Assembly (NCBI GenBank): GCA_913060815.1
Contig: CAJXSZ010000001.1
Location: 62,001-126,000, forward strand
DNA: 64,000 nt
DNA from: an uncultured Sulfitobacter sp.
GTDB taxonomy: Bacteria; Pseudomonadota; Alphaproteobacteria; Rhodobacterales; Rhodobacteraceae
Reading direction: 5' to 3'
The notes under the pieces are model-generated. The model saw nothing but the letters and a program-made list of their open reading frames with translations, had not been told where the DNA came from and did not search any database. The position numbers and the translations under genes are program-made. This document shows positions 1 to 64,000 of the stretch, piece by piece (position 1 is the first letter of the stretch; each line of letters starts with the position of its first letter).

Positions 1-1245
1 ATCGCATGGCGCTACCTGCGTGCGCGTCGCGCCGAGGGCGGGGTGAGCACGATGACGTGGATCAGCCTCATCGGGATCACGCTGGCTGTCTTTGCTCTTA
101 TCGCCACGCTGGCCGTGCGCGCAGGGTTTCGCGCCGAATTTGTCGATACCATCGTGGGCGCCAACGCCCATGTCACGATCTACGAGATCGGGCAGGTGCA
201 GGCGAATGGTTCTGTAGATCGGGCGATCCGCGATTATGATGCGCTGGCCGCCCAAGTGGCCGAGGCACCGGGCGTGATCCGCGTCGCCCCGCTGGTGCGC
301 GGACAGGTCATGGCCAATTATCTCGGAGAATCCGCAGGGATGGAGGTCTATGGCATCGCACCCGAAGACTTCGCCACCATCCCCCGCGTGGCCAACCCCG
401 AAACAGCCATTGGTGATCTTGAGCGCTTTGGCGAAGGGATCGCCATTGGCTCTGGCATCGCGCGCAGCTTGAATGTGCAAGTCGGCGACCGCATCCGCCT
501 TCTGTCAGCCAACGGCGTGCGCACCCCTATGGGGACCAGCCCGCGGGTGAGCGCGTTTGAAGTGACCTATATCTTTACCGCGGGCCGCTATGACATCGAC
601 AAAACCCGCGCTTACCTGCCCATGGCCGAGGCGCAGCCTTTTTTCAATTCCGAGGGCGCCGTACACGAGCTTGAGGTGATGGTAGAAAATGCCGACGACA
701 TCGACGACTACGCCACAGGCATTCTGGAGGCAGCAGGCGACCGCGCCTATATCTGGACGTGGAAACAGCAGTTTGCAGGCTTCCTCGACACGCTCGATAT
801 CGAGGATAACGTGATGTCGGTGATTATGTCGATCCTTGTGCTGGTGGCGACCATGAACATCATCTCGGGCCTCATCATGTTGGTCAAAAACAAGGGCCGC
901 GACATCGGCATCCTGCGCACTATGGGCCTGTCCGAGGCCTCCATCCTGCGCGTCTTTTTTATCTGTGGCGCGTTTACAGGGATCATCGGCACTGTGCTGG
1001 GGGTGATCTTTGGCTGCCTCTTTGTGCTTTATGTGAACCAGATTTTCGGGCTGGTGAACTGGCTTTCGGGTGGCAACGCTTGGGATGCGTCCATCAGGGG
1101 CATCTACTTCCTGCCAGCCAAGTTGGAGCTGGGCGATGTCCTCTTCGCCATTAGCTTGTCGCTGGGTCTATCCTTCATCGTCACCATCTTCCCTGCGCGT
1201 CGTGCCGCGCGGATGAACCCCGTCGAGGCGCTGCGCTATGAGTGA
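1..1245 (+). CDS. lolE: LolC/LolE-type lipoprotein-releasing ABC permease (5' truncated by window edge)
   Basis: Permease subunit of the inner-membrane Lol system, which extracts outer-membrane lipoproteins and passes them to LolA. The reading frame is open from base 1 ([14 protein letters not shown]...), typical of the N-terminus of this family, so the real start lies upstream; the GTG at 43 is internal. One membrane segment follows [21 protein letters not shown], then a periplasmic MacB-like domain, then a C-terminal FtsX domain with three membrane segments ending in [17 protein letters not shown]. The last codons overlap lolD by 8 nt, so the two are translationally coupled. Alphaproteobacteria usually have a single LolC/E hybrid; LolC versus LolE cannot be decided here. 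Confidence 0.9.
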
Positions 1246-1921
1246 TCCTGTGCTCCGCCTGACAGGCATTTCCAAAGCCTACAATCACGGCAAACCGAAT
1301 GAGGTGCAGGTCCTGCGCGGTATCGACCTTGAGGTGGGGCGCGGTGAAGTCGTGGCTCTCGTGGCTCCCTCTGGCGCGGGTAAATCGACGCTGCTGCACA
1401 TCGCTGGCCTGCTCGATACGCCAGATGCAGGCACGGTCGAGATTAATGGCACGGATATGAGCGGCAAGCGCGACAGTGCACGCACCGCTGTGCGCCGCAA
1501 TGATGTGGGCTTCATCTATCAATTCCACCACCTGCTGCCTGAATTTACGGCGGCCGAGAACATCATCCTGCCCCAGCGCGCGAATGGCACCAGCCATGCC
1601 AAGGCCCATTCCCGCGCGATGGAACTTCTGGACCAAGTCGGCGTCGCCCACCGCGCCGCCCACCGCCCTGCCGAACTTTCGGGCGGAGAGCAGCAGCGCG
1701 TCGCCTTCTGCCGCGCGCTGGCCAATGCGCCCAAGCTTCTGCTCGCGGATGAGCCGACAGGCAACCTTGACCCCGACACCTCCGAGACAGTCTTTGCCGC
1801 GCTCATGGCGCTGGTGCGAGGTACTGGGCTGAGTGCGCTCATCGCCACCCACAACCTCGACCTTGCCGCCCGCATGGACCGCCAGATCAAGCTGGACCAA
1901 GGCCAATTGCGCAACGATTAA
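1238..1921 (+). CDS. lolD: Lipoprotein-releasing system ATPase LolD
   Basis: ATP-binding subunit that powers the LolCDE lipoprotein extractor on the cytoplasmic face. Walker A (APSGAGKST, residues 43-51), signature LSGGEQQR (148-155) and Walker B LLLADEPT (167-174) are intact. The family's characteristic segment after the Q-loop, [10 protein letters not shown] (94-103), is also present. Its 227 residues are the usual length. The start overlaps the permease stop (ATGAGTGA), and no separate promoter is visible. Confidence 0.95.
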
Positions 1922-1944
1922 TTCCACCCAACGGAGCCGCCCCA

Positions 1945-2925
1945 ATGCCTCAGATTTCCCTCGACGAGATTGAACAAACCGTCCGACAGGCATTGACCGC
2001 CCATGGTGCTGCCCCGTTCGCTGCCGCAGAAGTCGCCCGCGCCGTGCGCAAGGCCGAAAGCGTGGGCAACAAGATCTGTGGCCTCTATTATGTCGAAAGC
2101 TACTGCCAGCAGCTTCGCTCTGGCCGCGTGTCAGGCACGGTGACACCACAGGTCAGCACGCCGCGCAGCGGGACCGTGGTGGTTGATGCAGTTTTCGGCT
2201 TTGCCCAGCCCGCCTTTGCCCATGGCCTCCCCGTGGCGCTGGACGCGGCGCGCACGAACGGCGTGGCAAGCCTCGCAGTGGCCCACGCCCACACCTGCAC
2301 GTCATTGGGGTATTTCACCGAACAAATCGCTGCTGCTGGCATGATTGGCGTGGGCTTTACCAATGCCTCTCCCATCGTCGCAGCCCCAGGCGGCAAGACG
2401 CGGGCCATCGGTACCAACCCGATCGCCTTTTCCGTGCCTGACGGGCAGGGGGGGATCGCGATGCAGTTCGACCAATCCACAACTACCGTGGCGCTGGGCA
2501 AGATCACGATGGCCAAAGCAGCAGGGCAAAGCATCCCCGAAGGCTGGGCGCTTGACGCAAACGGCAACCCGACCACTGACCCTGACGCCGCGATCAAAGG
2601 GTCGCTTGTCTCTATGGGCGGCTACAAAGGCTGGGGCTTTGGTCTGATGGCTGAAATCCTCGCCGCGGCCATGACAGGCTCGGCGCTGTCACGCGATGTC
2701 AAACCGCTTAAAGCGTCCGAGGGTGCACCGCATGATCTCGGGCAATACTACCTGATCATCGACCCCTCGGCACAATCGGATTTCGGTGAGAAAATCCAGA
2801 CCCTCGCCGCGCATATCGCTCAAGACGAGGGCGCGCGCATGCCGGGTCAGAACAAGGTGGCGATGGACCCTGTCGACGTCGGCGATGACACTTGGAAACA
2901 GATCACAGGGCTTGCCAATGCCTAG
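1945..2925 (+). CDS. Ldh family NAD(P)-dependent oxidoreductase (malate/L-lactate dehydrogenase type)
   Basis: Protein of 326 residues of the Ldh_2 family, which includes malate/ureidoglycolate dehydrogenases and delta1-piperideine-2-carboxylate reductases. Family marks include the AHAHTCTSLGYFTEQIA segment, the GTNPIAFSVP loop and the C-terminal GGYKGWGFGLMAEILA stretch. An ACGGAG ribosome site precedes the ATG. It lies 23 nt after lolD and may be cotranscribed with it, although function gives no reason for that. Substrate cannot be told from sequence; ketimine or 2-oxo acid reduction are the usual options. Its TAG stop shares the palindrome CTAG with the stop of the convergent neighbour. 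Confidence 0.8.
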   Translation: MPQISLDEIEQTVRQALTAHGAAPFAAAEVARAVRKAESVGNKICGLYYVESYCQQLRSGRVSGTVTPQVSTPRSGTVVVDAVFGFAQPAFAHGLPVALDAARTNGVASLAVAHAHTCTSLGYFTEQIAAAGMIGVGFTNASPIVAAPGGKTRAIGTNPIAFSVPDGQGGIAMQFDQSTTTVALGKITMAKAAGQSIPEGWALDANGNPTTDPDAAIKGSLVSMGGYKGWGFGLMAEILAAAMTGSALSRDVKPLKASEGAPHDLGQYYLIIDPSAQSDFGEKIQTLAAHIAQDEGARMPGQNKVAMDPVDVGDDTWKQITGLANA

Positions 2926-3356
2926 GCCTGTTGCGTGATCCACACGCCGACCGCCATGGTCGCAATCCCCGCCGCGCGTGTCAGGCTCACGGGGGAGATT
3001 TGCGCGCCGAACAGCCCGTAGTGGTCAATGAGCGCGGCCGAGATCAACTGCCCCAACAGCACAAAGAACACTGCATTTCCGATCCCGAAATGCGGCGCGA
3101 TGAAGGTAATGCTCAGCAGATAAAACGCGATCAGTAGCCCCGCGAGAAACAGATGTTTCGGGGCGGCCCCCAGCTTGGCAAACCCTTGCGGCCCGACCAT
3201 GAGCGCCACCACCAAGGAGGTAAGACACGCCACGACAAACATCACCGTGGCCGCCGCCGCAGGCGAGCCGATCCGCCCGCCCAATTGCGCGTTGAGCGCG
3301 GCCAGCACAGGGATGCCAACCCCTGCCAGCACCATAATAACTGCATAATGTGCCAT
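2922..3356 (-). CDS. DMT-family small transporter (DUF606/YdcZ type)
   Basis: Short hydrophobic protein of about 144 residues with five predicted membrane segments, matching the YdcZ/DUF606 branch of the drug/metabolite transporter superfamily (half-size EamA-like). Typical segments are GVGIPVLAALNAQLGGRIGSP and NAVFFVLLGQLISAALIDHYG. I chose the ATG at 3356 because GAGGG lies 5-6 nt upstream; the longer frame beginning at 3434 has no ribosome site and a non-membrane N-terminus. Substrate unknown. Confidence 0.75.
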   Translation of the reverse strand: MAHYAVIMVLAGVGIPVLAALNAQLGGRIGSPAAAATVMFVVACLTSLVVALMVGPQGFAKLGAAPKHLFLAGLLIAFYLLSITFIAPHFGIGNAVFFVLLGQLISAALIDHYGLFGAQISPVSLTRAAGIATMAVGVWITQQA

Positions 3357-3381
3357 AGACGCCCTCATTTCCAACACCGCT

Positions 3382-4065
3382 TCATGTGCAAATCCGCTCC
3401 AGATCAATCCCGTCCCACGGCAGCCCCACATCATGCGCAGGGGTTTGGGGCAGGGCAGCGACAGGCATCACCTGAGACACGAGCGCATGCAGCCGCTTGG
3501 TCCGCTCGCCTTGTGGCTGGAGCGCTGTGCAACAGACCATCTCCTCCACGATCGAGCCTTGCTGCTCGAACCCGAAATCGAGGAACTTTCGATCGTCCAC
3601 GTCGAACAAATAGGGGTCGCTGCTCACCCGATGCTCCCGCGCCGCGCGCAGCGGGGAATAGCCCGTCAGCTTGCGGTTCTGCCACTGCCACACATGCGTC
3701 AACTCATGCGCCAGCAGCATCGCGGCAACCAGCCCGATGCGGTCGGGATAGTCGGGCAGGTAGTCGTCGAGATACCAGTCCTTGTCAAACAGCACACGAT
3801 TATACAGCGCCACCGCAGCGGGTTTGGAGGTCACGATCTTCTCTTCCGTATTGGGCGGAAAGATCAACTCCCGACACGTCGTGCGAGGCCGCGGCTTGCG
3901 CCGAAACGTAACCGCCCGCGTCGGCGCCCCGTCATGCAAGCGGACTTTGGAGACGTCGAGCGCAGGGCCATGAATAGTCGCCGCAAACACCCGCTCGGTC
4001 GGGGTAAGCGGGCGGGAGGGCGCGCAAGAGGCGAGGAGTAAAACGAGGAGCACGGCGTTACGCAT
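3382..4065 (-). CDS. Putative lipoprotein with HELTH zinc-protease-like motif
   Basis: Protein of 227 residues. It begins with a lipoprotein signal (hydrophobic LLVLLLASC, lipobox Cys14), so it should be anchored on the periplasmic side. Residues 120-124 read HELTH, followed by VWQWQN, which matches the HExxH zinc site of minimal metallopeptidases. No clear third ligand or known domain is recognised, so peptidase activity is an inference. It lies 26 nt upstream of the DMT transporter on the same strand and could form an operon with it. Confidence 0.6.
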   Translation of the reverse strand: MRNAVLLVLLLASCAPSRPLTPTERVFAATIHGPALDVSKVRLHDGAPTRAVTFRRKPRPRTTCRELIFPPNTEEKIVTSKPAAVALYNRVLFDKDWYLDDYLPDYPDRIGLVAAMLLAHELTHVWQWQNRKLTGYSPLRAAREHRVSSDPYLFDVDDRKFLDFGFEQQGSIVEEMVCCTALQPQGERTKRLHALVSQVMPVAALPQTPAHDVGLPWDGIDLERICT

Positions 4066-4241
4066 GGGCGTATAAGGGCAAAGGGGCCTTTGATGCGCAA
4101 GCAGAAAACTTGGGGGGTGTATCTAAGCGTCTGCCCAATCAATAACGCTTGCGTTCGTTTTACCCGCAATGCAATGGATGGTATCAGTGCGCGCTTAGCG
4201 GTATCCCGTCTCAGATTGGGGTGGCCTTTGGTGAAACCACT

Positions 4242-4901
4242 CTATTCTTCATCTGGTGCAGGCAAGCCCAGAGGTTCCTCAGAAGCTGGAATCTGCTCAT
4301 ATTGCTTTGAGCCGCCACGCGTTATGTCAGCAACTTCTTTCATCCGTTTAGTAAGTGGCTCTACCTTGCGTCCGAATTTGCCAAGGGCATCACCTATATC
4401 AACAACTCCCGCAAGCACTGTATCAAGCTTACCTAGTTCTCGATGAACCTCTTTCTCAATGGCCGCAATTCGATTTAAAAGTCTGACTTTGTGCGGCTCA
4501 TCAAATACCTCAGAAGCAAAAATTATTTTTCGCATATCTGTGCACAACTCATAAACACGTGCTTTGTCTTTTTCTCCTAGGTGGAATCTAGGGATTAGCT
4601 CGAAAGTATTTTGATCATGTTCGTTATTTTTTTCGGTAGGATACTGTTTACCGACTTCCAAACTGGCTTTGAGGCGGTTTTTTAACAAGTACATACCGCT
4701 ATCGCTGGCAGGAGTGCCATTATCAGCTTCTTTAACTAGTGAGACAAAACGCTTAGGAAGACGGTCTGAACAGATATCCACGAGATGAGCGAGCTCATCT
4801 ATTTCAACTCTCAGTGATTGATAATCATCGCTAAGTTCTTCTATTAATTTAGAAACTCGGATAAGCGCTTTCTCGGTGATCTCACCTTCCCCCTCAAACA
4901 T
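4242..4901 (-). CDS. AT-rich hypothetical protein coupled to the 3' end of parE
   Basis: Protein of 219 residues, mostly charged and helical (EKALIRVSKLIEELSDD, AIEKEVHRELGKLDTVL), probably coiled-coil and cytoplasmic; no membrane segment or signal. No family recognised. The start at 4901 is set by GGAGGAG just upstream; it overlaps the parE stop (ATGTTTGA), so translation is coupled to parE. Base composition is clearly lower in GC than both neighbours and codon use is unlike them, suggesting horizontal acquisition into the position right behind a housekeeping gene. The 176 bases between it and the lipoprotein gene hold nothing recognisable. Confidence 0.6.
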   Translation of the reverse strand: MFEGEGEITEKALIRVSKLIEELSDDYQSLRVEIDELAHLVDICSDRLPKRFVSLVKEADNGTPASDSGMYLLKNRLKASLEVGKQYPTEKNNEHDQNTFELIPRFHLGEKDKARVYELCTDMRKIIFASEVFDEPHKVRLLNRIAAIEKEVHRELGKLDTVLAGVVDIGDALGKFGRKVEPLTKRMKEVADITRGGSKQYEQIPASEEPLGLPAPDEE

Positions 4902-6855
4902 CCAACTCCTCCACAAACCGCGCGTTCTCCTGAATGTACTGGAACCGCAGCTCGGGCTTCTTGCCCATCAACCGCTCCACCAGATCGCCGGTCTGTCCTG
5001 CCACATCCTCCTGTACGGTGACCCTAATCAACTTGCGCGTCGCAGGGTCCATCGTGGTCTCTTTGAGGTCCTTCGCATCCATCTCGCCCAAACCCTTGAA
5101 GCGTTGCAGGTCAATCTTGCCCTTCCCGCCAAGGCCCTTCTCGAGCAGCGCGTCCTTCTCCGCATCGTCAGCCACATAGACCCGCTTGGCCCCCTGCGTC
5201 AGACGGTACAAAGGCGGGCAGGCGAGATAGAGATGCCCGTGATCAATCAGCGGGCGCATCTGGGTGTAGAAGAACGTCATCAACAGCGCCGCGATATGCG
5301 CGCCATCCACGTCCGCGTCCGTCATGATGATGATCTTGTCATAGCGCAGATCGTCGAGGTTGAATTTCGTCCCCATCCCGACACCCAGCGCCTCGCACAG
5401 ATCGTTGATCTCGGCGTTGGTGTTGAGCTTGCCTGACGCAGCACCCAGCACGTTTAGGATTTTACCCTTTAGCGGCAGCAGCGCTTGGTTCACGCGGTTG
5501 CGCGCGCCCTTGCCAGAGCCGCCAGCGGAATCGCCCTCCACGATAAACAGCTCCGTGCCTGCGCGGTCCTTGGACGTACAATCGGTGAGCTTTCCAGGCA
5601 GGCGCAGCTTCTTGGTGGCGGACTTGCGCGCCGTCTCCTTTTCCTGACGGCGGCGCAGACGTTCTTCGGCGCGCAGAACAAGGAAATCGAGGATAGCACC
5701 CGCAGATTTCGTATCCGCCGCCAGCCAGTTGTCGAAGTGGTCGCGCACGGCGTTCTCGACCATGCGCTGGGCGTCGACGGTGGCCAGACGGTCCTTGGTC
5801 TGGCCCACAAATTCAGGCTCGCGGATAAAGATCGAGACCAGCGCACAGCCGCCCGTGATCAGGTCTTCGCGGGTGATGGTGCTGGCCTTCCTGTTGCCGA
5901 CCAATTCGCCGTAGGCTTTGATTCCCTTGAGGATCGCGGACCAGAACCCTGCCTCATGGGTGCCGCCCTCGGGTGTGGGCACGGTGTTACAGTAGGACTG
6001 AATGAACCCGTCGCGCGACGGGGTCCAGTTTACGGCCCATTCGACTTTGCCGGGCTGGCCGAATTTCTCTTTGAAATCGACCGATCCACCGAATGGCACT
6101 TCGGCATAGTTGGTCGACTTCGCCAGCACTTCGTTGAGGTAGTCAGTCAGGCCATTGGGGAAGTGGAACGTCGCTTCTTGTGGCATGTCGCCGTCGGGCA
6201 AGGCGGATTTCCAGCGGATCTCAACGCCCGAGAACAGGAACGCCTTGGAGCGCGCCATAGAAAACAGCCGCGAGGGCCGCAGTTGCAGGTTGCCGAAAAT
6301 TTCGGGATCAGGATGGAAAGTCACCGCCGTGCCGCGGCGGTTCGGTGCTGCCCCGATCTTCTCAAGGCTGCCCTGCGGCACACCGCGAGAGAACTCCATC
6401 GCGAAGAGTTCACGGTTCTTGGCTACTTCCACGCGCAGGTGATCAGACAGCGCGTTCACAACCGAGGAGCCGACCCCGTTCAAACCGCCCGAGGTCTCGT
6501 AGTTATCGCCCGAAAACTTGCCGCCCGCGTTGAGCGTGCAAAAGATGATCTCCAACGCAGACTTTGAAGGGTCCTTGGGGTGCGGATCGATCGGGATGCC
6601 GCGCCCGTTGTCGCGCACGGTGACATGGCCATTCTCGTGCAGCTCAAGCTCGATCCATGTGGCGTGGCCTGCGACGGCTTCGTCCATCGAGTTGTCGATG
6701 ATCTCCGCCACCATGTGGTGTAGCGCGCGGTCATCCTTGCCGCCAATGTACATGCCGGGACGCAGGCGCACATGCTCCATATCCTCCAGCACCTGAATGG
6801 ACGAGGCGTCATAGTCGGAGGCTTTGGGCGTATTGCCGGAGAGAAGATCGGACAT
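4894..6855 (-). CDS. parE: DNA topoisomerase IV subunit B
   Basis: ATPase subunit of topoisomerase IV, which with ParC decatenates sister chromosomes. The 653 residues show the GHKL ATPase domain (RPGMYIGG, EIIDNSMDEA, DNGRGIP), the transducer domain, and the TOPRIM core with EGDSAGGSGKGARNR and DADVDGAHI. The sequence ends in the usual RFVEELDV. The ParE rather than GyrB assignment rests on length and on the absence of the long GyrB insert; confirmation by tree is advisable. The stop overlaps the start of the AT-rich gene behind it. Confidence 0.93.
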   Translation of the reverse strand: MSDLLSGNTPKASDYDASSIQVLEDMEHVRLRPGMYIGGKDDRALHHMVAEIIDNSMDEAVAGHATWIELELHENGHVTVRDNGRGIPIDPHPKDPSKSALEIIFCTLNAGGKFSGDNYETSGGLNGVGSSVVNALSDHLRVEVAKNRELFAMEFSRGVPQGSLEKIGAAPNRRGTAVTFHPDPEIFGNLQLRPSRLFSMARSKAFLFSGVEIRWKSALPDGDMPQEATFHFPNGLTDYLNEVLAKSTNYAEVPFGGSVDFKEKFGQPGKVEWAVNWTPSRDGFIQSYCNTVPTPEGGTHEAGFWSAILKGIKAYGELVGNRKASTITREDLITGGCALVSIFIREPEFVGQTKDRLATVDAQRMVENAVRDHFDNWLAADTKSAGAILDFLVLRAEERLRRRQEKETARKSATKKLRLPGKLTDCTSKDRAGTELFIVEGDSAGGSGKGARNRVNQALLPLKGKILNVLGAASGKLNTNAEINDLCEALGVGMGTKFNLDDLRYDKIIIMTDADVDGAHIAALLMTFFYTQMRPLIDHGHLYLACPPLYRLTQGAKRVYVADDAEKDALLEKGLGGKGKIDLQRFKGLGEMDAKDLKETTMDPATRKLIRVTVQEDVAGQTGDLVERLMGKKPELRFQYIQENARFVEELDV

Positions 6856-7028
6856 GGGGACGGGCCTGCTGCTGTTGTTTTTCGTTAAGTGCCATTTTGA
6901 CAGGCTGTAACGGGCGGGGCAATCGTCATGCGCGGTTTATCCACCGCTAAAGTGATCCGCGCTGCGCAATTCCTCTTTTCCGAGGGGCTATCCCGCGCTA
7001 GGAGGCGTTTAAACCGACGGAGCCACCC

Positions 7029-7694
7029 ATGGACCAAACGCCTGATCCCACACTGCGCGACTTGCCCGACTGGCGCTACCTGCTGCAGGAATATGACGAG
7101 CTCTACCGCTACTTGCCTGCAGGCGGGTCGGACCGTATTCGCGGCCACCAGCGCAAGGTGCGCGAGGCGATCAGCCGTCTGCTCAAGAAGAATGCCACCA
7201 TCCGCTTGCAAGAACGCGCCGAGAAGCCTGTGACAGCGCATCTGCGCCGCGCATTGGATGAGGGGCGGCAAGGGGTGCTGGCCCCCGTGGTGCGCGCGTT
7301 CGATGCGCTCGATTCACAGCTGAGCTGGCAGTACGGCTATGAGAAAGTACCGAAAGGTTTGGCCAATTCATATGCTTACGCGGAGCTTGCAGGGCTCAAC
7401 GGTCCTATCGTGAGTGACGAAATCATCCTTGGGGTGGTCTTGTTTGCGCCGGGCTGCACCTATCCTGCCCATGCGCATAAGGGCATCACCGAAAGCTATG
7501 TCTGCCTGTCGGGCGCGGTGAGTGAGAACCATCAGGGCGTTTACGTACCTGGCTCCATGATCTTCAATCCGCCTGACCATCTGCATCGCATCACCGTAGG
7601 CGACCGCGAGCCCGCGCTTCTGGCCTATGCGTGGATCGGCGACAAAGCAGACTTGCATGCGCAGAAAATGGTCTTCACCCGCACCCGTAGGTAG
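7029..7694 (+). CDS. dddL: Dimethylsulfoniopropionate lyase DddL
   Basis: Predicted to cleave DMSP to dimethyl sulfide plus acrylate. The 221-residue protein fits the DddL cupin family over its whole length: N-terminal LPDWRYLLQEYDELYR with AGGS, the segment KPVTAHL, and a C-terminal cupin with H148, H150, E155, Y157 (HAHKGITESY) and H186, the expected metal ligands and catalytic tyrosine. VYVPGSMIFNPP is also typical. ATG at 7029 has a CGGAG site 8 nt upstream. It is a single gene with its own 170 bp leader behind divergent parE; no acrylate-handling genes (acuI, acuK) are adjacent. A generic cupin is the alternative, but the N-terminal match makes it unlikely. Confidence 0.85.
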   Translation: MDQTPDPTLRDLPDWRYLLQEYDELYRYLPAGGSDRIRGHQRKVREAISRLLKKNATIRLQERAEKPVTAHLRRALDEGRQGVLAPVVRAFDALDSQLSWQYGYEKVPKGLANSYAYAELAGLNGPIVSDEIILGVVLFAPGCTYPAHAHKGITESYVCLSGAVSENHQGVYVPGSMIFNPPDHLHRITVGDREPALLAYAWIGDKADLHAQKMVFTRTRR

Positions 7695-8131
7695 CGAAGG
7701 TTCTCGCCTGAATTGTGCCCAAGTCTTGCGTGTCGTTTGACGCGCGCCGCCGAATTTGAGGCACCCCCGATTTGGAAACAATCAAGGGTTAAGTCCGCGG
7801 TGGTTGCGGTCTTAACAACAGTGGCAAAGCCTTGAAAATGAGGCGTTTGCTTCAAAATTCCCCGAAAATCCAAGACGGTAAAATGCCGCCTGCGGTAATC
7901 CGTCATGGAATCAAGCGCGTAAAGAATTGTGTCTCAATAGAGCGCCAATAGTGTTGGTATCGCCATAATCTGTGCGTTTCGCTTACTCGGGATTGCATTT
8001 TCGCGTCGCGGCTCAGCGGCTTTGTCCAATTAATATCAAATTGTCGTCGCTACGGCCCCACATTGGCCTGTCACAAATGCTGCAACAAGGGCGCTGCCTG
8101 ATGCAGTGCGCCGCGACAGGAATTGACTACA
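7695..8131 (+). other. 437 bp intergenic region before the RTX gene
   Basis: No credible gene on either strand; short frames here run antisense to dddL or lack ribosome sites. The stretch is richer in A and T than the flanks and probably holds the promoter and a long leader for the RTX gene. I could not pick out a convincing -35/-10 pair or terminator. Confidence 0.5.
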
Positions 8132-11100
8132 ATGCCCATTGCAAACGAGCTCGCGATCGATACCACCGCCGACGCGACCACACTTGCCCAGACCATCTTT
8201 GGCTCTGGCACCACTGTCACCAGCGCGACGCTTACCGGGGCTGCGGGGGCTACAGCGACCTATTCGGGTGCGGATGCCACATTGGAGGGGATTGCTCCTG
8301 CCGATAGCGGGATCATCCTGTCCACAGGCCAAGCCGCTGATTTCACAAATTCCGACGGTACAGCCAACACCAACGTATCCGAAGCAGGCGCCAGCACGAA
8401 CAATGGGACCGCAGGTGATGCGGCCCTTGATGCCCAAACGGGTCAGACAACATTCGACGCGGTCGTTCTTGAGGCGACGTTCACCCCCACAGGTGACTTT
8501 ATCACCATGCTCTTCACCTTCTCCTCGGAGGAATATCTGGAGTATGTGAACGGCGGCGTGAACGATGCTTTTGGCGTTTGGGTGAACGGGACGTATGTTC
8601 CTTTCTCGCCTGCTCCGAATGACATCGTCTCGATTGATACGGTTAACAGCACCGTTTCGTCCAACCTCTATATCGACAACCCCGTCGCCACAGACGCTCT
8701 CAACACCGAGATGGATGGCACCACGCAGGTGCTCTCGATCAAGGCGCCCGTAAATGCGGGCCAGCCCAACACTCTGCGCATCGCTTTGGGCGACGGCGGC
8801 GACGGCGTCTACGACACCAATGTTCTGATTGCTGCAGACAGTGTGCAAACCGTTGCGCTGGCCTTTGATGATGAAGTCACGCTGCAGCAGAACAAGGCCA
8901 TTTCGGTCGATATGCTGGCCAATGATGTGGACAACACAGGCGGTGGCCTCACGATCACCCAGATTAACGGCAATGATATCGTCGCGGGCCAGACAATCAC
9001 TCTGCCCACGGGGGAGCAGATCACCCTCAACCCTGACGGCACACTTACCATCCTTGCCGACGGCGACATCGGGTCGGAGCCCTTTACCTATACCGTTGAG
9101 GATACTGCTGGTAACGTCGATGTCGGCTTTGTGACGATCAATACCGAAGCGGCGATCCCGCTCGACTATATCGTCGAGGGCACAGGCAGCGCCGACACGA
9201 TCGACGCGCTCTACACGCTTGATCCCGAAGGTGACGTGGTCGACGGTGGCGATGCGCTCGACGGCTCCAACGATGATTTGATCGAAGCTTACGGCGGCGA
9301 TGATATTGTCACTTCTGGCGACGGCAACGATACAGTGGATGCTGGAACAGGCAATGACCGTGTCCTCGCAGGGCTTGGCAACGACAGCGTGATTGCAGGC
9401 GACGGCGCTGACACCGTCTTCGGCCAAGGCGGTGATGATACACTTTTGGGTGGGTTGGGTAACGACCAACTTGATGGTGACGACGGCGACGACAGCATCG
9501 AAGGCGGCGCGGGCGCCGACACGCTGATCGGGGACGCCGGCAATGACACGCTCTTGGGCGGTGACGGCAATGACGAGATCTATGTCTCCACAGGTGCCAA
9601 CCAGATCGAGGGTGGCGACGGCAATGATCTGGTGTTTGCGGGCGATCAGGCGGACACAATCGCGGGCGATGCCGGCTCTGACACGCTGAGTGGGGGTGCT
9701 GGTGCCGACCTTATCGACGGTGGCGACGACAACGACAGCCTTGTCGGTGGCAGCGGCAATGACACGCTCGACGGCGGCGCGGACCGCGACACGCTTCTTG
9801 GGGGGGACGGCAATGACAGCCTGAGCGGCGGCACAGGCGATGACAGCATTCAGGGCAATGTCGGCGATGATGTGATCAACGGCGGCGCTGGCAATGACTT
9901 TCTTGATGGCGAGATCGGTGACGATACACTGTCGGGCGGCACAGGTGCCGACACCATTGACGGTGCCGAGGGTGATGATGTCATCGTGCTCGAGGACGGT
10001 TTTGGCAATGATTCCATTGATGGCGGCCAAACCGCCGAAGTTACGGGTGACACGCTTGACCTGAGCGCAACAACCTTGGGTGTGACTGTCGATTTGACGG
10101 ATGCCAATCCCGAAAACGGCACGGTGAGCGATGGCACGGATACGGCCACCTTCATTGATATCGAAAACATCGTGCTGGGAGGCGGTGCCGATACGCTGGT
10201 GCTGGGCGATGGCTCCGGCGCTGATAGCGTGCAGGGGTTCACCGCCCCCACCAATGACGGGTCGGGCAATTGGACAGGCACCGACGTGCTTGATGTCACA
10301 AACCTCACGGACGCCAATGGTGCGCAGGTCAACACCGACGATGTCACCGTCAACGACACGAACGGCGACGGCACAGGCGACGCAATCCTGACCTTCCCGA
10401 ATGGTGAAAGCCTGACGCTCACGGGCGTACCTGCCAGCACATTCGATGATCCCGCGGCCCTTGAGGCCATTGGTATCCCCGGGCCCAATTATATCGTCGA
10501 AGGCACAGTCGGCGCAGATTTGATCGACGCCAGCTATACGGGCGACCCCGAAGGCGACATGGTTGACGCCAACGACAACGCCACTGGCACCAACGCCGAC
10601 AGCATCGTGGCGGGTGCTGGTGATGATACTGTGCTCGCAGGGGCGGGCGCAGATACGGTTCAGGGCGATATCGGCAACGACAATCTCGACGGTGGTGCCG
10701 GCGATGATCTGCTATACGGCGGCGACGGTGCGGACACCGTTGCGGGCGGCACGGGGTCGGATTTCCTCAGCGGGGGGGATGGCGCGGACTCTCTTTCGGG
10801 CAACGATGGCAGCGATAACCTCAACGGCGGTGCTGGCAACGACACCATCGAAGGCGGCGCCGATAATGACAACATCAATGGTGGCGTCGGGGATGACAGC
10901 CTCTCGGGCGGCCTTGATGCTGACAGCATCTGGGGGGATGACGGCAACGATACGATCTCTGGCGGCACCGGGGATGATGCCCTTTATGGTGGTGTTGGCA
11001 ACGATAGTGTCGATGGCGGCGCTGGCGACGATTATATTCAGCTCACCGAGGGCAACGACACAATTCTTGGCGGGGACGGCTCGGACAACATAAATGTCAT

Positions 11101-13141
11101 TGCTGGCGATTTCATCGATGGCGCTGCGCTCGACGTGGATGGCGGGGATGGCGGCACGGACAACGATACGCTGGATCTGACCGATTTTGCATTCTACCGC
11201 AATCTTACCGAGACAGCGGACCCCGACGCCAACAGCACCTCGGGCAGCATCGAGGTGCAGGACGCCGCTGGCAACTGGATTACTGTAACCTTCGCCGAAA
11301 TCGAGAACCTTCTCCTGCCGGCACCGGCTCCGAATTACATCGTTGAAGGCACCTCGGGCAACGATGTCATAAACGCTAGCTACGCAGGCGATCCCGAAGG
11401 CGATATGATCGACGCCAATGATGCGCTCGACGGCTCGGATGATGACAGCGTTGTCGCAGGTGCAGGCAATGACAGTGTCTTCTCAGGTGCGGGTGACGAC
11501 ACCGTTCTTGGCGAAGAGGGCGATGACGTTCTGCAAACCGGTTCGGGTAATGACCTCATCTACGGCGGCATCGGCAGCGATACGATTTATGCAGAAAGCG
11601 GCAATGACACTGTCTTTGCTGGCGACGGCGACGATTTTGTAGGATCGTCTATCGGCTCCGATGTCATAGATGGCGGTGCGGGCAACGACACGCTCAACGG
11701 TGGCGGCTTCACCGGTTCGGGTGGCGACACTATCGACGGTGGCACCGGCAACGATGTTGTCACGGGCGGCGGCGGTTTCGACAGCCTCACCGGCGGCGCG
11801 GGCAATGACGAGCTTAGCGGTGGCTCGGATAACGATACGCTGGAAGGTGGCACAGGTTCTGACACGCTTCTTGGCGGTACGGGTGACGACCTGCAGGATG
11901 GCGGCGCGGACGAGGATACATTCGAGCTAGAGGGCGGTTTCGGCACCGACACGATCGTGGGCGGCGAAGCTGTCACCAGCGGTGTCGATAACGACGTCAT
12001 CCTTCTCGACACCGCCTCTGTGACCGACCCCGTCAACCTCGTCTATTCCAGCGACGAGGCGGGCACGCTCACCGCGGGTGCCAATTCGGCCGAGTTCTCG
12101 GAGATCGAGCAGATCAGCCTCGCCAATGAGAACGACACCGTCGATGGATCGGTGACCACAGGCGGCATCAATGTTGACGGGCTTGGCGGCGATGACAGCA
12201 TCGTCGGCGGCAGCGGCGACGACACGATTGTGGGCGGCAGCGGCGATGACAGCGTGCAGGGCGGCGCGGGCAGCGATAGTGTCACTGGCGGCGACGGCAA
12301 TGATGTCATCGAGACGGCCCAAGGCGACACCGTCACGGGTGGCGACGGCGACGACACCTTTACGCTGGTCGATCTGGGCGAGGCGGGCGATGATGCAATC
12401 ACCATTCAGGGCGGCGAGGGCGACGAGACCAACGGCGATACGCTTGATCTGAACGGACAAGTCGACCGCACAACGATCAACATCACAACCCCCGCAAACG
12501 TGGCGGGTGGTATCTCTGGCACTGTCGAAATGCTCGACGGTACGGTTGTGAACTTCTCCAACATCGAAAACATTATCTGCTTTGTCCCCGGCACTATGAT
12601 CGCGACCCAAGCAGGGCTGCGCGCTATCGAAGACCTGCGTGTCGGTGATCCTGTGATGACACAGGACAATGGCCTGCAGCGCATCGGCTGGATCGGCAAA
12701 ACCACCGTCGCGGCGCGCGACCGCTTTGCGCCTGTGCGCTTTGCCCCCAACACCTTTGCGGGCGGCGAGGAAGAGCTTATCGTCTCGCCCCAGCACCGTA
12801 TGCTGATCAAAGGCTACCGTGCCGAGCTTTTGTTTGGCCAATCCGAAGTGTTGGTGCCTGCGTTGCACATGATCGACGGCAAAAACGTGACCCGCGCACC
12901 CAGCGACGAAGTCACCTACATCCACATCATGTTCCAGCAGCATGAGATCATCTTTGCCAACGGCATCGCCACCGAGAGCTATCATCCCAATTCCTTCGGC
13001 GTGGGCGGTCTGGGAGAGCAGACCCGAGACGAGCTCTTCTCCCTCTTCCCTGAACTGCGCAGCAATCTGGGCGGCTACGGCCACACGGCTCGCATGGCGC
13101 TCAAAGCTCGCGAGGCGAAACTGTTGGCAGACTATTTGTAA
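8132..13141 (+). CDS. Giant RTX calcium-binding protein with choice-of-anchor L domain and C-terminal Hint domain
   Basis: Acidic protein of 1669 residues with no Sec signal, as expected for type I secretion. In order: a choice-of-anchor L-like domain (about residues 12-220, with FTFSSEEYLEYVNGGVNDAFG); a VCBS/cadherin-like domain (about 240-340, DDEVTLQQNKAISVDMLANDVD); three tandem modules, each opening with (N/D)YIVEGTxG near bases 9162, 10486 and 11330 and each followed by GGxGxDxLxG calcium-binding nonapeptides; and a Hint domain from Cys1483 (CFVPGTMIAT) through SPQHRMLIKG to ATESYHPN. Hint domains self-cleave at their N-terminal Cys or Ser. The ATG at 8132 has AGGAA 9 nt upstream; a TTG at 8123 is too close to that site. 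No T1SS genes are in the window. Probably a secreted or surface protein; function unknown. Confidence 0.85.
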   Translation: MPIANELAIDTTADATTLAQTIFGSGTTVTSATLTGAAGATATYSGADATLEGIAPADSGIILSTGQAADFTNSDGTANTNVSEAGASTNNGTAGDAALDAQTGQTTFDAVVLEATFTPTGDFITMLFTFSSEEYLEYVNGGVNDAFGVWVNGTYVPFSPAPNDIVSIDTVNSTVSSNLYIDNPVATDALNTEMDGTTQVLSIKAPVNAGQPNTLRIALGDGGDGVYDTNVLIAADSVQTVALAFDDEVTLQQNKAISVDMLANDVDNTGGGLTITQINGNDIVAGQTITLPTGEQITLNPDGTLTILADGDIGSEPFTYTVEDTAGNVDVGFVTINTEAAIPLDYIVEGTGSADTIDALYTLDPEGDVVDGGDALDGSNDDLIEAYGGDDIVTSGDGNDTVDAGTGNDRVLAGLGNDSVIAGDGADTVFGQGGDDTLLGGLGNDQLDGDDGDDSIEGGAGADTLIGDAGNDTLLGGDGNDEIYVSTGANQIEGGDGNDLVFAGDQADTIAGDAGSDTLSGGAGADLIDGGDDNDSLVGGSGNDTLDGGADRDTLLGGDGNDSLSGGTGDDSIQGNVGDDVINGGAGNDFLDGEIGDDTLSGGTGADTIDGAEGDDVIVLEDGFGNDSIDGGQTAEVTGDTLDLSATTLGVTVDLTDANPENGTVSDGTDTATFIDIENIVLGGGADTLVLGDGSGADSVQGFTAPTNDGSGNWTGTDVLDVTNLTDANGAQVNTDDVTVNDTNGDGTGDAILTFPNGESLTLTGVPASTFDDPAALEAIGIPGPNYIVEGTVGADLIDASYTGDPEGDMVDANDNATGTNADSIVAGAGDDTVLAGAGADTVQGDIGNDNLDGGAGDDLLYGGDGADTVAGGTGSDFLSGGDGADSLSGNDGSDNLNGGAGNDTIEGGADNDNINGGVGDDSLSGGLDADSIWGDDGNDTISGGTGDDALYGGVGNDSVDGGAGDDYIQLTEGNDTILGGDGSDNINVIAGDFIDGAALDVDGGDGGTDNDTLDLTDFAFYRNLTETADPDANSTSGSIEVQDAAGNWITVTFAEIENLLLPAPAPNYIVEGTSGNDVINASYAGDPEGDMIDANDALDGSDDDSVVAGAGNDSVFSGAGDDTVLGEEGDDVLQTGSGNDLIYGGIGSDTIYAESGNDTVFAGDGDDFVGSSIGSDVIDGGAGNDTLNGGGFTGSGGDTIDGGTGNDVVTGGGGFDSLTGGAGNDELSGGSDNDTLEGGTGSDTLLGGTGDDLQDGGADEDTFELEGGFGTDTIVGGEAVTSGVDNDVILLDTASVTDPVNLVYSSDEAGTLTAGANSAEFSEIEQISLANENDTVDGSVTTGGINVDGLGGDDSIVGGSGDDTIVGGSGDDSVQGGAGSDSVTGGDGNDVIETAQGDTVTGGDGDDTFTLVDLGEAGDDAITIQGGEGDETNGDTLDLNGQVDRTTINITTPANVAGGISGTVEMLDGTVVNFSNIENIICFVPGTMIATQAGLRAIEDLRVGDPVMTQDNGLQRIGWIGKTTVAARDRFAPVRFAPNTFAGGEEELIVSPQHRMLIKGYRAELLFGQSEVLVPALHMIDGKNVTRAPSDEVTYIHIMFQQHEIIFANGIATESYHPNSFGVGGLGEQTRDELFSLFPELRSNLGGYGHTARMALKAREAKLLADYL

Positions 13142-13194
13142 GCTGTCGTGGATTACTGCTAGGCTCGGCTTACCCAAGCAAAAAGAGAGCGCCC

Positions 13195-13803
13195 ATGGCC
13201 TGGATCAAAACCATCCCCTTTGACGCCGCTACGGGCAAGCTCAAACAGCTTTACGAGCGCGTCACTGGCCCCGACAATAACGTCGACAACATCATGATGA
13301 TGCACTCCCTTCGCCCCCACACGATGGAGGCGCATATGGCGGTGTACAAGTACATCCTGCACCACAGCGCCAACACAATACCCAAATGGTTTCTGGAAGC
13401 GCTCGGCGTCTGGGTCTCGCATCTCAACGGCTGTGACTACTACGTGCAGCACCATTTTGCAGGTATGAAACGCCTGATGGCCGATGACGTGCGCTCGGAC
13501 GCCCTGCGCGCGGCAATCGCGTCAAACGACATCCCCGCCATGCCGCTGGATGCGCGCGAACAGGCGGCCATGCGCTATGCCGAGCGGCTGACCCTATCCC
13601 CTGCAGATATGGTGCAAATCGACGTGGAGGCTCTGCGCATGGCAGGCTGGAAAGACGGCGAGATACTCGAGATCAATCAGGTCACCTCCTATTTCTGCTA
13701 CGCCAACCGCACCGTACTGGGGCTCGGGTGCTCGACCGAGGGCGATGTGATCGGGCTCAGCCCGAATAACAACGCAGATCCTGATGACTGGAACCATCGG
13801 TAA
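13195..13803 (+). CDS. Carboxymuconolactone decarboxylase/peroxidase-related family protein
   Basis: The 202-residue protein resembles the AhpD-like 'uncharacterised peroxidase-related' family: all-helical, with the core LEALGVWVSHLNGCDYYVQHH and a C-terminal EILEINQVTSYFCYANR. In active AhpD relatives a CxxC pair does the redox chemistry. Here the second position is Tyr (C80-D-Y-Y83), so only one of the two cysteines is kept and disulfide reductase activity is doubtful. It follows the RTX gene by 53 nt, but no functional link is evident. Confidence 0.75.
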   Translation: MAWIKTIPFDAATGKLKQLYERVTGPDNNVDNIMMMHSLRPHTMEAHMAVYKYILHHSANTIPKWFLEALGVWVSHLNGCDYYVQHHFAGMKRLMADDVRSDALRAAIASNDIPAMPLDAREQAAMRYAERLTLSPADMVQIDVEALRMAGWKDGEILEINQVTSYFCYANRTVLGLGCSTEGDVIGLSPNNNADPDDWNHR

Positions 13804-13946
13804 GCGGCGTTAGAACCGCGTATGACAGACCATTAGGCAACTGCTGCTGGTTTGGAACTAAAGCTGTTCGCTGGCTTTCAATAGTGGCAGGCTATGCGTA
13901 GGGTCTTCACACAAGACGAAACCACATAGGCAGCTTGCGTAATATC

Positions 13947-14612
13947 ATGGCAAAGAAGAGTAGCCGGACATTCGGCATCATTGGTCTGGGAAATTTTGGC
14001 AGCACTGTTGCGACGGAATTGCAGCGTTTTGGCAATCATGTGATCGGCATCGACATTGATGAGGTCAGGGTTGCGAAGAATGCCGAAAATATGTCTCAGG
14101 CCATGATCGTGGACGCACGTGATGATACGGCGTTGCGCGAAGCAGGTTTGGCCGATTGTGAAATCGGTCTGGTTGCGATGGGCTCCGACCTTGAGGCAAG
14201 CATCCTTGCGGCAATCAATCTCAAGCTGATCGGTGTTCCCGTGGTCTGGGCAAAGGCCACGACAAAAACACACCACCGCATCCTGAGCAAAATCGGCGTA
14301 GACCGCATCGTGCATCCCGAAGTTGAGGTAGGTCAGCATATTGCGCAGGTTTTGCACAACCCGCTTGTGCGGGACTATGTGAGTCTGGGCAATGGCTACC
14401 ATGTTGTGAATTTCCGCATTCCAGAGAGCCTTGAGGGCAAATCCCTTTCTAGTTTGAAACACCAATCCGACTATGGTCTCAGATGCATCGGCGTGATGCG
14501 GGGGACCGAATTTCTGGGGCAGGATGGCAGTGATTGCGTACTTGAGCATGCTGACCTTCTGTTACTGTTGGGCCAGCGCACGAACCTGCGCAATTTCGCT
14601 GGTAGCCTGTGA
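13947..14612 (+). CDS. ktrA: Potassium uptake regulatory subunit (TrkA/KtrA family)
   Basis: Cytoplasmic RCK gating ring subunit of a Ktr-type K+ uptake system. The 221 residues comprise one RCK_N Rossmann domain (FGIIGLGNFGSTVATEL, acidic ligand in GIDIDE) and one RCK_C domain (residues about 140-220). A single RCK unit of this length fits KtrA, not the double-length TrkA. I chose ATG 13947 over the in-frame TTG at 13935. The next gene starts inside its stop codon (GTGA), showing tight coupling. Confidence 0.87.
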   Translation: MAKKSSRTFGIIGLGNFGSTVATELQRFGNHVIGIDIDEVRVAKNAENMSQAMIVDARDDTALREAGLADCEIGLVAMGSDLEASILAAINLKLIGVPVVWAKATTKTHHRILSKIGVDRIVHPEVEVGQHIAQVLHNPLVRDYVSLGNGYHVVNFRIPESLEGKSLSSLKHQSDYGLRCIGVMRGTEFLGQDGSDCVLEHADLLLLLGQRTNLRNFAGSL

Positions 14613-15958
14613 AACTGCGGCGCCGCTTCACGCGCAAACTGCGGTTCGGCAGGTCCATTAACTTGTCACCACCTGCTATTCTGGTGTTGGTTTATACCGT
14701 ATTTATCTTTCTTGGCGGGCTGGTTCTGTGGCTGCCGGTTTCACACACAGGCGACATTGGTTTCAGTGAGGCGATCTTCACATCAACCTCTGCTGTGACT
14801 GTGACGGGGTTGGTGCTCGCCGATACCGGATCGGCCTTTACCGGATTTGGTCAGGCTGTCATCGCGATCCTCATCCAGCTCGGTGGGCTGGGGTTAATGA
14901 CGACTGCTGTGCTGGTTCTGGGCGCATTGGGTATTCAGGTTGGTATGCCGCAGCGCATGGTTCTGCGAGAGGAAGTGAACCAGACGTCCTTATCCAATCT
15001 CACAGTTCTGGTGCGGATCATCCTTATCATCGCATTGGTCTGCCAAACCATGGGCGCAATCTTTCTCGCTTTCGTATTCGTCCCGCAATACGGTTGGAAT
15101 GGCATTTGGCAAGCGGTGTTTCATTCGGTCTCTGCCTTCAACAACGCGGGTTTTGCGCTGCATCCGGACAGCCTGTCCCAATGGGTGGGCAATCCGGTGA
15201 TCAACATCGTGATCCCGCTGCTGTTCATATTCGGCGGCATCGGATTCATTGTGCTGGGCGATATCTATCAAAAACGAAACTGGACACGGCTTACCTTGCA
15301 CACAAAACTAATGCTGGTGGGCACGATCGTCCTGATCCTCTGGGGCAGCATCGCATTTGGCTTGCTGGAATGGTCGAACCCCGACACGCTTGGCCAGCTC
15401 ACCACTACCGAAAAGCTATGGGCCAGCTGGTTTCAGGGTGTCACACCTCGCACAGCCGGTTTCAACACGATCAACACGGGCGGTATGCACGACAGCTCTA
15501 CCTTGCTGACGATGACCCTGATGGTCGTGGGAGGCGGCAGCACGTCTACCGCTGGCGGAATTAAAGTGACCACGCTCGCGGTTCTGCTGCTGGCGACGGT
15601 GGCTTTCTTTCGCAGACGAACAGTTCTTCATGCCTTCGGTCGTTCAATCGGTCTGGATGAAGTCATGAAAGTGATGGCGCTCACCACAATCTCCATGTTG
15701 CTCGTGCTGACAGGCATTTTTATCGTTTCGATCAGCCATGATGGTGATTTCATGGATCTGGCTTTCGAGGTGACGTCGGCATTTGGCACTGTGGGCCTGT
15801 CCCGTGGTGCGACAGGTGAGCTGGACGGATTTGGCCGTGCCGTCATTATCTTCGTGATGTTTCTGGGCCGTGTCGGCCCGCTCGCCATCGGTTTCTTTCT
15901 GGCAACCCGCAGTATCCCACGTGTGAAATATCCGGCTGGCCAAATTTATTTGGGATAA
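14609..15958 (+). CDS. ktrB: Potassium uptake channel subunit (TrkH/KtrB family)
   Basis: Membrane channel partner of the preceding RCK protein. The 449 residues carry the four-fold M1-P-M2 layout of the Trk/Ktr/HKT superfamily with selectivity-filter glycines visible in TSAVTVTGL, HSVSAFNNAGF, GVTPRTAGF and TSAFGTVGLS. GTG start at 14609 overlaps the ktrA stop by 4 nt. No downstream operon partner; the next gene is on the other strand. Confidence 0.9.
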   Translation: MKLRRRFTRKLRFGRSINLSPPAILVLVYTVFIFLGGLVLWLPVSHTGDIGFSEAIFTSTSAVTVTGLVLADTGSAFTGFGQAVIAILIQLGGLGLMTTAVLVLGALGIQVGMPQRMVLREEVNQTSLSNLTVLVRIILIIALVCQTMGAIFLAFVFVPQYGWNGIWQAVFHSVSAFNNAGFALHPDSLSQWVGNPVINIVIPLLFIFGGIGFIVLGDIYQKRNWTRLTLHTKLMLVGTIVLILWGSIAFGLLEWSNPDTLGQLTTTEKLWASWFQGVTPRTAGFNTINTGGMHDSSTLLTMTLMVVGGGSTSTAGGIKVTTLAVLLLATVAFFRRRTVLHAFGRSIGLDEVMKVMALTTISMLLVLTGIFIVSISHDGDFMDLAFEVTSAFGTVGLSRGATGELDGFGRAVIIFVMFLGRVGPLAIGFFLATRSIPRVKYPAGQIYLG

Positions 15959-16025
15959 GGAGCGAGGGTATTTTGGCAAACCGTGCTGCGCTACAGCCGC
16001 TCGCGTTCAAAGCCGACCTTCGCCG

Positions 16026-16898
16026 CTACTGCAACCACTCCAGTACCGCATCAGCCACCTCACGTGGTTTCTGATGGTGCAGCCAATGATCCACGCCCGC
16101 GATCTCCACCCGCGTCAGATTAGGCGCAAAATCCTCCAAGCCCGCTGTCGTCTCGGGCAGCAAGGCAGTATCCGCTGTTCCCCAAACCAGCAGATGCGGG
16201 CAGCGCACCTGCAAGCGCGCAGGGTCAAACTCCAATCCCTCTGTCGCTTCCCCTGCAGCGCCAATCTTGAGCGGCGATGCGCGGTACCAGTTCACCATCC
16301 CGCGCAGGCCGGACGCATCGCGCCACGCAGCCTTATAGCCCGCCAGCGTCTCACCGCGCAGCCAGTCCATATCCATATTGGCTGAAAACAGCCCCATCAG
16401 CTTGGCAAAATCATCCGCTGCGAGAATGTCCTCCGACCCCTCACGCCGCAGGAAGTGGATGTATTGCGAAGCGTCAGTCTGTGCGCCGCCCTTGGCCAAT
16501 TCGCGCTGGAACGGGGCAGGGTGGACACCGTTCATGATGATAAGCTTGGACACCAGATCAGGCCGCCCGATCGTCAGCGCATAGGCCAAAGAGGCGCCCC
16601 AGTCGTGTCCCAGCACAATAATCGGCTCATCGCCAATCAATGCTACCAGATCACTGACCAGAAGCGCTGTTTTGTAGAGCGCAGGGTCGGCGGGTCGCCA
16701 GCTTTGCCCGTATCCGCGTTGGTCTGGCGCGATGCAATGAAACCGCTCGGCCAACAGCGGTGCCAGATCGTTCCACGCGCCGGAATATTCAGGAAACCCA
16801 TGCAGCATCAGGATTTTGGGCGCGCCCCTGTCGCCCCAATGACGCACAAAGAAATTCTGCCCGTTCAGATTAACCGTCTCAGTCCAATGCTTTGCCAT
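16026..16898 (-). CDS. Alpha/beta hydrolase, epoxide hydrolase/dehalogenase type
   Basis: Cytoplasmic hydrolase of 290 residues. The oxyanion loop is HGFPE (33-37) and the nucleophile elbow is GHDWG with Asp99 in place of Ser, as in epoxide hydrolases and haloacetate dehalogenases that form an ester with Asp. The closing His is in GVDHWLHH. I chose the start at 16898 because GGGAGGG lies 6 nt upstream; the frame opens further to 16919 without a site. Whether the substrate is an epoxide or a halogenated acid cannot be decided here. Confidence 0.8.
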   Translation of the reverse strand: MAKHWTETVNLNGQNFFVRHWGDRGAPKILMLHGFPEYSGAWNDLAPLLAERFHCIAPDQRGYGQSWRPADPALYKTALLVSDLVALIGDEPIIVLGHDWGASLAYALTIGRPDLVSKLIIMNGVHPAPFQRELAKGGAQTDASQYIHFLRREGSEDILAADDFAKLMGLFSANMDMDWLRGETLAGYKAAWRDASGLRGMVNWYRASPLKIGAAGEATEGLEFDPARLQVRCPHLLVWGTADTALLPETTAGLEDFAPNLTRVEIAGVDHWLHHQKPREVADAVLEWLQ

Positions 16899-17032
16899 AC
16901 CGTGCCCTCCCGTCTGCACCAGCCTAGGCTACGGCGTCCCGCCCGCGCAATCGCCGCGCGGGAAAATGACGCAACATCACGACACGCATTTCGCAGCTTT
17001 CGCACGGGGTCTTTTGAGCCTAGACAGAGAGC

Positions 17033-18403
17033 ATGCAACACACCATGTCCACGCCCGCGCACATCCGCGCCATCGCCGTTCTGGGCTTGCCCCTGATTGG
17101 TGGGCATCTGGCACAGATGGCCATTGGCGTGACCGATACCGTGATGATGGGCTGGTACGGTGTCGAAGGGCTGGCGGCTGTGACGCTGGCCTCCACCTAT
17201 TTCTTTGTCCTCTTCATCTTCGGGTCTGGCTACGCATGGGCCGTGATGCCTATGGTCGCCAGCTTTCAGGCCGAAGGGGACGAGACGTCGATCCGCCGCG
17301 CCACCCGCATGGGGCTTTGGCTGAGCTTCGGCTTCGCGCTGCTCGCCCTGCCGCTGATGATCTTTGCATCCCCGATCCTGAGGCTGATGGGGCAGGAAGG
17401 AGCCGTGGTTACCCTCGGCTCGGAATACCTCTCGATTGCAGGGTGGGGCATCCTGCCCGCGCTTTTCGTTATGGTCCTCAAAAGCTATCTCGCCGCGCTT
17501 GAGCGCACGCAGGTGGTGTTGTGGATCACCGTGCTGGCCGCCGTGGTCAATGCACTGGTTAACTACGCGCTGATCTTCGGCAATTGGGGCGCGCCGGAGA
17601 TGGGCGTGGCAGGTGCTGCCATCGCCTCGCTGAGCACGCAAGTCGTCTCGCTGGTTGGCGTCGTAGTCTATGTGCGCTTGATTCTGCCCCAACACGATCT
17701 GTTCCGCCGCATGTGGGCCGTAGACCGCGACATGCTGGCCCGTGTGTTTCGACTTGGTTGGCCCATCTCCATTACATCCCTCAGCGAAGTCGGCCTGTTC
17801 GCCGCTGCTGCGGTGATGATGGGCTGGCTGGGCACCGTCCCACTGGCCGCGCACGGCATCGCGATGCAGCTTACCTCGCTTACGTTCATGGTTCATCTGG
17901 GCCTCAGCAATGCGGCCACTGTGCGGGCGGGCAACGCTTACGGGCGTGAAGACGTGCCGCATCTGGCGCGCGGCGCGCTGGTGGTGACAGTGATGTCGCT
18001 CAGCTTTGCGCTGGCCACTGTTGCGCTTTTCGTGCTGACGCCCGAATTCTTCATCGACATTTTCATTCTGAAGGACGAGCCCGCCCGCGCCGAAATACTA
18101 CAGATCGGCGTCGGATTGCTTCTCATGGCCGGCCTTTTCCAACTGGTCGACGGGACCCAAGCCATCGCCCTTGGCACACTGCGCGGTGTACAGGACACGC
18201 GCCTGCCCATGGTCTATGCCGCGCTGAGCTATTGGGGCATCGGTGTGCCTGCGGCCTATGTGATGTGCTTTGTGCTGGGCTGGGGCGGGATCGGCGTTTG
18301 GGGCGGTCTGGCGCTGGGCCTCGCAGTAGCATCCGTGCTGCTTAACTGGCGGTTCTGGCGCACTGTCCTGCCCGCAATTGTGGGCAAACAGACAGCGGCC
18401 TAA
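17033..18403 (+). CDS. MATE family efflux transporter (NorM-like)
   Basis: Multidrug and toxin extrusion antiporter of 456 residues with about twelve membrane segments. The family's opening LGLPLIGGHLAQMAIGVTDTVMMG and the mid-protein repeat LGWPISITSLSEVGLF are present. ATG 17033 follows AGAGAG; ATG 17045 (MSTPAH) is an equally possible start. It ends 3 nt into the convergent gene behind it. Coupling ion and substrates unknown. Confidence 0.88.
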   Translation: MQHTMSTPAHIRAIAVLGLPLIGGHLAQMAIGVTDTVMMGWYGVEGLAAVTLASTYFFVLFIFGSGYAWAVMPMVASFQAEGDETSIRRATRMGLWLSFGFALLALPLMIFASPILRLMGQEGAVVTLGSEYLSIAGWGILPALFVMVLKSYLAALERTQVVLWITVLAAVVNALVNYALIFGNWGAPEMGVAGAAIASLSTQVVSLVGVVVYVRLILPQHDLFRRMWAVDRDMLARVFRLGWPISITSLSEVGLFAAAAVMMGWLGTVPLAAHGIAMQLTSLTFMVHLGLSNAATVRAGNAYGREDVPHLARGALVVTVMSLSFALATVALFVLTPEFFIDIFILKDEPARAEILQIGVGLLLMAGLFQLVDGTQAIALGTLRGVQDTRLPMVYAALSYWGIGVPAAYVMCFVLGWGGIGVWGGLALGLAVASVLLNWRFWRTVLPAIVGKQTAA

Positions 18404-18801
18404 CCCTTTGTCAAACGGTCGGCCTTTTTGCGCACCAGCGTGCTGCGTAAGTCATGCATCGCCAGCAGCAGATGGTCCGTCACCGCTTCCAGCTGCGCGT
18501 CCGTCGCCTTGGATTGCGCCCAATGGGCAGTCGTATTGAGGTAGTCGACAGCGCGCAGAATGTCGTCAATCTCGCGGTAGGCCAGCGTCTTGGCGCGCTC
18601 CTCCATCCACTCCTTGATGGCGGCGATGTCGCTGTCCGAGAGCTTGCGATCCCCCTGCGCCTTGATCTCGCCGTTGCGCATGTTCACTACGGCGATCTGG
18701 TCCATCTCGATGCGCCGCTGTCGGTTCTCGGTATCGAGCCGAAAAACGAACGCCCCGTTCTCGCGCACGCGGAAGTAATAGGGGGGCAAGGTATCGGACA
18801 T
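18400..18801 (-). CDS. Conserved hypothetical protein
   Basis: Soluble protein of 133 residues, no signal or membrane segment. The start MSDTLPPYYFRVRENGAFVF reads naturally and gives a compact N-terminal beta segment followed by helices (LSDSDIAAIKEWMEERAKTL, TDAQLEAVTDHLLLAMHDLRS). The frame extends to 18906 but that part lacks a plausible ribosome site and reads like leader DNA. I recognise no family. It is convergent with the MATE gene (4 nt overlap) and divergent from the cupin gene. Confidence 0.6.
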   Translation of the reverse strand: MSDTLPPYYFRVRENGAFVFRLDTENRQRRIEMDQIAVVNMRNGEIKAQGDRKLSDSDIAAIKEWMEERAKTLAYREIDDILRAVDYLNTTAHWAQSKATDAQLEAVTDHLLLAMHDLRSTLVRKKADRLTKG

Positions 18802-18928
18802 TGTACATCTCGTAATTGTGTGTTGACCCAGAAAAAAAGCGGGCGCAATCTGCGGCTTGCCTTGGCTTATAGCGTAGAATGTGCCGATACCAAAGCCGTG
18901 ATGCAACTCACATTAGAAGGAAAATAAA

Positions 18929-19597
18929 ATGGAGTTGAATGCCGATTTCGACACGCGCGCACTCGTGCAGTCTGAAACGCTCGATTGGCAGTCCTCGCCG
19001 ATGGCAGGTGTCGACCGCCGAATGCTGGACCGGATCGGCGGCGAAGTAGCGCGCGCCACCAGCATCGTGCGCTACGCGCCCGGCTCTGCCTTCTCTGCCC
19101 ACACCCACACGGGCGGTGAGGAATTCATCGTTCTCGAGGGCGTATTTCAGGACGAGCATGGCGACTATCCCGCTGGTACATATGTGCGCAATCCGCCGAC
19201 CACCGCCCACACGCCCCGCTCCGACGCGGGCTGTACCATCTTCGTCAAGCTGTGGCAGTTCGACATGGCCGACCGCACACAGTTTCGCAAAAACATGGCA
19301 GAGGAATTGGGCGCACCCACTAACGGTGTCGCCACGGCCACGCTGCATGAGGACGCCTTTGAGCGCGTGACCTATAGTAAGCTTTCGCCAAATGCCGCGC
19401 TGGAGAGCGCGCAGGCAGGTGGGATCGAGCTGCTCATACTGGAAGGCTCAGTCGTGGAGAGCGGCGAGACTCTGCCAAAGGGTGCATGGCTGCGGTTGCC
19501 ACAAGGCGTCCCATTACACGCTACGGCTGGTGAAGAGGGCGCGAAAATCTGGATGAAAACAGGCCATCTCCCCTTCGCCAAAGCACCATCGGCTTAG
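18929..19597 (+). CDS. Double-cupin protein of the ChrR type
   Basis: The 222-residue protein has two cupin units; the first carries the metal-site signature [14 protein letters not shown] and [10 protein letters not shown], as in the cupin domain of the anti-sigma factor ChrR. It lacks the N-terminal zinc anti-sigma domain and no ECF sigma gene is next to it, so it is likely a stand-alone cupin enzyme or sensor. GAAGGAAAATAAA precedes the start. The flavin oxidase gene begins 2 nt after its stop, so the two are probably one operon. Confidence 0.7.
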
Positions 19598-19599
19598 GC

Positions 19600-22656
<3,057 letters not shown>

Positions 22657-22758
22657 CTTGCTCAAATAATGGGGTAAATCAGGCTCGTAGCCTTTTAACG
22701 AAATCTTCCGACTTTTTATGCAGTCTGTCGCCCAGAGCTAGAACAGTCGGAGAGTAGC

Positions 22759-23277
22759 ATGAGCATACAAGACACCATTGGCCTGCCAGCCAATGACACA
22801 ACTGCCCCGCCCGAAAAGGGGTTTATGACCGGATATCTGGAGGCGCTGTCGCTGGTGGAACGGCTCCACCGCCTGCTGCTCGATGTGATCAAGGACGAGT
22901 TCGAGCGTGTTGGCGTGTTGGAAATCAACGCCGTTCAGGCGCTGTTGTTGTTTAACATCGGCGACAATGAAGTCACTGCGGGGGAGCTGAAGAGCCGCGG
23001 ATACTATCAGGGCAGCAACGTCAGCTATAATCTGAAAAAGCTGGTCGATATGGGGTACATGCACCACCAGCGCTGTGAGATTGACCGCCGTTCGGTGCGT
23101 GTGCGCCTGACTGAAAAGGGCCGCTATATCCGCGATGTGGTGGCGGAGCTCTTCTCGCGCCATGCGGGCGGACTTGAGGATCGCGGCGTTTTGGGGCCAG
23201 AAGGCATTGTGGATATTACCGCCTCTCTCAAACGGGTAGAGCGGTATTGGACCGACCAGATCCGCTATATCTACTAG
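22759..23277 (+). CDS. MarR-family winged-helix regulator (LdtR-like)
   Basis: Transcription factor of 172 residues. After a disordered N-terminus comes the dimerisation helix YLEALSLVERLHRLLLDVIKDEFER, then the winged helix with ELKSRGYYQGSNVSYNLKKLVDMGYM and the wing DRRSVRVRLTEKG. The wording closely resembles LdtR, an alphaproteobacterial MarR protein linked to cell-wall L,D-transpeptidase control; I recall this from the family and cannot verify it here. GGAG lies 7 nt before the ATG. Stand-alone gene. Confidence 0.82.
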   Translation: MSIQDTIGLPANDTTAPPEKGFMTGYLEALSLVERLHRLLLDVIKDEFERVGVLEINAVQALLLFNIGDNEVTAGELKSRGYYQGSNVSYNLKKLVDMGYMHHQRCEIDRRSVRVRLTEKGRYIRDVVAELFSRHAGGLEDRGVLGPEGIVDITASLKRVERYWTDQIRYIY

Positions 23278-23417
23278 GCACAGTGCAGTGCTGCGCGGCT
23301 CTCCGGCGCGGCACCGCACTGGCGGCAACGTGACGTCATGCTGCGCCAGCAGCGTTGACAGGGCGCGCACCTCGGCGCGACACTCCGACAACCGTTTTAC
23401 AACGACCGGAGAATATC

Positions 23418-24248
23418 ATGAACAGCCAGTCCCCCGCACCAGCCCTGAAAACAGGCGGCTTCGACATCCCAGATCCTGCCTCACTGCCGAGCCTGCAAGG
23501 CAAGGTGAGCGATGCAGAATGGGACTTGCGCTGCCAACTGGCCGCAACCTACAGGCTCTGTGCGCTGCACGGTTGGACTGATCTGGTATTCACCCACATC
23601 TCACTACGCCTGCCTGATGAGGATGGGGAGGAGCGGTTCCTTATCAATCCCTACGGTGTGATGTTTGACGAGATGACGGCCTCCTGTCTGGTCAAGATCG
23701 ACCTCGACGGAAATATCTGTTCCGAAACGCCGTATTTCATCAATCCGGCGGGCTTCACTATTCATTCGGCGATTCACGCCGCGCGCCATGATGCGGGCTG
23801 TGTTATCCATGTGCACACACCTTACGGCGTCGCGGTCTCGGTCCAGAATGAGGGGCTGCGCCGCTATACCCAATTTGCCATGACCGTGTGCAACGATCTG
23901 GCTTATCACGACTACGAAGGCATCGCCCTTGATCTGGATGAGCGTGAGCGCATCGTGGCCGACATTGGCGACAAAAGCCTGCTGATGCTACGCAACCATG
24001 GCACGCTGACGGTTGGCCCCAATTGCGCCATCGCCTTCCTGCGCATGTATTTCCTCGAGAACGCCTGCAAAACGCAAATCCTCGCCCAAGCAGCAGGCAG
24101 CGAAAACCTGCACGAGGAGCCGCAATCCATGGCCGATACTGTGGGCGGGCAGGCGGCAGGTGCCTTCACACCCGGCATGGGCGACAATCTGGTATGGCCG
24201 GGTCTTATGCGCAAACTTGCGCGGCAAAATCCGGGCCACGACACGTGA
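23418..24248 (+). CDS. Class II aldolase/adducin family protein
   Basis: The 276-residue protein has the class II aldolase fold: GWTDLVFTHISLRLP, NPYGVMFDEMTAS, the zinc ligands in HVHTPYG, and LLMLRNHGTLTVG with the third ligand. Members are sugar-phosphate aldolases or decarboxylases, or adducin-like proteins without known reaction; substrate is open. The start at 23418 has GGAG 7 nt upstream. Single gene, convergent with the DUF1194 pair. Confidence 0.83.
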   Translation: MNSQSPAPALKTGGFDIPDPASLPSLQGKVSDAEWDLRCQLAATYRLCALHGWTDLVFTHISLRLPDEDGEERFLINPYGVMFDEMTASCLVKIDLDGNICSETPYFINPAGFTIHSAIHAARHDAGCVIHVHTPYGVAVSVQNEGLRRYTQFAMTVCNDLAYHDYEGIALDLDERERIVADIGDKSLLMLRNHGTLTVGPNCAIAFLRMYFLENACKTQILAQAAGSENLHEEPQSMADTVGGQAAGAFTPGMGDNLVWPGLMRKLARQNPGHDT

Positions 24249-24251
24249 ACC

Positions 24252-24965
24252 CTACCGCTGCGCGAGCACCATTCCGTCCAACTCGCGCAGCAGCTTGATC
24301 TCCATTGCGGCGGCATAGCCTTCAAACCCCAGCGCCACCTCGACAAAGGCGTCAGGCCCAAGGATGACTTCGGCGTTGAAATAGGCGCTCAGTTCGCCAA
24401 TCTCACCCTGCCTGCGATCTCCAACGGCAGGGTCATCCGCCCCGATCACCAGCGCATTGATAGTGATCCCCGTGCCCTCCAGCTGCGGCTTGACGCTTCG
24501 CGGACGAGGGCCAAGATTGCTTTTGCCGTCGCCTGAAATATCCAAGGTTTTGCGCCAGCACGGGCGTTTCTCCAACATCCGCGCCCCATGCAGCATTGCC
24601 ACCCCCAGCGCGGTGCCGGGAGTTGCTCCCTCCCGCCGCTCCAACCCGCGCAATATCTCAATCGCTGCGTCGAGGGCTCTAGCGTCCGTGATCCGCACCC
24701 ACGGCAACAGTGTCACCTGATCCGCAGGCCCGCTCCATTCGTAAACCAGAATTTCAACAGGCGCCTCTGGCTGCTCCAGAAGTGCTGCGCGGACGGCACC
24801 ACTGTCCAAAGCAGCGGCCAACCCGTCCAATTGTAAACGGTATTCGCGTGCATCAACCGAGCCTGACACATCCAGCCCCAGCGCCAGTGCTTGTCGACAC
24901 ACCTCCTGCGCAGATACGCTGGCACCCGCGCCAACGAGGAGCAGTGCGAGAAGCAGGGCCTTCAC
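24252..24965 (-). CDS. DUF1194 secreted protein (vWA-like), copy 2
   Basis: Protein of 237 residues with a cleavable signal peptide (LLALLLVGAGASVSA-Q) and a MIDAS-like DVSGSVD motif resembling von Willebrand factor A domains. A disulfide-like Cys pair flanks the first strand and PCWRKTLDISGDGKSN. DUF1194 proteins are periplasmic and of unknown function. It overlaps the upstream paralogue by 4 nt (ATGA), and the two are alike in order and motifs, so this is a tandem duplication. Confidence 0.8.
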   Translation of the reverse strand: MKALLLALLLVGAGASVSAQEVCRQALALGLDVSGSVDAREYRLQLDGLAAALDSGAVRAALLEQPEAPVEILVYEWSGPADQVTLLPWVRITDARALDAAIEILRGLERREGATPGTALGVAMLHGARMLEKRPCWRKTLDISGDGKSNLGPRPRSVKPQLEGTGITINALVIGADDPAVGDRRQGEIGELSAYFNAEVILGPDAFVEVALGFEGYAAAMEIKLLRELDGMVLAQR

Positions 24966-25702
24966 CCCGCGTCTCCCTCAACTTCCAGCGCCCCAATCGC
25001 AGGCGGCGCCAGTTCACGCTCCAGCTTGCGGCGCATGGCGCGCTCGTAATCTTCAAATCCATTTGCCACGATCACAAAGGCACCGGGGCCGTGAATCACT
25101 TCGCCCTGATAAAACGCGATTAGCCCCGTCTCGCCTTCGAAATCCGCACCGTTCACGACCAGCCCATTGACGGTCACGCCCTGAAACGGAAATTCGGCAA
25201 AGGCGGCGGCAGGGGGAAAACCCTCATTGCTCTGCCCGTCTCCCGCCATATCCAGCGTCTTGCGCAGGCAGTCGGGGCTCCGCGCCAGCAGCTGCGCACC
25301 GTATCCCAAAGCATATCCCATGGCTGTCGGAAAATCATTATGGCTGCGCTTGGAGGCGGCCACGACTTCGGCGGCGCGGATCAAATCGCCCAATTCGTGG
25401 ATCATCACCCAATCAAGGATCATCTCCTGATTGTATCGCCCCGACCATTCATAAACGGCCAAAGCGACGGGCAGATCGCCCTCGAAAAACGCCGCCTGCA
25501 CTTCGGGTGCGGTGAGCGCGGCGACCACGCCACCGCGCTGCAATTGATCCTCCGCCGCATCGACCGAACTTGAGACATCAATCGCCAATGCCAGCGCCAA
25601 ACGGCATTCCACCGCATGGGCAGGCAGGGCGGCAAGGGCCAGCCCCGCCGCCAAAAGAGATCGCAGGATTACCAACTGCCGGTATTGCCCATCGATGTCC
25701 AC
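24962..25702 (-). CDS. DUF1194 secreted protein (vWA-like), copy 1
   Basis: Paralogue of the following gene: signal peptide ending ALPAHA, MIDAS-like DVSSSVD, CLRKTLDMAGDGQSNEG and the C-terminal GPGAFVIVANGFEDYERAMRRKL, matched in copy 2 by GPDAFVEVALGFEGYAAAM. The annotated GTG at 25702 gives a charged ten-residue extension before the signal peptide. TTG 25675 would give a cleaner signal peptide, so the exact start is uncertain. Its 5' part overlaps the glyoxalase gene by about 34 nt. Confidence 0.75.
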   Translation of the reverse strand: MDIDGQYRQLVILRSLLAAGLALAALPAHAVECRLALALAIDVSSSVDAAEDQLQRGGVVAALTAPEVQAAFFEGDLPVALAVYEWSGRYNQEMILDWVMIHELGDLIRAAEVVAASKRSHNDFPTAMGYALGYGAQLLARSPDCLRKTLDMAGDGQSNEGFPPAAAFAEFPFQGVTVNGLVVNGADFEGETGLIAFYQGEVIHGPGAFVIVANGFEDYERAMRRKLERELAPPAIGALEVEGDAG

Positions 25703-26103
25703 GGCTCCGCTGGCTCCAGCGCATCGCCTTCCTGCAACAACTCAACCGAGATGTTGTCGGGCGAGCGCACAAACGCCATGCGCCCGTCATGGGGCGGGCG
25801 GTTGATTGTCACGCCATTATCCATAAGGTGCTGACACGTCTCGTAAATATTCTCGACTGTATAGGCGAGATGTCCGAAGTGGCGGCTGTCCGAAGGCAGG
25901 GCGTCATCGCCGTCCCAGTTGTACGTAAGCTCCACATCCGCATGGCCATCGTCCATGCCAGGGGGGCACAGGAACACCAGGGTAAAACGCCCGCCTTCAT
26001 TCTCGATGCGGCGCCGTTCGACCAGACCCAGAAGTTTGTAAAAGGCAATCGAGGCGTCGAGGTCTTTGACGCGGACCATCGTGTGCAGGTATTTGATCGG
26101 CAT
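25669..26103 (-). CDS. gloA: Lactoylglutathione lyase (glyoxalase I)
   Basis: Isomerises the methylglyoxal-glutathione hemithioacetal to S-lactoylglutathione. The 144-residue VOC protein has the paired beta-alpha-beta units with metal ligands in YLHTMVRV (His), ELTYNW (Glu), FGHLAYTV (His) and SVELLQ (Glu), all intact. The start at 26103 is supported by AAGGAG 7 nt upstream. It overlaps the start of the first DUF1194 gene, so the three may be an operon. Confidence 0.88.
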   Translation of the reverse strand: MPIKYLHTMVRVKDLDASIAFYKLLGLVERRRIENEGGRFTLVFLCPPGMDDGHADVELTYNWDGDDALPSDSRHFGHLAYTVENIYETCQHLMDNGVTINRPPHDGRMAFVRSPDNISVELLQEGDALEPAEPWTSMGNTGSW

Positions 26104-26199
26104 AGGGGTGCTCCTTGGCATTATAGTGATGCCCTAACCCTAGCACTGCGCGCGCCCGTGTCGAGACACGGAGCTGTCAGAAAAACGAGACCCGCTGCG

Positions 26200-27654
26200 T
26201 CAGAAGGATGACGCGATACCCACGCTTACCGCGACGCGGTCCACATCATAAAGCCCGACATTACTATTGGTCGTTGAGGCCTCAAGGCTCAGCGTCGGGT
26301 TAAAGCCAAGATATTCGATCTGTTTGAACGTCGCAATCATTTGCGCGCCCACTGTGAAATCACGCCGCCCCGATGGATCATCGGGCGAGATGTCGTAGTC
26401 GCGAAAGCTCGTGTTGATCCCGAATTGCAGGCCCGTGCCCATGAGGTCCTTGCCCAGCACATAGCCGCTGCTCAACCGTAGTTCGTCATACTCCGCGCGC
26501 GCCGTGTCGGAGTTGAGCGTGCTTACCTGCGCCCCGAGGTAGAGCCCGTTGCCGTTGGCCAATCTGCGGTTTAGGCCTGCGCGCAGGCTAAAGAGGTCGT
26601 AATCAATACCCCGCTGGCCACGTCGCGTGTCGGCCTCGGCACCAAACGTATATTTGAGCGTGGTCGATGCGTAATAACTCTGCCCCAGCCCCGCGCGCCA
26701 AAACGACTGATAGCGTTTGTCGCCATAAAAACTCTGCCCCAGATCAATGTTGGCGCTGAATTCACCGCGCCTGTCCTCACGCAGCTGCTTGTAGCCATAG
26801 CCTAGTTGCACGGTGCCATAGGAATAGTCACTGCCCTTGATGTCGCGCGGTGCCCGGCCTTGCGCTACGAGGTCGGCATCCTCCGCATCCAGATCATTCT
26901 GCGCGGAATTGGACAGCATATAGGTGCGGTATGACAGCCCCATGCGCAGATCATGCGCCGTGCGCTCTGTTTGGTGAAAGCGATAGCGGCTGTGCAGATT
27001 TATGCCTGCCTCGAACCCCGATAACGCTTGACTGGATGCGCCCAGATCAACCTGCGTGCCGCTGCCGAAGAGGGGCGTGAACACCTGATACAGGGCGACA
27101 GAGCGGTCATTGGCGGAGCCGTTGTTGATATTGGAATTGGGGGCCAGCGAAAACGACAGGTGCGTCTGCCACGGGTTGCGCTGACGGACATAGCGAAAGT
27201 CCTGGGCCGCTTGCGCTGCGTGCTGCTCTGTCGGGGCCACTTCGCGCGCACGGCGCAACCACAACTGTGCCCGCGTCCGTTTTCCCTCAGAAGAAAGCGA
27301 TTGCGCCATCAGGGTGGCAGCATTGAACTTGAGGTTGTCGCTGTCGGCCAGTCGCCATGCACTGCGTGCTGAGGCTTGCGCCTGCGCAAACTCACCCTTC
27401 ATCCGCAACGCATGGCTGCGCACCAACAGGGCTGTCACATCCTGCGCATCGCGAGCCAGCAGCGCGTCCGCAAAAGCCAACGCACGATCAACATTGCCGT
27501 TGCGCAGGTTCAGCTCGGCGGCGAGCTGCATCTGCTCGACCGAGAGATGCAGACGCTCCGCCTTGGCGCTGTCTTGGGCGTGAACACCCTGCGCCATTGC
27601 AATCGCAAGGGCGCCAAAGGTCAGCCCCTTCATTTGCCGCGAAAGCCAGCTCAT
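26200..27654 (-). CDS. Surface lipoprotein assembly modifier (Slam) translocon
   Basis: Outer-membrane protein of 484 residues predicted to move a partner lipoprotein to the cell surface. A signal peptide (to about residue 26, GVHA-Q) is followed by a helical TPR-like region (about 30-150), then NPWQTHLSFSLAPNSNIN, the start of a DUF560 beta-barrel with many alternating aromatic strands. The barrel ends in a terminal Phe (VAVSVGIASSF), the BAM recognition signal. It begins 2 nt after the stop of a lipoprotein gene (TAATCATG), the arrangement known for Slam and its client in Neisseria. Confidence 0.8.
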   Translation of the reverse strand: MSWLSRQMKGLTFGALAIAMAQGVHAQDSAKAERLHLSVEQMQLAAELNLRNGNVDRALAFADALLARDAQDVTALLVRSHALRMKGEFAQAQASARSAWRLADSDNLKFNAATLMAQSLSSEGKRTRAQLWLRRAREVAPTEQHAAQAAQDFRYVRQRNPWQTHLSFSLAPNSNINNGSANDRSVALYQVFTPLFGSGTQVDLGASSQALSGFEAGINLHSRYRFHQTERTAHDLRMGLSYRTYMLSNSAQNDLDAEDADLVAQGRAPRDIKGSDYSYGTVQLGYGYKQLREDRRGEFSANIDLGQSFYGDKRYQSFWRAGLGQSYYASTTLKYTFGAEADTRRGQRGIDYDLFSLRAGLNRRLANGNGLYLGAQVSTLNSDTARAEYDELRLSSGYVLGKDLMGTGLQFGINTSFRDYDISPDDPSGRRDFTVGAQMIATFKQIEYLGFNPTLSLEASTTNSNVGLYDVDRVAVSVGIASSF

Positions 27655-27656
27655 GA

Positions 27657-28766
27657 TTAACCGCCGTCACCACGGTAGACGATAAATCCGCCTGTATCGC
27701 GGCTTGTGATCTCGGTGCTCTCGGATTCGAGCACGAAGACCCCCACAATCTCATCCGCCTCACCCGAGACGATGCCGTAGAACGTACCCTGCTCGTAGAT
27801 GCCGCCACCGTTGGGCAGATCACTGCGGATTTCCGTCACCAGATCACCGTTATTATCGAGGCGGTCTGGCCCCACGATAAACAAGGCGTCAGGAATTTCG
27901 GATACACCTTCGCCCAAGGTCGCCGCGACCTCGGCAGTGATATCGTTACCCTCAAGATCAAGGACACGGCGGTTGTAGATCCGCCCCTCAACCCCGTCAC
28001 CGCGCACATCCGTGCCGTCGTTAAAGTCCGAGAAGTCGATCGTGACACGCACATCGGCGGTAGAATACTGCAACCCGCCCTGATTTTCGAAATCGCGTAG
28101 GCCCGCGGAGTGGCCGTCAAACGTGGCCAGACCCTCGGTCGGCAGCACCAGTGAATTGTCACGCTGGTAAATGAAACCACCAAAACCGTAGTCGACATAG
28201 CTGCCCGTGCGCACAATCGCGAATTGTGTCGTTGCCGCATTCTCGGTGCCATTGTTGAAACGGTTGCGGCTTACGCCATAAACGGCGCGATAGGTGAACT
28301 GGCGCACTTCGCCCGTGGGATTGTCACGCGATATAGCACGCTGATCAATAACGGTCGCCGGCGCCTCATATACCTGAAACCGCCCGACGCCATCGTCGTC
28401 GGTGTTCAGGCTGCTGACCAGAGTGCCACGCGTGTAGGGGGTGTTGCCGTCAAACGCGAGGTTGTCGACCGAGAAGGTATCATCCTCTGCATTATACGAG
28501 ATGTTGTTGGCAAAGCCGTTACCGCGACCTGGCCCGTCATTATCGTCCGACGTCGGTTCCGAGCGGAAGATCGCAGCATTCGGGCTGGGCGCGGCAGTTC
28601 CGGGGGGAATGCCCTCGCGGTCGATGCCTGTGCCCTCACCATCACCAACAATCTCACCATCCGTGACATCATCGGGATCAACTTCTTCGACAACATCAAA
28701 CGGATTGCCGCCGCTACACGCGGCCAACGACGCGATCAACGCGAGGGTCATAAATTTGTTTTTCAC
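27657..28766 (-). CDS. Predicted surface lipoprotein, Slam client with TbpB-like C-terminal barrel
   Basis: Lipoprotein of 369 residues: lipobox LAAC with Cys17, then an acidic flexible linker (DVVEEVDPDDVTDGEIVGDG). A beta-rich body follows, ending in the pattern NGGGIYEQGTFYGIVSGEADEIVGVFVLES...DTGGFIVYRG. This resembles the eight-stranded handle barrel of TbpB and factor-H-binding protein clients, but the ligand is unknown. It is the first gene of a two-gene unit with the Slam gene. No TonB receptor is nearby, so iron capture should not be assumed. Confidence 0.72.
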   Translation of the reverse strand: MKNKFMTLALIASLAACSGGNPFDVVEEVDPDDVTDGEIVGDGEGTGIDREGIPPGTAAPSPNAAIFRSEPTSDDNDGPGRGNGFANNISYNAEDDTFSVDNLAFDGNTPYTRGTLVSSLNTDDDGVGRFQVYEAPATVIDQRAISRDNPTGEVRQFTYRAVYGVSRNRFNNGTENAATTQFAIVRTGSYVDYGFGGFIYQRDNSLVLPTEGLATFDGHSAGLRDFENQGGLQYSTADVRVTIDFSDFNDGTDVRGDGVEGRIYNRRVLDLEGNDITAEVAATLGEGVSEIPDALFIVGPDRLDNNGDLVTEIRSDLPNGGGIYEQGTFYGIVSGEADEIVGVFVLESESTEITSRDTGGFIVYRGDGG

Positions 28767-28971
28767 AGGCCCGTCCTCAACAGTATTTTATATTTATTGA
28801 AGACAGATACACCCGTGAAGGCTTGCCGTGTCAACGTAACCCCTTCACCCCAGTCTTTAATTTTTCCGAGTATGGTGAAAACGCAATACCGCATATGGCG
28901 GTTCCTGCGCCGCCTTCTGCCAGATATAGTGAAAGGCGAATCCACAAGTTTCCGCTCAAAGGACCCGCATC

Positions 28972-29892
28972 ATGCCCATCAGCCCCGACCAACAAGCCGA
29001 AATTGACGACCTGCGCAGCCAGCCAAAGCCGACCCTGCGCGCCGTATCGGAAGGAATGGAGAGCCACCTCTACACGGCATATGATGTGCTTGATCACGGA
29101 TTTATCCGCGTAATCGACTATATGGGCGATGACGCCGCGATCTGTCAGGCGGCGCGTGTGAGCTACGGCAAGGGCACGAAATCGGTCCAGAACGACGAAG
29201 GGCTGATCCGTTATTTGATGCGTCACTGGCACTCGACCCCCTTCGAGATGTGCGAAATAAAGCTTCATGTGAAGCTTCCCGTCTTTGTGGCGCGCCAGTG
29301 GATCCGCCACCGCACCGCAAACGTGAACGAATATTCCGCCCGCTACTCGATTCTCGACCGTGAGTTCTACATTCCCGAGGCGAGCCACATCAACGCGCAG
29401 TCCGTGGTCAATAACCAAGGGCGTGGCGGCGTGCTCGAAGGGGCCGAGGCGGCGAGGGTACTCGAAATCCTGAAATCCGATTCCAACCGCGCCTATGACC
29501 ACTACGAGAGCATGATCGCAACCGAAGGCCCCGACGGCGAACCCCAAGACGGCCTCGCCCGCGAGCTGGCCCGCATGAACCTCCCCGCCAATGTCTACAC
29601 CCAATGGTATTGGAAAGTAGACCTGCACAACCTCTTCCACTTCCTCCGCCTGCGCGCGGACGAACACGCCCAATACGAAATCCGCGTCTACGCCGACGCC
29701 ATCTGCAAAGTGGTGGCGGATTGGGTGCCAGCAGCTTACGGCGCCTTCGAGGACTACCGTCTGGGCGGGGCCACGATGTCAGGCAAAGCGCTGGAGTGCG
29801 TGCGGCGGATGTTGAAGGGCGAAGAGGTGACGCAGGAGACTTCGGGCATGAGCAAGGGGGAATGGCGGGAGTTTGAGGGGGTTTTAAAGTAG
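28972..29892 (+). CDS. thyX: FAD-dependent thymidylate synthase ThyX
   Basis: Makes dTMP from dUMP with methylenetetrahydrofolate, using FAD. The 306 residues contain the defining motif [15 protein letters not shown] (112-126) and [24 protein letters not shown] before it. Length is in the longer range seen in alphaproteobacteria. The next gene's ATG directly follows the TAG stop with no gap. Confidence 0.95.
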
Positions 29893-30924
29893 ATGTCGCG
29901 AAAACCTAATATTCCGCAAAAGCCCGATGTTTTGGAAAAAACAGAAGAGTCGATAAACCGAGTAAAGCACTTTGATACATCCCAGCTCATCAGACGATCT
30001 GAACTTGGAGAAAAATATGCTTTTGAGGATGCTGTCGGGCCTGCGGAAGCGCTCAAGATTATATTCATACGCTTACCAAGTGAAGCGTTAGCAGAGTTTC
30101 CAAACAAGGAGTTGGCCGCTATTATGGCGCAAGCCGACAATATTTATAATTTGTTTCAGCAGATAATTGAGTTTGATCTAGAAGGCGGTGATGTAGCTAA
30201 CAGAAAGACAAATCTAATTGATCAACTTACCTCTCAATACCAGCCCGTTTTTACAGCTCTATTTCCGTTCATTTCCTATTCGGTAGCACGAATAGCTGAT
30301 TTCGATCAGCTCGCAGCTGATGGCCGCGCCGCTGTTCAGTCTGTGCGCGATGAAGTTTCAACTGTAATGAAAGAAATTAACGATATTTCCGAGACTGCGA
30401 ACTCAGTACTACAAGAAGTACGTGATGCTGCTGCTGAGCAGGGCGTTACTCAGATGGCAAAGTACTTTGGTGCAGAGGCTAATAATCATCAGACAAATGC
30501 CGCTTGGTGGCTCAAGGGAGCAGTTGGTTTTGGTGTTGGGGTCGGCGCTTACGCTGTATTTTCGCTTTATTTTGTTCAATTCGATGTTTTTAAAGCCTCG
30601 TCGGTTTATGACGCCGCTCAGTTGGTAACTAGCAAACTACTCGTATTCGGGACTTTAGCATATGGGATGATTTATTGTGCTCGAAATCATCGAGCCGAGC
30701 GGCACAATGAAGTTCTAAACAAGCATCGCCAAAATGCTTTGATGACTTACACAACACTTGCAGAAGCTGGATCGTCTCAAGAAGCTAGGGATACGATATT
30801 GTCGCACGCAGCGTCAGCAATATACTCGCCAGGTGAAAGTGGATTTGTAAATGGAGAGGATCGTTCTCCCATACAGAGCCTCCCCGTATCTATTGCTGCT
30901 CGTGCGCCTTCAGTGGCTGAATAG
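29893..30924 (+). CDS. AT-rich orphan membrane protein abutting thyX
   Basis: Protein of 343 residues without recognised family name. An N-terminal soluble helical part (1-140) is followed by a likely coiled coil (VQSVRDEVSTVMKEINDISETANSVLQEVRDAA). Then come two membrane helices (about 205-230, WWLKGAVGFGVGVGAYAVFSLY, and 249-266) and a conserved-looking cytoplasmic tail RAERHNEVLNKHRQNALMTYTTL. Codon use and GC are plainly lower than neighbours, pointing to recent transfer. The ATG abuts the thyX stop, so it depends on thyX transcription or carries a promoter inside it. Membrane effector or sensor roles in accessory islands are possible; nothing proves them. Confidence 0.6.
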   Translation: MSRKPNIPQKPDVLEKTEESINRVKHFDTSQLIRRSELGEKYAFEDAVGPAEALKIIFIRLPSEALAEFPNKELAAIMAQADNIYNLFQQIIEFDLEGGDVANRKTNLIDQLTSQYQPVFTALFPFISYSVARIADFDQLAADGRAAVQSVRDEVSTVMKEINDISETANSVLQEVRDAAAEQGVTQMAKYFGAEANNHQTNAAWWLKGAVGFGVGVGAYAVFSLYFVQFDVFKASSVYDAAQLVTSKLLVFGTLAYGMIYCARNHRAERHNEVLNKHRQNALMTYTTLAEAGSSQEARDTILSHAASAIYSPGESGFVNGEDRSPIQSLPVSIAARAPSVAE

Positions 30925-30933
30925 AGCTCAGAA

Positions 30934-30954
30934 TGCCCAATCTCCGATTGGGCA
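30934..30954. repeat. Perfect 9 bp hairpin
   Basis: TGCCCAATC - TCC - GATTGGGCA, 10 nt after the stop of the orphan membrane protein. It could act as the 3' processing or termination structure for that mRNA, but there is no T run after it. Confidence 0.5.
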
Positions 30955-30974
30955 GCGCCCGAACCGCCCCCACG

Positions 30975-31078
30975 GGGCGGGCGCTTCGCTTCCCGCCCCT
31001 CGGTTCGGACGCGGTGCTCCGAATTAAGAGCGCTCTTTGCATCCCCGGCGAAGTGCTTGCGCACTCCGCGTTCGGCAC
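30975..31078 (+). repeat. 104 bp direct repeat, copy A
   Basis: Begins GGGCGGGCGCTTCGCTT and ends TTCGGCAC. It aligns without gaps to copy B at 31141-31244 with 80 of 104 positions identical by my count. The first 46 bases are best kept; inside, GGGCGGG pairs with CCCGCCC as a hairpin. Probably a dispersed intergenic repeat family of this genome. Confidence 0.65.
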
Positions 31079-31081
31079 TTC

Positions 31082-31119
31082 AAAAGCTGCCCCGCAGCTT
31101 TTGATCTGGCTTCGCCAGA
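31082..31119. repeat. Twin hairpins between the direct repeats
   Basis: AAAAGCTGC-CCC-GCAGCTTTT (31082-31102) and TCTGGC-TTC-GCCAGA (31105-31119), both perfect. The first ends in TTTT on either strand and could serve as a weak bidirectional terminator. Confidence 0.5.
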
Positions 31120-31140
31120 CCGTGCCTCACCCCCCAAACA

Positions 31141-31244
31141 GGGCGGGCGCTTCGCTTGCTGCCCCTCGGCTCAGACGCGGTGTCTTGAATTGAGGTCAGT
31201 CTTCGCATCCCCAGTGAAGGTCTCGCGCCCTGCACGTCCGACAC
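31141..31244 (+). repeat. 104 bp direct repeat, copy B
   Basis: Second copy, 166 bp downstream of copy A, same length. It ends GTCCGACAC. Most differences lie in the middle third; the GC hairpin at its 5' end is weaker than in copy A. Confidence 0.65.
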
Positions 31245-31460
31245 CCCATGAGTAGTCTTTACCAAACGAATCCAGCACCTCCCCCCGCCAATTTCGCTTT
31301 TCCAATAAAACTCAAATCCCGCCCTGAACACGTACACCGCACGGTGTACAGGGGGTGTACACATGCTGCACAGATAGCACCCCCTAAAACCTCAAAAAAG
31401 CTGGACTTGCGCTGCACCGCGCGCAAAGCTGTTGGAAACCAAACAACCCCGAGGATCCCC

Positions 31461-31760
31461 ATGTTCAAAATCCCCGCTTTGGCACGCGCCGCCGCATTTG
31501 GCCTCATGGCAATCACGCCCCAAACAGCCACGGCGGAGGTAAAGATTTACCCCTACGCCAGCCATGAGAACCACTGCCCCGCAGGCCTGCGCCCCGTCTC
31601 GATCAACGGTGTCATATGCTGCGGTACGCCCAACACGCACACCACGTATCAGGCCGCGATGTCCCATCCCGTGGCCAAGAAAAAGCATCGCGCCGTGCAC
31701 CGCACGCACCGCGTCTCACAAAGCTGCCGTGTCGGCACAAAAGGCTGCACCGACTACTAA
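31461..31760 (+). CDS. Small secreted cysteine-containing protein
   Basis: Pre-protein of 99 residues: signal peptide (FKIPALARAAAFGLMAITPQTATA-E), then a short basic mature part with CPAGLRPVSINGVICCGTP and a terminal SCRVGTKGCTDY. Five cysteines in about 75 mature residues suggest disulfides or metal binding in the periplasm. The frame extends to 31248, but GAGGAT before ATG 31461 and the signal peptide fix this start. Function unknown. Confidence 0.6.
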   Translation: MFKIPALARAAAFGLMAITPQTATAEVKIYPYASHENHCPAGLRPVSINGVICCGTPNTHTTYQAAMSHPVAKKKHRAVHRTHRVSQSCRVGTKGCTDY

Positions 31761-31821
31761 GCGCCTGTATTCAAATCACTTCCCCCGGCCTTCGACCTGT
31801 CTTGAGGCGGGGGATCGCGTC

Positions 31822-32028
31822 CTACAGCAGGGTGATATCTGCTGCCATTTGACGCCCGTCACGCCCCTCTGACATCTCGAAGCTCACCTTCTGGTCATCC
31901 GCCAGACCCGTCAGCCCCGACTGCTCGACGGCCGAGATGTGTACGAATACATCATTCCCGCCACCCTCGGGCGCGATAAAGCCATATCCCTTTGTCGTGT
32001 TGAACCATTTGACTGTTCCCGTTGGCAT
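31822..32028 (-). CDS. cspA: Cold-shock protein (CspA family)
   Basis: Single-stranded nucleic-acid chaperone of 68 residues with RNP1 (KGYGFIAP) and RNP2 (VFVHISAVE) in one cold-shock domain. The start at 32028 is supported by AAGGAGGG 8 nt upstream; the frame's extension to 32091 is leader sequence. The 160 bp leader shared with the divergent ArsC-like gene probably holds both promoters. Confidence 0.9.
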   Translation of the reverse strand: MPTGTVKWFNTTKGYGFIAPEGGGNDVFVHISAVEQSGLTGLADDQKVSFEMSEGRDGRQMAADITLL

Positions 32029-32189
32029 AGCAGATGCCCTCCTTGTCGTATTCAAGTCACGGAACCTAGCGTCACTTGACGCGGGTCCCATCCTAAGACA
32101 ATTGTGCCTCCGACCCGAATTTCAAGGTTTAAAGCCCCGATTTGCGACAATCTGGCGCCCTTGTGATCCCAGTGATGAGGAATTGTGCA

Positions 32190-32510
32190 ATGATCGAAAT
32201 CTATGGCCTGAAGAACTGCGACACCTGCCGTAAGGCTTTGAAAGCGCTTCCAAATGCCGAGCTGCGCGATGTCCGTGCAGACGGCGTGTCCGCGGATCTG
32301 TTGGCGCAGGCCTTCGCGAAGTTCGGCGAAAAATTGCTCAACACGCGTTCGACCACATGGCGCGGGCTGAAGGAGACAGAGCGCGCCAAACCGCCGCTTG
32401 AGCTAATCGCAGAGCACCCCGCTTTGATGAAACGCCCGCTGATTAAAGCAGGCGACACACTGTTTCTGGGCTGGACCGCGCAAACGCAGGCCGAGATCGA
32501 AGCGCTTTAG
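32190..32510 (+). CDS. ArsC/Spx-family thioredoxin-fold protein (YffB-like)
   Basis: Protein of 106 residues with the N-terminal CxxC (C10, C13 in YGLKNCDTCRKALK) and the C-terminal segment RPLIKAGDTLFLGW of the ArsC/YffB/Spx family. These are glutathione-linked reductases or of unknown role; true arsenate reductase is not implied. GAGGAA lies 7 nt before the ATG. Its end overlaps the convergent DoxX gene by 4 nt. Confidence 0.8.
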   Translation: MIEIYGLKNCDTCRKALKALPNAELRDVRADGVSADLLAQAFAKFGEKLLNTRSTTWRGLKETERAKPPLELIAEHPALMKRPLIKAGDTLFLGWTAQTQAEIEAL

Positions 32511-33055
32511 TCGCGGGCGCGCAGGGCACGATCAAACGATAGCGGCCCCGCCCCTTTGATCACAAGCACCAGCAGGGCAAATATCCAAAGAGCACGCTGG
32601 TCCATGATGACGCCGTCGGAGAAGCGATCAAACCAAGCGCCCAGCACTTTGCTGTCGTCCCAGCCGTTGTGGCCGTAAAGATCGGTCAGCGATTGCAGCA
32701 CTACAAACCCGATCATCCCAAGGGCAGCCAGCCGCGTGAACAGCCCCAGCACAATAAGCGCAGGCAGGATGAATTCTGCCCATGTTCCCGCCAGTACGAA
32801 TAGCTCATGAAGGACACCAAATCGGTCGGTGTCGTATCCTACGGCCTCCATCATGCGCGGGAAAATCTGGACATAAGCCCCTGTAGATGGTGAGAAAATT
32901 CCGCCAATCCCTTCGCCGAGCTTGGTTAGGCCCGAGACCCAGAAATACATGAGCAAAATCGCAGCGAACAGGAACCGCGCCAGCGTGGGCAAAAGCCATT
33001 CGGCTTGCTCCAATCGGTCAACAATAGCGCGGTAGAAGGAGAGGAGGGCAGTCAT
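32507..33055 (-). CDS. DoxX-family membrane protein of the bufferin operon
   Basis: Inner-membrane protein of 182 residues with four membrane helices (LARFLFAAILLMYFWVSGLTKL, ELFVLAGTWAEFILPALIVLGLF and others), the DoxX layout. Last gene of the DUF2282-DUF692-DUF2063 operon, overlapping the preceding gene by 4 nt (ATGA). DoxX proteins are common fourth members of such loci; their role there is not established. Confidence 0.8.
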   Translation of the reverse strand: MTALLSFYRAIVDRLEQAEWLLPTLARFLFAAILLMYFWVSGLTKLGEGIGGIFSPSTGAYVQIFPRMMEAVGYDTDRFGVLHELFVLAGTWAEFILPALIVLGLFTRLAALGMIGFVVLQSLTDLYGHNGWDDSKVLGAWFDRFSDGVIMDQRALWIFALLVLVIKGAGPLSFDRALRARD

Positions 33056-33804
33056 AGTAAGTCCTTTTCAGGGGTGCAAAATGCATTTGATCGCAGGGCA
33101 AGCGTTAGGTTTGCGGCAAAGTCGAAATCAGGTGCTGCAGCAGTGGCCGTCTCGACGGCTGAACCGATTGGCTGTTCCGCAAGCGCGCCAAGCCATGTGG
33201 CCCCACCAGCGGGCAGCAAATGCACGACTGGGTCGAATTCGGGGCGCGTGATAAGCACAGCCTGTCCTTGGGGGCGCGGCTCTGGCGCGTCTTGTTGTGC
33301 TGCGCGCCGCCATAGATCGAACAGTGGCCAGCGCGAGCGCAGCACATGGCTAGAAGGGGCCAGATGAAGGTGCGCGTCGGCTAATATCTCTGGCGCTTGT
33401 TGCAAAACGCTCGGGTCAAAAGGGCTGGCATCTGCTGCGTGATAGGAGGCGCGCAAGGCCAAGTCCAAACGTGCCACATCGCCCAGATATCCTAAATGCT
33501 TCAGCGGCTCGAACGCCTCAAGGAACGCCGGAAATTCAGCGCCATAGTGCATCATCAGCGGCGTGCGTGGCGGATGGGCGCGCACAAACAGCGGCACAAG
33601 GCTATCGAAATTCTGTTCGCCCAACAGGCTACGCACATGGGGGAAGGCTTTTATCATCGCCTCTGATAGCGACACGACAACATTGTTGCGGTACACGTCA
33701 TAGCGCCTTCCAGCCGCTGCCCCCTGCGCATCTTGCAGCCCTTCGGGAACGGCGGCTGCGGGGTCAAGCAGGGCCTTACGGAAGTGATCTTGGGTGACGG
33801 TCAT
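33052..33804 (-). CDS. bufC: DUF2063 partner protein of the MNIO RiPP enzyme (BufC/HvfC-like)
   Basis: The 250-residue protein opens with FRKALLDPAAAVPEGLQ and RRYDVYRNNVVVSLSEAMIKAFPHVRSLLG, the diagnostic N-terminal region of DUF2063. These proteins bind the precursor and present it to the DUF692 (MNIO) enzyme. The start overlaps the stop of the enzyme gene by 1 nt. Symbol assigned by operon context and family. Confidence 0.8.
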   Translation of the reverse strand: MTVTQDHFRKALLDPAAAVPEGLQDAQGAAAGRRYDVYRNNVVVSLSEAMIKAFPHVRSLLGEQNFDSLVPLFVRAHPPRTPLMMHYGAEFPAFLEAFEPLKHLGYLGDVARLDLALRASYHAADASPFDPSVLQQAPEILADAHLHLAPSSHVLRSRWPLFDLWRRAAQQDAPEPRPQGQAVLITRPEFDPVVHLLPAGGATWLGALAEQPIGSAVETATAAAPDFDFAANLTLALRSNAFCTPEKDLL

Positions 33805-34664
33805 CAGATGGCCAATGCGGGCGCAAGCGCAGTTGCGGCACGCGCGGCCTCATCACGCAGGGTGGTCCAGTCGGGGACATCCGTATCCCACTCCACCAAC
33901 ACTGGCTTTGGCCCGCTGCGCACAAGGGTATAATCAAGCAACGCCCATACCGGATCAACCACCGCCGCACCGTGGCTGTCGATGAGCAGCGGCGCCCCGT
34001 GGTCGTCATGGTCTTCGTCATGGCCACCCACATGAATTTCGCCCACAGCGTCAAGCGGGTAGGCGTCGATGTAGGCCTGTGGGCTGAGCTTCAGGTTGGT
34101 GGCAGAGATGAAAACATTGTTCACATCCAGCAACAGACCACAGCCTGTTTTCTCAACAAGGGCGGCGAGGAAGTCGGTCTCGGTGAACGTGCTCTCGGCG
34201 AAGGCGAGATAGCTTGAGGGGTTCTCAAGAAGCATCTGGCGGCCCAGCGTGTCCTGCACTTGCGCGATGTGCGCGGCCACACGGTCCAGCGTTGCTTGGG
34301 TATAGGGCAGGGGCAAGAGGTCGTTGAGGAACTCGGCACCGTGGGTGGACCATGCAAGATGCTCGGAAAAGCTGGCAGGGCTGAAGCGGTCCATAATGGT
34401 GCGCAAACGCGCAAGGTGATCCGTGTCCAGCGGTTGATCACCGCCGATGGACAGGCCAACGCCGTGCACGGACAGGGCAAACTGCTCCGACAGGGCGCGC
34501 AGCTGCGCATGGGGCCGTCCGCCGTCGCCCATATAATTCTCGGCATGCACTTCGATCCATTCAACGGGGCCAGGGGCTTCGCGAAGATCGGTGAAATGTT
34601 GGGGTTTATAGCCGACACCAACGCCATGCGGCAGGCCGTCAGGCTGGGAGGATTGATCGTACAT
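33804..34664 (-). CDS. bufB: DUF692 multinuclear non-heme iron oxidative enzyme (MNIO, BufB-like)
   Basis: TIM-barrel enzyme of 286 residues that modifies cysteines of a RiPP precursor. Family motifs: [45 protein letters not shown] and [10 protein letters not shown], giving the His, Asp, Asn and Glu iron ligands. In characterised bufferin systems it acts with the DUF2063 partner on a DUF2282 peptide. It follows the precursor gene by 66 nt. Confidence 0.88.
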
Positions 34665-34696
34665 GTCTTGGCCCTCCGGTACTCGGGAGTGTGTCG

Positions 34697-34720
34697 CAGG
34701 GCGCCAGTGGCAGCGCCCTG
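34697..34720 (-). promoter_or_regulatory. Intra-operon hairpin between precursor and enzyme genes
   Basis: CAGGGCGC...GCGCCCTG, 8 bp perfect GC-rich stem with 8 nt loop, between bufA and bufB, without a T run. Such hairpins often guard the 3' end of the precursor message or partly stop transcription, so that precursor outnumbers enzyme. Function inferred from position. Confidence 0.55.
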
Positions 34721-34730
34721 TGAGGGTATC

Positions 34731-35033
34731 TTATGCTGGCAGGTCGCGCTCTTGTGGCTCAAGCGAGCCTTTGCGCTCGGTGCCGTCTGCCATGGCAGGC
34801 AGGTCGATCGTTGTGCAGGTGCCTGCATCGACCAGTGTCCATGCGTTGCCTTGATAATCTGTTACGGATGTGCCTGCACATGTGGTGCCGGGACCGGCGG
34901 CGCAATCATTGGCGCCAGCGACGGATACGCCATAGCATTTCTCTTTGGACGCGGCATCGGCGGTTGTGCCAACGGCGGACATGGAAGCGGCGACAGCGCC
35001 TGCAATTGCGAGTGTTTTCATTGTTGTGGACAT
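34731..35033 (-). CDS. bufA: DUF2282 bufferin-type RiPP precursor (BufA1-like)
   Basis: Precursor of 100 residues: Sec signal peptide (to about residue 28, TTADAAS) then a core with four cysteines, C33, C44, C52 and C73 ([28 protein letters not shown]). DUF2282 peptides exported after cysteine modification sequester copper in the periplasm in the Caulobacter bufferin system. Start 35033 has GGGAGAG 5 nt upstream. First gene of the operon, with a separate promoter region behind the thrS terminator. Confidence 0.87.
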
Positions 35034-35049
35034 CAGGTCTCTCCCATTT

Positions 35050-35095
35050 GATGTATATAGTCTGTGTTAGTGTTTTCAGTTAAGCAGGACTGCCG
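35050..35095 (-). promoter_or_regulatory. Candidate promoter of the bufferin operon
   Basis: On the minus strand TTAACT and TATATA are spaced by 18 nt, about 20 nt upstream of the ribosome site of the precursor gene. It lies after the thrS terminator. No regulator gene or copper-box is recognisable, so this is a weak call by pattern alone. Confidence 0.4.
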
Positions 35096-35137
35096 CGCTA
35101 AATCTACTCACGAGGCAGTGTGTCACAGCAGCGTTAG

Positions 35138-35174
35138 AAAAAGCGCTGGAAATCCTGTGGGATTCCAGCGCTTT
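35138..35174 (-). terminator. Intrinsic terminator of thrS
   Basis: Inverted repeat AAAGCGCTGGAA / TTCCAGCGCTTT (12 bp, extended by a bulged TCC/GGA) followed on the minus strand by TTTTTC. It lies about 65 nt after the thrS stop and separates thrS from the bufferin operon. Confidence 0.85.
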
Positions 35175-35238
35175 CCTGCTTTTCGTGAGGCTCTTGTAAC
35201 AATTGGTCGCGCGATTTACGCGGCCTGAGGCGCAAATG

Positions 35239-37185
35239 TTACAGTAAATCGGGTGCGGTCGCCTCGGTTTTGAGTGCCTCTGTAACATCGCTCAAAGCCT
35301 GCACCGAGGTCTGCTTCTCCCCCAAGCGGCGCACGGAGACTGTGCGCTCCTCAACCTCGCGGTTGCCCACGGCGAGGATCACGGGGACCTTGCCAACAGA
35401 ATGCTCTCGCACCTTGTAGTTGATCTTTTCGTTGCGCATGTCGGCCTCGGCGCGCACACCAGCGGTGCGCAGCTCGGCCACGACTTCAGCCACATAGTCA
35501 TCCGCTTCGGAGGTGATGGACGCGACAACGACCTGACGTGGAGCCAGCCAGAAGGGCAGCTTGCCTGCGTGTTCTTCGATCAGAATGCCAATGAAGCGCT
35601 CGAAACTTCCCAGCGTGGCGCGGTGCAGCATAACGGGGCGATGCTTGCCACCGTCCGCGCCCACATAGGTTGCGTCGAGGCGTTCTGGCAGGTTGGGGTC
35701 AACTTGCAGCGTACCACACTGCCATTCACGGCCAATCGCATCCGTGAGAGTGAATTCCAGCTTGGGGCCATAGAACGCCCCTTCACCGGGAAGGAGTTCG
35801 AACTCATAGCCCGCCGCATTACACGCATCGCCCAAGGCTTTCTCGACACGGTCCCAGCTTTCTTCAGTGCCCACACGCTTTTCGGGGCGGGTGGACAGCT
35901 TGATGGTCCAGTCATGGAAGCCGAGATCACTGTAGACAGACGCGAGGAAGGCGATGAATTTCGCGGTCTCGTCTACGATCTGGTCTTCGGTGCAGAAAAT
36001 ATGCCCGTCGTCTTGGGTAAACCCGCGCACGCGCATGATGCCGTGCAGCGCGCCTGACGGCTCGTAGCGGTTACAGCTGCCGAATTCGGCCATGCGCAGG
36101 GGCAGGTCGCGGTAGCTTTTCATACCTGTGTTAAAAATTTGCACGTGGCAGGGGCAGTTCATGGGCTTGAGCGCGTTGACGGTCTTTTGGGCTGCGTGCT
36201 CCTCGTCCACTTCAACGATGAACATGTGGTCCTGATAGTTCTGCCAGTGCCCTGAATCTTCCCACAGCTTGCGATTCACCACCTGCGGTGTGTTCACTTC
36301 GACATAGCCGTCGGCGCGCTGTTTGCGGCGCATGTAGTCCTGAAGCTGGGTGTAGACCATCCAGCCATTGGGGTGCCAGAACACCTGACCGGGAGCTTCT
36401 TCCTGCATGTGATACAGGTCCATCTCGCGGCCCAGCTTGCGGTGGTCACGCTTGGCGGCTTCCTCCAGCATATTCAGATGCGCCTTGAGCTTTTCCTTGC
36501 CCGTGAAGGCCACGCCGTAGATGCGTTGCAGCATCGCGCGGTCGCTGTCACCACGCCAGTAGGCGCCAGCAATGGACATCAGCTTGAACGCGTCACCCGC
36601 CACTTGGCCTGTGTGTTGCAAATGCGGACCACGGCAGAGGTCCTGCCAGTCGCCATGCCAGTACATGCGCAGAGGCTCGTCGCCGGGGATGGCTTCAATC
36701 AGCTCCACTTTGTAGGGCTCGTTGAGGTCTTCGTAGTGTTTTATGGCACGGGCGCGCTCCCAGACTTCGGTGCGTACAGGGTCACGCTTGTTGATGATCT
36801 CTTTCATCTTCTTTTCGATGGTGCCGAGATCGTCGGGGGTGAAGGCTTCCTTGCGGTCAAAGTCGTAATACCAGCCGTCCTTGATCACGGGACCAATGGT
36901 GACCTTTGTGTCGGGCCAGATTTCCTGCACCGCGCGGGCCATGATGTGGGCCAGATCGTGGCGCACCAGCTCGTTGGCTTGTTCTTCATCCGCCATGGTG
37001 TGAATGGCGATGCTGGCATCCGCATCAATGGGCCACGCAAGGTCATAATGCCCACCGTTCACAGTGGCGCTGATGGCTTTTTTGCCGAGGGATTTGGAAA
37101 TGTCGGCGGCGACCTCGCCAGCGGTAATGCCAGCGGCGTAGGTGCGTACGGAGTCGTCGGGAAGGGTGAGTGCGATCTGGGCCAT
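35239..37185 (-). CDS. thrS: Threonyl-tRNA synthetase
   Basis: Charges tRNA-Thr. The 648 residues run TGS domain (about 1-62, [19 protein letters not shown]), editing/SAD domain with the HxxxH motif ([11 protein letters not shown]), class II catalytic core (zinc-binding [12 protein letters not shown], motif 2 [21 protein letters not shown]) and anticodon-binding domain to the C-terminus. Full length. No T-box is seen in the short leader, as expected for a Gram-negative. Confidence 0.97.
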
Positions 37186-37268
37186 TGGGCCTCCTCGTCG
37201 GTTTGGCGCCTACGAGACGCCCGGTTGCGGGTTATGTGGGGGCGTTTTGACCGCAGCCGCAGCCTGCG

Positions 37269-38447
37269 TCAAGGGCGTGCTTCACTCAGCGGGCTGAGGC
37301 GTACGGAAAGTGTCAAATGTACCAAAGCAAGCGAAGCGCCCACGCCAGCTGCCACGCCCAGAGACGAGAGGCCATATCCCGTGATCATCAGCCCGCCCAC
37401 GGCCGAGCCGATGGCCGCGCCAATATAGATCGCGGCCGCGTTGAGCGCGAGCACCACAGGGGCGCGGTGGCCAGCCATTGCGAAGAGGCGAATCTGTTGC
37501 GCAGCCATGAATGACCAGCCTCCCATGGCCCAGATCGCGACCATGAACAGCAACACAGGTACGCTTACAGGCAGCAAAGAGAACATCGGCATTATACCCA
37601 TCTGGAACAGGCATAGGCCGGTCAATGTGATGCGCCACCCGAAACGGTCCGAGAGGTACCCGCCAAGGATATTGCCCGCCACGGCGCCAAAGCCTGCCAC
37701 CATCAGGGTGAGCGCAATGCCGTCGCGGCCAAAGCCCATCGTACTGCTCAGCAGGGGGGTAATATAGGTGAACAGCACATATTGTGCGCCGATAAAGCTG
37801 CCTGTGAATCCGATGGCCAGCATCACGCGGCCTTCCCCGATAACATCGCGCAAATCGGCGAGGGTCACTGGCTGGAATTTCAACCCCGCAGGCACGCGTG
37901 TCCAGATCAGCCAGATACACGGCACCGCCAGTGCAACCATTAGCCAGAAGGCCCAGCGCCAGCCAAAGCTATAGGCAATCCAGCTGGTGGCCGGAACACC
38001 GATCACTTGGGACAGGGTCAGGCCAAAGAACACGGCAGCCAACACTTTGGCGCGGTTCTCTTCTGCCGTCAGCCCCGCGGCAACAGCGGCCGCCAGCGGC
38101 GTAAATATACCCGCCCCCGCTGCGGCCAGCACACGTGCGATGTTCAGCCCCGTGAGCGTCGGCGACAGCGCGGAGATCGCAGCGGCGACGGCCACCAACA
38201 CAAACCCCAGTGCCATAATGCGCCTGCGCCCGATCTGACCTGTGGATGCAATCAGAAGCGGCGACAGGATCGCATAGGCTACCGCATAGACAGTGAGCAA
38301 CTGGCCCGTTTGCGCGGGGGTGAGGCCCATATCTGAGCCCATCGGCTCCACCAGTCCGATGATGCCGAAAGCCGCGATGCCGATCACGAAATTACACGCT
38401 GACAGGGCGGGGATCATCAGGCGGTCTGTTGTTGGTACTGTGTTCAT
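37269..38447 (-). CDS. MFS transporter (drug/sugar efflux type)
   Basis: Major facilitator of about 392 residues, 12 membrane segments. The loop 2-3 motif GQIGRRRIMALGFVLVA and the antiporter-type segment LAAAGAGIFTPLAAAVAAGL match the AraJ/arabinose-efflux (DHA1) group. Frame extends to 38513, but MNTVPTTDRLMIPAL at 38447 or the adjacent ATG at 38450 is the natural start. Lies 83 nt upstream of thrS on the same strand. Substrate unknown. Confidence 0.82.
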   Translation of the reverse strand: MNTVPTTDRLMIPALSACNFVIGIAAFGIIGLVEPMGSDMGLTPAQTGQLLTVYAVAYAILSPLLIASTGQIGRRRIMALGFVLVAVAAAISALSPTLTGLNIARVLAAAGAGIFTPLAAAVAAGLTAEENRAKVLAAVFFGLTLSQVIGVPATSWIAYSFGWRWAFWLMVALAVPCIWLIWTRVPAGLKFQPVTLADLRDVIGEGRVMLAIGFTGSFIGAQYVLFTYITPLLSSTMGFGRDGIALTLMVAGFGAVAGNILGGYLSDRFGWRITLTGLCLFQMGIMPMFSLLPVSVPVLLFMVAIWAMGGWSFMAAQQIRLFAMAGHRAPVVLALNAAAIYIGAAIGSAVGGLMITGYGLSSLGVAAGVGASLALVHLTLSVRLSPLSEARP

Positions 38448-38607
38448 CATCCGCCAAGTAGCATCATTGTTCCCCCCAGCAAGCAAGCGCGCATGCTTGT
38501 GCCGTAACGGCACAGTTTTCTCAGCGCGCTGAAGTCACCTTGAGCAGCCCAGTTGAAATGCTCTCCCAGTCCATGCACAATACTGCAAACAGGAAAAGGT
38601 GCTGACC

Positions 38608-38838
38608 ATGGCCAAATACAACCGTAATTTCGATCTCACCCTCAGCGACATTGATCTGATCGAGGCGGCGTTGCGTGTGGTCAAACGCGATCTCTCGCTG
38701 GGTCGTGAAGGGGCGCGTGCCTTGTTGCCAGAGATTGAGGACGGTGATCACGTCACGGAGATCAACGATCTACTGGGCCGTTTGCATAACCAGAAGATTT
38801 TCTATCGTCCCACAGATGAACCTTACGTCAGCGGCTAA
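38608..38838 (+). CDS. Small conserved hypothetical protein
   Basis: Acidic helical protein of 76 residues (MAKYNRNFDLTLSDIDLIEAALR, VTEINDLLGRLHNQKIFYRP). Family not recognised. ATG 38608 has AAAAGG 8 nt upstream; a GTG at 38599 is in frame. Codon use matches the chromosome, and the sequence reads like a real short gene, not a shadow. The hydrolase gene follows after 76 nt. Confidence 0.55.
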   Translation: MAKYNRNFDLTLSDIDLIEAALRVVKRDLSLGREGARALLPEIEDGDHVTEINDLLGRLHNQKIFYRPTDEPYVSG

Positions 38839-38914
38839 GGCAATTGTTGCCGCCAGACCGTTGCCCTTGGAAGCGCTGACCTGCACTATTGGCAAAACAG
38901 TTTAGGGGGCGGAC

Positions 38915-39688
38915 ATGGCAGAGCCATCATATCTCGATACAGACCAAGGGCGCAGGATCGCCTATCACCTCACCGAAGGGGAGGGGCCGTGCGTTGTCTT
39001 TCTCGGGGGGCTGAAATCCGACATGGAAGGGACCAAGGCGGTCCATCTTGAGGACTGGGCGCAAGCCAAGGGCCGCGCTTTCTTGCGGTTGGATTATTCA
39101 GGCCACGGCCAATCTTCTTGTACTTTCGAGGAGGGTTGCATCGGCGATTGGCACGCGGATACACTCGCGGCTGTCGAGGCGTTGATCCAAGGGCCGATTG
39201 TTCCTGTGGGCTCGTCTATGGGCGGCTGGCAGGCACTGCTGCTGGCCCGTGCGATGCCAGAGCGTCTTGCAGGACTGGTCACGATCGCTGCCGCCCCTGA
39301 TTTCACCGAAGACGGCTGGTGGGAGAATTTCGACGCCGATCAGCGCGCCCAGCTTGAGCGCGATGGCCGCGTGGAGTTGCCCTCGGATTATATGGAACCT
39401 TACATTGTGACCAAGCGCATGGTCGAGGACGGGCGCGACCATCTGGTGCTGCGCGCACCGCTCGAGCTGCCCGTCTCGGTCCGTATGCTGCAAGGCACTG
39501 CGGATACGGCCGTGAGCACGGCCACCGCCACACGGCTTCTGGAGCATGCGTCCAGCCCTGACATGCGACTAACGCTGGTCAAAGACGCCGATCACCGCTT
39601 CTCCGACGGGCCGTGCTTGGAACTGATCGAGCAGGCGGTAGAAGACGTCATTACCCAATCGGCAAACCAAGCCGCGAGCCTCGTTTGA
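38915..39688 (+). CDS. Alpha/beta hydrolase of the ABHD10 type
   Basis: Serine hydrolase of 257 residues. FLGGLKSDMEGTKA near the N-terminus is the hallmark of the ABHD10 group (in mitochondria, depalmitoylation and glucuronide hydrolysis). The nucleophile elbow GSSMGGW puts Ser101 in place; acid in GTADTAVS and His in KDADHRFS. First of three genes overlapping as TGATG, so probably one operon with the VOC and M15-like genes. Confidence 0.8.
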   Translation: MAEPSYLDTDQGRRIAYHLTEGEGPCVVFLGGLKSDMEGTKAVHLEDWAQAKGRAFLRLDYSGHGQSSCTFEEGCIGDWHADTLAAVEALIQGPIVPVGSSMGGWQALLLARAMPERLAGLVTIAAAPDFTEDGWWENFDADQRAQLERDGRVELPSDYMEPYIVTKRMVEDGRDHLVLRAPLELPVSVRMLQGTADTAVSTATATRLLEHASSPDMRLTLVKDADHRFSDGPCLELIEQAVEDVITQSANQAASLV

Positions 39689-40113
39689 TGGAGCAGCGCA
39701 TCAGCCTGATCACCCTTGGGGTGCGCGACATGAACGTTACCGCCGCGTTTTACGAGGCGCTGGGCTGGAGGCGTGTTGAGACCGAGGACGGTGTCATTGC
39801 CTTTGATCTGATAGGACAGACGCTGGGGCTCTATCCGCTCGAGAAGCTTGCCGCGGATCTGGGGCTTGCAGTTGAGGATCTGGGACGCGGCGCCAGCACG
39901 CTGGGCTACAACGTGCGCGACAAAGCGGAAGTGGCAGCGATACTTGCAAAGGCCGAAGCCGCAGGCGGGCGCATCCTCAAATCTGCCGCGGATGTGTTCT
40001 GGGGCGGGCATCACGGCTATTTGGCAGACCCCGAGGGTAACATCTGGGAAGTGGCGCATAATCCTTATTCACCACTGGCCGAGGATGGCAGTTTCCGCTG
40101 GAACGGCCATTGA
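39688..40113 (+). CDS. VOC-family (glyoxalase/bleomycin-resistance fold) protein
   Basis: The 141-residue protein has two VOC units: SLITLGVRDMNVTAAFYEALGWRRV and the closing WGGHHGYLADPEGNIWEVAHNP with the conserved Glu. The metal His of the first unit is not obvious (SLITLG). ATG at 39688 sits in the stop of the hydrolase gene (TGATG). Substrate unknown; resistance or glyoxalase roles cannot be assigned. Confidence 0.78.
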   Translation: MEQRISLITLGVRDMNVTAAFYEALGWRRVETEDGVIAFDLIGQTLGLYPLEKLAADLGLAVEDLGRGASTLGYNVRDKAEVAAILAKAEAAGGRILKSAADVFWGGHHGYLADPEGNIWEVAHNPYSPLAEDGSFRWNGH

Positions 40114-40739
40114 TGCGCAAACCCGCCAGCATGTGGAGCCTTGAGACATTGGGCCGTGTGCGCCTGTCAAAGCACTTCTACATGCGCGATTTTCTGATGA
40201 GCGAGATCAGCGCCTTCCATGGTGTGCCAAATATCCCCGACAATCCCGATCTGGCGATCAAATATGGCGAGCGGCTGTGCCAGAACTTGCTCGATCCGCT
40301 GGAGGAGACCTTCGGTCGTATCGCCATCCGTTCTGGCTACCGCTCAAATGCGCTCAACACCTACGGCAATGAAAACAAGCTAAACTGCGCGCGTAGCGAT
40401 AATCCGATCGAATGTCATATCTGGGACTATCCAGATCGCCCCATCGCAGGCACGTCGCTGGTGATCCCGTGGTTTGCCGACCTATACGCTCAAGGGCGCG
40501 ATTGGCGCGATCTGGCGTGGTGGGTGCATGACCATCTGCCTTATTCCGAGATGTGGTTCTTTCCCAAGCTGGCTGCGTTCAACCTCGTTTGGCGACCCGA
40601 GCCGCTGCGCACGATCAGCAGCTATATCGCCCCGCGCGGCATGCTGTTGCGCGCAGGCGATGCGCCGTGTGAAGACCAAAGCACCCGTTCGGCCCGATAC
40701 GCGGATTTCCCCCCATTTCGAGGTATCGCTTACCCCTGA
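40113..40739 (+). CDS. Peptidase M15-like (D-Ala-D-Ala carboxypeptidase fold) protein
   Basis: The 208-residue protein resembles phage-type M15A hydrolases: the early LSKHFYMRDFLMSE, LCQNLLDPLEETFGRIAIRSGYRSNALN. His in IECHIWDYPD stands where the zinc ligand HxxxxxxD is expected, and SEMWFFPKLAAFNLVW follows. No signal peptide is seen, which is odd for a cell-wall enzyme and would suit a phage-derived or cytoplasmic role. ATG 40113 overlaps the VOC stop as TGATG. Confidence 0.55.
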   Translation: MRKPASMWSLETLGRVRLSKHFYMRDFLMSEISAFHGVPNIPDNPDLAIKYGERLCQNLLDPLEETFGRIAIRSGYRSNALNTYGNENKLNCARSDNPIECHIWDYPDRPIAGTSLVIPWFADLYAQGRDWRDLAWWVHDHLPYSEMWFFPKLAAFNLVWRPEPLRTISSYIAPRGMLLRAGDAPCEDQSTRSARYADFPPFRGIAYP

Positions 40740-40805
40740 GGGCTTGCGCCTGCGCGCGTGGCACGGCATGCACAGGGGCAGGGAATTCGGAGCTTTGAAT
40801 ACGCC

Positions 40806-41516
40806 ATGAGAGAGCCATTGGTTCTATTGCCGGGGATGATGTGCGATGCGCGCCTGTTCGGGCCGCAGATTGCAGAGCTATCGGCGGATATGGCCGTGAC
40901 CGTGGCTCCTGTAACCCGTGGCGACCGAATTGAGGAAATTGCGTCTTCATTGCTCGATATTCTGCCTAAGCGCTTTGCGCTGGCGGGGTTTGCTATGGGC
41001 GGCGTGGTTGCGATGGAAATCCTGCGCCGCGCGCCTGACCGTCTGACGCGCATCGCGCTGATGAACACGCACCCTCTGGCGGATACGCCTGTGGCTGCGG
41101 CAGACCGTGAGCCACTCATCGTCAAGGTCCGCTCGGGCCGTCTAATGGAAGCCGTAGGCGACGAGATCAACGCGAATACGTTGGCCCCCAGCCCTTATCG
41201 CAACGAAGTTCTCGATCTGGTGCAGGAGATGGCGCGCACTCTTGGGCCCGATGTCTATATACGCCAATCGCGTGCGATGCAGCGGCGCAAGGACCAGCAG
41301 GGCACACTACGGCGCTGCAAAGTCCCTGCGCTCGTGCTGTGTGGGGCCTATGACACCATCGCGCCCGTCAAGCGGCACGAATTTATGGCCGAACTCATAC
41401 CCTATGCGCAGCTGCGGGTTCTGGATCAATCAGGCCATCTGCCCACGCTGGAGCAACCCGAAGAGACAACTGCCGCGCTCCGTGAATGGATGGCGCAGCC
41501 CTATACGCTGAGATAG
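40806..41516 (+). CDS. Alpha/beta hydrolase-fold protein with Ala at the nucleophile position
   Basis: The 236-residue protein has the normal fold cues: LVLLPGMMCDARLFGPQ, LCGAYDTIAPVKRHEFM with the acid, and DQSGHLPTLEQPEE with the His. At the nucleophile elbow, however, the sequence is G61-F-A63-M-G-G: the catalytic Ser is Ala (codon GCT). It may be a pseudo-enzyme with a binding role. I chose ATG 40806 because MREPLVLLPG is the standard opening; the frame continues to 40758 upstream. Confidence 0.75.
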   Translation: MREPLVLLPGMMCDARLFGPQIAELSADMAVTVAPVTRGDRIEEIASSLLDILPKRFALAGFAMGGVVAMEILRRAPDRLTRIALMNTHPLADTPVAAADREPLIVKVRSGRLMEAVGDEINANTLAPSPYRNEVLDLVQEMARTLGPDVYIRQSRAMQRRKDQQGTLRRCKVPALVLCGAYDTIAPVKRHEFMAELIPYAQLRVLDQSGHLPTLEQPEETTAALREWMAQPYTLR

Positions 41517-41523
41517 CGGTGAC

Positions 41524-42093
41524 CTAAAGCGGCAGGTTTTCGCGCTCCGCTTGCGTCGGGACATAGACGCGGGCGACGGGTTTGCCCGTTTTGACATCAA
41601 AGAACGGCGTTTGCTTCCAACGCCCTGTGAGCCGCGCCAGCAGGGCACGCCACATGGTCCCGCCATAAAGGCGCATGACCGAGCTGTGTTTGGAAGTGCC
41701 ATCCGGCTGCGGAATAAAAGCCTCCATGGCCACGGGGCCAATGGCGGAGGTATCCTTCAGCAGATTGGTCATTACGCCCGCCAAGGCGAACTTTGGCGTG
41801 GGCAGCATGGTAAACATCTGAACCCCGCAGCACGTCGCTTGGAAGCGCAGCAGCTTCTTAGGGTTAAACGAGAACACACCCAGATTGCTGCGTCCGCTCT
41901 GAAAGCTGATCTTGTCCGGTGTGGTCTGGTACAGCTCCACACCCGCGTCGCCTACATCCTCACCATTGGCAAAGATGATCGCCGCACGGCACGCGGAACA
42001 GTAACAGCGTACATGGTTGCCAGAGGAGGGCGTCGCACCATGCAGCGTCCCCCGTATCTCGCCGCACCGGCAGGAGAAGGGGACGTCTGCCAT
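41524..42093 (-). CDS. GFA/CENP-V-like zinc-binding protein (DUF6151)
   Basis: Protein of 189 residues with the cysteine sets CRCGEIRG and CYCSACRA near the N-terminus and a later CCG, the pattern of glutathione-dependent formaldehyde-activating (GFA)-like zinc proteins. The wording fits the DUF6151 subgroup. Reaction unknown. It lies 3 nt downstream of the PHB depolymerase gene and is probably cotranscribed with it. Confidence 0.7.
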   Translation of the reverse strand: MADVPFSCRCGEIRGTLHGATPSSGNHVRCYCSACRAAIIFANGEDVGDAGVELYQTTPDKISFQSGRSNLGVFSFNPKKLLRFQATCCGVQMFTMLPTPKFALAGVMTNLLKDTSAIGPVAMEAFIPQPDGTSKHSSVMRLYGGTMWRALLARLTGRWKQTPFFDVKTGKPVARVYVPTQAERENLPL

Positions 42094-42096
42094 TGT

Positions 42097-43422
42097 TTAG
42101 GCCGCCGCGTTCTTGTTTGCGGCTTTCTTGCCCGAAGCCTTCGCGCTCTTCTTCTCTGCGGCTTGCTTGACGCGGTAGCCCGGAGGGGTCGCACTTTCAT
42201 GGTCGTCGATGAAATCCATCACCAGCGGGCGGATGTTATTGCGCCAGCTTTTGCCCGCGAAGATGCCGTAGTGGCCTGCGCCTTCTTCAACGTGGCTGGC
42301 CTTTTTCTCGTCAGGCAGATTAATGCAAAGCGCTAAGGCGGCAATGCACTGGCCTGGGGCGGTAATATCGTCCGCGCTGCCTTCAACGGTGATGATGGCA
42401 GGCTTAGTAATCTTGCCAAAATCGACCTTTTTGCCGTTCACGACAAATTCGTTCTTCGCAATCTCGTGGCGCTGGAAAATACGGTCCACAGTGGAGAGGT
42501 AGAACTCCGCTGGCATGTCCATCACGGCCAGATATTCGTCGTAGAATTTGTTGTGCTTGTCATGCTCGTGCGCCTCGCCCTTGGCGACACGCTGGATCTG
42601 GTTGGTGAAAGCATCCTTGTGCTTGTCCATATTCATCGAGATGAACGAGCTGAGCTGCAACAGGCCCGGATAGACCATGCGGCCCACGCCTTTGTACTTG
42701 AAGCCGACCTGCTGGATCATGGATTGCTCAAGCTGACCCATCGTCACGGAATGGCCGAAGTCAGTCACTTCTGTTGGCGCGGCACCAGGATCAATCGGTC
42801 CACCGATTAGCGTGAGCGAGCTGGGCTGCGCATCCGGGTCTTCCTCGGCAAGGTAGGCGGTGGCCGCCAGCGCGAGCGGCGCAGGCTGACATACGGCAAT
42901 CACATGGGTCTCTGGCCCGAGGTGGCGCATGTAGTCCACCAGATGCAGGGTGTAATCTTCGATATCAAACTTGCCTGCGCTGACGGGGATATCGCGCGCG
43001 TTATGCCAGTCGGTGATATATAGTTCGCAATCGGGCAGCAGGCTGATCACGGTCGAGCGCAGCAGCGTGGCGTAGTGGCCCGACATAGGTGCAACGAGCA
43101 GCACGCGGCGCTTGCGCTGTGTGCGGCCCTGCACGCGGAAATGCAGCAGATCGCCAAAGTCGCCTTGCAGCACAATCTCCTCGGAGACCATACGGTCGGT
43201 GCCTTCTGCACCAACAAAAGGAGGAATGTTCCAGTCAGGCTTAACCGCCATACGGGCGAACGTGCGCTCGGTCACTTCGCCCCATGCGCCGACCATCTCT
43301 AATGCCGGATTCGGCATCACATTTAGCGCGGGATACGCCGCCAGCGCCTTTGCGGATGCTCCGAGCCACTCATTTGTGTTTCGGATTGTCTCCATCATGT
43401 CGTAAGATGCCATAAAACGCAT
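42097..43422 (-). CDS. phaZ: Intracellular polyhydroxybutyrate depolymerase
   Basis: Mobilises stored PHB by thiolysis or hydrolysis. The 441 residues carry MGH-like VLLVAPMSGHYATLLRSTV, the cysteine nucleophile segment AVCQPAPLALA, and the C-terminal GAGHYGIFAGKSWRNNI with the catalytic His, plus a lysine/alanine-rich tail. CAGGAG 7 nt upstream fixes the start at 43422; the frame's extension to 43662 enters the divergent phaC gene. The divergent promoter region to phaC is 115 bp. Confidence 0.93.
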   Translation of the reverse strand: MRFMASYDMMETIRNTNEWLGASAKALAAYPALNVMPNPALEMVGAWGEVTERTFARMAVKPDWNIPPFVGAEGTDRMVSEEIVLQGDFGDLLHFRVQGRTQRKRRVLLVAPMSGHYATLLRSTVISLLPDCELYITDWHNARDIPVSAGKFDIEDYTLHLVDYMRHLGPETHVIAVCQPAPLALAATAYLAEEDPDAQPSSLTLIGGPIDPGAAPTEVTDFGHSVTMGQLEQSMIQQVGFKYKGVGRMVYPGLLQLSSFISMNMDKHKDAFTNQIQRVAKGEAHEHDKHNKFYDEYLAVMDMPAEFYLSTVDRIFQRHEIAKNEFVVNGKKVDFGKITKPAIITVEGSADDITAPGQCIAALALCINLPDEKKASHVEEGAGHYGIFAGKSWRNNIRPLVMDFIDDHESATPPGYRVKQAAEKKSAKASGKKAANKNAAA

Positions 43423-43504
43423 AGCGTAACTCCTGTACCAATCCCCTCGAATGAGGGTTACATTGACGCAGGGGAAGCCGAAATCGGCAGGCCGAACGAA
43501 AATG

Positions 43505-43515
43505 CTGCAAGTGCA
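43505..43515 (+). promoter_or_regulatory. Imperfect PhaR operator before phaC
   Basis: CTGCAAGTGCA resembles the CTGC-N3-GCAG PhaR site, but with a 4 nt spacer and without the final G. It lies 33 nt before the phaC start in the phaZ-phaC divergent region. Weak on its own; supported by better copies at phaP and phaR. Confidence 0.4.
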
Positions 43516-43537
43516 AACATAGGGTGGAACTCTTGAT

Positions 43538-45343
43538 ATGGCAACTAATACCTCCGACACTGGTGAACCGACCGAGGCCGCGATGACGCGGATGACGGAG
43601 AATTTGCAAAAGGTGGAAGAGTTGCGAGAGCGACTGACGAGCGTGTTGGCCAACCGAAACACCCATCAGGCGGCGCTTGACGGACCAAATCAGGAGCTTT
43701 TTACCAAAGCGGCACAGGCCTATATGCAAGAGGCGCTGACAAACCCTGCCAAGCTCATTGAGCATCAGCTGGCGTATTGGAGCAAATCGGTCACCCATTT
43801 TGTCGAGGCACAGCAGGCCTTTGCCAAGGGCAAGCTGGAGGCGCCGCCCGACCGCACCCCCTCTGACCGCCGTTTTGCCAATCCTTTATGGGAACAGCAC
43901 CCGTATTTCAACTTCGTCAAGCAGCAGTACATGATGAACGCGGAGGCGCTGGCCCAAGCGGTCGAGGACGTCGAGGATATGGATCCGCGCGAGAAACAGC
44001 GCCTGCAATATTTCTCACGCCAGATCATCGACATGATGTCCCCCACGAATTTTCTGGCCACCAACCCCGACGCGCTGCAACGCGCGGTCGATACGGAGGG
44101 TGAAAGCCTCATCCAGGGGTTGGAGAATCTCATCTCCGATCTGGAGGCCAACAAGGGCGAGATGATCGTGCGGCTTGCCGACGAGAGCGCATTCGAGCTG
44201 GGCGAGAATATCGCAACCACCCCAGGCAAGGTTGTGTTCCGCAACCGCATGTTCGAATTGATCCAGTTCACACCGACCACCGAAAAGGTCCATGCAACCC
44301 CACTGATCGTCTTTCCGCCGTGGATCAACAAATACTATATTCTCGACCTCAAGGCGCAGAATTCCTTCGTAAAATGGGTCGTCGATCAGGGCTATACCCT
44401 CTTCATGGTCTCGTGGATCAATCCGGATGAGACCTACCGCGATGTAGGCATGGAGGATTATGTCGAGGACGGATACGTCACGGCCTTTAACGAGGTCAAA
44501 AAGATCACGGGCGAGAAGCAGGTAAACGCCGTGGGCTATTGCATCGCGGGCACCACGCTGAGCCTGACGCTGAGCCTGCTCAAGCAGCGCGGCGATACAT
44601 CGGTGAAATCCGCGACCTTCTTTACCGCGCTCACCGACTTTTCCGATCAGGGAGAGTTTCAGCCCTTCCTCACTGATGACTTCATCGACGGGATCGAAGC
44701 GGAGACCGAGGACAAGGGCATCCTGCCGTCCATCGTGATGGCGCGCACCTTCTCCTTCCTGCGCTCCAATGATCTGGTCTACGGCCCTGCTGTCAAAAGC
44801 TACATGATGGGAGAGACGCCGCCTGCCTTCGATCTGTTGTACTGGAACGGGGACGGGGCAAACCTGCCTGCCAAAATGGCGATGCAATATTTGCGCGGTC
44901 TGTGCCAGCGCAACGAGCTGGCGGAAACAGGCTATGACCTGTGCGGGCATCATCTGGTGCTGGATGAAGTGGATATTCCGCTCTGTGCTATCGCCTGCGA
45001 GACGGACCACATCGCACCTTGGAAGGACAGCTATCGCGGTGTCCAGAAGATGGGGAGCACCGATAAGACCTTTATCATGACCCAGTCGGGACATATCGCA
45101 GGCATCGTCAATCCGCCGAGCAAGGGCAAGTACGGCCATTACACAAATGAGGACCTGACGCTGGACCATGAAAGCTGGCTCGAAGGGGCGGCGTTCCACG
45201 AGGGCTCATGGTGGCCGCGCTGGGAGAAATGGCTGGGAAAGCGGTCCGGAAAGAAGGTCGCGGCGCGAATCCCCGGGGCGGATAATCGCGATATTCTCTG
45301 CGACGCACCTGGCACCTATGTTGTGGTCAAAGCGCGCGGTTAA
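43538..45343 (+). CDS. phaC: Class I poly(3-hydroxyalkanoate) synthase
   Basis: Polymerises (R)-3-hydroxybutyryl-CoA into PHB on granules. The 601-residue length is class I. The lipase-like box G-Y-C-I-A-G places the catalytic Cys at 335; the Asp lies in CETDHIAPWKDSY and the His in QSGHIAGIVNPP. The N-terminal PhaC_N domain begins near PDRRFANPLWEQHPYFNF. Divergent from phaZ and followed by phasin and the PhaR repressor. Confidence 0.97.
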   Translation: MATNTSDTGEPTEAAMTRMTENLQKVEELRERLTSVLANRNTHQAALDGPNQELFTKAAQAYMQEALTNPAKLIEHQLAYWSKSVTHFVEAQQAFAKGKLEAPPDRTPSDRRFANPLWEQHPYFNFVKQQYMMNAEALAQAVEDVEDMDPREKQRLQYFSRQIIDMMSPTNFLATNPDALQRAVDTEGESLIQGLENLISDLEANKGEMIVRLADESAFELGENIATTPGKVVFRNRMFELIQFTPTTEKVHATPLIVFPPWINKYYILDLKAQNSFVKWVVDQGYTLFMVSWINPDETYRDVGMEDYVEDGYVTAFNEVKKITGEKQVNAVGYCIAGTTLSLTLSLLKQRGDTSVKSATFFTALTDFSDQGEFQPFLTDDFIDGIEAETEDKGILPSIVMARTFSFLRSNDLVYGPAVKSYMMGETPPAFDLLYWNGDGANLPAKMAMQYLRGLCQRNELAETGYDLCGHHLVLDEVDIPLCAIACETDHIAPWKDSYRGVQKMGSTDKTFIMTQSGHIAGIVNPPSKGKYGHYTNEDLTLDHESWLEGAAFHEGSWWPRWEKWLGKRSGKKVAARIPGADNRDILCDAPGTYVVVKARG

Positions 45344-45404
45344 GGGTTCCCTTACGGCAAGTAGCTGTTTTTGAATACCATTTCGCCACAACCTGAGCGC
45401 GATG

Positions 45405-45451
45405 CTGCGGTGCAGAAAAAACTTGCAATGCCGCACTGCAGCATCTATATT
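45405..45451 (+). promoter_or_regulatory. phaP promoter with two PhaR operators
   Basis: -35 TTGCAA (45423-45428), 17 bp spacer, -10 TATATT (45446-45451). A perfect CTGC-GGT-GCAG operator lies upstream (45405-45415) and a one-mismatch copy CCGC-ACT-GCAG (45431-45441) sits inside the spacer, ideally placed to block RNA polymerase. CTGC-N3-GCAG is the reported PhaR site in Rhodobacter/Paracoccus. Free PhaR would repress the phasin gene until granules titrate it. Confidence 0.75.
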
Positions 45452-45547
45452 GTTTGCAGACGCAGAACGTTGAAAGAGACAGTGGGATGCGAATTTAAAT
45501 TCTCGAGGGGCGCTTCTGCCTCCCTGATGCAAACAAGGATTATGACA

Positions 45548-45997
45548 ATGACAAAGACTTCAACACCCGACATGGCCGCAATGCTCAAAGACATCATGGG
45601 CGCATTCCCCGTCGACACATCCGCAATGGACGCGTCTTTCAAGACATCCGCGACATTGAACGAAAAACTGTCTGGCGTTGCGCTGTCAGCCGTTGAGAAG
45701 TCCACCGAGATTTCTTCCAAGTGGACAAAAGACACCGTAGCCAAGCTCTCAGACATGGCGAAAGCCAAATCCGAGCCAGCCGACTATGCAAAAGCGATGA
45801 CAGACTTCGCAACAGCATATTCCGAAGCCGCGTCCGAGCACATGGCAGCATTCGCCGAAGTTGCGAAAAAAGTTCAGATGGACACAGTTGAGCTGATGAT
45901 GGCTGCTGGCAAAGACCTCTCCGAGGAAGCGCAGACAGCAATGACCAAAGTAACTGGCGAAGTTCAGGCTGCTGCGAAAAAAGCGACTACAAAGTAA
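45548..45997 (+). CDS. phaP: Phasin, PHB granule-associated protein
   Basis: Amphipathic helical protein of 149 residues that coats PHB granules. It is rich in Ala, Lys, Ser and Thr, nearly all helix, no cysteine or signal; FATAYSEAASEHMAAFAEVAKKVQMDTVELMMAAGK fits the phasin_2 family. ATG 45548 is 9 nt after AAGG; ATG 45542 is too close. It has its own PhaR-controlled promoter and a terminator behind it. Confidence 0.88.
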   Translation: MTKTSTPDMAAMLKDIMGAFPVDTSAMDASFKTSATLNEKLSGVALSAVEKSTEISSKWTKDTVAKLSDMAKAKSEPADYAKAMTDFATAYSEAASEHMAAFAEVAKKVQMDTVELMMAAGKDLSEEAQTAMTKVTGEVQAAAKKATTK

Positions 45998-46045
45998 GTC
46001 TGGGTTCCAGACATGCGCCACGGTAAATTCCGTGATGTGCGAGGG

Positions 46046-46080
46046 AAGGGTGAGCTGGTGACAGCTCGCCCTTTCTTTTT
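46046..46080 (+). terminator. Intrinsic terminator after phaP
   Basis: AAGGGTGAGCTG - GTGA - CAGCTCGCCCTT, a 12 bp stem with one G-T wobble, followed by TCTTTTT. Lies 49 nt after the phasin stop and before the phaR promoter, so phaR is transcribed separately. Confidence 0.88.
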
Positions 46081-46098
46081 GCGTATGCGGCGTCTAGG

Positions 46099-46109
46099 CT
46101 GCACTGCAG
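46099..46109 (+). promoter_or_regulatory. PhaR operator before phaR (autoregulation)
   Basis: Perfect CTGC-ACT-GCAG site, 23 nt before the phaR start. Its place at the likely transcription start suggests that PhaR represses its own gene. Confidence 0.7.
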
Positions 46110-46132
46110 CACAGTGTTCGGGAGGACCCCAG

Positions 46133-46693
46133 ATGGCCGAGACAGGCAAACCCCTTCTTATCAAGAGATACGCCAGCAGGCGCCTCTACAATACCGAAAC
46201 AAGTGATTATGTGACGCTTGATGATATCGCTGGCTTTATCCGCGATGGCCGCGAGGTGCAGATCATTGATTTGAAGTCCGGTGATGATCTGACGCGTCAG
46301 TACCTTTTGCAAATCATCGCCGAGCATGAGAGCCGCGGCGAGAGCGTGCTGCCAGTGGACGTGCTCAATGATCTGGTGCGCAGCTATATGACAGGCAAAG
46401 TCAGCGTTGTGCCACAGTTCCTGCAACAGTCTTTTGACATGCTGCGCGATGGGCAGGCCAAAGTGGTCGAAAATATTAACAATATGAACCCGCTGTCCAA
46501 CATGCCCGGCTTTGATGCGATGCAAGCCCAGCAAGAAGCCTTTATGAAAGCCATGACAGGCGGGTGGGCTGGTGCCGCAGCCAAATCGGAGCCAGAGACC
46601 GACCAAGCCCCGAAGGCTGAAAGCAGCGAAGACCTCGATGCGATCAAAAAGCAGCTGGCCGACCTGCAGGATAAACTGTCAAAACTCAAGTAA
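46133..46693 (+). CDS. phaR: Polyhydroxyalkanoate synthesis repressor PhaR
   Basis: DNA-binding repressor of 186 residues that also binds PHB and so senses granules. The N-terminal DNA-binding domain is unmistakable: LLIKRYASRRLYNTETSDYVTL and GREVQIIDLKSGDDLTRQYLLQII. The middle is the accumulation-regulator domain, and the C-terminus is a helix EDLDAIKKQLADLQDKLSKLK. GGAGG sits 7 nt before ATG 46133. Its native terminator is split by the mobile element. Confidence 0.95.
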   Translation: MAETGKPLLIKRYASRRLYNTETSDYVTLDDIAGFIRDGREVQIIDLKSGDDLTRQYLLQIIAEHESRGESVLPVDVLNDLVRSYMTGKVSVVPQFLQQSFDMLRDGQAKVVENINNMNPLSNMPGFDAMQAQQEAFMKAMTGGWAGAAAKSEPETDQAPKAESSEDLDAIKKQLADLQDKLSKLK

Positions 46694-46714
46694 GCCGCTT
46701 GGGCTACCGATAAC

Positions 46715-46724
46715 AAAAGGCAGG
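46715..46724 (+). terminator. Left arm of the split phaR/puuB terminator
   Basis: AAAAGGCAGG, 22 nt after the phaR stop. Its partner CCTGCCTTTTT lies at 49464-49474, beyond the 2.7 kb insertion. Removing the insertion and one TTACT copy restores a 10 bp stem, 6 nt loop and T run, T-rich in both directions, suited to convergent phaR and the PuuB-like gene. Confidence 0.8.
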
Positions 46725-46725
46725 G

Positions 46726-46730
46726 TTACT
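46726..46730 (+). repeat. Target-site duplication, left copy (TTACT)
   Basis: TTACT immediately outside the left terminal repeat; the same five bases follow the right terminal repeat at 49459-49463. Confidence 0.8.
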
Positions 46731-46758
46731 CCCCAGCCCTTTGCATTTCGTGGTGCAG
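46731..46758 (+). repeat. Left 28 bp terminal inverted repeat
   Basis: Exact reverse complement of 49431-49458; outermost bases CCCCAGCCC. Identity stops one base further in, which marks the true end of the repeat. Confidence 0.92.
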
Positions 46759-46788
46759 GGTCTGCATAAAGCAGATCCTGCACTTTTT
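46753..46788 (+). terminator. Element-borne intrinsic terminator facing phaR
   Basis: GTGCAGGGTCTGC - ATAAA - GCAGATCCTGCAC, a 13 bp stem with one G-T pair, followed by TTTTTAT. It begins inside the left terminal repeat. It would stop phaR transcripts entering the element and so replace the terminator that the insertion destroyed, while also shielding the passenger genes. Confidence 0.85.
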
Positions 46789-46841
46789 ATATATTTGGAA
46801 CGGCACCATATACTCATTGAAGCTGTCAATAGGAGGTGCCA

Positions 46842-47438
46842 TTGATCGACTTGAAAAGCCCTGAAGCATTTCGCATAGTTCTCTACTTCGTCGTTCCTGG
46901 GCTTGTAGCGGTTTTCTTCCGAGCGCAGTTCTTGTCAGGAAGGATGCAAAAGCACTCCGACGCCATTTTGACATATTTTTCTGTTTCGATCGTTTACTGG
47001 TCGATGCTTACAATGGCAGGGATTTCTCCTGCTACAGTTTCGGATAACCCCTTTATATCATTTGCTGTAACACTTATCGGGCCGATGGTTGTGGGTTGTG
47101 CTCTTGGGTTAAACGCAAGACTTGATGTTCTTCGAGGCCTCCTTCGGAAGATCGGCCTGAATCCGGTGCATGCGACCGCGACTGCTTGGGATTGGAAGTT
47201 GAGCAGGACTACCCCAAGATATGTGATTGTTTCACTTACAGATGGGGTCACCGTTGCAGGATTATATGACCAGAGATCTTTTTCATCGAGTGATCCTTTA
47301 GATCGCGATCTCTTTCTGGAGAAAGTCTACGAAATTCCAGATCAAGGGCTCTGGGAAGAAGTGCCTGGAAAAGAAATTCTCATCCGCGCGGCCGAAATCA
47401 AATACATTGAGTTTTTACCGATAATCAACAAGGAGTGA
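46842..47438 (+). CDS. DUF6338-family membrane protein (element passenger)
   Basis: The 198-residue protein has three N-terminal membrane helices (IVLYFVVPGLVAVFF, ILTYFSVSIVYWSMLTMAGI, FISFAVTLIGPMVVGCALGL). A small beta-rich cytoplasmic domain follows with YVIVSLTDGVTVAGLYDQRSFSSSDPLDRDLFLEKVY, the DUF6338 hallmark. AGGAGG at 46831-46836 is 5 nt before TTG 46842, which I take as the start; a GTG at 46836 lies within the site. Function of DUF6338 is unknown; genes of this family turn up in accessory regions. A gene for a GYQP-repeat peptide follows after 6 nt. Confidence 0.75.
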   Translation: MIDLKSPEAFRIVLYFVVPGLVAVFFRAQFLSGRMQKHSDAILTYFSVSIVYWSMLTMAGISPATVSDNPFISFAVTLIGPMVVGCALGLNARLDVLRGLLRKIGLNPVHATATAWDWKLSRTTPRYVIVSLTDGVTVAGLYDQRSFSSSDPLDRDLFLEKVYEIPDQGLWEEVPGKEILIRAAEIKYIEFLPIINKE

Positions 47439-47444
47439 TCGAAA

Positions 47445-47605
47445 TGACAGAAAAAAAGCAAGACACCACGCCAAGAGAAGAACGCGGCTACCAGCCATCG
47501 TCGCAACCAAGATTTAATCCTCAAAATGGATATCAACCGACAACAGGCTCCGCTGAAAAACCTACACCTCCATCGGGCGGAACCTCCGTCTCAAAGAAAC
47601 CATGA
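47445..47605 (+). CDS. Tiny GYQP-repeat protein requiring a -1 frameshift
   Basis: ATG 47445 is 6 nt after the DUF6338 stop, with AAGGAG 8 nt upstream. The zero frame gives MTEKK and then an unlikely basic sequence to a stop at 47613. Slipping back one base on A_AAA_AAG (47453-47459), the textbook heptamer, gives a 53-residue hydrophilic protein. It has two GYQP repeats (RGYQPSSQP, NGYQPTTGS) and a Pro/Ser/Lys tail (PTPPSGGTSVSKKP). That frame has no start codon of its own. Short GYQP proteins next to DUF6338 genes are something I recall but cannot check. Programmed shift, indel mutation and sequencing error in the A7 run all fit. Confidence 0.6.
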
Positions 47606-47620
47606 ACTCCCGTAGGTAAC

Positions 47621-49350
47621 TTACTCAAAGAACTCGCTGAGGCGCATCTTGCCACGAGCAAGCCCAAGCTTCATCGCAGGTGTCTCTTTCGTCTTTGATG
47701 AGCCGATCCAGTTATGAACGAACCGATAGATTTCGATGATTTTCACCATTGTTTCAGGGTTATAGAGATAATGGCGATCCCAAGTGCGACCGTTTCCGCT
47801 GGGGGTGTGGGCGGGTCGCGCAGCGAAACGGATGTTTGAGCGCACCTTGTGGAAGTAGGAATCCACGCTTCGCAGCGTCGCGAGCCGCATCAGTCGTGCG
47901 CGTCGATCGGGCGCCATGTCATGGCGGTCGGTTATAATACGGATGTGGCGGTGCGGCTCGCTTTTGGTATGGAATGGCCACGCGAAGGGCTCGGCAGGCA
48001 AATGTCCCTGTAAGAGCCCCTCGATGGCCGTATCAGTATGGAGCAACTTGTCATCCATCTCGAGTGCACCCCATTGCGAGCGAGATATTCCAGTTGCGAG
48101 TTCGAGAGCTGTCTTACCATCACCGACAAGCATATTCCGTTGGTCATTGGACTTGTGCTTGTCGAAGTTGACAACGATGACATCGGCACGAGCCTGCTTC
48201 ACCCACATCGCGAATGCCGAAACAAAAGACAAAGCCAAGCCAGAATCGGCATCCAACACGAAGACAAACCGTTCGCTTCCTTTACCCAAGCAGTGGCGCA
48301 GGTAAAAAGCGTGAGAGAGTTGTGCTATATCCTGGCGCATTAGGGAGCCACGGTGCGGTAGTTGCAAGTCAAGATCCACATCAGGGGCTTCCAGTGGATG
48401 GATCTGGACACCTCTGGTGATTTTGTCGAGGTGGATCTTGAACTCAGTTTCTGACCAGACCCGTGCTTGACTTCGGAAAGCTCGTGGCAAAGAAAAATCA
48501 CCCGCCGCCGTCATTTGTGCCTCGATGTCTGCGAGTTCTACGCTGGGATCGAGCCCAAGATGTGCCGCCATGATGTAGCCGGTATTGGCGTGGGCGCTGC
48601 ATAGGTGGTGCACCGCGATCTGTGCGCGGGTCTTCTTGTTTGGCCAGTTGAGATGAAGTGTCTGGGAATCGGTTGCGAACCGGCGCCCTTTCGCGTTCCA
48701 ATCGACAGTCTCAAAAGACCCTTCTCTTCGTGCGGTGAGATCCACGACGCGGTCGTATATGAAGTCTATTTTGCGATAGACATCCCGAGGGCAGAGACCT
48801 GTGAAATCACTAATCTTTGAGATTGGCATACCGTTAGTAATCATCCAAAGAACCTCGCGGTTCGCACTGCTTCGGTGCTGTTTCCGAATTCGTGACCCCA
48901 CCGTGAATGAGGTGAGGCAGGATTTACATTTCCAGCGCTGCGTCCCTGCCGCTGTGCGACCTGATTTCCTATATTTGTTGGGGGCCTCGGAAAGCAGCTT
49001 TTGATGGTTCTCACAGGCTTGGTTTGGGCAGAAATCCCGCGGGGCTTCTGGTTGAAACGCCCACGAAGCCTTCGATACTCCTCGACAACTGCCGCATTGT
49101 TCTTGATGATCGAGAACTTACTACAAGATCCGCATTTGAAGGTCTTGTCGTCTCCAGCGCCGACTACCTCTCCGCGAGGAAGGTTTGATTTGACTTTTGC
49201 TGAAGGACGTCCTTGTATTATGTAGGGATCTGGTGGTTCAGCGAAAAGTTTGCACTGTGGATTTCGACAGAAGTTTACATCTATCCCGAAACTGGGGAAT
49301 GGCAGCCTGCGTTTTAGGGCTGGCGGACAAATAATCGTGGGGGCAAGCAT
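47621..49350 (-). pseudogene. Two-zinc-ribbon transposase, frameshifted
   Basis: The first part (49350 to about 49050) has a zinc ribbon FCRNPQC...FKCGSCSKFSII. Then the frame must shift by -1 to continue as RDFCPNQACENH and RWKCKSCLTSFTVGSRIRKQHR (second ribbon), an HTH (MPISKISDFTGLCPRDVYRKIDFI) and a catalytic RNase H-like part (FVLDADSGLALSF, DVIVVNFDKH). The C-terminus reads LRSVDSYFHKVRSNI...YNPETMVKIIEIYRFVHNWI...TPAMKLGLARGK. This C-terminal wording is that of a widespread proteobacterial transposase group. The zero frame runs to 48841; the -1 frame is open from about 49121. A T_TTC at the junction is a weak slip site. Either a decayed gene or programmed frameshifting as in many IS elements. 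Confidence 0.75.
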
Positions 49351-49430
49351 ACTTTTTCCCTCGGAAAAAACCACATATTGTGGCTATCAAGGGAAAGATT
49401 GGCCAAAATCTGGCCAACCTAAGTTTTTTT

Positions 49431-49458
49431 CTGCACCACGAAATGCAAAGGGCTGGGG
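49431..49458 (-). repeat. Right 28 bp terminal inverted repeat
   Basis: Exact inverted copy of 46731-46758. Just inside it is a minus-strand hairpin (TTGGCCA/TGGCCAA, 49399-49417) followed by TCTTT, a weak terminator for transcripts coming from the PuuB-like gene. Confidence 0.92.
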
Positions 49459-49474
49459 TTACTCCTGCCTTTTT
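49459..49474. terminator. Right TTACT copy plus right arm of the split terminator
   Basis: TTACT (49459-49463) repeats the bases left of the element; CCTGCCTTTTT (49464-49474) is the complement of AAAAGGCAGG at 46715-46724. Together they show the insertion point was the terminator loop. Confidence 0.8.
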
Positions 49475-49489
49475 GCATTTCCATGGGCG

Positions 49490-50794
49490 CTATATCCCCA
49501 GCTTGTCACGCATTGAGTACCAGCTCATCGCTAGAACCAGCAGCGGAGAGCGTATTGCCGGCCCACCTGGAAACGGGGTGTTGGGCATCGCGGCCATCGT
49601 GTCGAACCCGTCACCATCTCCTTGGATCGCGTGCGCCATCAATTGGCCCGCGTGGGTCGCGGTGCCAACGCCGTGACCTGAATACCCCGAGGCGGACAGG
49701 ATGTTCTTCGCAGGCCGCGTAAGATAGGGCAGGCGCTTCATCGTGATGCCAAGGGTGCCGCCCCACGCATAGTCGATTTTCACATCCGCCAGCTGCGGGA
49801 AGATTACCGACAAGGGCTTGCGCACTTTGGCTGCGATATCGCTGGGAAAGCGGTAGCCATAGCTTTCGCCACCTCCGAAAAGCAGGCGGCCATCATGGCT
49901 CAGGCGGAAGTAATTCACGACAAAGCGGCTATCGGCCACAGCCACATCGCGGGGCAGGACATCTGCGATGCGCTCCCCCAACGGCTCGGTCGCGACGATG
50001 AAGTTATTGATAGGCATCACGCGGGCGGCAACCTTGCGGTTCAGCCCGCCAAGATAGCCGTTGCAGGCAAGGACCACATGATCCGCCTCCACATGGCCCG
50101 CGTCGGTGCGCACGGTCGCAGGGGTGCCTTCGTCGATATGGTGCACGGCGGAGCGTTCATGGATGCGCACACCTGCTGCCACACAGGCCCGCGCCAGCCC
50201 CAGCGCAAAGTTCAGCGGATGCAAATGCGCCGCCCCCATATCCAGCATCCCGCCGCGATAGTCGGGGGAAGGGCAGACCGATTGCAACGCTGCGCGGTCC
50301 AGCGTCTCGATTTGGTTGTAGCCATAGTTGCGCGCCAGATAGTCGGTATAGCCATGCAGCTGGCGCACTTCGGCGTCCGTTGATCCCATCCACGCCACAC
50401 CAGGTTTGAGGTGCGCGTCGATGTCATGCTTGGCAATCAGGGATTTGACCAGCGCCTTGGCATCTTCGGCCAACGCCCAGAGCTTTGCGCCCTCCGCATC
50501 GCCCATAAGCGCATCGAGCGCGTCCTGCTCCATTCGCTGGCCCGAGCCGAGCTGACCGCCGTTTCGCCCGGACGCGCCAAAGCCCACGCGCTGGGCATCC
50601 AGCAGCACGACATCACGCCCCGCTTGCGCCAGATGCAGCGCGGCCGAAAGCCCTGTGTAGCCTGCGCCGATCACGCAAACATCTGCCTTTTGTGCACCCT
50701 TCAGTGGGGCGAACGGCTCAAGCGGCGTCGCTGTGGCGGCATACCAGCTGGGTGGATATTCCCCGCGGCGGTCGTTGGAGTACAGCAGGTTCAT
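49490..50794 (-). CDS. FAD-dependent amine oxidoreductase, PuuB-like
   Basis: Protein of 434 residues resembling gamma-glutamylputrescine oxidase: N-terminal SNDRRGEYPPSWYAATA, FAD motif VCVIGAGYTGLSAALHLAQAG (about 40-60), FGASGRNGGQLGSGQR, and C-terminal YSGHGVGTATHAGQLMA. It oxidises a gamma-glutamylated amine in the glutamylation pathway. Start codon overlaps the stop of the ligase gene (ATGA). Last gene of the cluster, now bordered by the mobile element. Confidence 0.8.
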   Translation of the reverse strand: MNLLYSNDRRGEYPPSWYAATATPLEPFAPLKGAQKADVCVIGAGYTGLSAALHLAQAGRDVVLLDAQRVGFGASGRNGGQLGSGQRMEQDALDALMGDAEGAKLWALAEDAKALVKSLIAKHDIDAHLKPGVAWMGSTDAEVRQLHGYTDYLARNYGYNQIETLDRAALQSVCPSPDYRGGMLDMGAAHLHPLNFALGLARACVAAGVRIHERSAVHHIDEGTPATVRTDAGHVEADHVVLACNGYLGGLNRKVAARVMPINNFIVATEPLGERIADVLPRDVAVADSRFVVNYFRLSHDGRLLFGGGESYGYRFPSDIAAKVRKPLSVIFPQLADVKIDYAWGGTLGITMKRLPYLTRPAKNILSASGYSGHGVGTATHAGQLMAHAIQGDGDGFDTMAAMPNTPFPGGPAIRSPLLVLAMSWYSMRDKLGI

Positions 50795-52152
50795 CAGACG
50801 TTAAGCAGTAGGTGTTCGCGCTCCCAAGGGGAGATAACCTGCAAGAACTCTTCGTATTCTGCGGCCTTCACGATGCTGTAAACACGTGCAAATTCGGTTC
50901 CGAGCACATCATGCAGCGGTGTAGCCTCGCTGAACACGCGCAGCGCTTCTCCCATTGTGCGGGGGATGTCACCCTCACCACTATAGGCGTCGCCCTTGAA
51001 TTCCGCGGCAGGGTCGTTGCCCTCTTTCAGTCCCAGAAATCCGCAGGCCAGTGAAGCCGCGATGCCCAGATAGGGGTTGCAATCCATGCCTGCCAGACGG
51101 TTCTCGACACGTCGCGCCTTGGGGCTACTGAGCGGCACGCGAATGCCTGTGGTGCGGTTGTCGCGTCCCCACTCAAGGTTGATCGGCGCGGCGTGGTCTT
51201 TGACATAGCGGCGGTAGCTGTTCACATAGGGGGCGATCACGGCCAAAGCTGCTGGCATATGGTTTTGCAGCCCCGCGATGAAATGCATAAACGCCGCCGT
51301 TTCGCTGCCATCGTCATTGGAAAAGATATTCTGCCCCGTCTTGGTATCGAGCACCGAATGGTGGACATGCATCGCCGATCCAGGCTCATCCGCGATGGGT
51401 TTGGCCATGAAGGTAGCATAGCAGTCGTGCCGCATCGCCGCCTCGCGGATCAGACGCTTGAAATAGAAAACCTCGTCGGCGAGCTTCACAGGATCGCCGT
51501 GCACGAGATTGATTTCGAGCTGGCCAGCACCGCCCTCTTGGGTGATGCCGTCAATCTCGAAGCCCTGCGCCTCGGCGAAGTCGTAGATGTCGTCGATCAC
51601 AGGCCCGAATTCGTCCACCGCCGTCATCGAATAGGCCTGCCGTGCGGCCGCCGGACGGCCCGAGCGGCCCATCATCGGCTTGATCTCTTGTCCCGGGTCA
51701 AGATTGCGGGCGGTGAGGAAGAACTCCATCTCGGGGGCGACCACTGGCTCCCATCCTTCGGCGCGGTAGAGGGCGACCACGCGTTTAAGCACATTGCGCG
51801 GGCTGAATTCGACCTCGTTACCGTCGCGGTCAAAGGCGTCATGGATGACCTGCAGCGTCCAGTCGCCCGTCCAAGGCGCAGCAGTAGCCGTGGTTATGTC
51901 GGGACGCAGGATCATATCCTTCTCGATGAACCCCTCATCCCCAGCGGCCTCTCCCCAATTGCCGGTGATGGTCTGGTAAAAGATGCTGTCGGGCAGGTGA
52001 AAGCTGTCTTGGCGTGCAAATTTTGTGGCAGGTACAGCCTTGCCCCGCGCAATCCCGGGCAGATCGGGAATAATGCATTCGACCTCGTCCAGACGTCGCC
52101 CTTTAAGATATTCCCGTGCCGCCTCGGGCAGCTTTTCTTGCCAATCCTGCAT
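50794..52152 (-). CDS. Glutamine synthetase-family ligase, PuuA-like (second copy)
   Basis: Protein of 452 residues of the GS catalytic fold that probably joins glutamate to an amine. Marks: CIIPDLPGIARGKAVPATKF, EMEFFLTARNLD, GAGQLEINLVHGDP, SAMHVHHSVLDTKTGQNIF, NLEWGRDNRTTGIRVP. The regulatory Tyr-adenylation loop of true GlnA is not visible. It overlaps both neighbours by 1-4 nt, so it belongs to one operon. Confidence 0.85.
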   Translation of the reverse strand: MQDWQEKLPEAAREYLKGRRLDEVECIIPDLPGIARGKAVPATKFARQDSFHLPDSIFYQTITGNWGEAAGDEGFIEKDMILRPDITTATAAPWTGDWTLQVIHDAFDRDGNEVEFSPRNVLKRVVALYRAEGWEPVVAPEMEFFLTARNLDPGQEIKPMMGRSGRPAAARQAYSMTAVDEFGPVIDDIYDFAEAQGFEIDGITQEGGAGQLEINLVHGDPVKLADEVFYFKRLIREAAMRHDCYATFMAKPIADEPGSAMHVHHSVLDTKTGQNIFSNDDGSETAAFMHFIAGLQNHMPAALAVIAPYVNSYRRYVKDHAAPINLEWGRDNRTTGIRVPLSSPKARRVENRLAGMDCNPYLGIAASLACGFLGLKEGNDPAAEFKGDAYSGEGDIPRTMGEALRVFSEATPLHDVLGTEFARVYSIVKAAEYEEFLQVISPWEREHLLLNV

Positions 52153-52835
52153 TATGCCCTCGCTTTTGTTTTAAAAAAGTCCGCCATTTGCGCGGCGACT
52201 TGTGCGTTGTCGTTCGGTCGGGGCAGATCGCTACTGGCCTGCGCAAGCTGTGCATCAGGCACCACGCCCTTGCCACGGTTTTGGATCAGCCCGTCGATAA
52301 AATCTGAGCCGAATTCGGGGTGGGGCTGCAAGGTCCAGATGGTCTCGCCGTAGGTCAGCATCGCATTGGCGCAAAAGTCGGAGCTTCCAACAACCTGCGC
52401 GTCCTGCGGCAGCTCAACCACCTGATCCTGATGCCATGCGTTGAGGGCAACAGTAGCACCGTTCAGTGTGTATTCCGTGCGGCCAACAGACCAACCGCCC
52501 TCAAACTTTACGACCTTGCCGCCCAAGGCCTGCGCGATGATCTGGTGGCCGAAGCACACGCCGATCATCGGCTTTTTGCTATCGCGTATGTCGCGGATCA
52601 ACTCCTCTAGGGGCGGTATCCAGTCGTGGTCTTCATAGGCACCGTGTTTGGAGCCTGTGATCAACCACCCGTCGGCGTCCTGTGTGCCTTCCGGAAATTC
52701 TCCATCCACAACCGAGAACGTCTCGAAATCAAAGCCATGCCCGTCCAGCAACGCTGTAAACCGGTCCGAGTAATTGCCATGCACTTCCAGCATCTCTTCG
52801 GGGGAATGACCCGTCTGTAGTATTCCGATTTTCAT
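52152..52835 (-). CDS. Class I glutamine amidotransferase-like protein
   Basis: Protein of 227 residues with the GATase-1 nucleophile elbow GVCFGHQII (Cys), WLITGSKHGAYED, and the His-Glu pair in QPHPEFGSDFIDG. In context it may be a PuuD-like gamma-glutamyl hydrolase freeing the product from its glutamyl tag. However, PuuD belongs to another branch (peptidase C26), so this is only an inference. It is sandwiched between two GS-like genes with 1-4 nt spacing. Confidence 0.78.
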   Translation of the reverse strand: MKIGILQTGHSPEEMLEVHGNYSDRFTALLDGHGFDFETFSVVDGEFPEGTQDADGWLITGSKHGAYEDHDWIPPLEELIRDIRDSKKPMIGVCFGHQIIAQALGGKVVKFEGGWSVGRTEYTLNGATVALNAWHQDQVVELPQDAQVVGSSDFCANAMLTYGETIWTLQPHPEFGSDFIDGLIQNRGKGVVPDAQLAQASSDLPRPNDNAQVAAQMADFFKTKARA

Positions 52836-52838
52836 GAG

Positions 52839-54173
52839 TTACACCGTATCCAGATATATTTCGACTTGTTCGGCGCGGCTCAGTTCGGCCATCTCTGCCA
52901 GCTCCTGACGCTTGGTCAGCACGAGGTTTTGTATCAGCTCGGGCGCGAAAATGCGGGCCACTGCTGCATCAGTCTCGAAGGCGTTGATCGCCGCCTCCCA
53001 TGTGCCCGGAATGTGCGGCAGATCGGCGGCATAGGCGTTTCCCGTAATCGGGGCCACAGGGTCTTTGCCGTCTTCAATGCCGTTGATCGCAGCGCCCAAC
53101 ACGGCAGCCAGCATCAGATAGGGGTTCACATCCCCGCCCGAGACGCGATGCTCGATCCGCCGTGCCTTGTGCGACCCTGACGGGATGCGGATCGACGAGG
53201 TGCGGTTCTCATAGGCCCAGCTTATGCCCGTGGGTGCGTGCGACCCTGGCACCATACGATCAAAACTGTTCGCGTGCGGCGCAAACACCAATGCGGAGCC
53301 TGCCATGGCCTCCATACAGCCCGCCACGGCGTGGCGCATCATATCGGTGCCATCAGGTCCGCCATCGTCAAAGACATTGTTGCCTTCACCATCAATGACA
53401 GAGAAGTGTGTGTGAAGTCCCGAACCTGAATAATTGGCATAGGGTTTGGCCATGAAACTTGCGGCAAACCCGTGACGCCGCGCCAGCCCTCGCACAAGCA
53501 TCTTGAACAGCCACGCATCATCGGCGGCGCGCAGGGCGTCATCGCAATGCATCATGTTGATCTCGAACTGGCCCAACCCCGCTTCCGAGATGGCGGTATC
53601 GGCGGGGATGTCCATCTCTTCGCAGGCGTCATAGAGATCGGTGAAGAACTGGTCGAACTGGTCCAGCGCCCGAATACTCAGCGTTTCGGCCCCTTTGCGC
53701 CGCTTGCCCGACCGCTCGGACGGGGGGATTTGCAGCTTGCGGCCACTGTCGTCGATGAGGAAGAACTCAAGCTCGACGGCGCAGACAGGCGTGAGGCCGC
53801 GCGCCTTGAACCGATCCAACACAGCACGCAGGGCATGGCGCGGATCGCCCGCGTAGGGCGTGCCATCTTCATGGAACATCCAGATGGGCAGCAGGGCTGA
53901 GGGGGCCTCAAGCCATGGCATCGGCATGAACCCACGCTCAGTCGGTTTAAGCACGCCGTCACGGTCACCGCTGTCAAACACCAGCGGGCTGTTCTCGATA
54001 TCTTCGCCCCAGATATCGAGGTTCAGGACAGAGAAGGGAAAGCGCGTGCCGTCCTGGGTGATCTTATCGGCGAAGCGCGTCGGGATCCGCTTGCCGCGTG
54101 GCACCCCATTAAGATCGGCTGCGGCCACACGGATGGTGCGGACATGGGGGTTTTTGCGAAGCCAGTTGTGCAT
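52839..54173 (-). CDS. Glutamine synthetase-family ligase, PuuA-like (first copy)
   Basis: Protein of 444 residues, paralogous to the ligase two genes downstream. It begins MHNWLRKNPHVRTIRVAAADLNGVPRGKRIP and has CAVELEFFLIDD, GLGQFEINMMHCDD, GSGLHTHFSVID, GISWAYENRTSSIRIP. Two different GS-like ligases in one cluster suggest two amine substrates or a heteromer. First of the four-gene catabolic run; 85 nt after the permease gene. Confidence 0.85.
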   Translation of the reverse strand: MHNWLRKNPHVRTIRVAAADLNGVPRGKRIPTRFADKITQDGTRFPFSVLNLDIWGEDIENSPLVFDSGDRDGVLKPTERGFMPMPWLEAPSALLPIWMFHEDGTPYAGDPRHALRAVLDRFKARGLTPVCAVELEFFLIDDSGRKLQIPPSERSGKRRKGAETLSIRALDQFDQFFTDLYDACEEMDIPADTAISEAGLGQFEINMMHCDDALRAADDAWLFKMLVRGLARRHGFAASFMAKPYANYSGSGLHTHFSVIDGEGNNVFDDGGPDGTDMMRHAVAGCMEAMAGSALVFAPHANSFDRMVPGSHAPTGISWAYENRTSSIRIPSGSHKARRIEHRVSGGDVNPYLMLAAVLGAAINGIEDGKDPVAPITGNAYAADLPHIPGTWEAAINAFETDAAVARIFAPELIQNLVLTKRQELAEMAELSRAEQVEIYLDTV

Positions 54174-54258
54174 AGGTCACCCTTGAGGTGGGCTGGCGAC
54201 AGGTGGGGTATCCCACGGGATGTGGCCAGCGCCACGAAATTTGATCAAATCAGAAATA

Positions 54259-55065
54259 CTACCTGATGATATTAGGGCGCAAGCGTATTCTTCGGCGTGC
54301 CTCTTGGGGCAAATGGCGGTTAAGGCGGCGGTTGACCATGCCGAACAGACCGATGACGCACAGCGTCAGCAGCACAAAGTAGCCCGCAAGGATCGGGTAG
54401 GGGATAAACGGATTGAACGTCTTGTCCGCGAAATAGCTGGCGTAATAGAGCGCATCTCCCCGTTGCTGCCATGCAGGAAAGCTGGAGATATAGACCAGTG
54501 TGGTAGCGTGGAAGAGAAAGATCGCCTCATTCGTGTAGGACGGCCACGCCAACCGCATCATCGTGGGCCAGATCACGCGGCGGAACCGCGCCCAGCCTGA
54601 CAGGCCGTAGGCATCGGCCGCCTCCACATCCCCTTTTGGAATGGATTGCAGTGCGCCATAGAAAATCTCCGCTGAATAAGCGGATGTGTTGCAGAACAGC
54701 ACGACGACTGCACCCATCCATGCAGAGGTGAAAGGATCAAAGAACGGGTAGTCGGTCTTGAGACTGAGAAAGAGGAAATAGGCAAAGAAGAACTGGATAA
54801 ACAGGGGGGAGCCACGGAAGACAAAGATGAACCATTCGGAAGGCTTGCGCAGAAGGGCGCGGGGGCTGGCTTTGCCCATGGCCAAAGCGATGGCAAAGAA
54901 GAACCCCAGCACCAGCGCGGTCAGGCCGAAGTAGATGTTCCAGATCATGCCCGACCCGATGAGGGTGAACTGCTCGCACAGGGTGAAATCTTCACGCGGC
55001 AGCAACCGCTCCCCGATGCCGATGGAGCGCAGGGCGTAGTCCTGAATGGTCTTGATGCAGCTCAT
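54259..55065 (-). CDS. Polar amino acid ABC transporter permease (HisM-like)
   Basis: Membrane subunit of 268 residues; five or six helices and the EAA loop EAADAYGLSGWARFRRVIWPTMMRLAWPSY. FVFRGSPLFIQFFFAYF is the family's usual segment (RGTPL-type). It overlaps the upstream permease by 4 nt. Works with the binding protein and ATPase encoded beyond the inverted oxidase gene. Confidence 0.88.
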   Translation of the reverse strand: MSCIKTIQDYALRSIGIGERLLPREDFTLCEQFTLIGSGMIWNIYFGLTALVLGFFFAIALAMGKASPRALLRKPSEWFIFVFRGSPLFIQFFFAYFLFLSLKTDYPFFDPFTSAWMGAVVVLFCNTSAYSAEIFYGALQSIPKGDVEAADAYGLSGWARFRRVIWPTMMRLAWPSYTNEAIFLFHATTLVYISSFPAWQQRGDALYYASYFADKTFNPFIPYPILAGYFVLLTLCVIGLFGMVNRRLNRHLPQEARRRIRLRPNIIR

Positions 55066-55943
55066 GCAGCCTTCCTCATCGCTTCGCCGCCTGTGGTGGC
55101 TTGTCCAAGTGTGACGCGCGCGGTCGCACGCTCAATCACGATCTCGGAGATGCGGGTAAAGACGAGGTAGAACACGAGAAGGGCCAGAAAGTACCACATA
55201 CGCCAGTCGCCGTGCGGATAATCAGTGAACCGCGGCGTCTTGGAGCCGCCCAATTCGCGCGCCCAATAGACGAGGTCTTCCACACCCAGCAGGAACAAGA
55301 GCGGCGTGGCCTTCATCAGCACCATCCACAGGTTCCCCAAACCCGGCAGGGCATAGACCCACATCTGCGGCACCAGAACGCGGCGGAAGGTCTGGCGCGG
55401 GGTCATGCCATATGCCTCTGCCGTCTCGATCTGCGCGCGCGGCACAGCGCGCATGGCACCATAGAGGACATTGGCGGCAAAGGCGCCGAACACGATGGCA
55501 AAAGTCACCACGGCAATGGCAAAGCCATAAGTCTCATGCACCCATTGCGGGGCCGAGCCGAGGGGCATTTTGGCCGCTTGGCAGACGATGAAATCATTAC
55601 CTTGACGGATCGGTTGATCCCAATCGGGGCAGAGTGCCTGATGGCGCAGGTATTCGATCCCCTGATCCAGCGCGATCACAAAGAACAGGAAGAACGCGAT
55701 GTCCGGAATGCCGCGCACCACGGCGATATAGGTCTGCCCGATCCAGCGCAGGGGAGCGATACGTGAACGCGCCGCGGCCGCCCCGCCAAAGCCGAACAAA
55801 AGCGCCGTGGGCGCAGTGATTGCCAGCAACGTCAGAACAGTCAGCACAGACCAATAGAGGTTCATGTGCTTACCTGTGGTCAGGTAGCAGCTGAACCAAC
55901 GGAATGTCTCAAGCTGATCGGGGTCTGTGCAAAACTCGAACAT
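55062..55943 (-). CDS. Polar amino acid ABC transporter permease (HisQ-like)
   Basis: Membrane subunit of 293 residues. YIAVVRGIPDIAFFLFFVIALDQG and the EAA loop ETAEAYGMTPRQTFRRVLVPQMWVYALPG identify the HisMQ family. About 60 residues longer than HisQ of enterics, owing to an N-terminal extension (FCTDPDQLETFRWFSCYLTTGKHMNLYW) and an insert between helices. Divergent from the flavin oxidase gene; the 113 bp between them must hold promoters for both. Confidence 0.88.
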   Translation of the reverse strand: MFEFCTDPDQLETFRWFSCYLTTGKHMNLYWSVLTVLTLLAITAPTALLFGFGGAAAARSRIAPLRWIGQTYIAVVRGIPDIAFFLFFVIALDQGIEYLRHQALCPDWDQPIRQGNDFIVCQAAKMPLGSAPQWVHETYGFAIAVVTFAIVFGAFAANVLYGAMRAVPRAQIETAEAYGMTPRQTFRRVLVPQMWVYALPGLGNLWMVLMKATPLLFLLGVEDLVYWARELGGSKTPRFTDYPHGDWRMWYFLALLVFYLVFTRISEIVIERATARVTLGQATTGGEAMRKAA

Positions 55944-56055
55944 GGGTCTCTTTCATCAACTGCCCCAGTTTTCTGAGCAGGGGCCTGTTGTCAACCACTT
56001 GCCGATGGACCGCGTGCATTGCAAAGTGCCTGCGAGACATTTTTGGGAGGGCTTT

Positions 56056-57141
56056 ATGGCCGACTTGGGTCCATCCGTTCTGGTCATCGGGGCTGGTATT
56101 ATTGGCGCTTCCGCAGCCTATGCGCTGCAAAAGGCAGGGGCGCGGGTCAAGATCATCGATGATGGTGCCGAAGTGGCAACGGCAGCCTCCTTCGGCTGGA
56201 TCAATGCAAGCTTTCACCATGACGCGGCACATTTCCGTCTGCGGGCGGTGGGGCTCGAGGCGTGGGACCGCTTGGGCCGCGCGTTGGAGCTCCCCATCGC
56301 GTGGCAGGGGACGCTTTGCTGGGAAGAGACGGGTGCCGCCTTTGATGCGCAGCGCGACCAGCTTGTTGCGTTGGGATATGCCGTAGAAGAGGTGGACGCC
56401 GCGACCTTCGCCGCCCTTGAGCCGCATGTGACCGATCCGCCCGCGCGCGCGCTTTACTTCAAGCAAGAGGCATCGGTGGACAGCATTGCAGCAACCCGAA
56501 CACTGTTGGACGGTGCATTGGCCGCAGGGGCGCAGCGGCTGCGCGGCCTCAGGGTCGAGGGGGTGGTGGAGCAGGGGGACCGCATCACGGGCATCCGCAC
56601 ACAGGCGGGCTTGCTTCATGCCGATCATGTACTGATCGCAGCGGGCACGGGCAGTGGGGCGCTGATGGCGCAGGCCGGAGCGGCCCTGCCGATGGTGCGC
56701 CGCCCCGCGCTAATGCTGCGCACGCGACCGATCCGACCCGTATTAACGCATATTCTGGTGTCCGAATTCGGGGAACTGCGGCAGTTGGCGGATGGCTCAC
56801 TGTTGATGCCCGCTGCGGTGGACCATCAGGGGGACACCGCCGAGAGTGTCGGCGATGATCTGGAGCGCACAGCGGCGCAGGTGATGACGCGGTTGCGCAG
56901 CCTGCTCCCCGATCTGCCGCTGGAATGGGAGGAGCTGACATTGGCGCATCGCCCCGTGCCACAAGACGGCTTGCCCGTATTAGGTGCGGTGCGCGCGGGG
57001 CTGCACGTGGCCTGCATGCACTCGGGCATCACTCTCGGCGCCTTGGCGGGCGAGATGGTTGCGCAGGAGATGTTGGAGGGGGTGTCGAACCGTTCAGGCG
57101 CTTTGTTGGCGCCGTACCGACCAGAGCGGTTCAAGGAATAG
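56056..57141 (+). CDS. FAD-dependent oxidoreductase (D-amino acid oxidase/DadA fold)
   Basis: Flavoprotein of 361 residues with VLVIGAGIIGASAAYALQKAGARVKIID at the start and AHRPVPQDGLPVLGAVRAGLHVACMHSGITLG near the end, the DAO family. The start at 56056 has GGGAGG 5 nt upstream. It is the only plus-strand gene between the binding protein and permease genes of the transporter, so it was probably inserted into or rearranged within that operon. It probably oxidises an amine or amino acid brought in by the transporter. Confidence 0.82.
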   Translation: MADLGPSVLVIGAGIIGASAAYALQKAGARVKIIDDGAEVATAASFGWINASFHHDAAHFRLRAVGLEAWDRLGRALELPIAWQGTLCWEETGAAFDAQRDQLVALGYAVEEVDAATFAALEPHVTDPPARALYFKQEASVDSIAATRTLLDGALAAGAQRLRGLRVEGVVEQGDRITGIRTQAGLLHADHVLIAAGTGSGALMAQAGAALPMVRRPALMLRTRPIRPVLTHILVSEFGELRQLADGSLLMPAAVDHQGDTAESVGDDLERTAAQVMTRLRSLLPDLPLEWEELTLAHRPVPQDGLPVLGAVRAGLHVACMHSGITLGALAGEMVAQEMLEGVSNRSGALLAPYRPERFKE

Positions 57142-57178
57142 CGGCGGACCCGTCAGAGCCCGCCGCCAGTTGCCTAAA

Positions 57179-57907
57179 TCAGAACTGTTCTGCTTCTGGC
57201 AGCCATTTGGCGATCAGCGCGTTGAGCGAGCCGTCGTCCTTCATGGACTGGATCGCTACGTTGAACTTCTCGCGCAGCTCACCGTCGCTTTCGCGGATTC
57301 CAAGGCCGATACCACCACCCAGCAGCTCGCTTTGCTCCAGCAATTGCAGGTCGGCGTCTGCTTCGGCAATCGCGGAGAGGAAGTCTTTGTCGGCCAGAAC
57401 CGCGTCTGCTTCACCGTTCTTGACAGCTGCTACTGTCTCTTCGGGTGTGGCGAATTCGACCAGTGTCGCGCCGTCCATGGAGGCGATGAAGGAGGCCTGA
57501 ATCGTGCCTGTTTGTGCGGCCAGTACAGCCGTTTTCACGTCAACTTCGCCCATTGCGAGGTAGGAGGATGCGTCGGGTAGTGTGTAGGGGTCGGAGAAGT
57601 CGATGACCTCGTCACGCTCGTCCGTGATGGACATGCCCGCGATGATCACGTCGTAGTTGCCGGAGACGAGGTTGGGGATAATGCTGTCCCACTCGTTGGT
57701 GACCCACTCACAGGTCAGCTCGGCACGCGCGCACAGCTCGTCGCCAACTTCGCGCTCGAAGCCGTCGACTTCGCCCGCATCGTTGAGGAAGTTATAGGGC
57801 GCATAGGCGCCTTCGGTGCCCAAGCGGATGGTTTTGCCGTGGCCATCGGCCATCGCGGTGCCGGCCATCAGGGCCAGTGCGGATGTCGCAAGGATAAGGT
57901 TTTTCAT
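57179..57907 (-). CDS. Amino acid ABC transporter substrate-binding protein (HisJ/ArgT-like)
   Basis: Periplasmic binding protein, 242 residues. Signal peptide ends GTAMA-D; the mature part has IRLGTEGAYAPYNFLNDAGEVDGFEREVGDELCARA and DVIIAGMSITDERDEVIDFSDPY, the SBP_bac_3 signature for basic or polar amino acids and opines. Ligand is not determined. It lies 35 nt after the ATPase gene. Confidence 0.9.
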   Translation of the reverse strand: MKNLILATSALALMAGTAMADGHGKTIRLGTEGAYAPYNFLNDAGEVDGFEREVGDELCARAELTCEWVTNEWDSIIPNLVSGNYDVIIAGMSITDERDEVIDFSDPYTLPDASSYLAMGEVDVKTAVLAAQTGTIQASFIASMDGATLVEFATPEETVAAVKNGEADAVLADKDFLSAIAEADADLQLLEQSELLGGGIGLGIRESDGELREKFNVAIQSMKDDGSLNALIAKWLPEAEQF

Positions 57908-57942
57908 TTTGGTGTCTCCTGAAGGTGATCCGTTTTTACGGT

Positions 57943-58719
57943 TTATGCGGCGTGGGTTGCAGAAAGAAACCCGCGCAGTCGCTCTGATTTGGGCGCGCCG
58001 AACAGCGTCTCGGGCGGCCCTTGTTCTTCGATCAGCCCTTGATGCAGGAACACGACCGTGTCCGACACATCTGCAGCCAGTTTCATATCATGGGTCACAA
58101 TCATCATGGTGCGCCCCTCGGCGGCGAGATCCTTAATGACCTTGACCACTTCCTGCTCCAGCTCGGGGTCGAGCGCTGAGGTAGGCTCGTCAAACAGCAA
58201 TGCTTCAGGCTCCATGCACAGTGCGCGTGCAATCGCGGCGCGCTGTTGCTGACCACCGGAAAGCTGGGCGGGATAGACGTCGCATTTGTCGCCGATGCCG
58301 ACCTTTTCCAGATAGCCGCGCGCGGCGGTCTCAACCTCTTTACGGTCGCGGCCCAGAACGGTCACAGGCGCCTCCATCACATTCTCGAGGATGGTCATAT
58401 GTGCCCAAAGGTTGAACTGCTGGAAGACCATGCTGAGATTGGTGCGGATGCGCAGCACCTGTTTTGGATCAGAGGGGCGGCGGCTGTGGCCTGTGCCGCG
58501 CCACGAGACAGGCTCTGCGTTGAATAGCAATTCGCCCTGCTGGCTGTCCTCCAGCAGGTTGCAGCAACGCAGCAGTGTGGATTTTCCAGACCCTGACGAA
58601 CCGATGAGCGAGATCACATGCCCTTTGGGGGCCGCGATGCTCACGCCTTTAAGAACCTCCAAAGCGCCATAGGCTTTGTGCAGGTCACGAATTTCGATAA
58701 CGGGGGCGTCTGCGGTCAC
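57943..58719 (-). CDS. Amino acid ABC transporter ATPase (HisP-like)
   Basis: ATPase subunit of 258 residues: Walker A GSSGSGKST, signature LSGGQQQR, Walker B ALLFDEPTSALDPE, and the HisP-specific insert VSWRGTGHSRRPSDPKQVLRIRTNLSMVFQQFNLWAHMT. First gene of the transporter set. Together with the PuuA/PuuB-like enzymes it suggests uptake and glutamylation of an amine-bearing amino acid or opine. Confidence 0.92.
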   Translation of the reverse strand: MTADAPVIEIRDLHKAYGALEVLKGVSIAAPKGHVISLIGSSGSGKSTLLRCCNLLEDSQQGELLFNAEPVSWRGTGHSRRPSDPKQVLRIRTNLSMVFQQFNLWAHMTILENVMEAPVTVLGRDRKEVETAARGYLEKVGIGDKCDVYPAQLSGGQQQRAAIARALCMEPEALLFDEPTSALDPELEQEVVKVIKDLAAEGRTMMIVTHDMKLAADVSDTVVFLHQGLIEEQGPPETLFGAPKSERLRGFLSATHAA

Positions 58720-58826
58720 GGATCGTCCATCTTTTTCATGTGCAGCGCAGATATGACGCGAGAATCGCTACAGATGCAATGTGCAATGCTTGGAGACCCG
58801 TCTTCACCTAAAGTAACGCCGTAAAA

Positions 58827-59261
58827 TCAGCCGCCAGCGCGCTGCCGCGCCTGTGCGCTATCCATATCGGTGATGCCCAGAAGGTTGGCCACGAGGCGCA
58901 GTAGTGCGTCCTCCTCCTTGGCGCGTGCGCCATCGGCCAGTGCTACTTGCCACAGTGCTTCGACCACAGCGAGGCGGTCCTCATAGGCGACAGCATCCTT
59001 GATCGCGCGGGTAAAGCGCACGGTATCGGGGGCTTCTGTCTCCAGTGTTTCGGCATCTCTAAGCAGCGCATCGCGATCAGCATCATTAAGGCTATAGCGC
59101 GCCTCGATGATGCCTTGAATGCGCGCCCGTTCTGAAGCGCTGTAGTCATTGTCAGAGCGTGCGACACGGACAAGCAGCGCCGTTAGCGCCAGACGCGCAT
59201 CGGTGTCGGGCAAAGGGGTGGGAGTAGGCTCTGTCAGCCTTTTAAGGAAATCTGCAAACAT
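58827..59261 (-). CDS. TerB-like protein, copy 2
   Basis: Acidic helical protein of 144 residues with the TerB fold: LALTALLVRVARSDNDYSASERARIQGIIEARYSL and a second half with YEDRLAVVEALWQVALADGARAKEEDALLRLVANLLG. No tellurite-resistance operon is present; stand-alone TerB proteins are common in Rhodobacteraceae and of unknown role. Paralogue of the gene 29 nt upstream. Confidence 0.75.
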   Translation of the reverse strand: MFADFLKRLTEPTPTPLPDTDARLALTALLVRVARSDNDYSASERARIQGIIEARYSLNDADRDALLRDAETLETEAPDTVRFTRAIKDAVAYEDRLAVVEALWQVALADGARAKEEDALLRLVANLLGITDMDSAQARQRAGG

Positions 59262-59290
59262 AGACTATTACCTAGGGGCTACGGTGGTGA

Positions 59291-59728
59291 TTACAAACCA
59301 CCCAGTGCATTTTTTCGCGCCGCTTCAATATCCTCGGCGGTAAGGCCAAGGGCGGTTTCAATCGCGAGAAGCTGTATCTCTTCATCGTCATCGCGCCGAC
59401 CATCGGCCATGGCCACTGCCCACATCGCATCCCCCAACGCTTTTCGATCGGCGTAGTCGACTTCGGCACGCAAGATCTTGGTGAATTCGGGGGTGCCCGG
59501 AGCATCACGTTCAAGCGCCTCACATTCGGCGCGCAGCTTGGCCGCGTCGAGTGGTTTGAGGTTGAAGGTCGCGCTCAGAACCTTGTCGATCTGCGCCACC
59601 TCAGCGGCAAGATACTGGCGGTTGGCCAAGGCGACACGCACCAGAAGCGCACCAAGAGCGAGCTGCGCATTGGGCTGGGGAAGCGGTTTCTTCTGGGGTT
59701 TGCGGCGGGGGAATAGGCGTTCTAACAT
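59291..59728 (-). CDS. TerB-like protein, copy 1
   Basis: The 145-residue paralogue of the following gene: LALGALLVRVALANRQYLAAEVAQIDKVLSATFNL and YADRKALGDAMWAVAMADGRRDDDEEIQLLAIETALGL align directly with it. MLERLFPRRKPQKK is a basic leader. The frame extends to 59881, but that part overlaps the previous gene. Start chosen from similarity to its twin; ribosome site is weak, so coupling to the preceding gene (10 nt) is likely. Confidence 0.75.
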   Translation of the reverse strand: MLERLFPRRKPQKKPLPQPNAQLALGALLVRVALANRQYLAAEVAQIDKVLSATFNLKPLDAAKLRAECEALERDAPGTPEFTKILRAEVDYADRKALGDAMWAVAMADGRRDDDEEIQLLAIETALGLTAEDIEAARKNALGGL

Positions 59729-59738
59729 AGCGCGTCTA

Positions 59739-60389
59739 TTAACTGAGATCAGGCACTTTGCCAAACCTAATCGTGTCGATAGCGATGCCTTGCGGATCGG
59801 TGTTGTTGACCACAACGCCAGCGATGTCTGCAGCGTCTTCCATGCGCAAGAATCCGACCGAAAATTCGCCGACAGGATCAACGGGAACCTGCGCTAGAAG
59901 CGTACCATCGCGGCGTAAAAACAGGACCTCGGCGCGGCCCTCTTCGCCGCCGCGCAGGTCGATGGCGAGGCCTGACTGGTCGCGGTCGAAGAGGATGGCA
60001 ATTGCACCCTCACCTTGGGCATCGCGTTTGGGGAAACCTGCGCGGCCGTAACCGCTAAGCACAGCTATCCCCATAAAACTAACGACCGAGAGATTCTGGC
60101 CCTCCTCGCCCGCCAGCAGTGTCAGCGGTCCGAACGCTGGCCCTTCGACAGCATCATGCGGGCCTGCGGCGGTGAGGGTCTGGCCTGCGAACCGCTCCCC
60201 GAAGCGCGCACCACTCAGCGCCAGCACATCATCCACGGGGTGGCCCGGACCGTAGCCCGATCTGGTCTCGGTAAAGGTGATGGTTTCGGGCAGCGCAAGA
60301 CTGTCTGGATCAACAAGGCAGACGGCTGCGCCGCATGCGAAGGCGGGCAGGGGCGACAGCGCCAAGGCCAGTGCAGCAAGGTGTCTCAT
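59739..60389 (-). CDS. Secreted hypothetical protein
   Basis: Exported protein of 216 residues. Signal peptide RHLAALALALSPLPAFA is followed by CGAAVCLVDPDSLALPETITFTETRSGYGPGHPVDDV. The body has a beta-sandwich pattern, closing with IAGVVVNNTDPQGIAIDTIRFG. This is like proteins that bear lectin-like domains with VPEID/PEP-type anchors, but no anchor is present. Function unknown. Start moved to 60389 because the longer frame adds residues before the signal peptide. Confidence 0.6.
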   Translation of the reverse strand: MRHLAALALALSPLPAFACGAAVCLVDPDSLALPETITFTETRSGYGPGHPVDDVLALSGARFGERFAGQTLTAAGPHDAVEGPAFGPLTLLAGEEGQNLSVVSFMGIAVLSGYGRAGFPKRDAQGEGAIAILFDRDQSGLAIDLRGGEEGRAEVLFLRRDGTLLAQVPVDPVGEFSVGFLRMEDAADIAGVVVNNTDPQGIAIDTIRFGKVPDLS

Positions 60390-60408
60390 AAGACACCGAT
60401 ACCACAGT

Positions 60409-60705
60409 TTAGCCTTCATAGCCCTCAATTATTATGAGGCTGCCATCGGAGACTGTCATGCGGATGTCTTTAGCGTTCTGATAGCTGGGGCTTTCATAGC
60501 AAGCGACGGCATCGGCGTAGCTGGGGAATTCGATGATTACGGTGCGGGTATGGGCTGTGCCTTCGCGCACCTGCTGGGTGCCGCCGCGGGCGAGGAACTT
60601 CGCGCCAAAGTCGGCAAACGGTTTGGCGTTTGCCGCGCGGTATTTCTCATAAACCTGCGCATCACGCACATCCATATTCCCGATCCAATAACCCTTCTTT
60701 GCCAT
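60409..60705 (-). CDS. DUF1330 family protein
   Basis: Dimeric alpha-beta barrel protein of 98 residues: KKGYWIGNMDVRDAQVYEKYRAANAKPFADFGAKFLARGG, then VIIEFPSYADAVACYESPSYQNAKDIR, the DUF1330 signature. Reaction unknown. GGGGAGG 7 nt upstream fixes ATG 60705. Confidence 0.85.
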   Translation of the reverse strand: MAKKGYWIGNMDVRDAQVYEKYRAANAKPFADFGAKFLARGGTQQVREGTAHTRTVIIEFPSYADAVACYESPSYQNAKDIRMTVSDGSLIIIEGYEG

Positions 60706-60724
60706 GCTCAAACCTCCCCGCATG

Positions 60725-61504
60725 TCAGCGCAATTGCGCATAGTTCCGTCCCAGTCGCGCGGCCTCGTCGGCCAACCCGTAGGGCGGGTTTAGCACGAAC
60801 ATGCCAGAACCTACCATCCCGTGACCAGGACGGGCAGGAGGAAAGCGGACCTCGTGGCGCAGCGCATCGCTGAATTGCGCAGTGAGTGCATCCAGCATCG
60901 GCTCATGCGCGCGGTTGGTGAGAATGGGATACCACAGGGCAATGATCCCTACGTTCCAAGCGCGGTGCAGCTTGGCTATGTGCCGGAAGATATTGGTATA
61001 ATCCTCCTTGATCTCATAGCTGGGATCAATCAGCAGCATGCCGCGGCGGGGGGTCGGCGGGCAAAGCGCGAAGGCCGTATCGAACCCGTCGCGCAGATGG
61101 ATTTTGGCCCCTGTCGGCGACATCGCCAGCGCGAGGGCGGCGTGTTCGCGGGGGTGCAATTCGGCCAGATGAATGGTGTCGGTCGGGCGCAGCAGGTGCG
61201 CCGCGATGAGCGGCGATCCCGGGTAGGCGTTTGGCCCGTCCTCGGCATGCACACGCTCAAGGATGCGGGCATAGGGATGGTCCGATGCGAACCACTTGCG
61301 GGCCTGCGCGATCCCTGCCGCCGCCTCGCCCGTCTTGAGCGCTTCCTCGGCCTGCAAGTCATAGAGGGCGCGGCCAGCGTGCGTCTCGAGATAGGTCAGC
61401 GGCTTGTCCTTGCGGGTGAGATAATCGAGCATCCACGCCAGAAGGCTGTGCTTGTGTACGTCGGCGAGGTTTCCCGCGTGATAGATATGTTGGTAGCTGA
61501 GCAT
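60725..61504 (-). CDS. rlmJ: 23S rRNA (adenine-2030-N6)-methyltransferase
   Basis: Methylates A2030 of 23S rRNA. The 259 residues begin MLSYQHIYHAGNLADVHKHSLLAWML, the RlmJ signature, with LTYLETHAGRALYDL and the catalytic DPSYE motif (RRGMLLIDPSYEIKEDY). Full length for the family. It may lead the DUF1330/secreted/TerB run that follows on the same strand. Confidence 0.92.
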   Translation of the reverse strand: MLSYQHIYHAGNLADVHKHSLLAWMLDYLTRKDKPLTYLETHAGRALYDLQAEEALKTGEAAAGIAQARKWFASDHPYARILERVHAEDGPNAYPGSPLIAAHLLRPTDTIHLAELHPREHAALALAMSPTGAKIHLRDGFDTAFALCPPTPRRGMLLIDPSYEIKEDYTNIFRHIAKLHRAWNVGIIALWYPILTNRAHEPMLDALTAQFSDALRHEVRFPPARPGHGMVGSGMFVLNPPYGLADEAARLGRNYAQLR

Positions 61505-61736
61505 TGTTGCGGTGTAGCGGATGGGGGCGTGTGCGCAACGGTTAATGCGGATTTTCAGGCGTTGAGCCGGATCCGGCGCTTAACGCCAGAGCAGGGCGGG
61601 ATTTGGCTAGGGTGTTTTGCGTACATTTCCCGTACACCGTTGAGGCGCTAGCCCAGAACGGCATATCCGGGTGGGCAGGGCATCGAAAAAGGACGCGTCG
61701 GACGCGTCGGGCATCTGCTGTGTCAGGGGAGCCTGA
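61505..61736. other. Intergenic region between rlmJ and a small hypothetical gene
   Basis: The 232 bp hold no plausible gene; a tandem GGACGCGTC-GGACGCGTC at 61692-61709 is the only repeat seen. Promoter for rlmJ is expected here. Confidence 0.4.
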
Positions 61737-61982
61737 TCAGCATTTTTCGGTGCTTGTAATATTTGAAATTTTGCGGGCTTCGCGCTCGATCTCGTCGGCT
61801 AACAGGATCATTCTGACGATCTGCTCTCCCGATATTTCATGCGCGTAGGCATAAGCCGCATCCTGCACCAACTCCGACGCCCAACGCAGCGACTCCAACA
61901 CCCGCTCGCGGGTCGGTTGCCTATCGATCGCTTTCATGAGAGCTGCAAATTCTGCCTCGCCGGCTTTTGATTGAATGCACAT
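61737..61982 (-). CDS. Small hypothetical protein
   Basis: Helical, acidic protein of 81 residues (AGEAEFAALMKAIDRQPTRERVLESLRWASELVQDAAYAYAHEISGEQIVRMILLADEIEREARKI), no signal. I chose ATG 61982 with AGGTGAG upstream; the frame extends to 62129. The upstream part is Ser/Pro rich and unlike the rest. Family unknown. Divergent neighbours are absent, so it may be a single gene. Confidence 0.5.
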   Translation of the reverse strand: MCIQSKAGEAEFAALMKAIDRQPTRERVLESLRWASELVQDAAYAYAHEISGEQIVRMILLADEIEREARKISNITSTEKC

Positions 61983-62160
61983 TGGGTTACTCACCTGTTC
62001 AAATCTCTTTCTAGGAATGAAGTGTCCACCTCGAAGGCGCATTAGCGCTAACACTGGCGATAGCGAAAATGACGGAATAGGAGATATTGAACAGTTTTGC
62101 ATCATCCAAGTGGCGTCAGGATTATCCATTTGACGCCACTGCGCACAGTGGAGATCGGGA

Positions 62161-63228
62161 TCAGCGACTCCACGCCGGTCTTGTGGAAGGGGCGTTTTTC
62201 AGTCGCTGCCTTAACTGTGTGGGTGACAGACCATGCAGGCGCTTGACCCAACGCGCATAAGCACTTTGAGAATTGTAACCAAGCGTCCGCGCAATCGCGG
62301 AGACCGGCTGCTCTGTGTCGCAGAGCAGTCGCAAGGACATGCCGTCCTGCGTTTCGTCCGAGAGCCGTGACAAATCTGTACCAGCGTCGGCGAGGCGTCG
62401 TTGGAGGGTGCGTTTGGACATGCCAAGGCGTTGCGCAACCTCCCCCATATTGGCGTGTTTGCGGTCGGGATGTCGTAGCAGGTATTCATACACCTGTGAC
62501 GCGATATCGTTGGGGCGTTTGAGGTTTTCGAGAAGGAAGTCGCACTGTTGGCTCATGTACTCGAACGCGGGCTGGTTGGCGGAGGGGTTTTCGAGCGCCA
62601 GAAGCGTCGAAGGAAAGGTAAGTAAATTTGTTCCTGCGCCATAGGTGATGTTGCTCGAGAAATGCGCATCATAAAGCGCCTGATTTGCAGGCGGGCGTCG
62701 CATGAATTGCCCTGAGATGGGAGCAACGGGTGCGTTCGCGAAGTCCGCAAAGAGGCTGACCGCAAGGCAGGCAGTGAAATCCACGAAATACCTCTGATGC
62801 ACGATCATCGGAGAATACTGCCACTCAACCGAAAACTGTTCAGGGGCGATTGTGACGGCAAACGTCTGACTGTGAGAGACGATCTCGGAATAGCGGACAT
62901 AGAAATTCAGCATATCGCGAAAGGTCGGCGCGGATCGCAGACCCAGTCCGTACGGCCCCGTGCTACCTGCCTTGAAAAACGACGCGTAACGCAGGCCCAC
63001 CGCATCATCCTGCATTTCTATTGCGAGCGACTTCATCAAGCGGCACAGACGGTCGAGGCTGATATACGCCTCGAAGCTTCCAAAGTCTTGCGGGTTAAGT
63101 TGGGCTGCGTTTGCATGGGGGCCAAGGTCGATATCGTGGGACATGCAGAACGCATTCAGTCCGCGACAGATGCTTGCTGACACGTGAAACCGCTCAGTGG
63201 TTATCCTATGCCGAGTGAGGTTTTCCAT
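62161..63228 (-). CDS. AraC-family transcriptional regulator
   Basis: Regulator of about 355 residues with an N-terminal arabinose-binding-like effector domain (OruR/ArgR type, PF12625-like; DDAVGLRYASFFKAGSTGPYGLGLRSAPTFRDMLNFYVRYSEI). The C-terminal AraC double HTH is NMGEVAQRLGMSKRTLQRRLADAGTDL and VSAIARTLGYNSQSAYARWVKRLHGLSPTQLR. Start at 63228 (MENLTRHR) preferred to 63264. Target genes unknown; nothing divergent gives a clue. Confidence 0.85.
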   Translation of the reverse strand: MENLTRHRITTERFHVSASICRGLNAFCMSHDIDLGPHANAAQLNPQDFGSFEAYISLDRLCRLMKSLAIEMQDDAVGLRYASFFKAGSTGPYGLGLRSAPTFRDMLNFYVRYSEIVSHSQTFAVTIAPEQFSVEWQYSPMIVHQRYFVDFTACLAVSLFADFANAPVAPISGQFMRRPPANQALYDAHFSSNITYGAGTNLLTFPSTLLALENPSANQPAFEYMSQQCDFLLENLKRPNDIASQVYEYLLRHPDRKHANMGEVAQRLGMSKRTLQRRLADAGTDLSRLSDETQDGMSLRLLCDTEQPVSAIARTLGYNSQSAYARWVKRLHGLSPTQLRQRLKNAPSTRPAWSR

Positions 63229-63299
63229 ACCACCTAGTGTTGCATTTTTCAGCTTGAAATACAATTGCGACAGGCATGGCTCCTATCGCGGCAACAGCA

Positions 63300-64000
63300 T
63301 TAGACCAGCCGCGACATGTCCTTTGCCGCCTTCACGAAACCCTCGAACAGCGGATGCGGTTTGAAGGGTTTGGACTTAAGCTCGGGGTGGAACTGCACAC
63401 CGATAAACCACGGGTGGTCGGGCCATTCGACGATCTCGGGGAGTTTGCCGTCAGGGGACATGCCGGAGAAGGTCATGCCTGCTTCCTCAAGCTGTTCGCG
63501 GTAGGCGATATCGACCTCATAGCGGTGGCGGTGGCGCTCATCAATCGCGGTGGTGCCGTAAACTTCGGCAACTTTGGAGCCTTCGGTGAGTGTGGCGTCA
63601 TAGGCGCCCAAACGCATGGTGCCGCCTTTATCGTCGCCCACTTTGCGCTCGACCTTGTGATTGCCCTGCACCCATTCTTTGAGGTGGTAGACGACAGGCT
63701 CGAAACGCTTTTTGCCCGACTCGTGGTCGAATTCTTCCGAGCCAGCGGTCGCGAGGCCCGCAACGTTGCGCGCGGCTTCGATAACGGCCATTTGCATGCC
63801 CAGACAGATGCCCAGATAGGGGACTTGGTGCTCGCGCGCGTATTGCGCGGCCTTGATTTTGCCCTCTGTGCCGCGCTCGCCAAAACCGCCCGGGACGAGA
63901 ATGGCGTGATAGCCCTCCAGATGGGGGGCCACGTCATCGGCTTTGTCAAAGATTTCGGCGTCGACCCATTCAACATTGACACGCACGCGGTTGGCCATGC
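63300..64000 (-). CDS. pyrG: CTP synthase, C-terminal part (runs off the window)
   Basis: Glutamine amidotransferase half of CTP synthase, which aminates UTP. Visible are [37 protein letters not shown] (oxyanion and Cys nucleophile), [31 protein letters not shown], and the catalytic His-Glu in [20 protein letters not shown]. The frame is still open at the window edge, so about 310 N-terminal residues (synthase domain) lie outside. Confidence 0.95.

Follow-up and report, generated by a model that had tools for sequence, protein, structure and literature searches.

The window, which is the whole stretch of 64,000 nucleotides of DNA analysed, contains a putative mobile element between two convergent genes, phaR (46013-46693; TIGR01848) and a gene for a PuuB-like FAD-dependent oxidoreductase (49490-50794). 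With corrected borders, the element spans positions 46733-49456, and the genome of the window contains a single copy of it. An end search identified perfect terminal inverted repeats of 26 bp, CCAGCCCTTTGCATTTCGTGGTGCAG on the left (46733-46758, plus strand) and its counterpart on the right (49431-49456, minus strand). The element is abutted by an exact 9-bp target duplication, GGTTACTCC, found by a duplication search at 46724-46732 and 49457-49465 (no strand assigned). Immediately outside the duplication are the halves of a split host terminator, recognised as an inverted pair in the window: AAAAGGCAG, 3' of phaR (46715-46723), and TGCCTTTTTG, 3' of the convergent oxidoreductase gene (49466-49475), neither with an assigned strand.

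The borders are ambiguous when the window copy is considered alone, because the target reads GG...CC and by chance lengthens the inverted repeat to 28 bp. In the copy of Sulfitobacter dubius (L005/L078), the inverted repeat begins with CCAGCC and is 26 bp long, and the duplication, CCCCCGAGA, comprises 9 bp. Its borders fit the window exactly, so that the ends of the window element are 26 bp long and its duplication is 9 bp long. The initial annotation of this DNA, made from the letters alone, was right in that the inverted ends are perfect and a direct repeat flanks them; its 28-bp ends and TTACT repeat are replaced here by 26 bp and GGTTACTCC. The rebuilt empty site is identical under either choice of borders. 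As the initial annotation had proposed, joining the flanks restores a bidirectional intrinsic terminator between phaR and the PuuB-like gene, AAAAGGCAGGGTTACTCCTGCCTTTTT, the hairpin score of which has a p-value of 0.0012 relative to 1,684 nearby control positions.

Two predicted passenger genes are located on the plus strand. The first (46836-47438) encodes a DUF6338 protein of 200 aa (PF19865, E 1.6e-33), and the second (47444-47605) encodes a proline-rich small protein of 53 aa with GYQP motifs. The transposase is encoded on the minus strand and split over two frames, with the frame change near 49,050. The main frame of 446 residues (47621-48961) includes a helix-turn-helix and the presumed catalytic part, and a 177-aa ORF (48841-49374) provides the N-terminal part with the first zinc-ribbon cysteines. 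The frames match the transposase profile A3 in two pieces, at profile positions 98-576 and 7-105. The window copy is probably decayed, since the transposase has a single open frame in several relatives. The S. dubius transposase, 81% identical to that of the window, contains an internal stop. Two predicted hairpins of the element's own point inwards. One, terminator-like with a 14-bp stem and a T tail, overlaps the inner part of the left end (46752-46784, plus strand). The other, consisting of AGGTTGGCCAGATTTTGGCCAATCT followed by TTTCCCTT, is located 5' of the transposase (49396-49420, minus strand), and its position is kept in several relatives.

Transposases of the family are about 560-650 aa long and contain a zinc ribbon. 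Plasmid records, where annotated, name the protein 'hypothetical protein' or 'insertion element protein', and a few Salinivibrio entries label the homologue 'lactate dehydrogenase'. No credible Pfam match to the transposase was found. The sole strong Pfam match, N6_Mtase in L046, was rejected, as it covers a C-terminal part outside the homologous region. Searches against NCBIfam gave weak N-terminal matches to IS1, IS1595, IS256, IS1249, and ISL3 types; the match to the IS1-type model scored 22-43 bits against a curated cut-off of 100 and covered about 65-91 residues of the N-terminal part only. Alignment of A3 with one IS1 InsB sequence by hhalign gave no match. The AlphaFold model of the transposase is poor (mean pLDDT of 57.6), and Foldseek returned no match at E <= 0.001 (best E 0.33). 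Nearly all matches from a profile search of the PDB were zinc fingers. The columns conserved in A3 include Cys pairs as well as Asp228, Asp367, and Glu465/Asp497, which suggests that the transposase may be a zinc-ribbon DDE enzyme with an RNase H-like catalytic part, an assignment that the AlphaFold model, the Foldseek search, and the hhalign comparison do not support.

With the window's own genome counted in each search, 4 of 40 relatives encode a homologue of the transposase. Within the family Rhodobacteraceae the figure is 25 of 394 genomes, some nine of which gave weak matches only, and a phylum-wide search at E <= 1e-20 gave 16 of 398 genomes. A scan of the named genome collection with alignment A2, narrower than the broad alignment A1, returned 30 loci, all in records named Rhodobacteraceae or belonging to genera that we take to be placed there. 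Among viral contigs, 29 stretches matched the search pattern and none encoded a relative of the transposase. Plasmids of Enterococcus, Staphylococcus, and Listeria encode a homologous 'insertion element protein', 21% identical to that of L043 and 55% identical to that of Pontibacillus. Family-level matches with E above about 1e-8 and five places from the phylum-wide search were left out of the analysis of long stretches.

Hairpins played no part in the searches for ends and duplications. The main end search required CCAGCC with at most one mismatch, and three other searches for ends or duplications were free of any assumed end sequence. Inverted ends together with a duplication of 9-10 bp define 37 non-redundant copies, and the duplication is exact in 36 of them and has one mismatch in L090; as the copies were chosen for having a duplication, the fraction lacking one cannot be read from them. 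For L090 the best-ranked end pair, 14 kb apart, looked like a chance match, and the second-ranked pair was used. Duplicate records were merged (L005=L078, L048=L090, L085=L039, L146=L082, L038=L076, L040=L064, L041=L063, L042=L067, and L044=L083). No convincing end pair with a duplication was found at L066, L071, L076, L081, L087, L089, L092, L046, L047, L049, L050, L051, L053, L055, L045, L059, L060, L123, L124, and L154-L159, which were not counted; chance-looking end pairs printed for some of these loci were discarded. Half a terminator was seen by eye beside the single end found at L066, L046, L060, and L081. The first duplication search found no duplication at L052, L056, and L057, for which a listing of end motifs was also made and which the main end search omitted.

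Most of the copies from Pseudomonadota have CCAGCC- or CAAGCC-type ends, with variants among them, and the two copies from Bacillota have TAA-type ends. The copy on a Pontibacillus plasmid (L062) has ends TAACGGG... and a duplication, AGGGGCCCT, inside AAAAAAGCAAAGGGGCCCTTTGCTTTTTT; its transposase is 21% identical to the first row of A3. The copy on a Listeria innocua plasmid (L145) has perfect ends TAAGTAG..., a 10-bp duplication, CTAGTTTTAG, inside AAAGACCCGTCTAGTTTTAGACGAGTCTTT, where it occupies a terminator loop, and a predicted dfrG gene within the element. Seven copies (L147-L153) come from other families of the phylum. The shortest members of the family, of about 1.9 kb, have room for little besides the transposase. 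L064 contains two elements in tandem at one site; the hairpin must already have been split when at least one of these elements inserted or arose there.

Insertion sites were scored as having a strong hairpin if the hairpin score was at least 18 and the axis was within 3 nt of the centre of the duplication. Strong hairpins are centred on the duplication in 28 of the 37 copies, compared with 2.03% of flank positions (1,233/60,639) and 1.41% of non-coding flank positions (183/12,935). An A or T tract (at least 4 of 7) is present in addition at 25 of the 37 sites, compared with 0.23% of all flank positions and 0.50% of non-coding ones. When the best hairpin within 60 nt on each side was considered, its axis was at most 1 nt from the centre of the duplication in 25 copies, at most 3 nt in 29, and more than 10 nt in eight. 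In a simpler test of the first 28 sites, 22 had a perfect stem of at least 6 bp, compared with 13.3% of random (n = 4,200) and 11.7% of intergenic positions (n = 863); 17 of the 28 sites had a stem with a tract, compared with 2.2% and 3.8%, respectively. The count of enclosing pairs from RNAfold failed to discriminate the sites (35 of 37 copies versus 64.6% of controls) and was not relied on.

Nine of the 37 sites are below the hairpin threshold. The hairpins of L054, L058, L061, L082, and L086 are like those of controls (p > 0.3), and those of L065, L070, L074, and L149 are weak; L149 is the only one of L147-L153 that does not pass. The initial annotation regarded copies at sites without hairpins as evidence against its proposal, and such sites make up the first five of this minority. 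Its expectation that the terminator target recurs across genomes is borne out by the 28 passing sites, and the target is also found in the distant Pontibacillus relative and the L. innocua plasmid copy. The window element encodes an A3-homologous transposase and has inverted ends and a duplication centred on a terminator loop. It is thus very probably a copy of a transposon family that has CCAGCC/CAAGCC-type ends in most Pseudomonadota copies, generates 9-10 bp duplications, and has most of its copies at the dyad of a predicted terminator.

Relatives without the element provide a view of the uninterrupted sites. The phaR gene is present in 55 of 58 genomes of the window's genus, and 30 phaR loci were returned and examined, the window's own included. 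The phaR and PuuB-like genes adjoin in 12 Sulfitobacter loci, and in seven of these the short gap contains an uninterrupted terminator-like hairpin, in line with the comparison that the initial annotation had suggested. The hairpins are accompanied by runs of 3-6 T in L094, L095, L099, L100, L102, and L103 (the last judged by eye) and by a broken T run in L097. The gaps of L115 and L120 contain other hairpins, and those of L106, L109, and L111 are only 9-15 bp long and lack a hairpin. At the S. dubius site, the neighbouring protein is encoded in 25 of 58 genomes, and 24 loci were examined, one of which was the S. dubius locus itself. In eight relatives, with the neighbouring protein 96-99% identical, the same downstream gene begins there, and all eight have an uninterrupted terminator-like hairpin as judged by eye, for example AAAAGGCGACCCCCGAGGGGGTCGCCTTTTTTT; the remaining 15 loci have different downstream DNA, also by eye. 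Element-free L162 and L164 read AAAAGGCGACCCCCGAGGGGGTCGCC, and the rebuilt L078 site reads AAAAGGCGACCCCCGAGAGGGTCGCC. The uninterrupted predicted terminators in element-free relatives indicate that the terminator existed without the element.

Hairpins resembling those inside the window element recur in the family. A terminator-like hairpin pointing inwards within 130 nt of the end is present on the transposase side of 12 of the 37 elements and on the other side of 23; 26 elements have one at either end and nine at both, and 11 have one at neither end by this criterion. Outward terminator-like hairpins are found in three elements on the transposase side and in one on the other side. Control windows contained terminator-like hairpins in 7 of 555 cases in the interior and in 14 of 555 in the flanks. 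An earlier count of 28 elements within 200 nt gave 8 on the transposase side and 18 on the other side, with 11 of 560 in controls. The hairpins begin 20-64 nt from the end and vary in sequence. These predicted inward hairpins just inside the ends are a new observation, and the elements seem to replace the terminators that they split.

Passenger genes differ between copies. A total of 49 ORFs of 60 aa or more in 28 elements were considered as candidates. Pfam was run on 20 of these and gave matches at E <= 0.01 for 13, including that of L151, which is below its own cut-off. The Ruegeria copy L073 encodes a DUF6338 protein 60% identical to that of the window, and its pairing with a GYQP small protein recurs. 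Other passengers include a D12 methylase and a NotI-like enzyme (L147), a type IIG-like protein with a specificity subunit (L148), a PstI/BsuBI-like system (L149), a methylase with a neighbour that weakly matches restriction enzymes (L150), Abi_C (L077), and GNAT (L075). The DUF6338 and GYQP pair is also present at six of 13 other DUF6338 loci (L186-L199, excluding the window's own L192), and the stretches examined around these 13 loci contain no convincing pair of element ends, so an association with this transposon is not obligatory for DUF6338. In Pseudomonas stutzeri, three proline-rich small proteins are reportedly predicted in an operon with a DUF6338 gene (PMC10433244). The combination of this transposase with DUF6338 that the initial annotation singled out is present in the window and in L073, and judging from gene content DUF6338 is one exchangeable passenger among several, the others including restriction-modification, Abi, and dfrG genes.

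We consider it somewhat probable that these elements form an undescribed family in Pseudomonadota and Bacillota, the transposase of which reads terminator structure, splits the loop at the dyad, and supplies inward terminators, so that it would find near-neutral, sequence-independent sites throughout genomes and could move defence (restriction-modification, Abi) and resistance (dfrG) genes among them. In most copies the insertion point coincides with the dyad axis of an intrinsic terminator, usually to within 1 nt of the centre of the hairpin, and nothing is deleted. A dimer of the transposase may recognise the symmetric hairpin or cruciform, with its GC-rich dyad and A and T tracts, rather than the base sequence. 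The element's own hairpins would take the place of the split host terminator, which would make the insertion almost neutral and shield the passengers (DUF6338, restriction-modification, and dfrG genes, for example) from outside transcription.

The same distribution could arise if insertion were random and copies persisted only at harmless places such as terminators between convergent genes. Terminators are non-coding DNA in which insertion costs little, and some copies have decayed transposases and are hence not recent. However, insertion at other non-coding positions should do similarly little harm, and yet 25 of 37 copies are within 1 nt of the best hairpin axis and such hairpins occur at just 1.4% of the 12,935 non-coding flank positions, which makes survivorship improbable. 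It is far less credible still that the terminator arms belong to the element as longer ends and that the apparent target was carried along. The arms flank each good copy symmetrically, but their sequences differ between copies, and element-free relatives have the uninterrupted terminator (L162 and L164, compared with the rebuilt site of L078). A weightier possibility, which we hold tentatively, is that the transposase recognises any GC-rich palindrome as a dyad or cruciform, and that terminators are hit as common non-coding palindromes. IS1272 and REP-targeting elements are also reported to choose palindromes. The strong hairpins of L067 and L079 fail the tract criterion, as does that of L148, in which an A/T run was counted inside the 20-bp stem. 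Against this, a tract of at least 4 of 7 accompanies 25 of the 28 strong-hairpin sites, compared with 11.4% of all-flank controls with a score of at least 18 and 65 of 183 such non-coding controls. The A/T tract may thus matter for targeting, and a sample of 37 cannot separate recognition of terminators from that of palindromes.

Under the preferred reading, in which terminator shape is recognised, a mobile element would find many harmless sites without a conserved sequence and could bring genes to new hosts at little cost. Members of the family contain restriction-modification modules, and one Gram-positive copy contains the trimethoprim-resistance gene dfrG; the target rule would predict where such genes settle. 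The family also offers a way to test whether hairpins or cruciforms extruded from double-stranded DNA can be recognised by a transposase.

Several known systems share part of this behaviour. IS1 generates duplications of 8-9 bp, to which those of 9-10 bp, the lengths used for the 37 copies of the window family, are similar, and has GG..TG-type ends. The zinc ribbon and helix-turn-helix part is common to the window family and to IS1 and IS1595, whereas the ends differ from GG..TG and the transposase is much larger. Membership of the IS1 family was rejected, as there is no full-length match above the cut-off and the ends differ. The Bacillota plasmid proteins are homologous transposases with different ends (TAAGTAG...) and hosts, and in the one plasmid examined the protein is encoded beside dfrG. 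Group IIC introns depend on stem-loops for targeting and are reported to insert next to a hairpin. They are retroelements and are not known to have inverted ends or such a transposase.

A search of open-licence papers found no description of the target of the window family, and closed papers or ISfinder may hold one. The target is not described in the accessible parts of PMC5678879, PMC1525189, PMC4923244, PMC7923331, PMC10433244, PMC12540322, and PMC8407400, and the part of PMC12540322 that deals with dfrG contains no statement on the element's target. Insertion into terminator hairpins was already mentioned in the initial annotation for some transposons and is published for IS1272/TnSha1 of the IS1182 family. 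These elements are described as inserting into hairpins, among them the stem-loops of terminators, with no specificity for primary sequence and as spreading a metabolic gene; they are reported to cut bluntly, delete the stem-loop, and leave no duplication (PMC4923244, PMC5678879). The window family shares the palindromic stem-loop target, but it loses nothing and duplicates the 9-10 bp loop. The NCBIfam search gave no match of its transposase to an IS1182 model, and membership was rejected on the exact 9-10 bp duplications of 36 of the 37 copies, which were selected for a duplication, compared with none in IS1272. REP-targeting insertion sequences (IS1397, ISKpn1, IS621, and ISPsy8), from families including IS3 and IS110, insert in palindromes, and ISPsy8 does so at the symmetry axis of a predicted REP hairpin and leaves a 3-bp repeat, according to PMC1525189. 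These elements hit copies of one repeated sequence, whereas each target of the window family is a different terminator. The transposase, the ends, the duplication, and the hairpins inside the element set the window family apart from these published systems. A transposon with hairpin targets is thus known in kind, and what is unusual here is the precision and breadth of targeting and the terminator-like hairpins that the elements supply themselves.

The transposase reading frame of the transposon copy in the window shifts at approximately positions 49,030-49,110, whereas several relatives contain a single open frame. The window copy is probably inactive. The DUF6338 gene carried by the element is followed by a gene for a small proline-rich protein with GYQP motifs, and the two together span 46836-47605. 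Because the same pair is present in the Ruegeria element with DUF6338 (L073) and in six of the thirteen other DUF6338 loci (L186-L191), the two genes look like a two-gene module.

One compact restriction-modification module is present in each of L147, L148, L149, and L150, which are elements from genomes elsewhere in the phylum, outside the window's own family. The four modules are of different types, and the nuclease of the L150 module is a weak match.

Locus L064 contains two elements in tandem (7175-10463), with a single copy of their shared 9-bp duplication between them. The first element is 698 bp long and lacks a transposase, and the second is 2,582 bp long. Either the second insertion must have met a hairpin that was already split, or recombination must have produced the pair.

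Ends and duplications were also sought around the transposase relatives L123 and L124 from Vibrio and L154-L159 from one genus, and none were convincing. It is possible that these transposases were domesticated or form a separate branch.

The Listeria innocua plasmid pLI203 (L145) contains an element of the family (3021-6296) that encloses a predicted dfrG trimethoprim-resistance gene. The ends of this element are perfect, and its duplication is 10 bp long. Homologues of the transposase, counted independently of any passenger genes, occur in 90 plasmid records from Enterococcus and nine from Staphylococcus.
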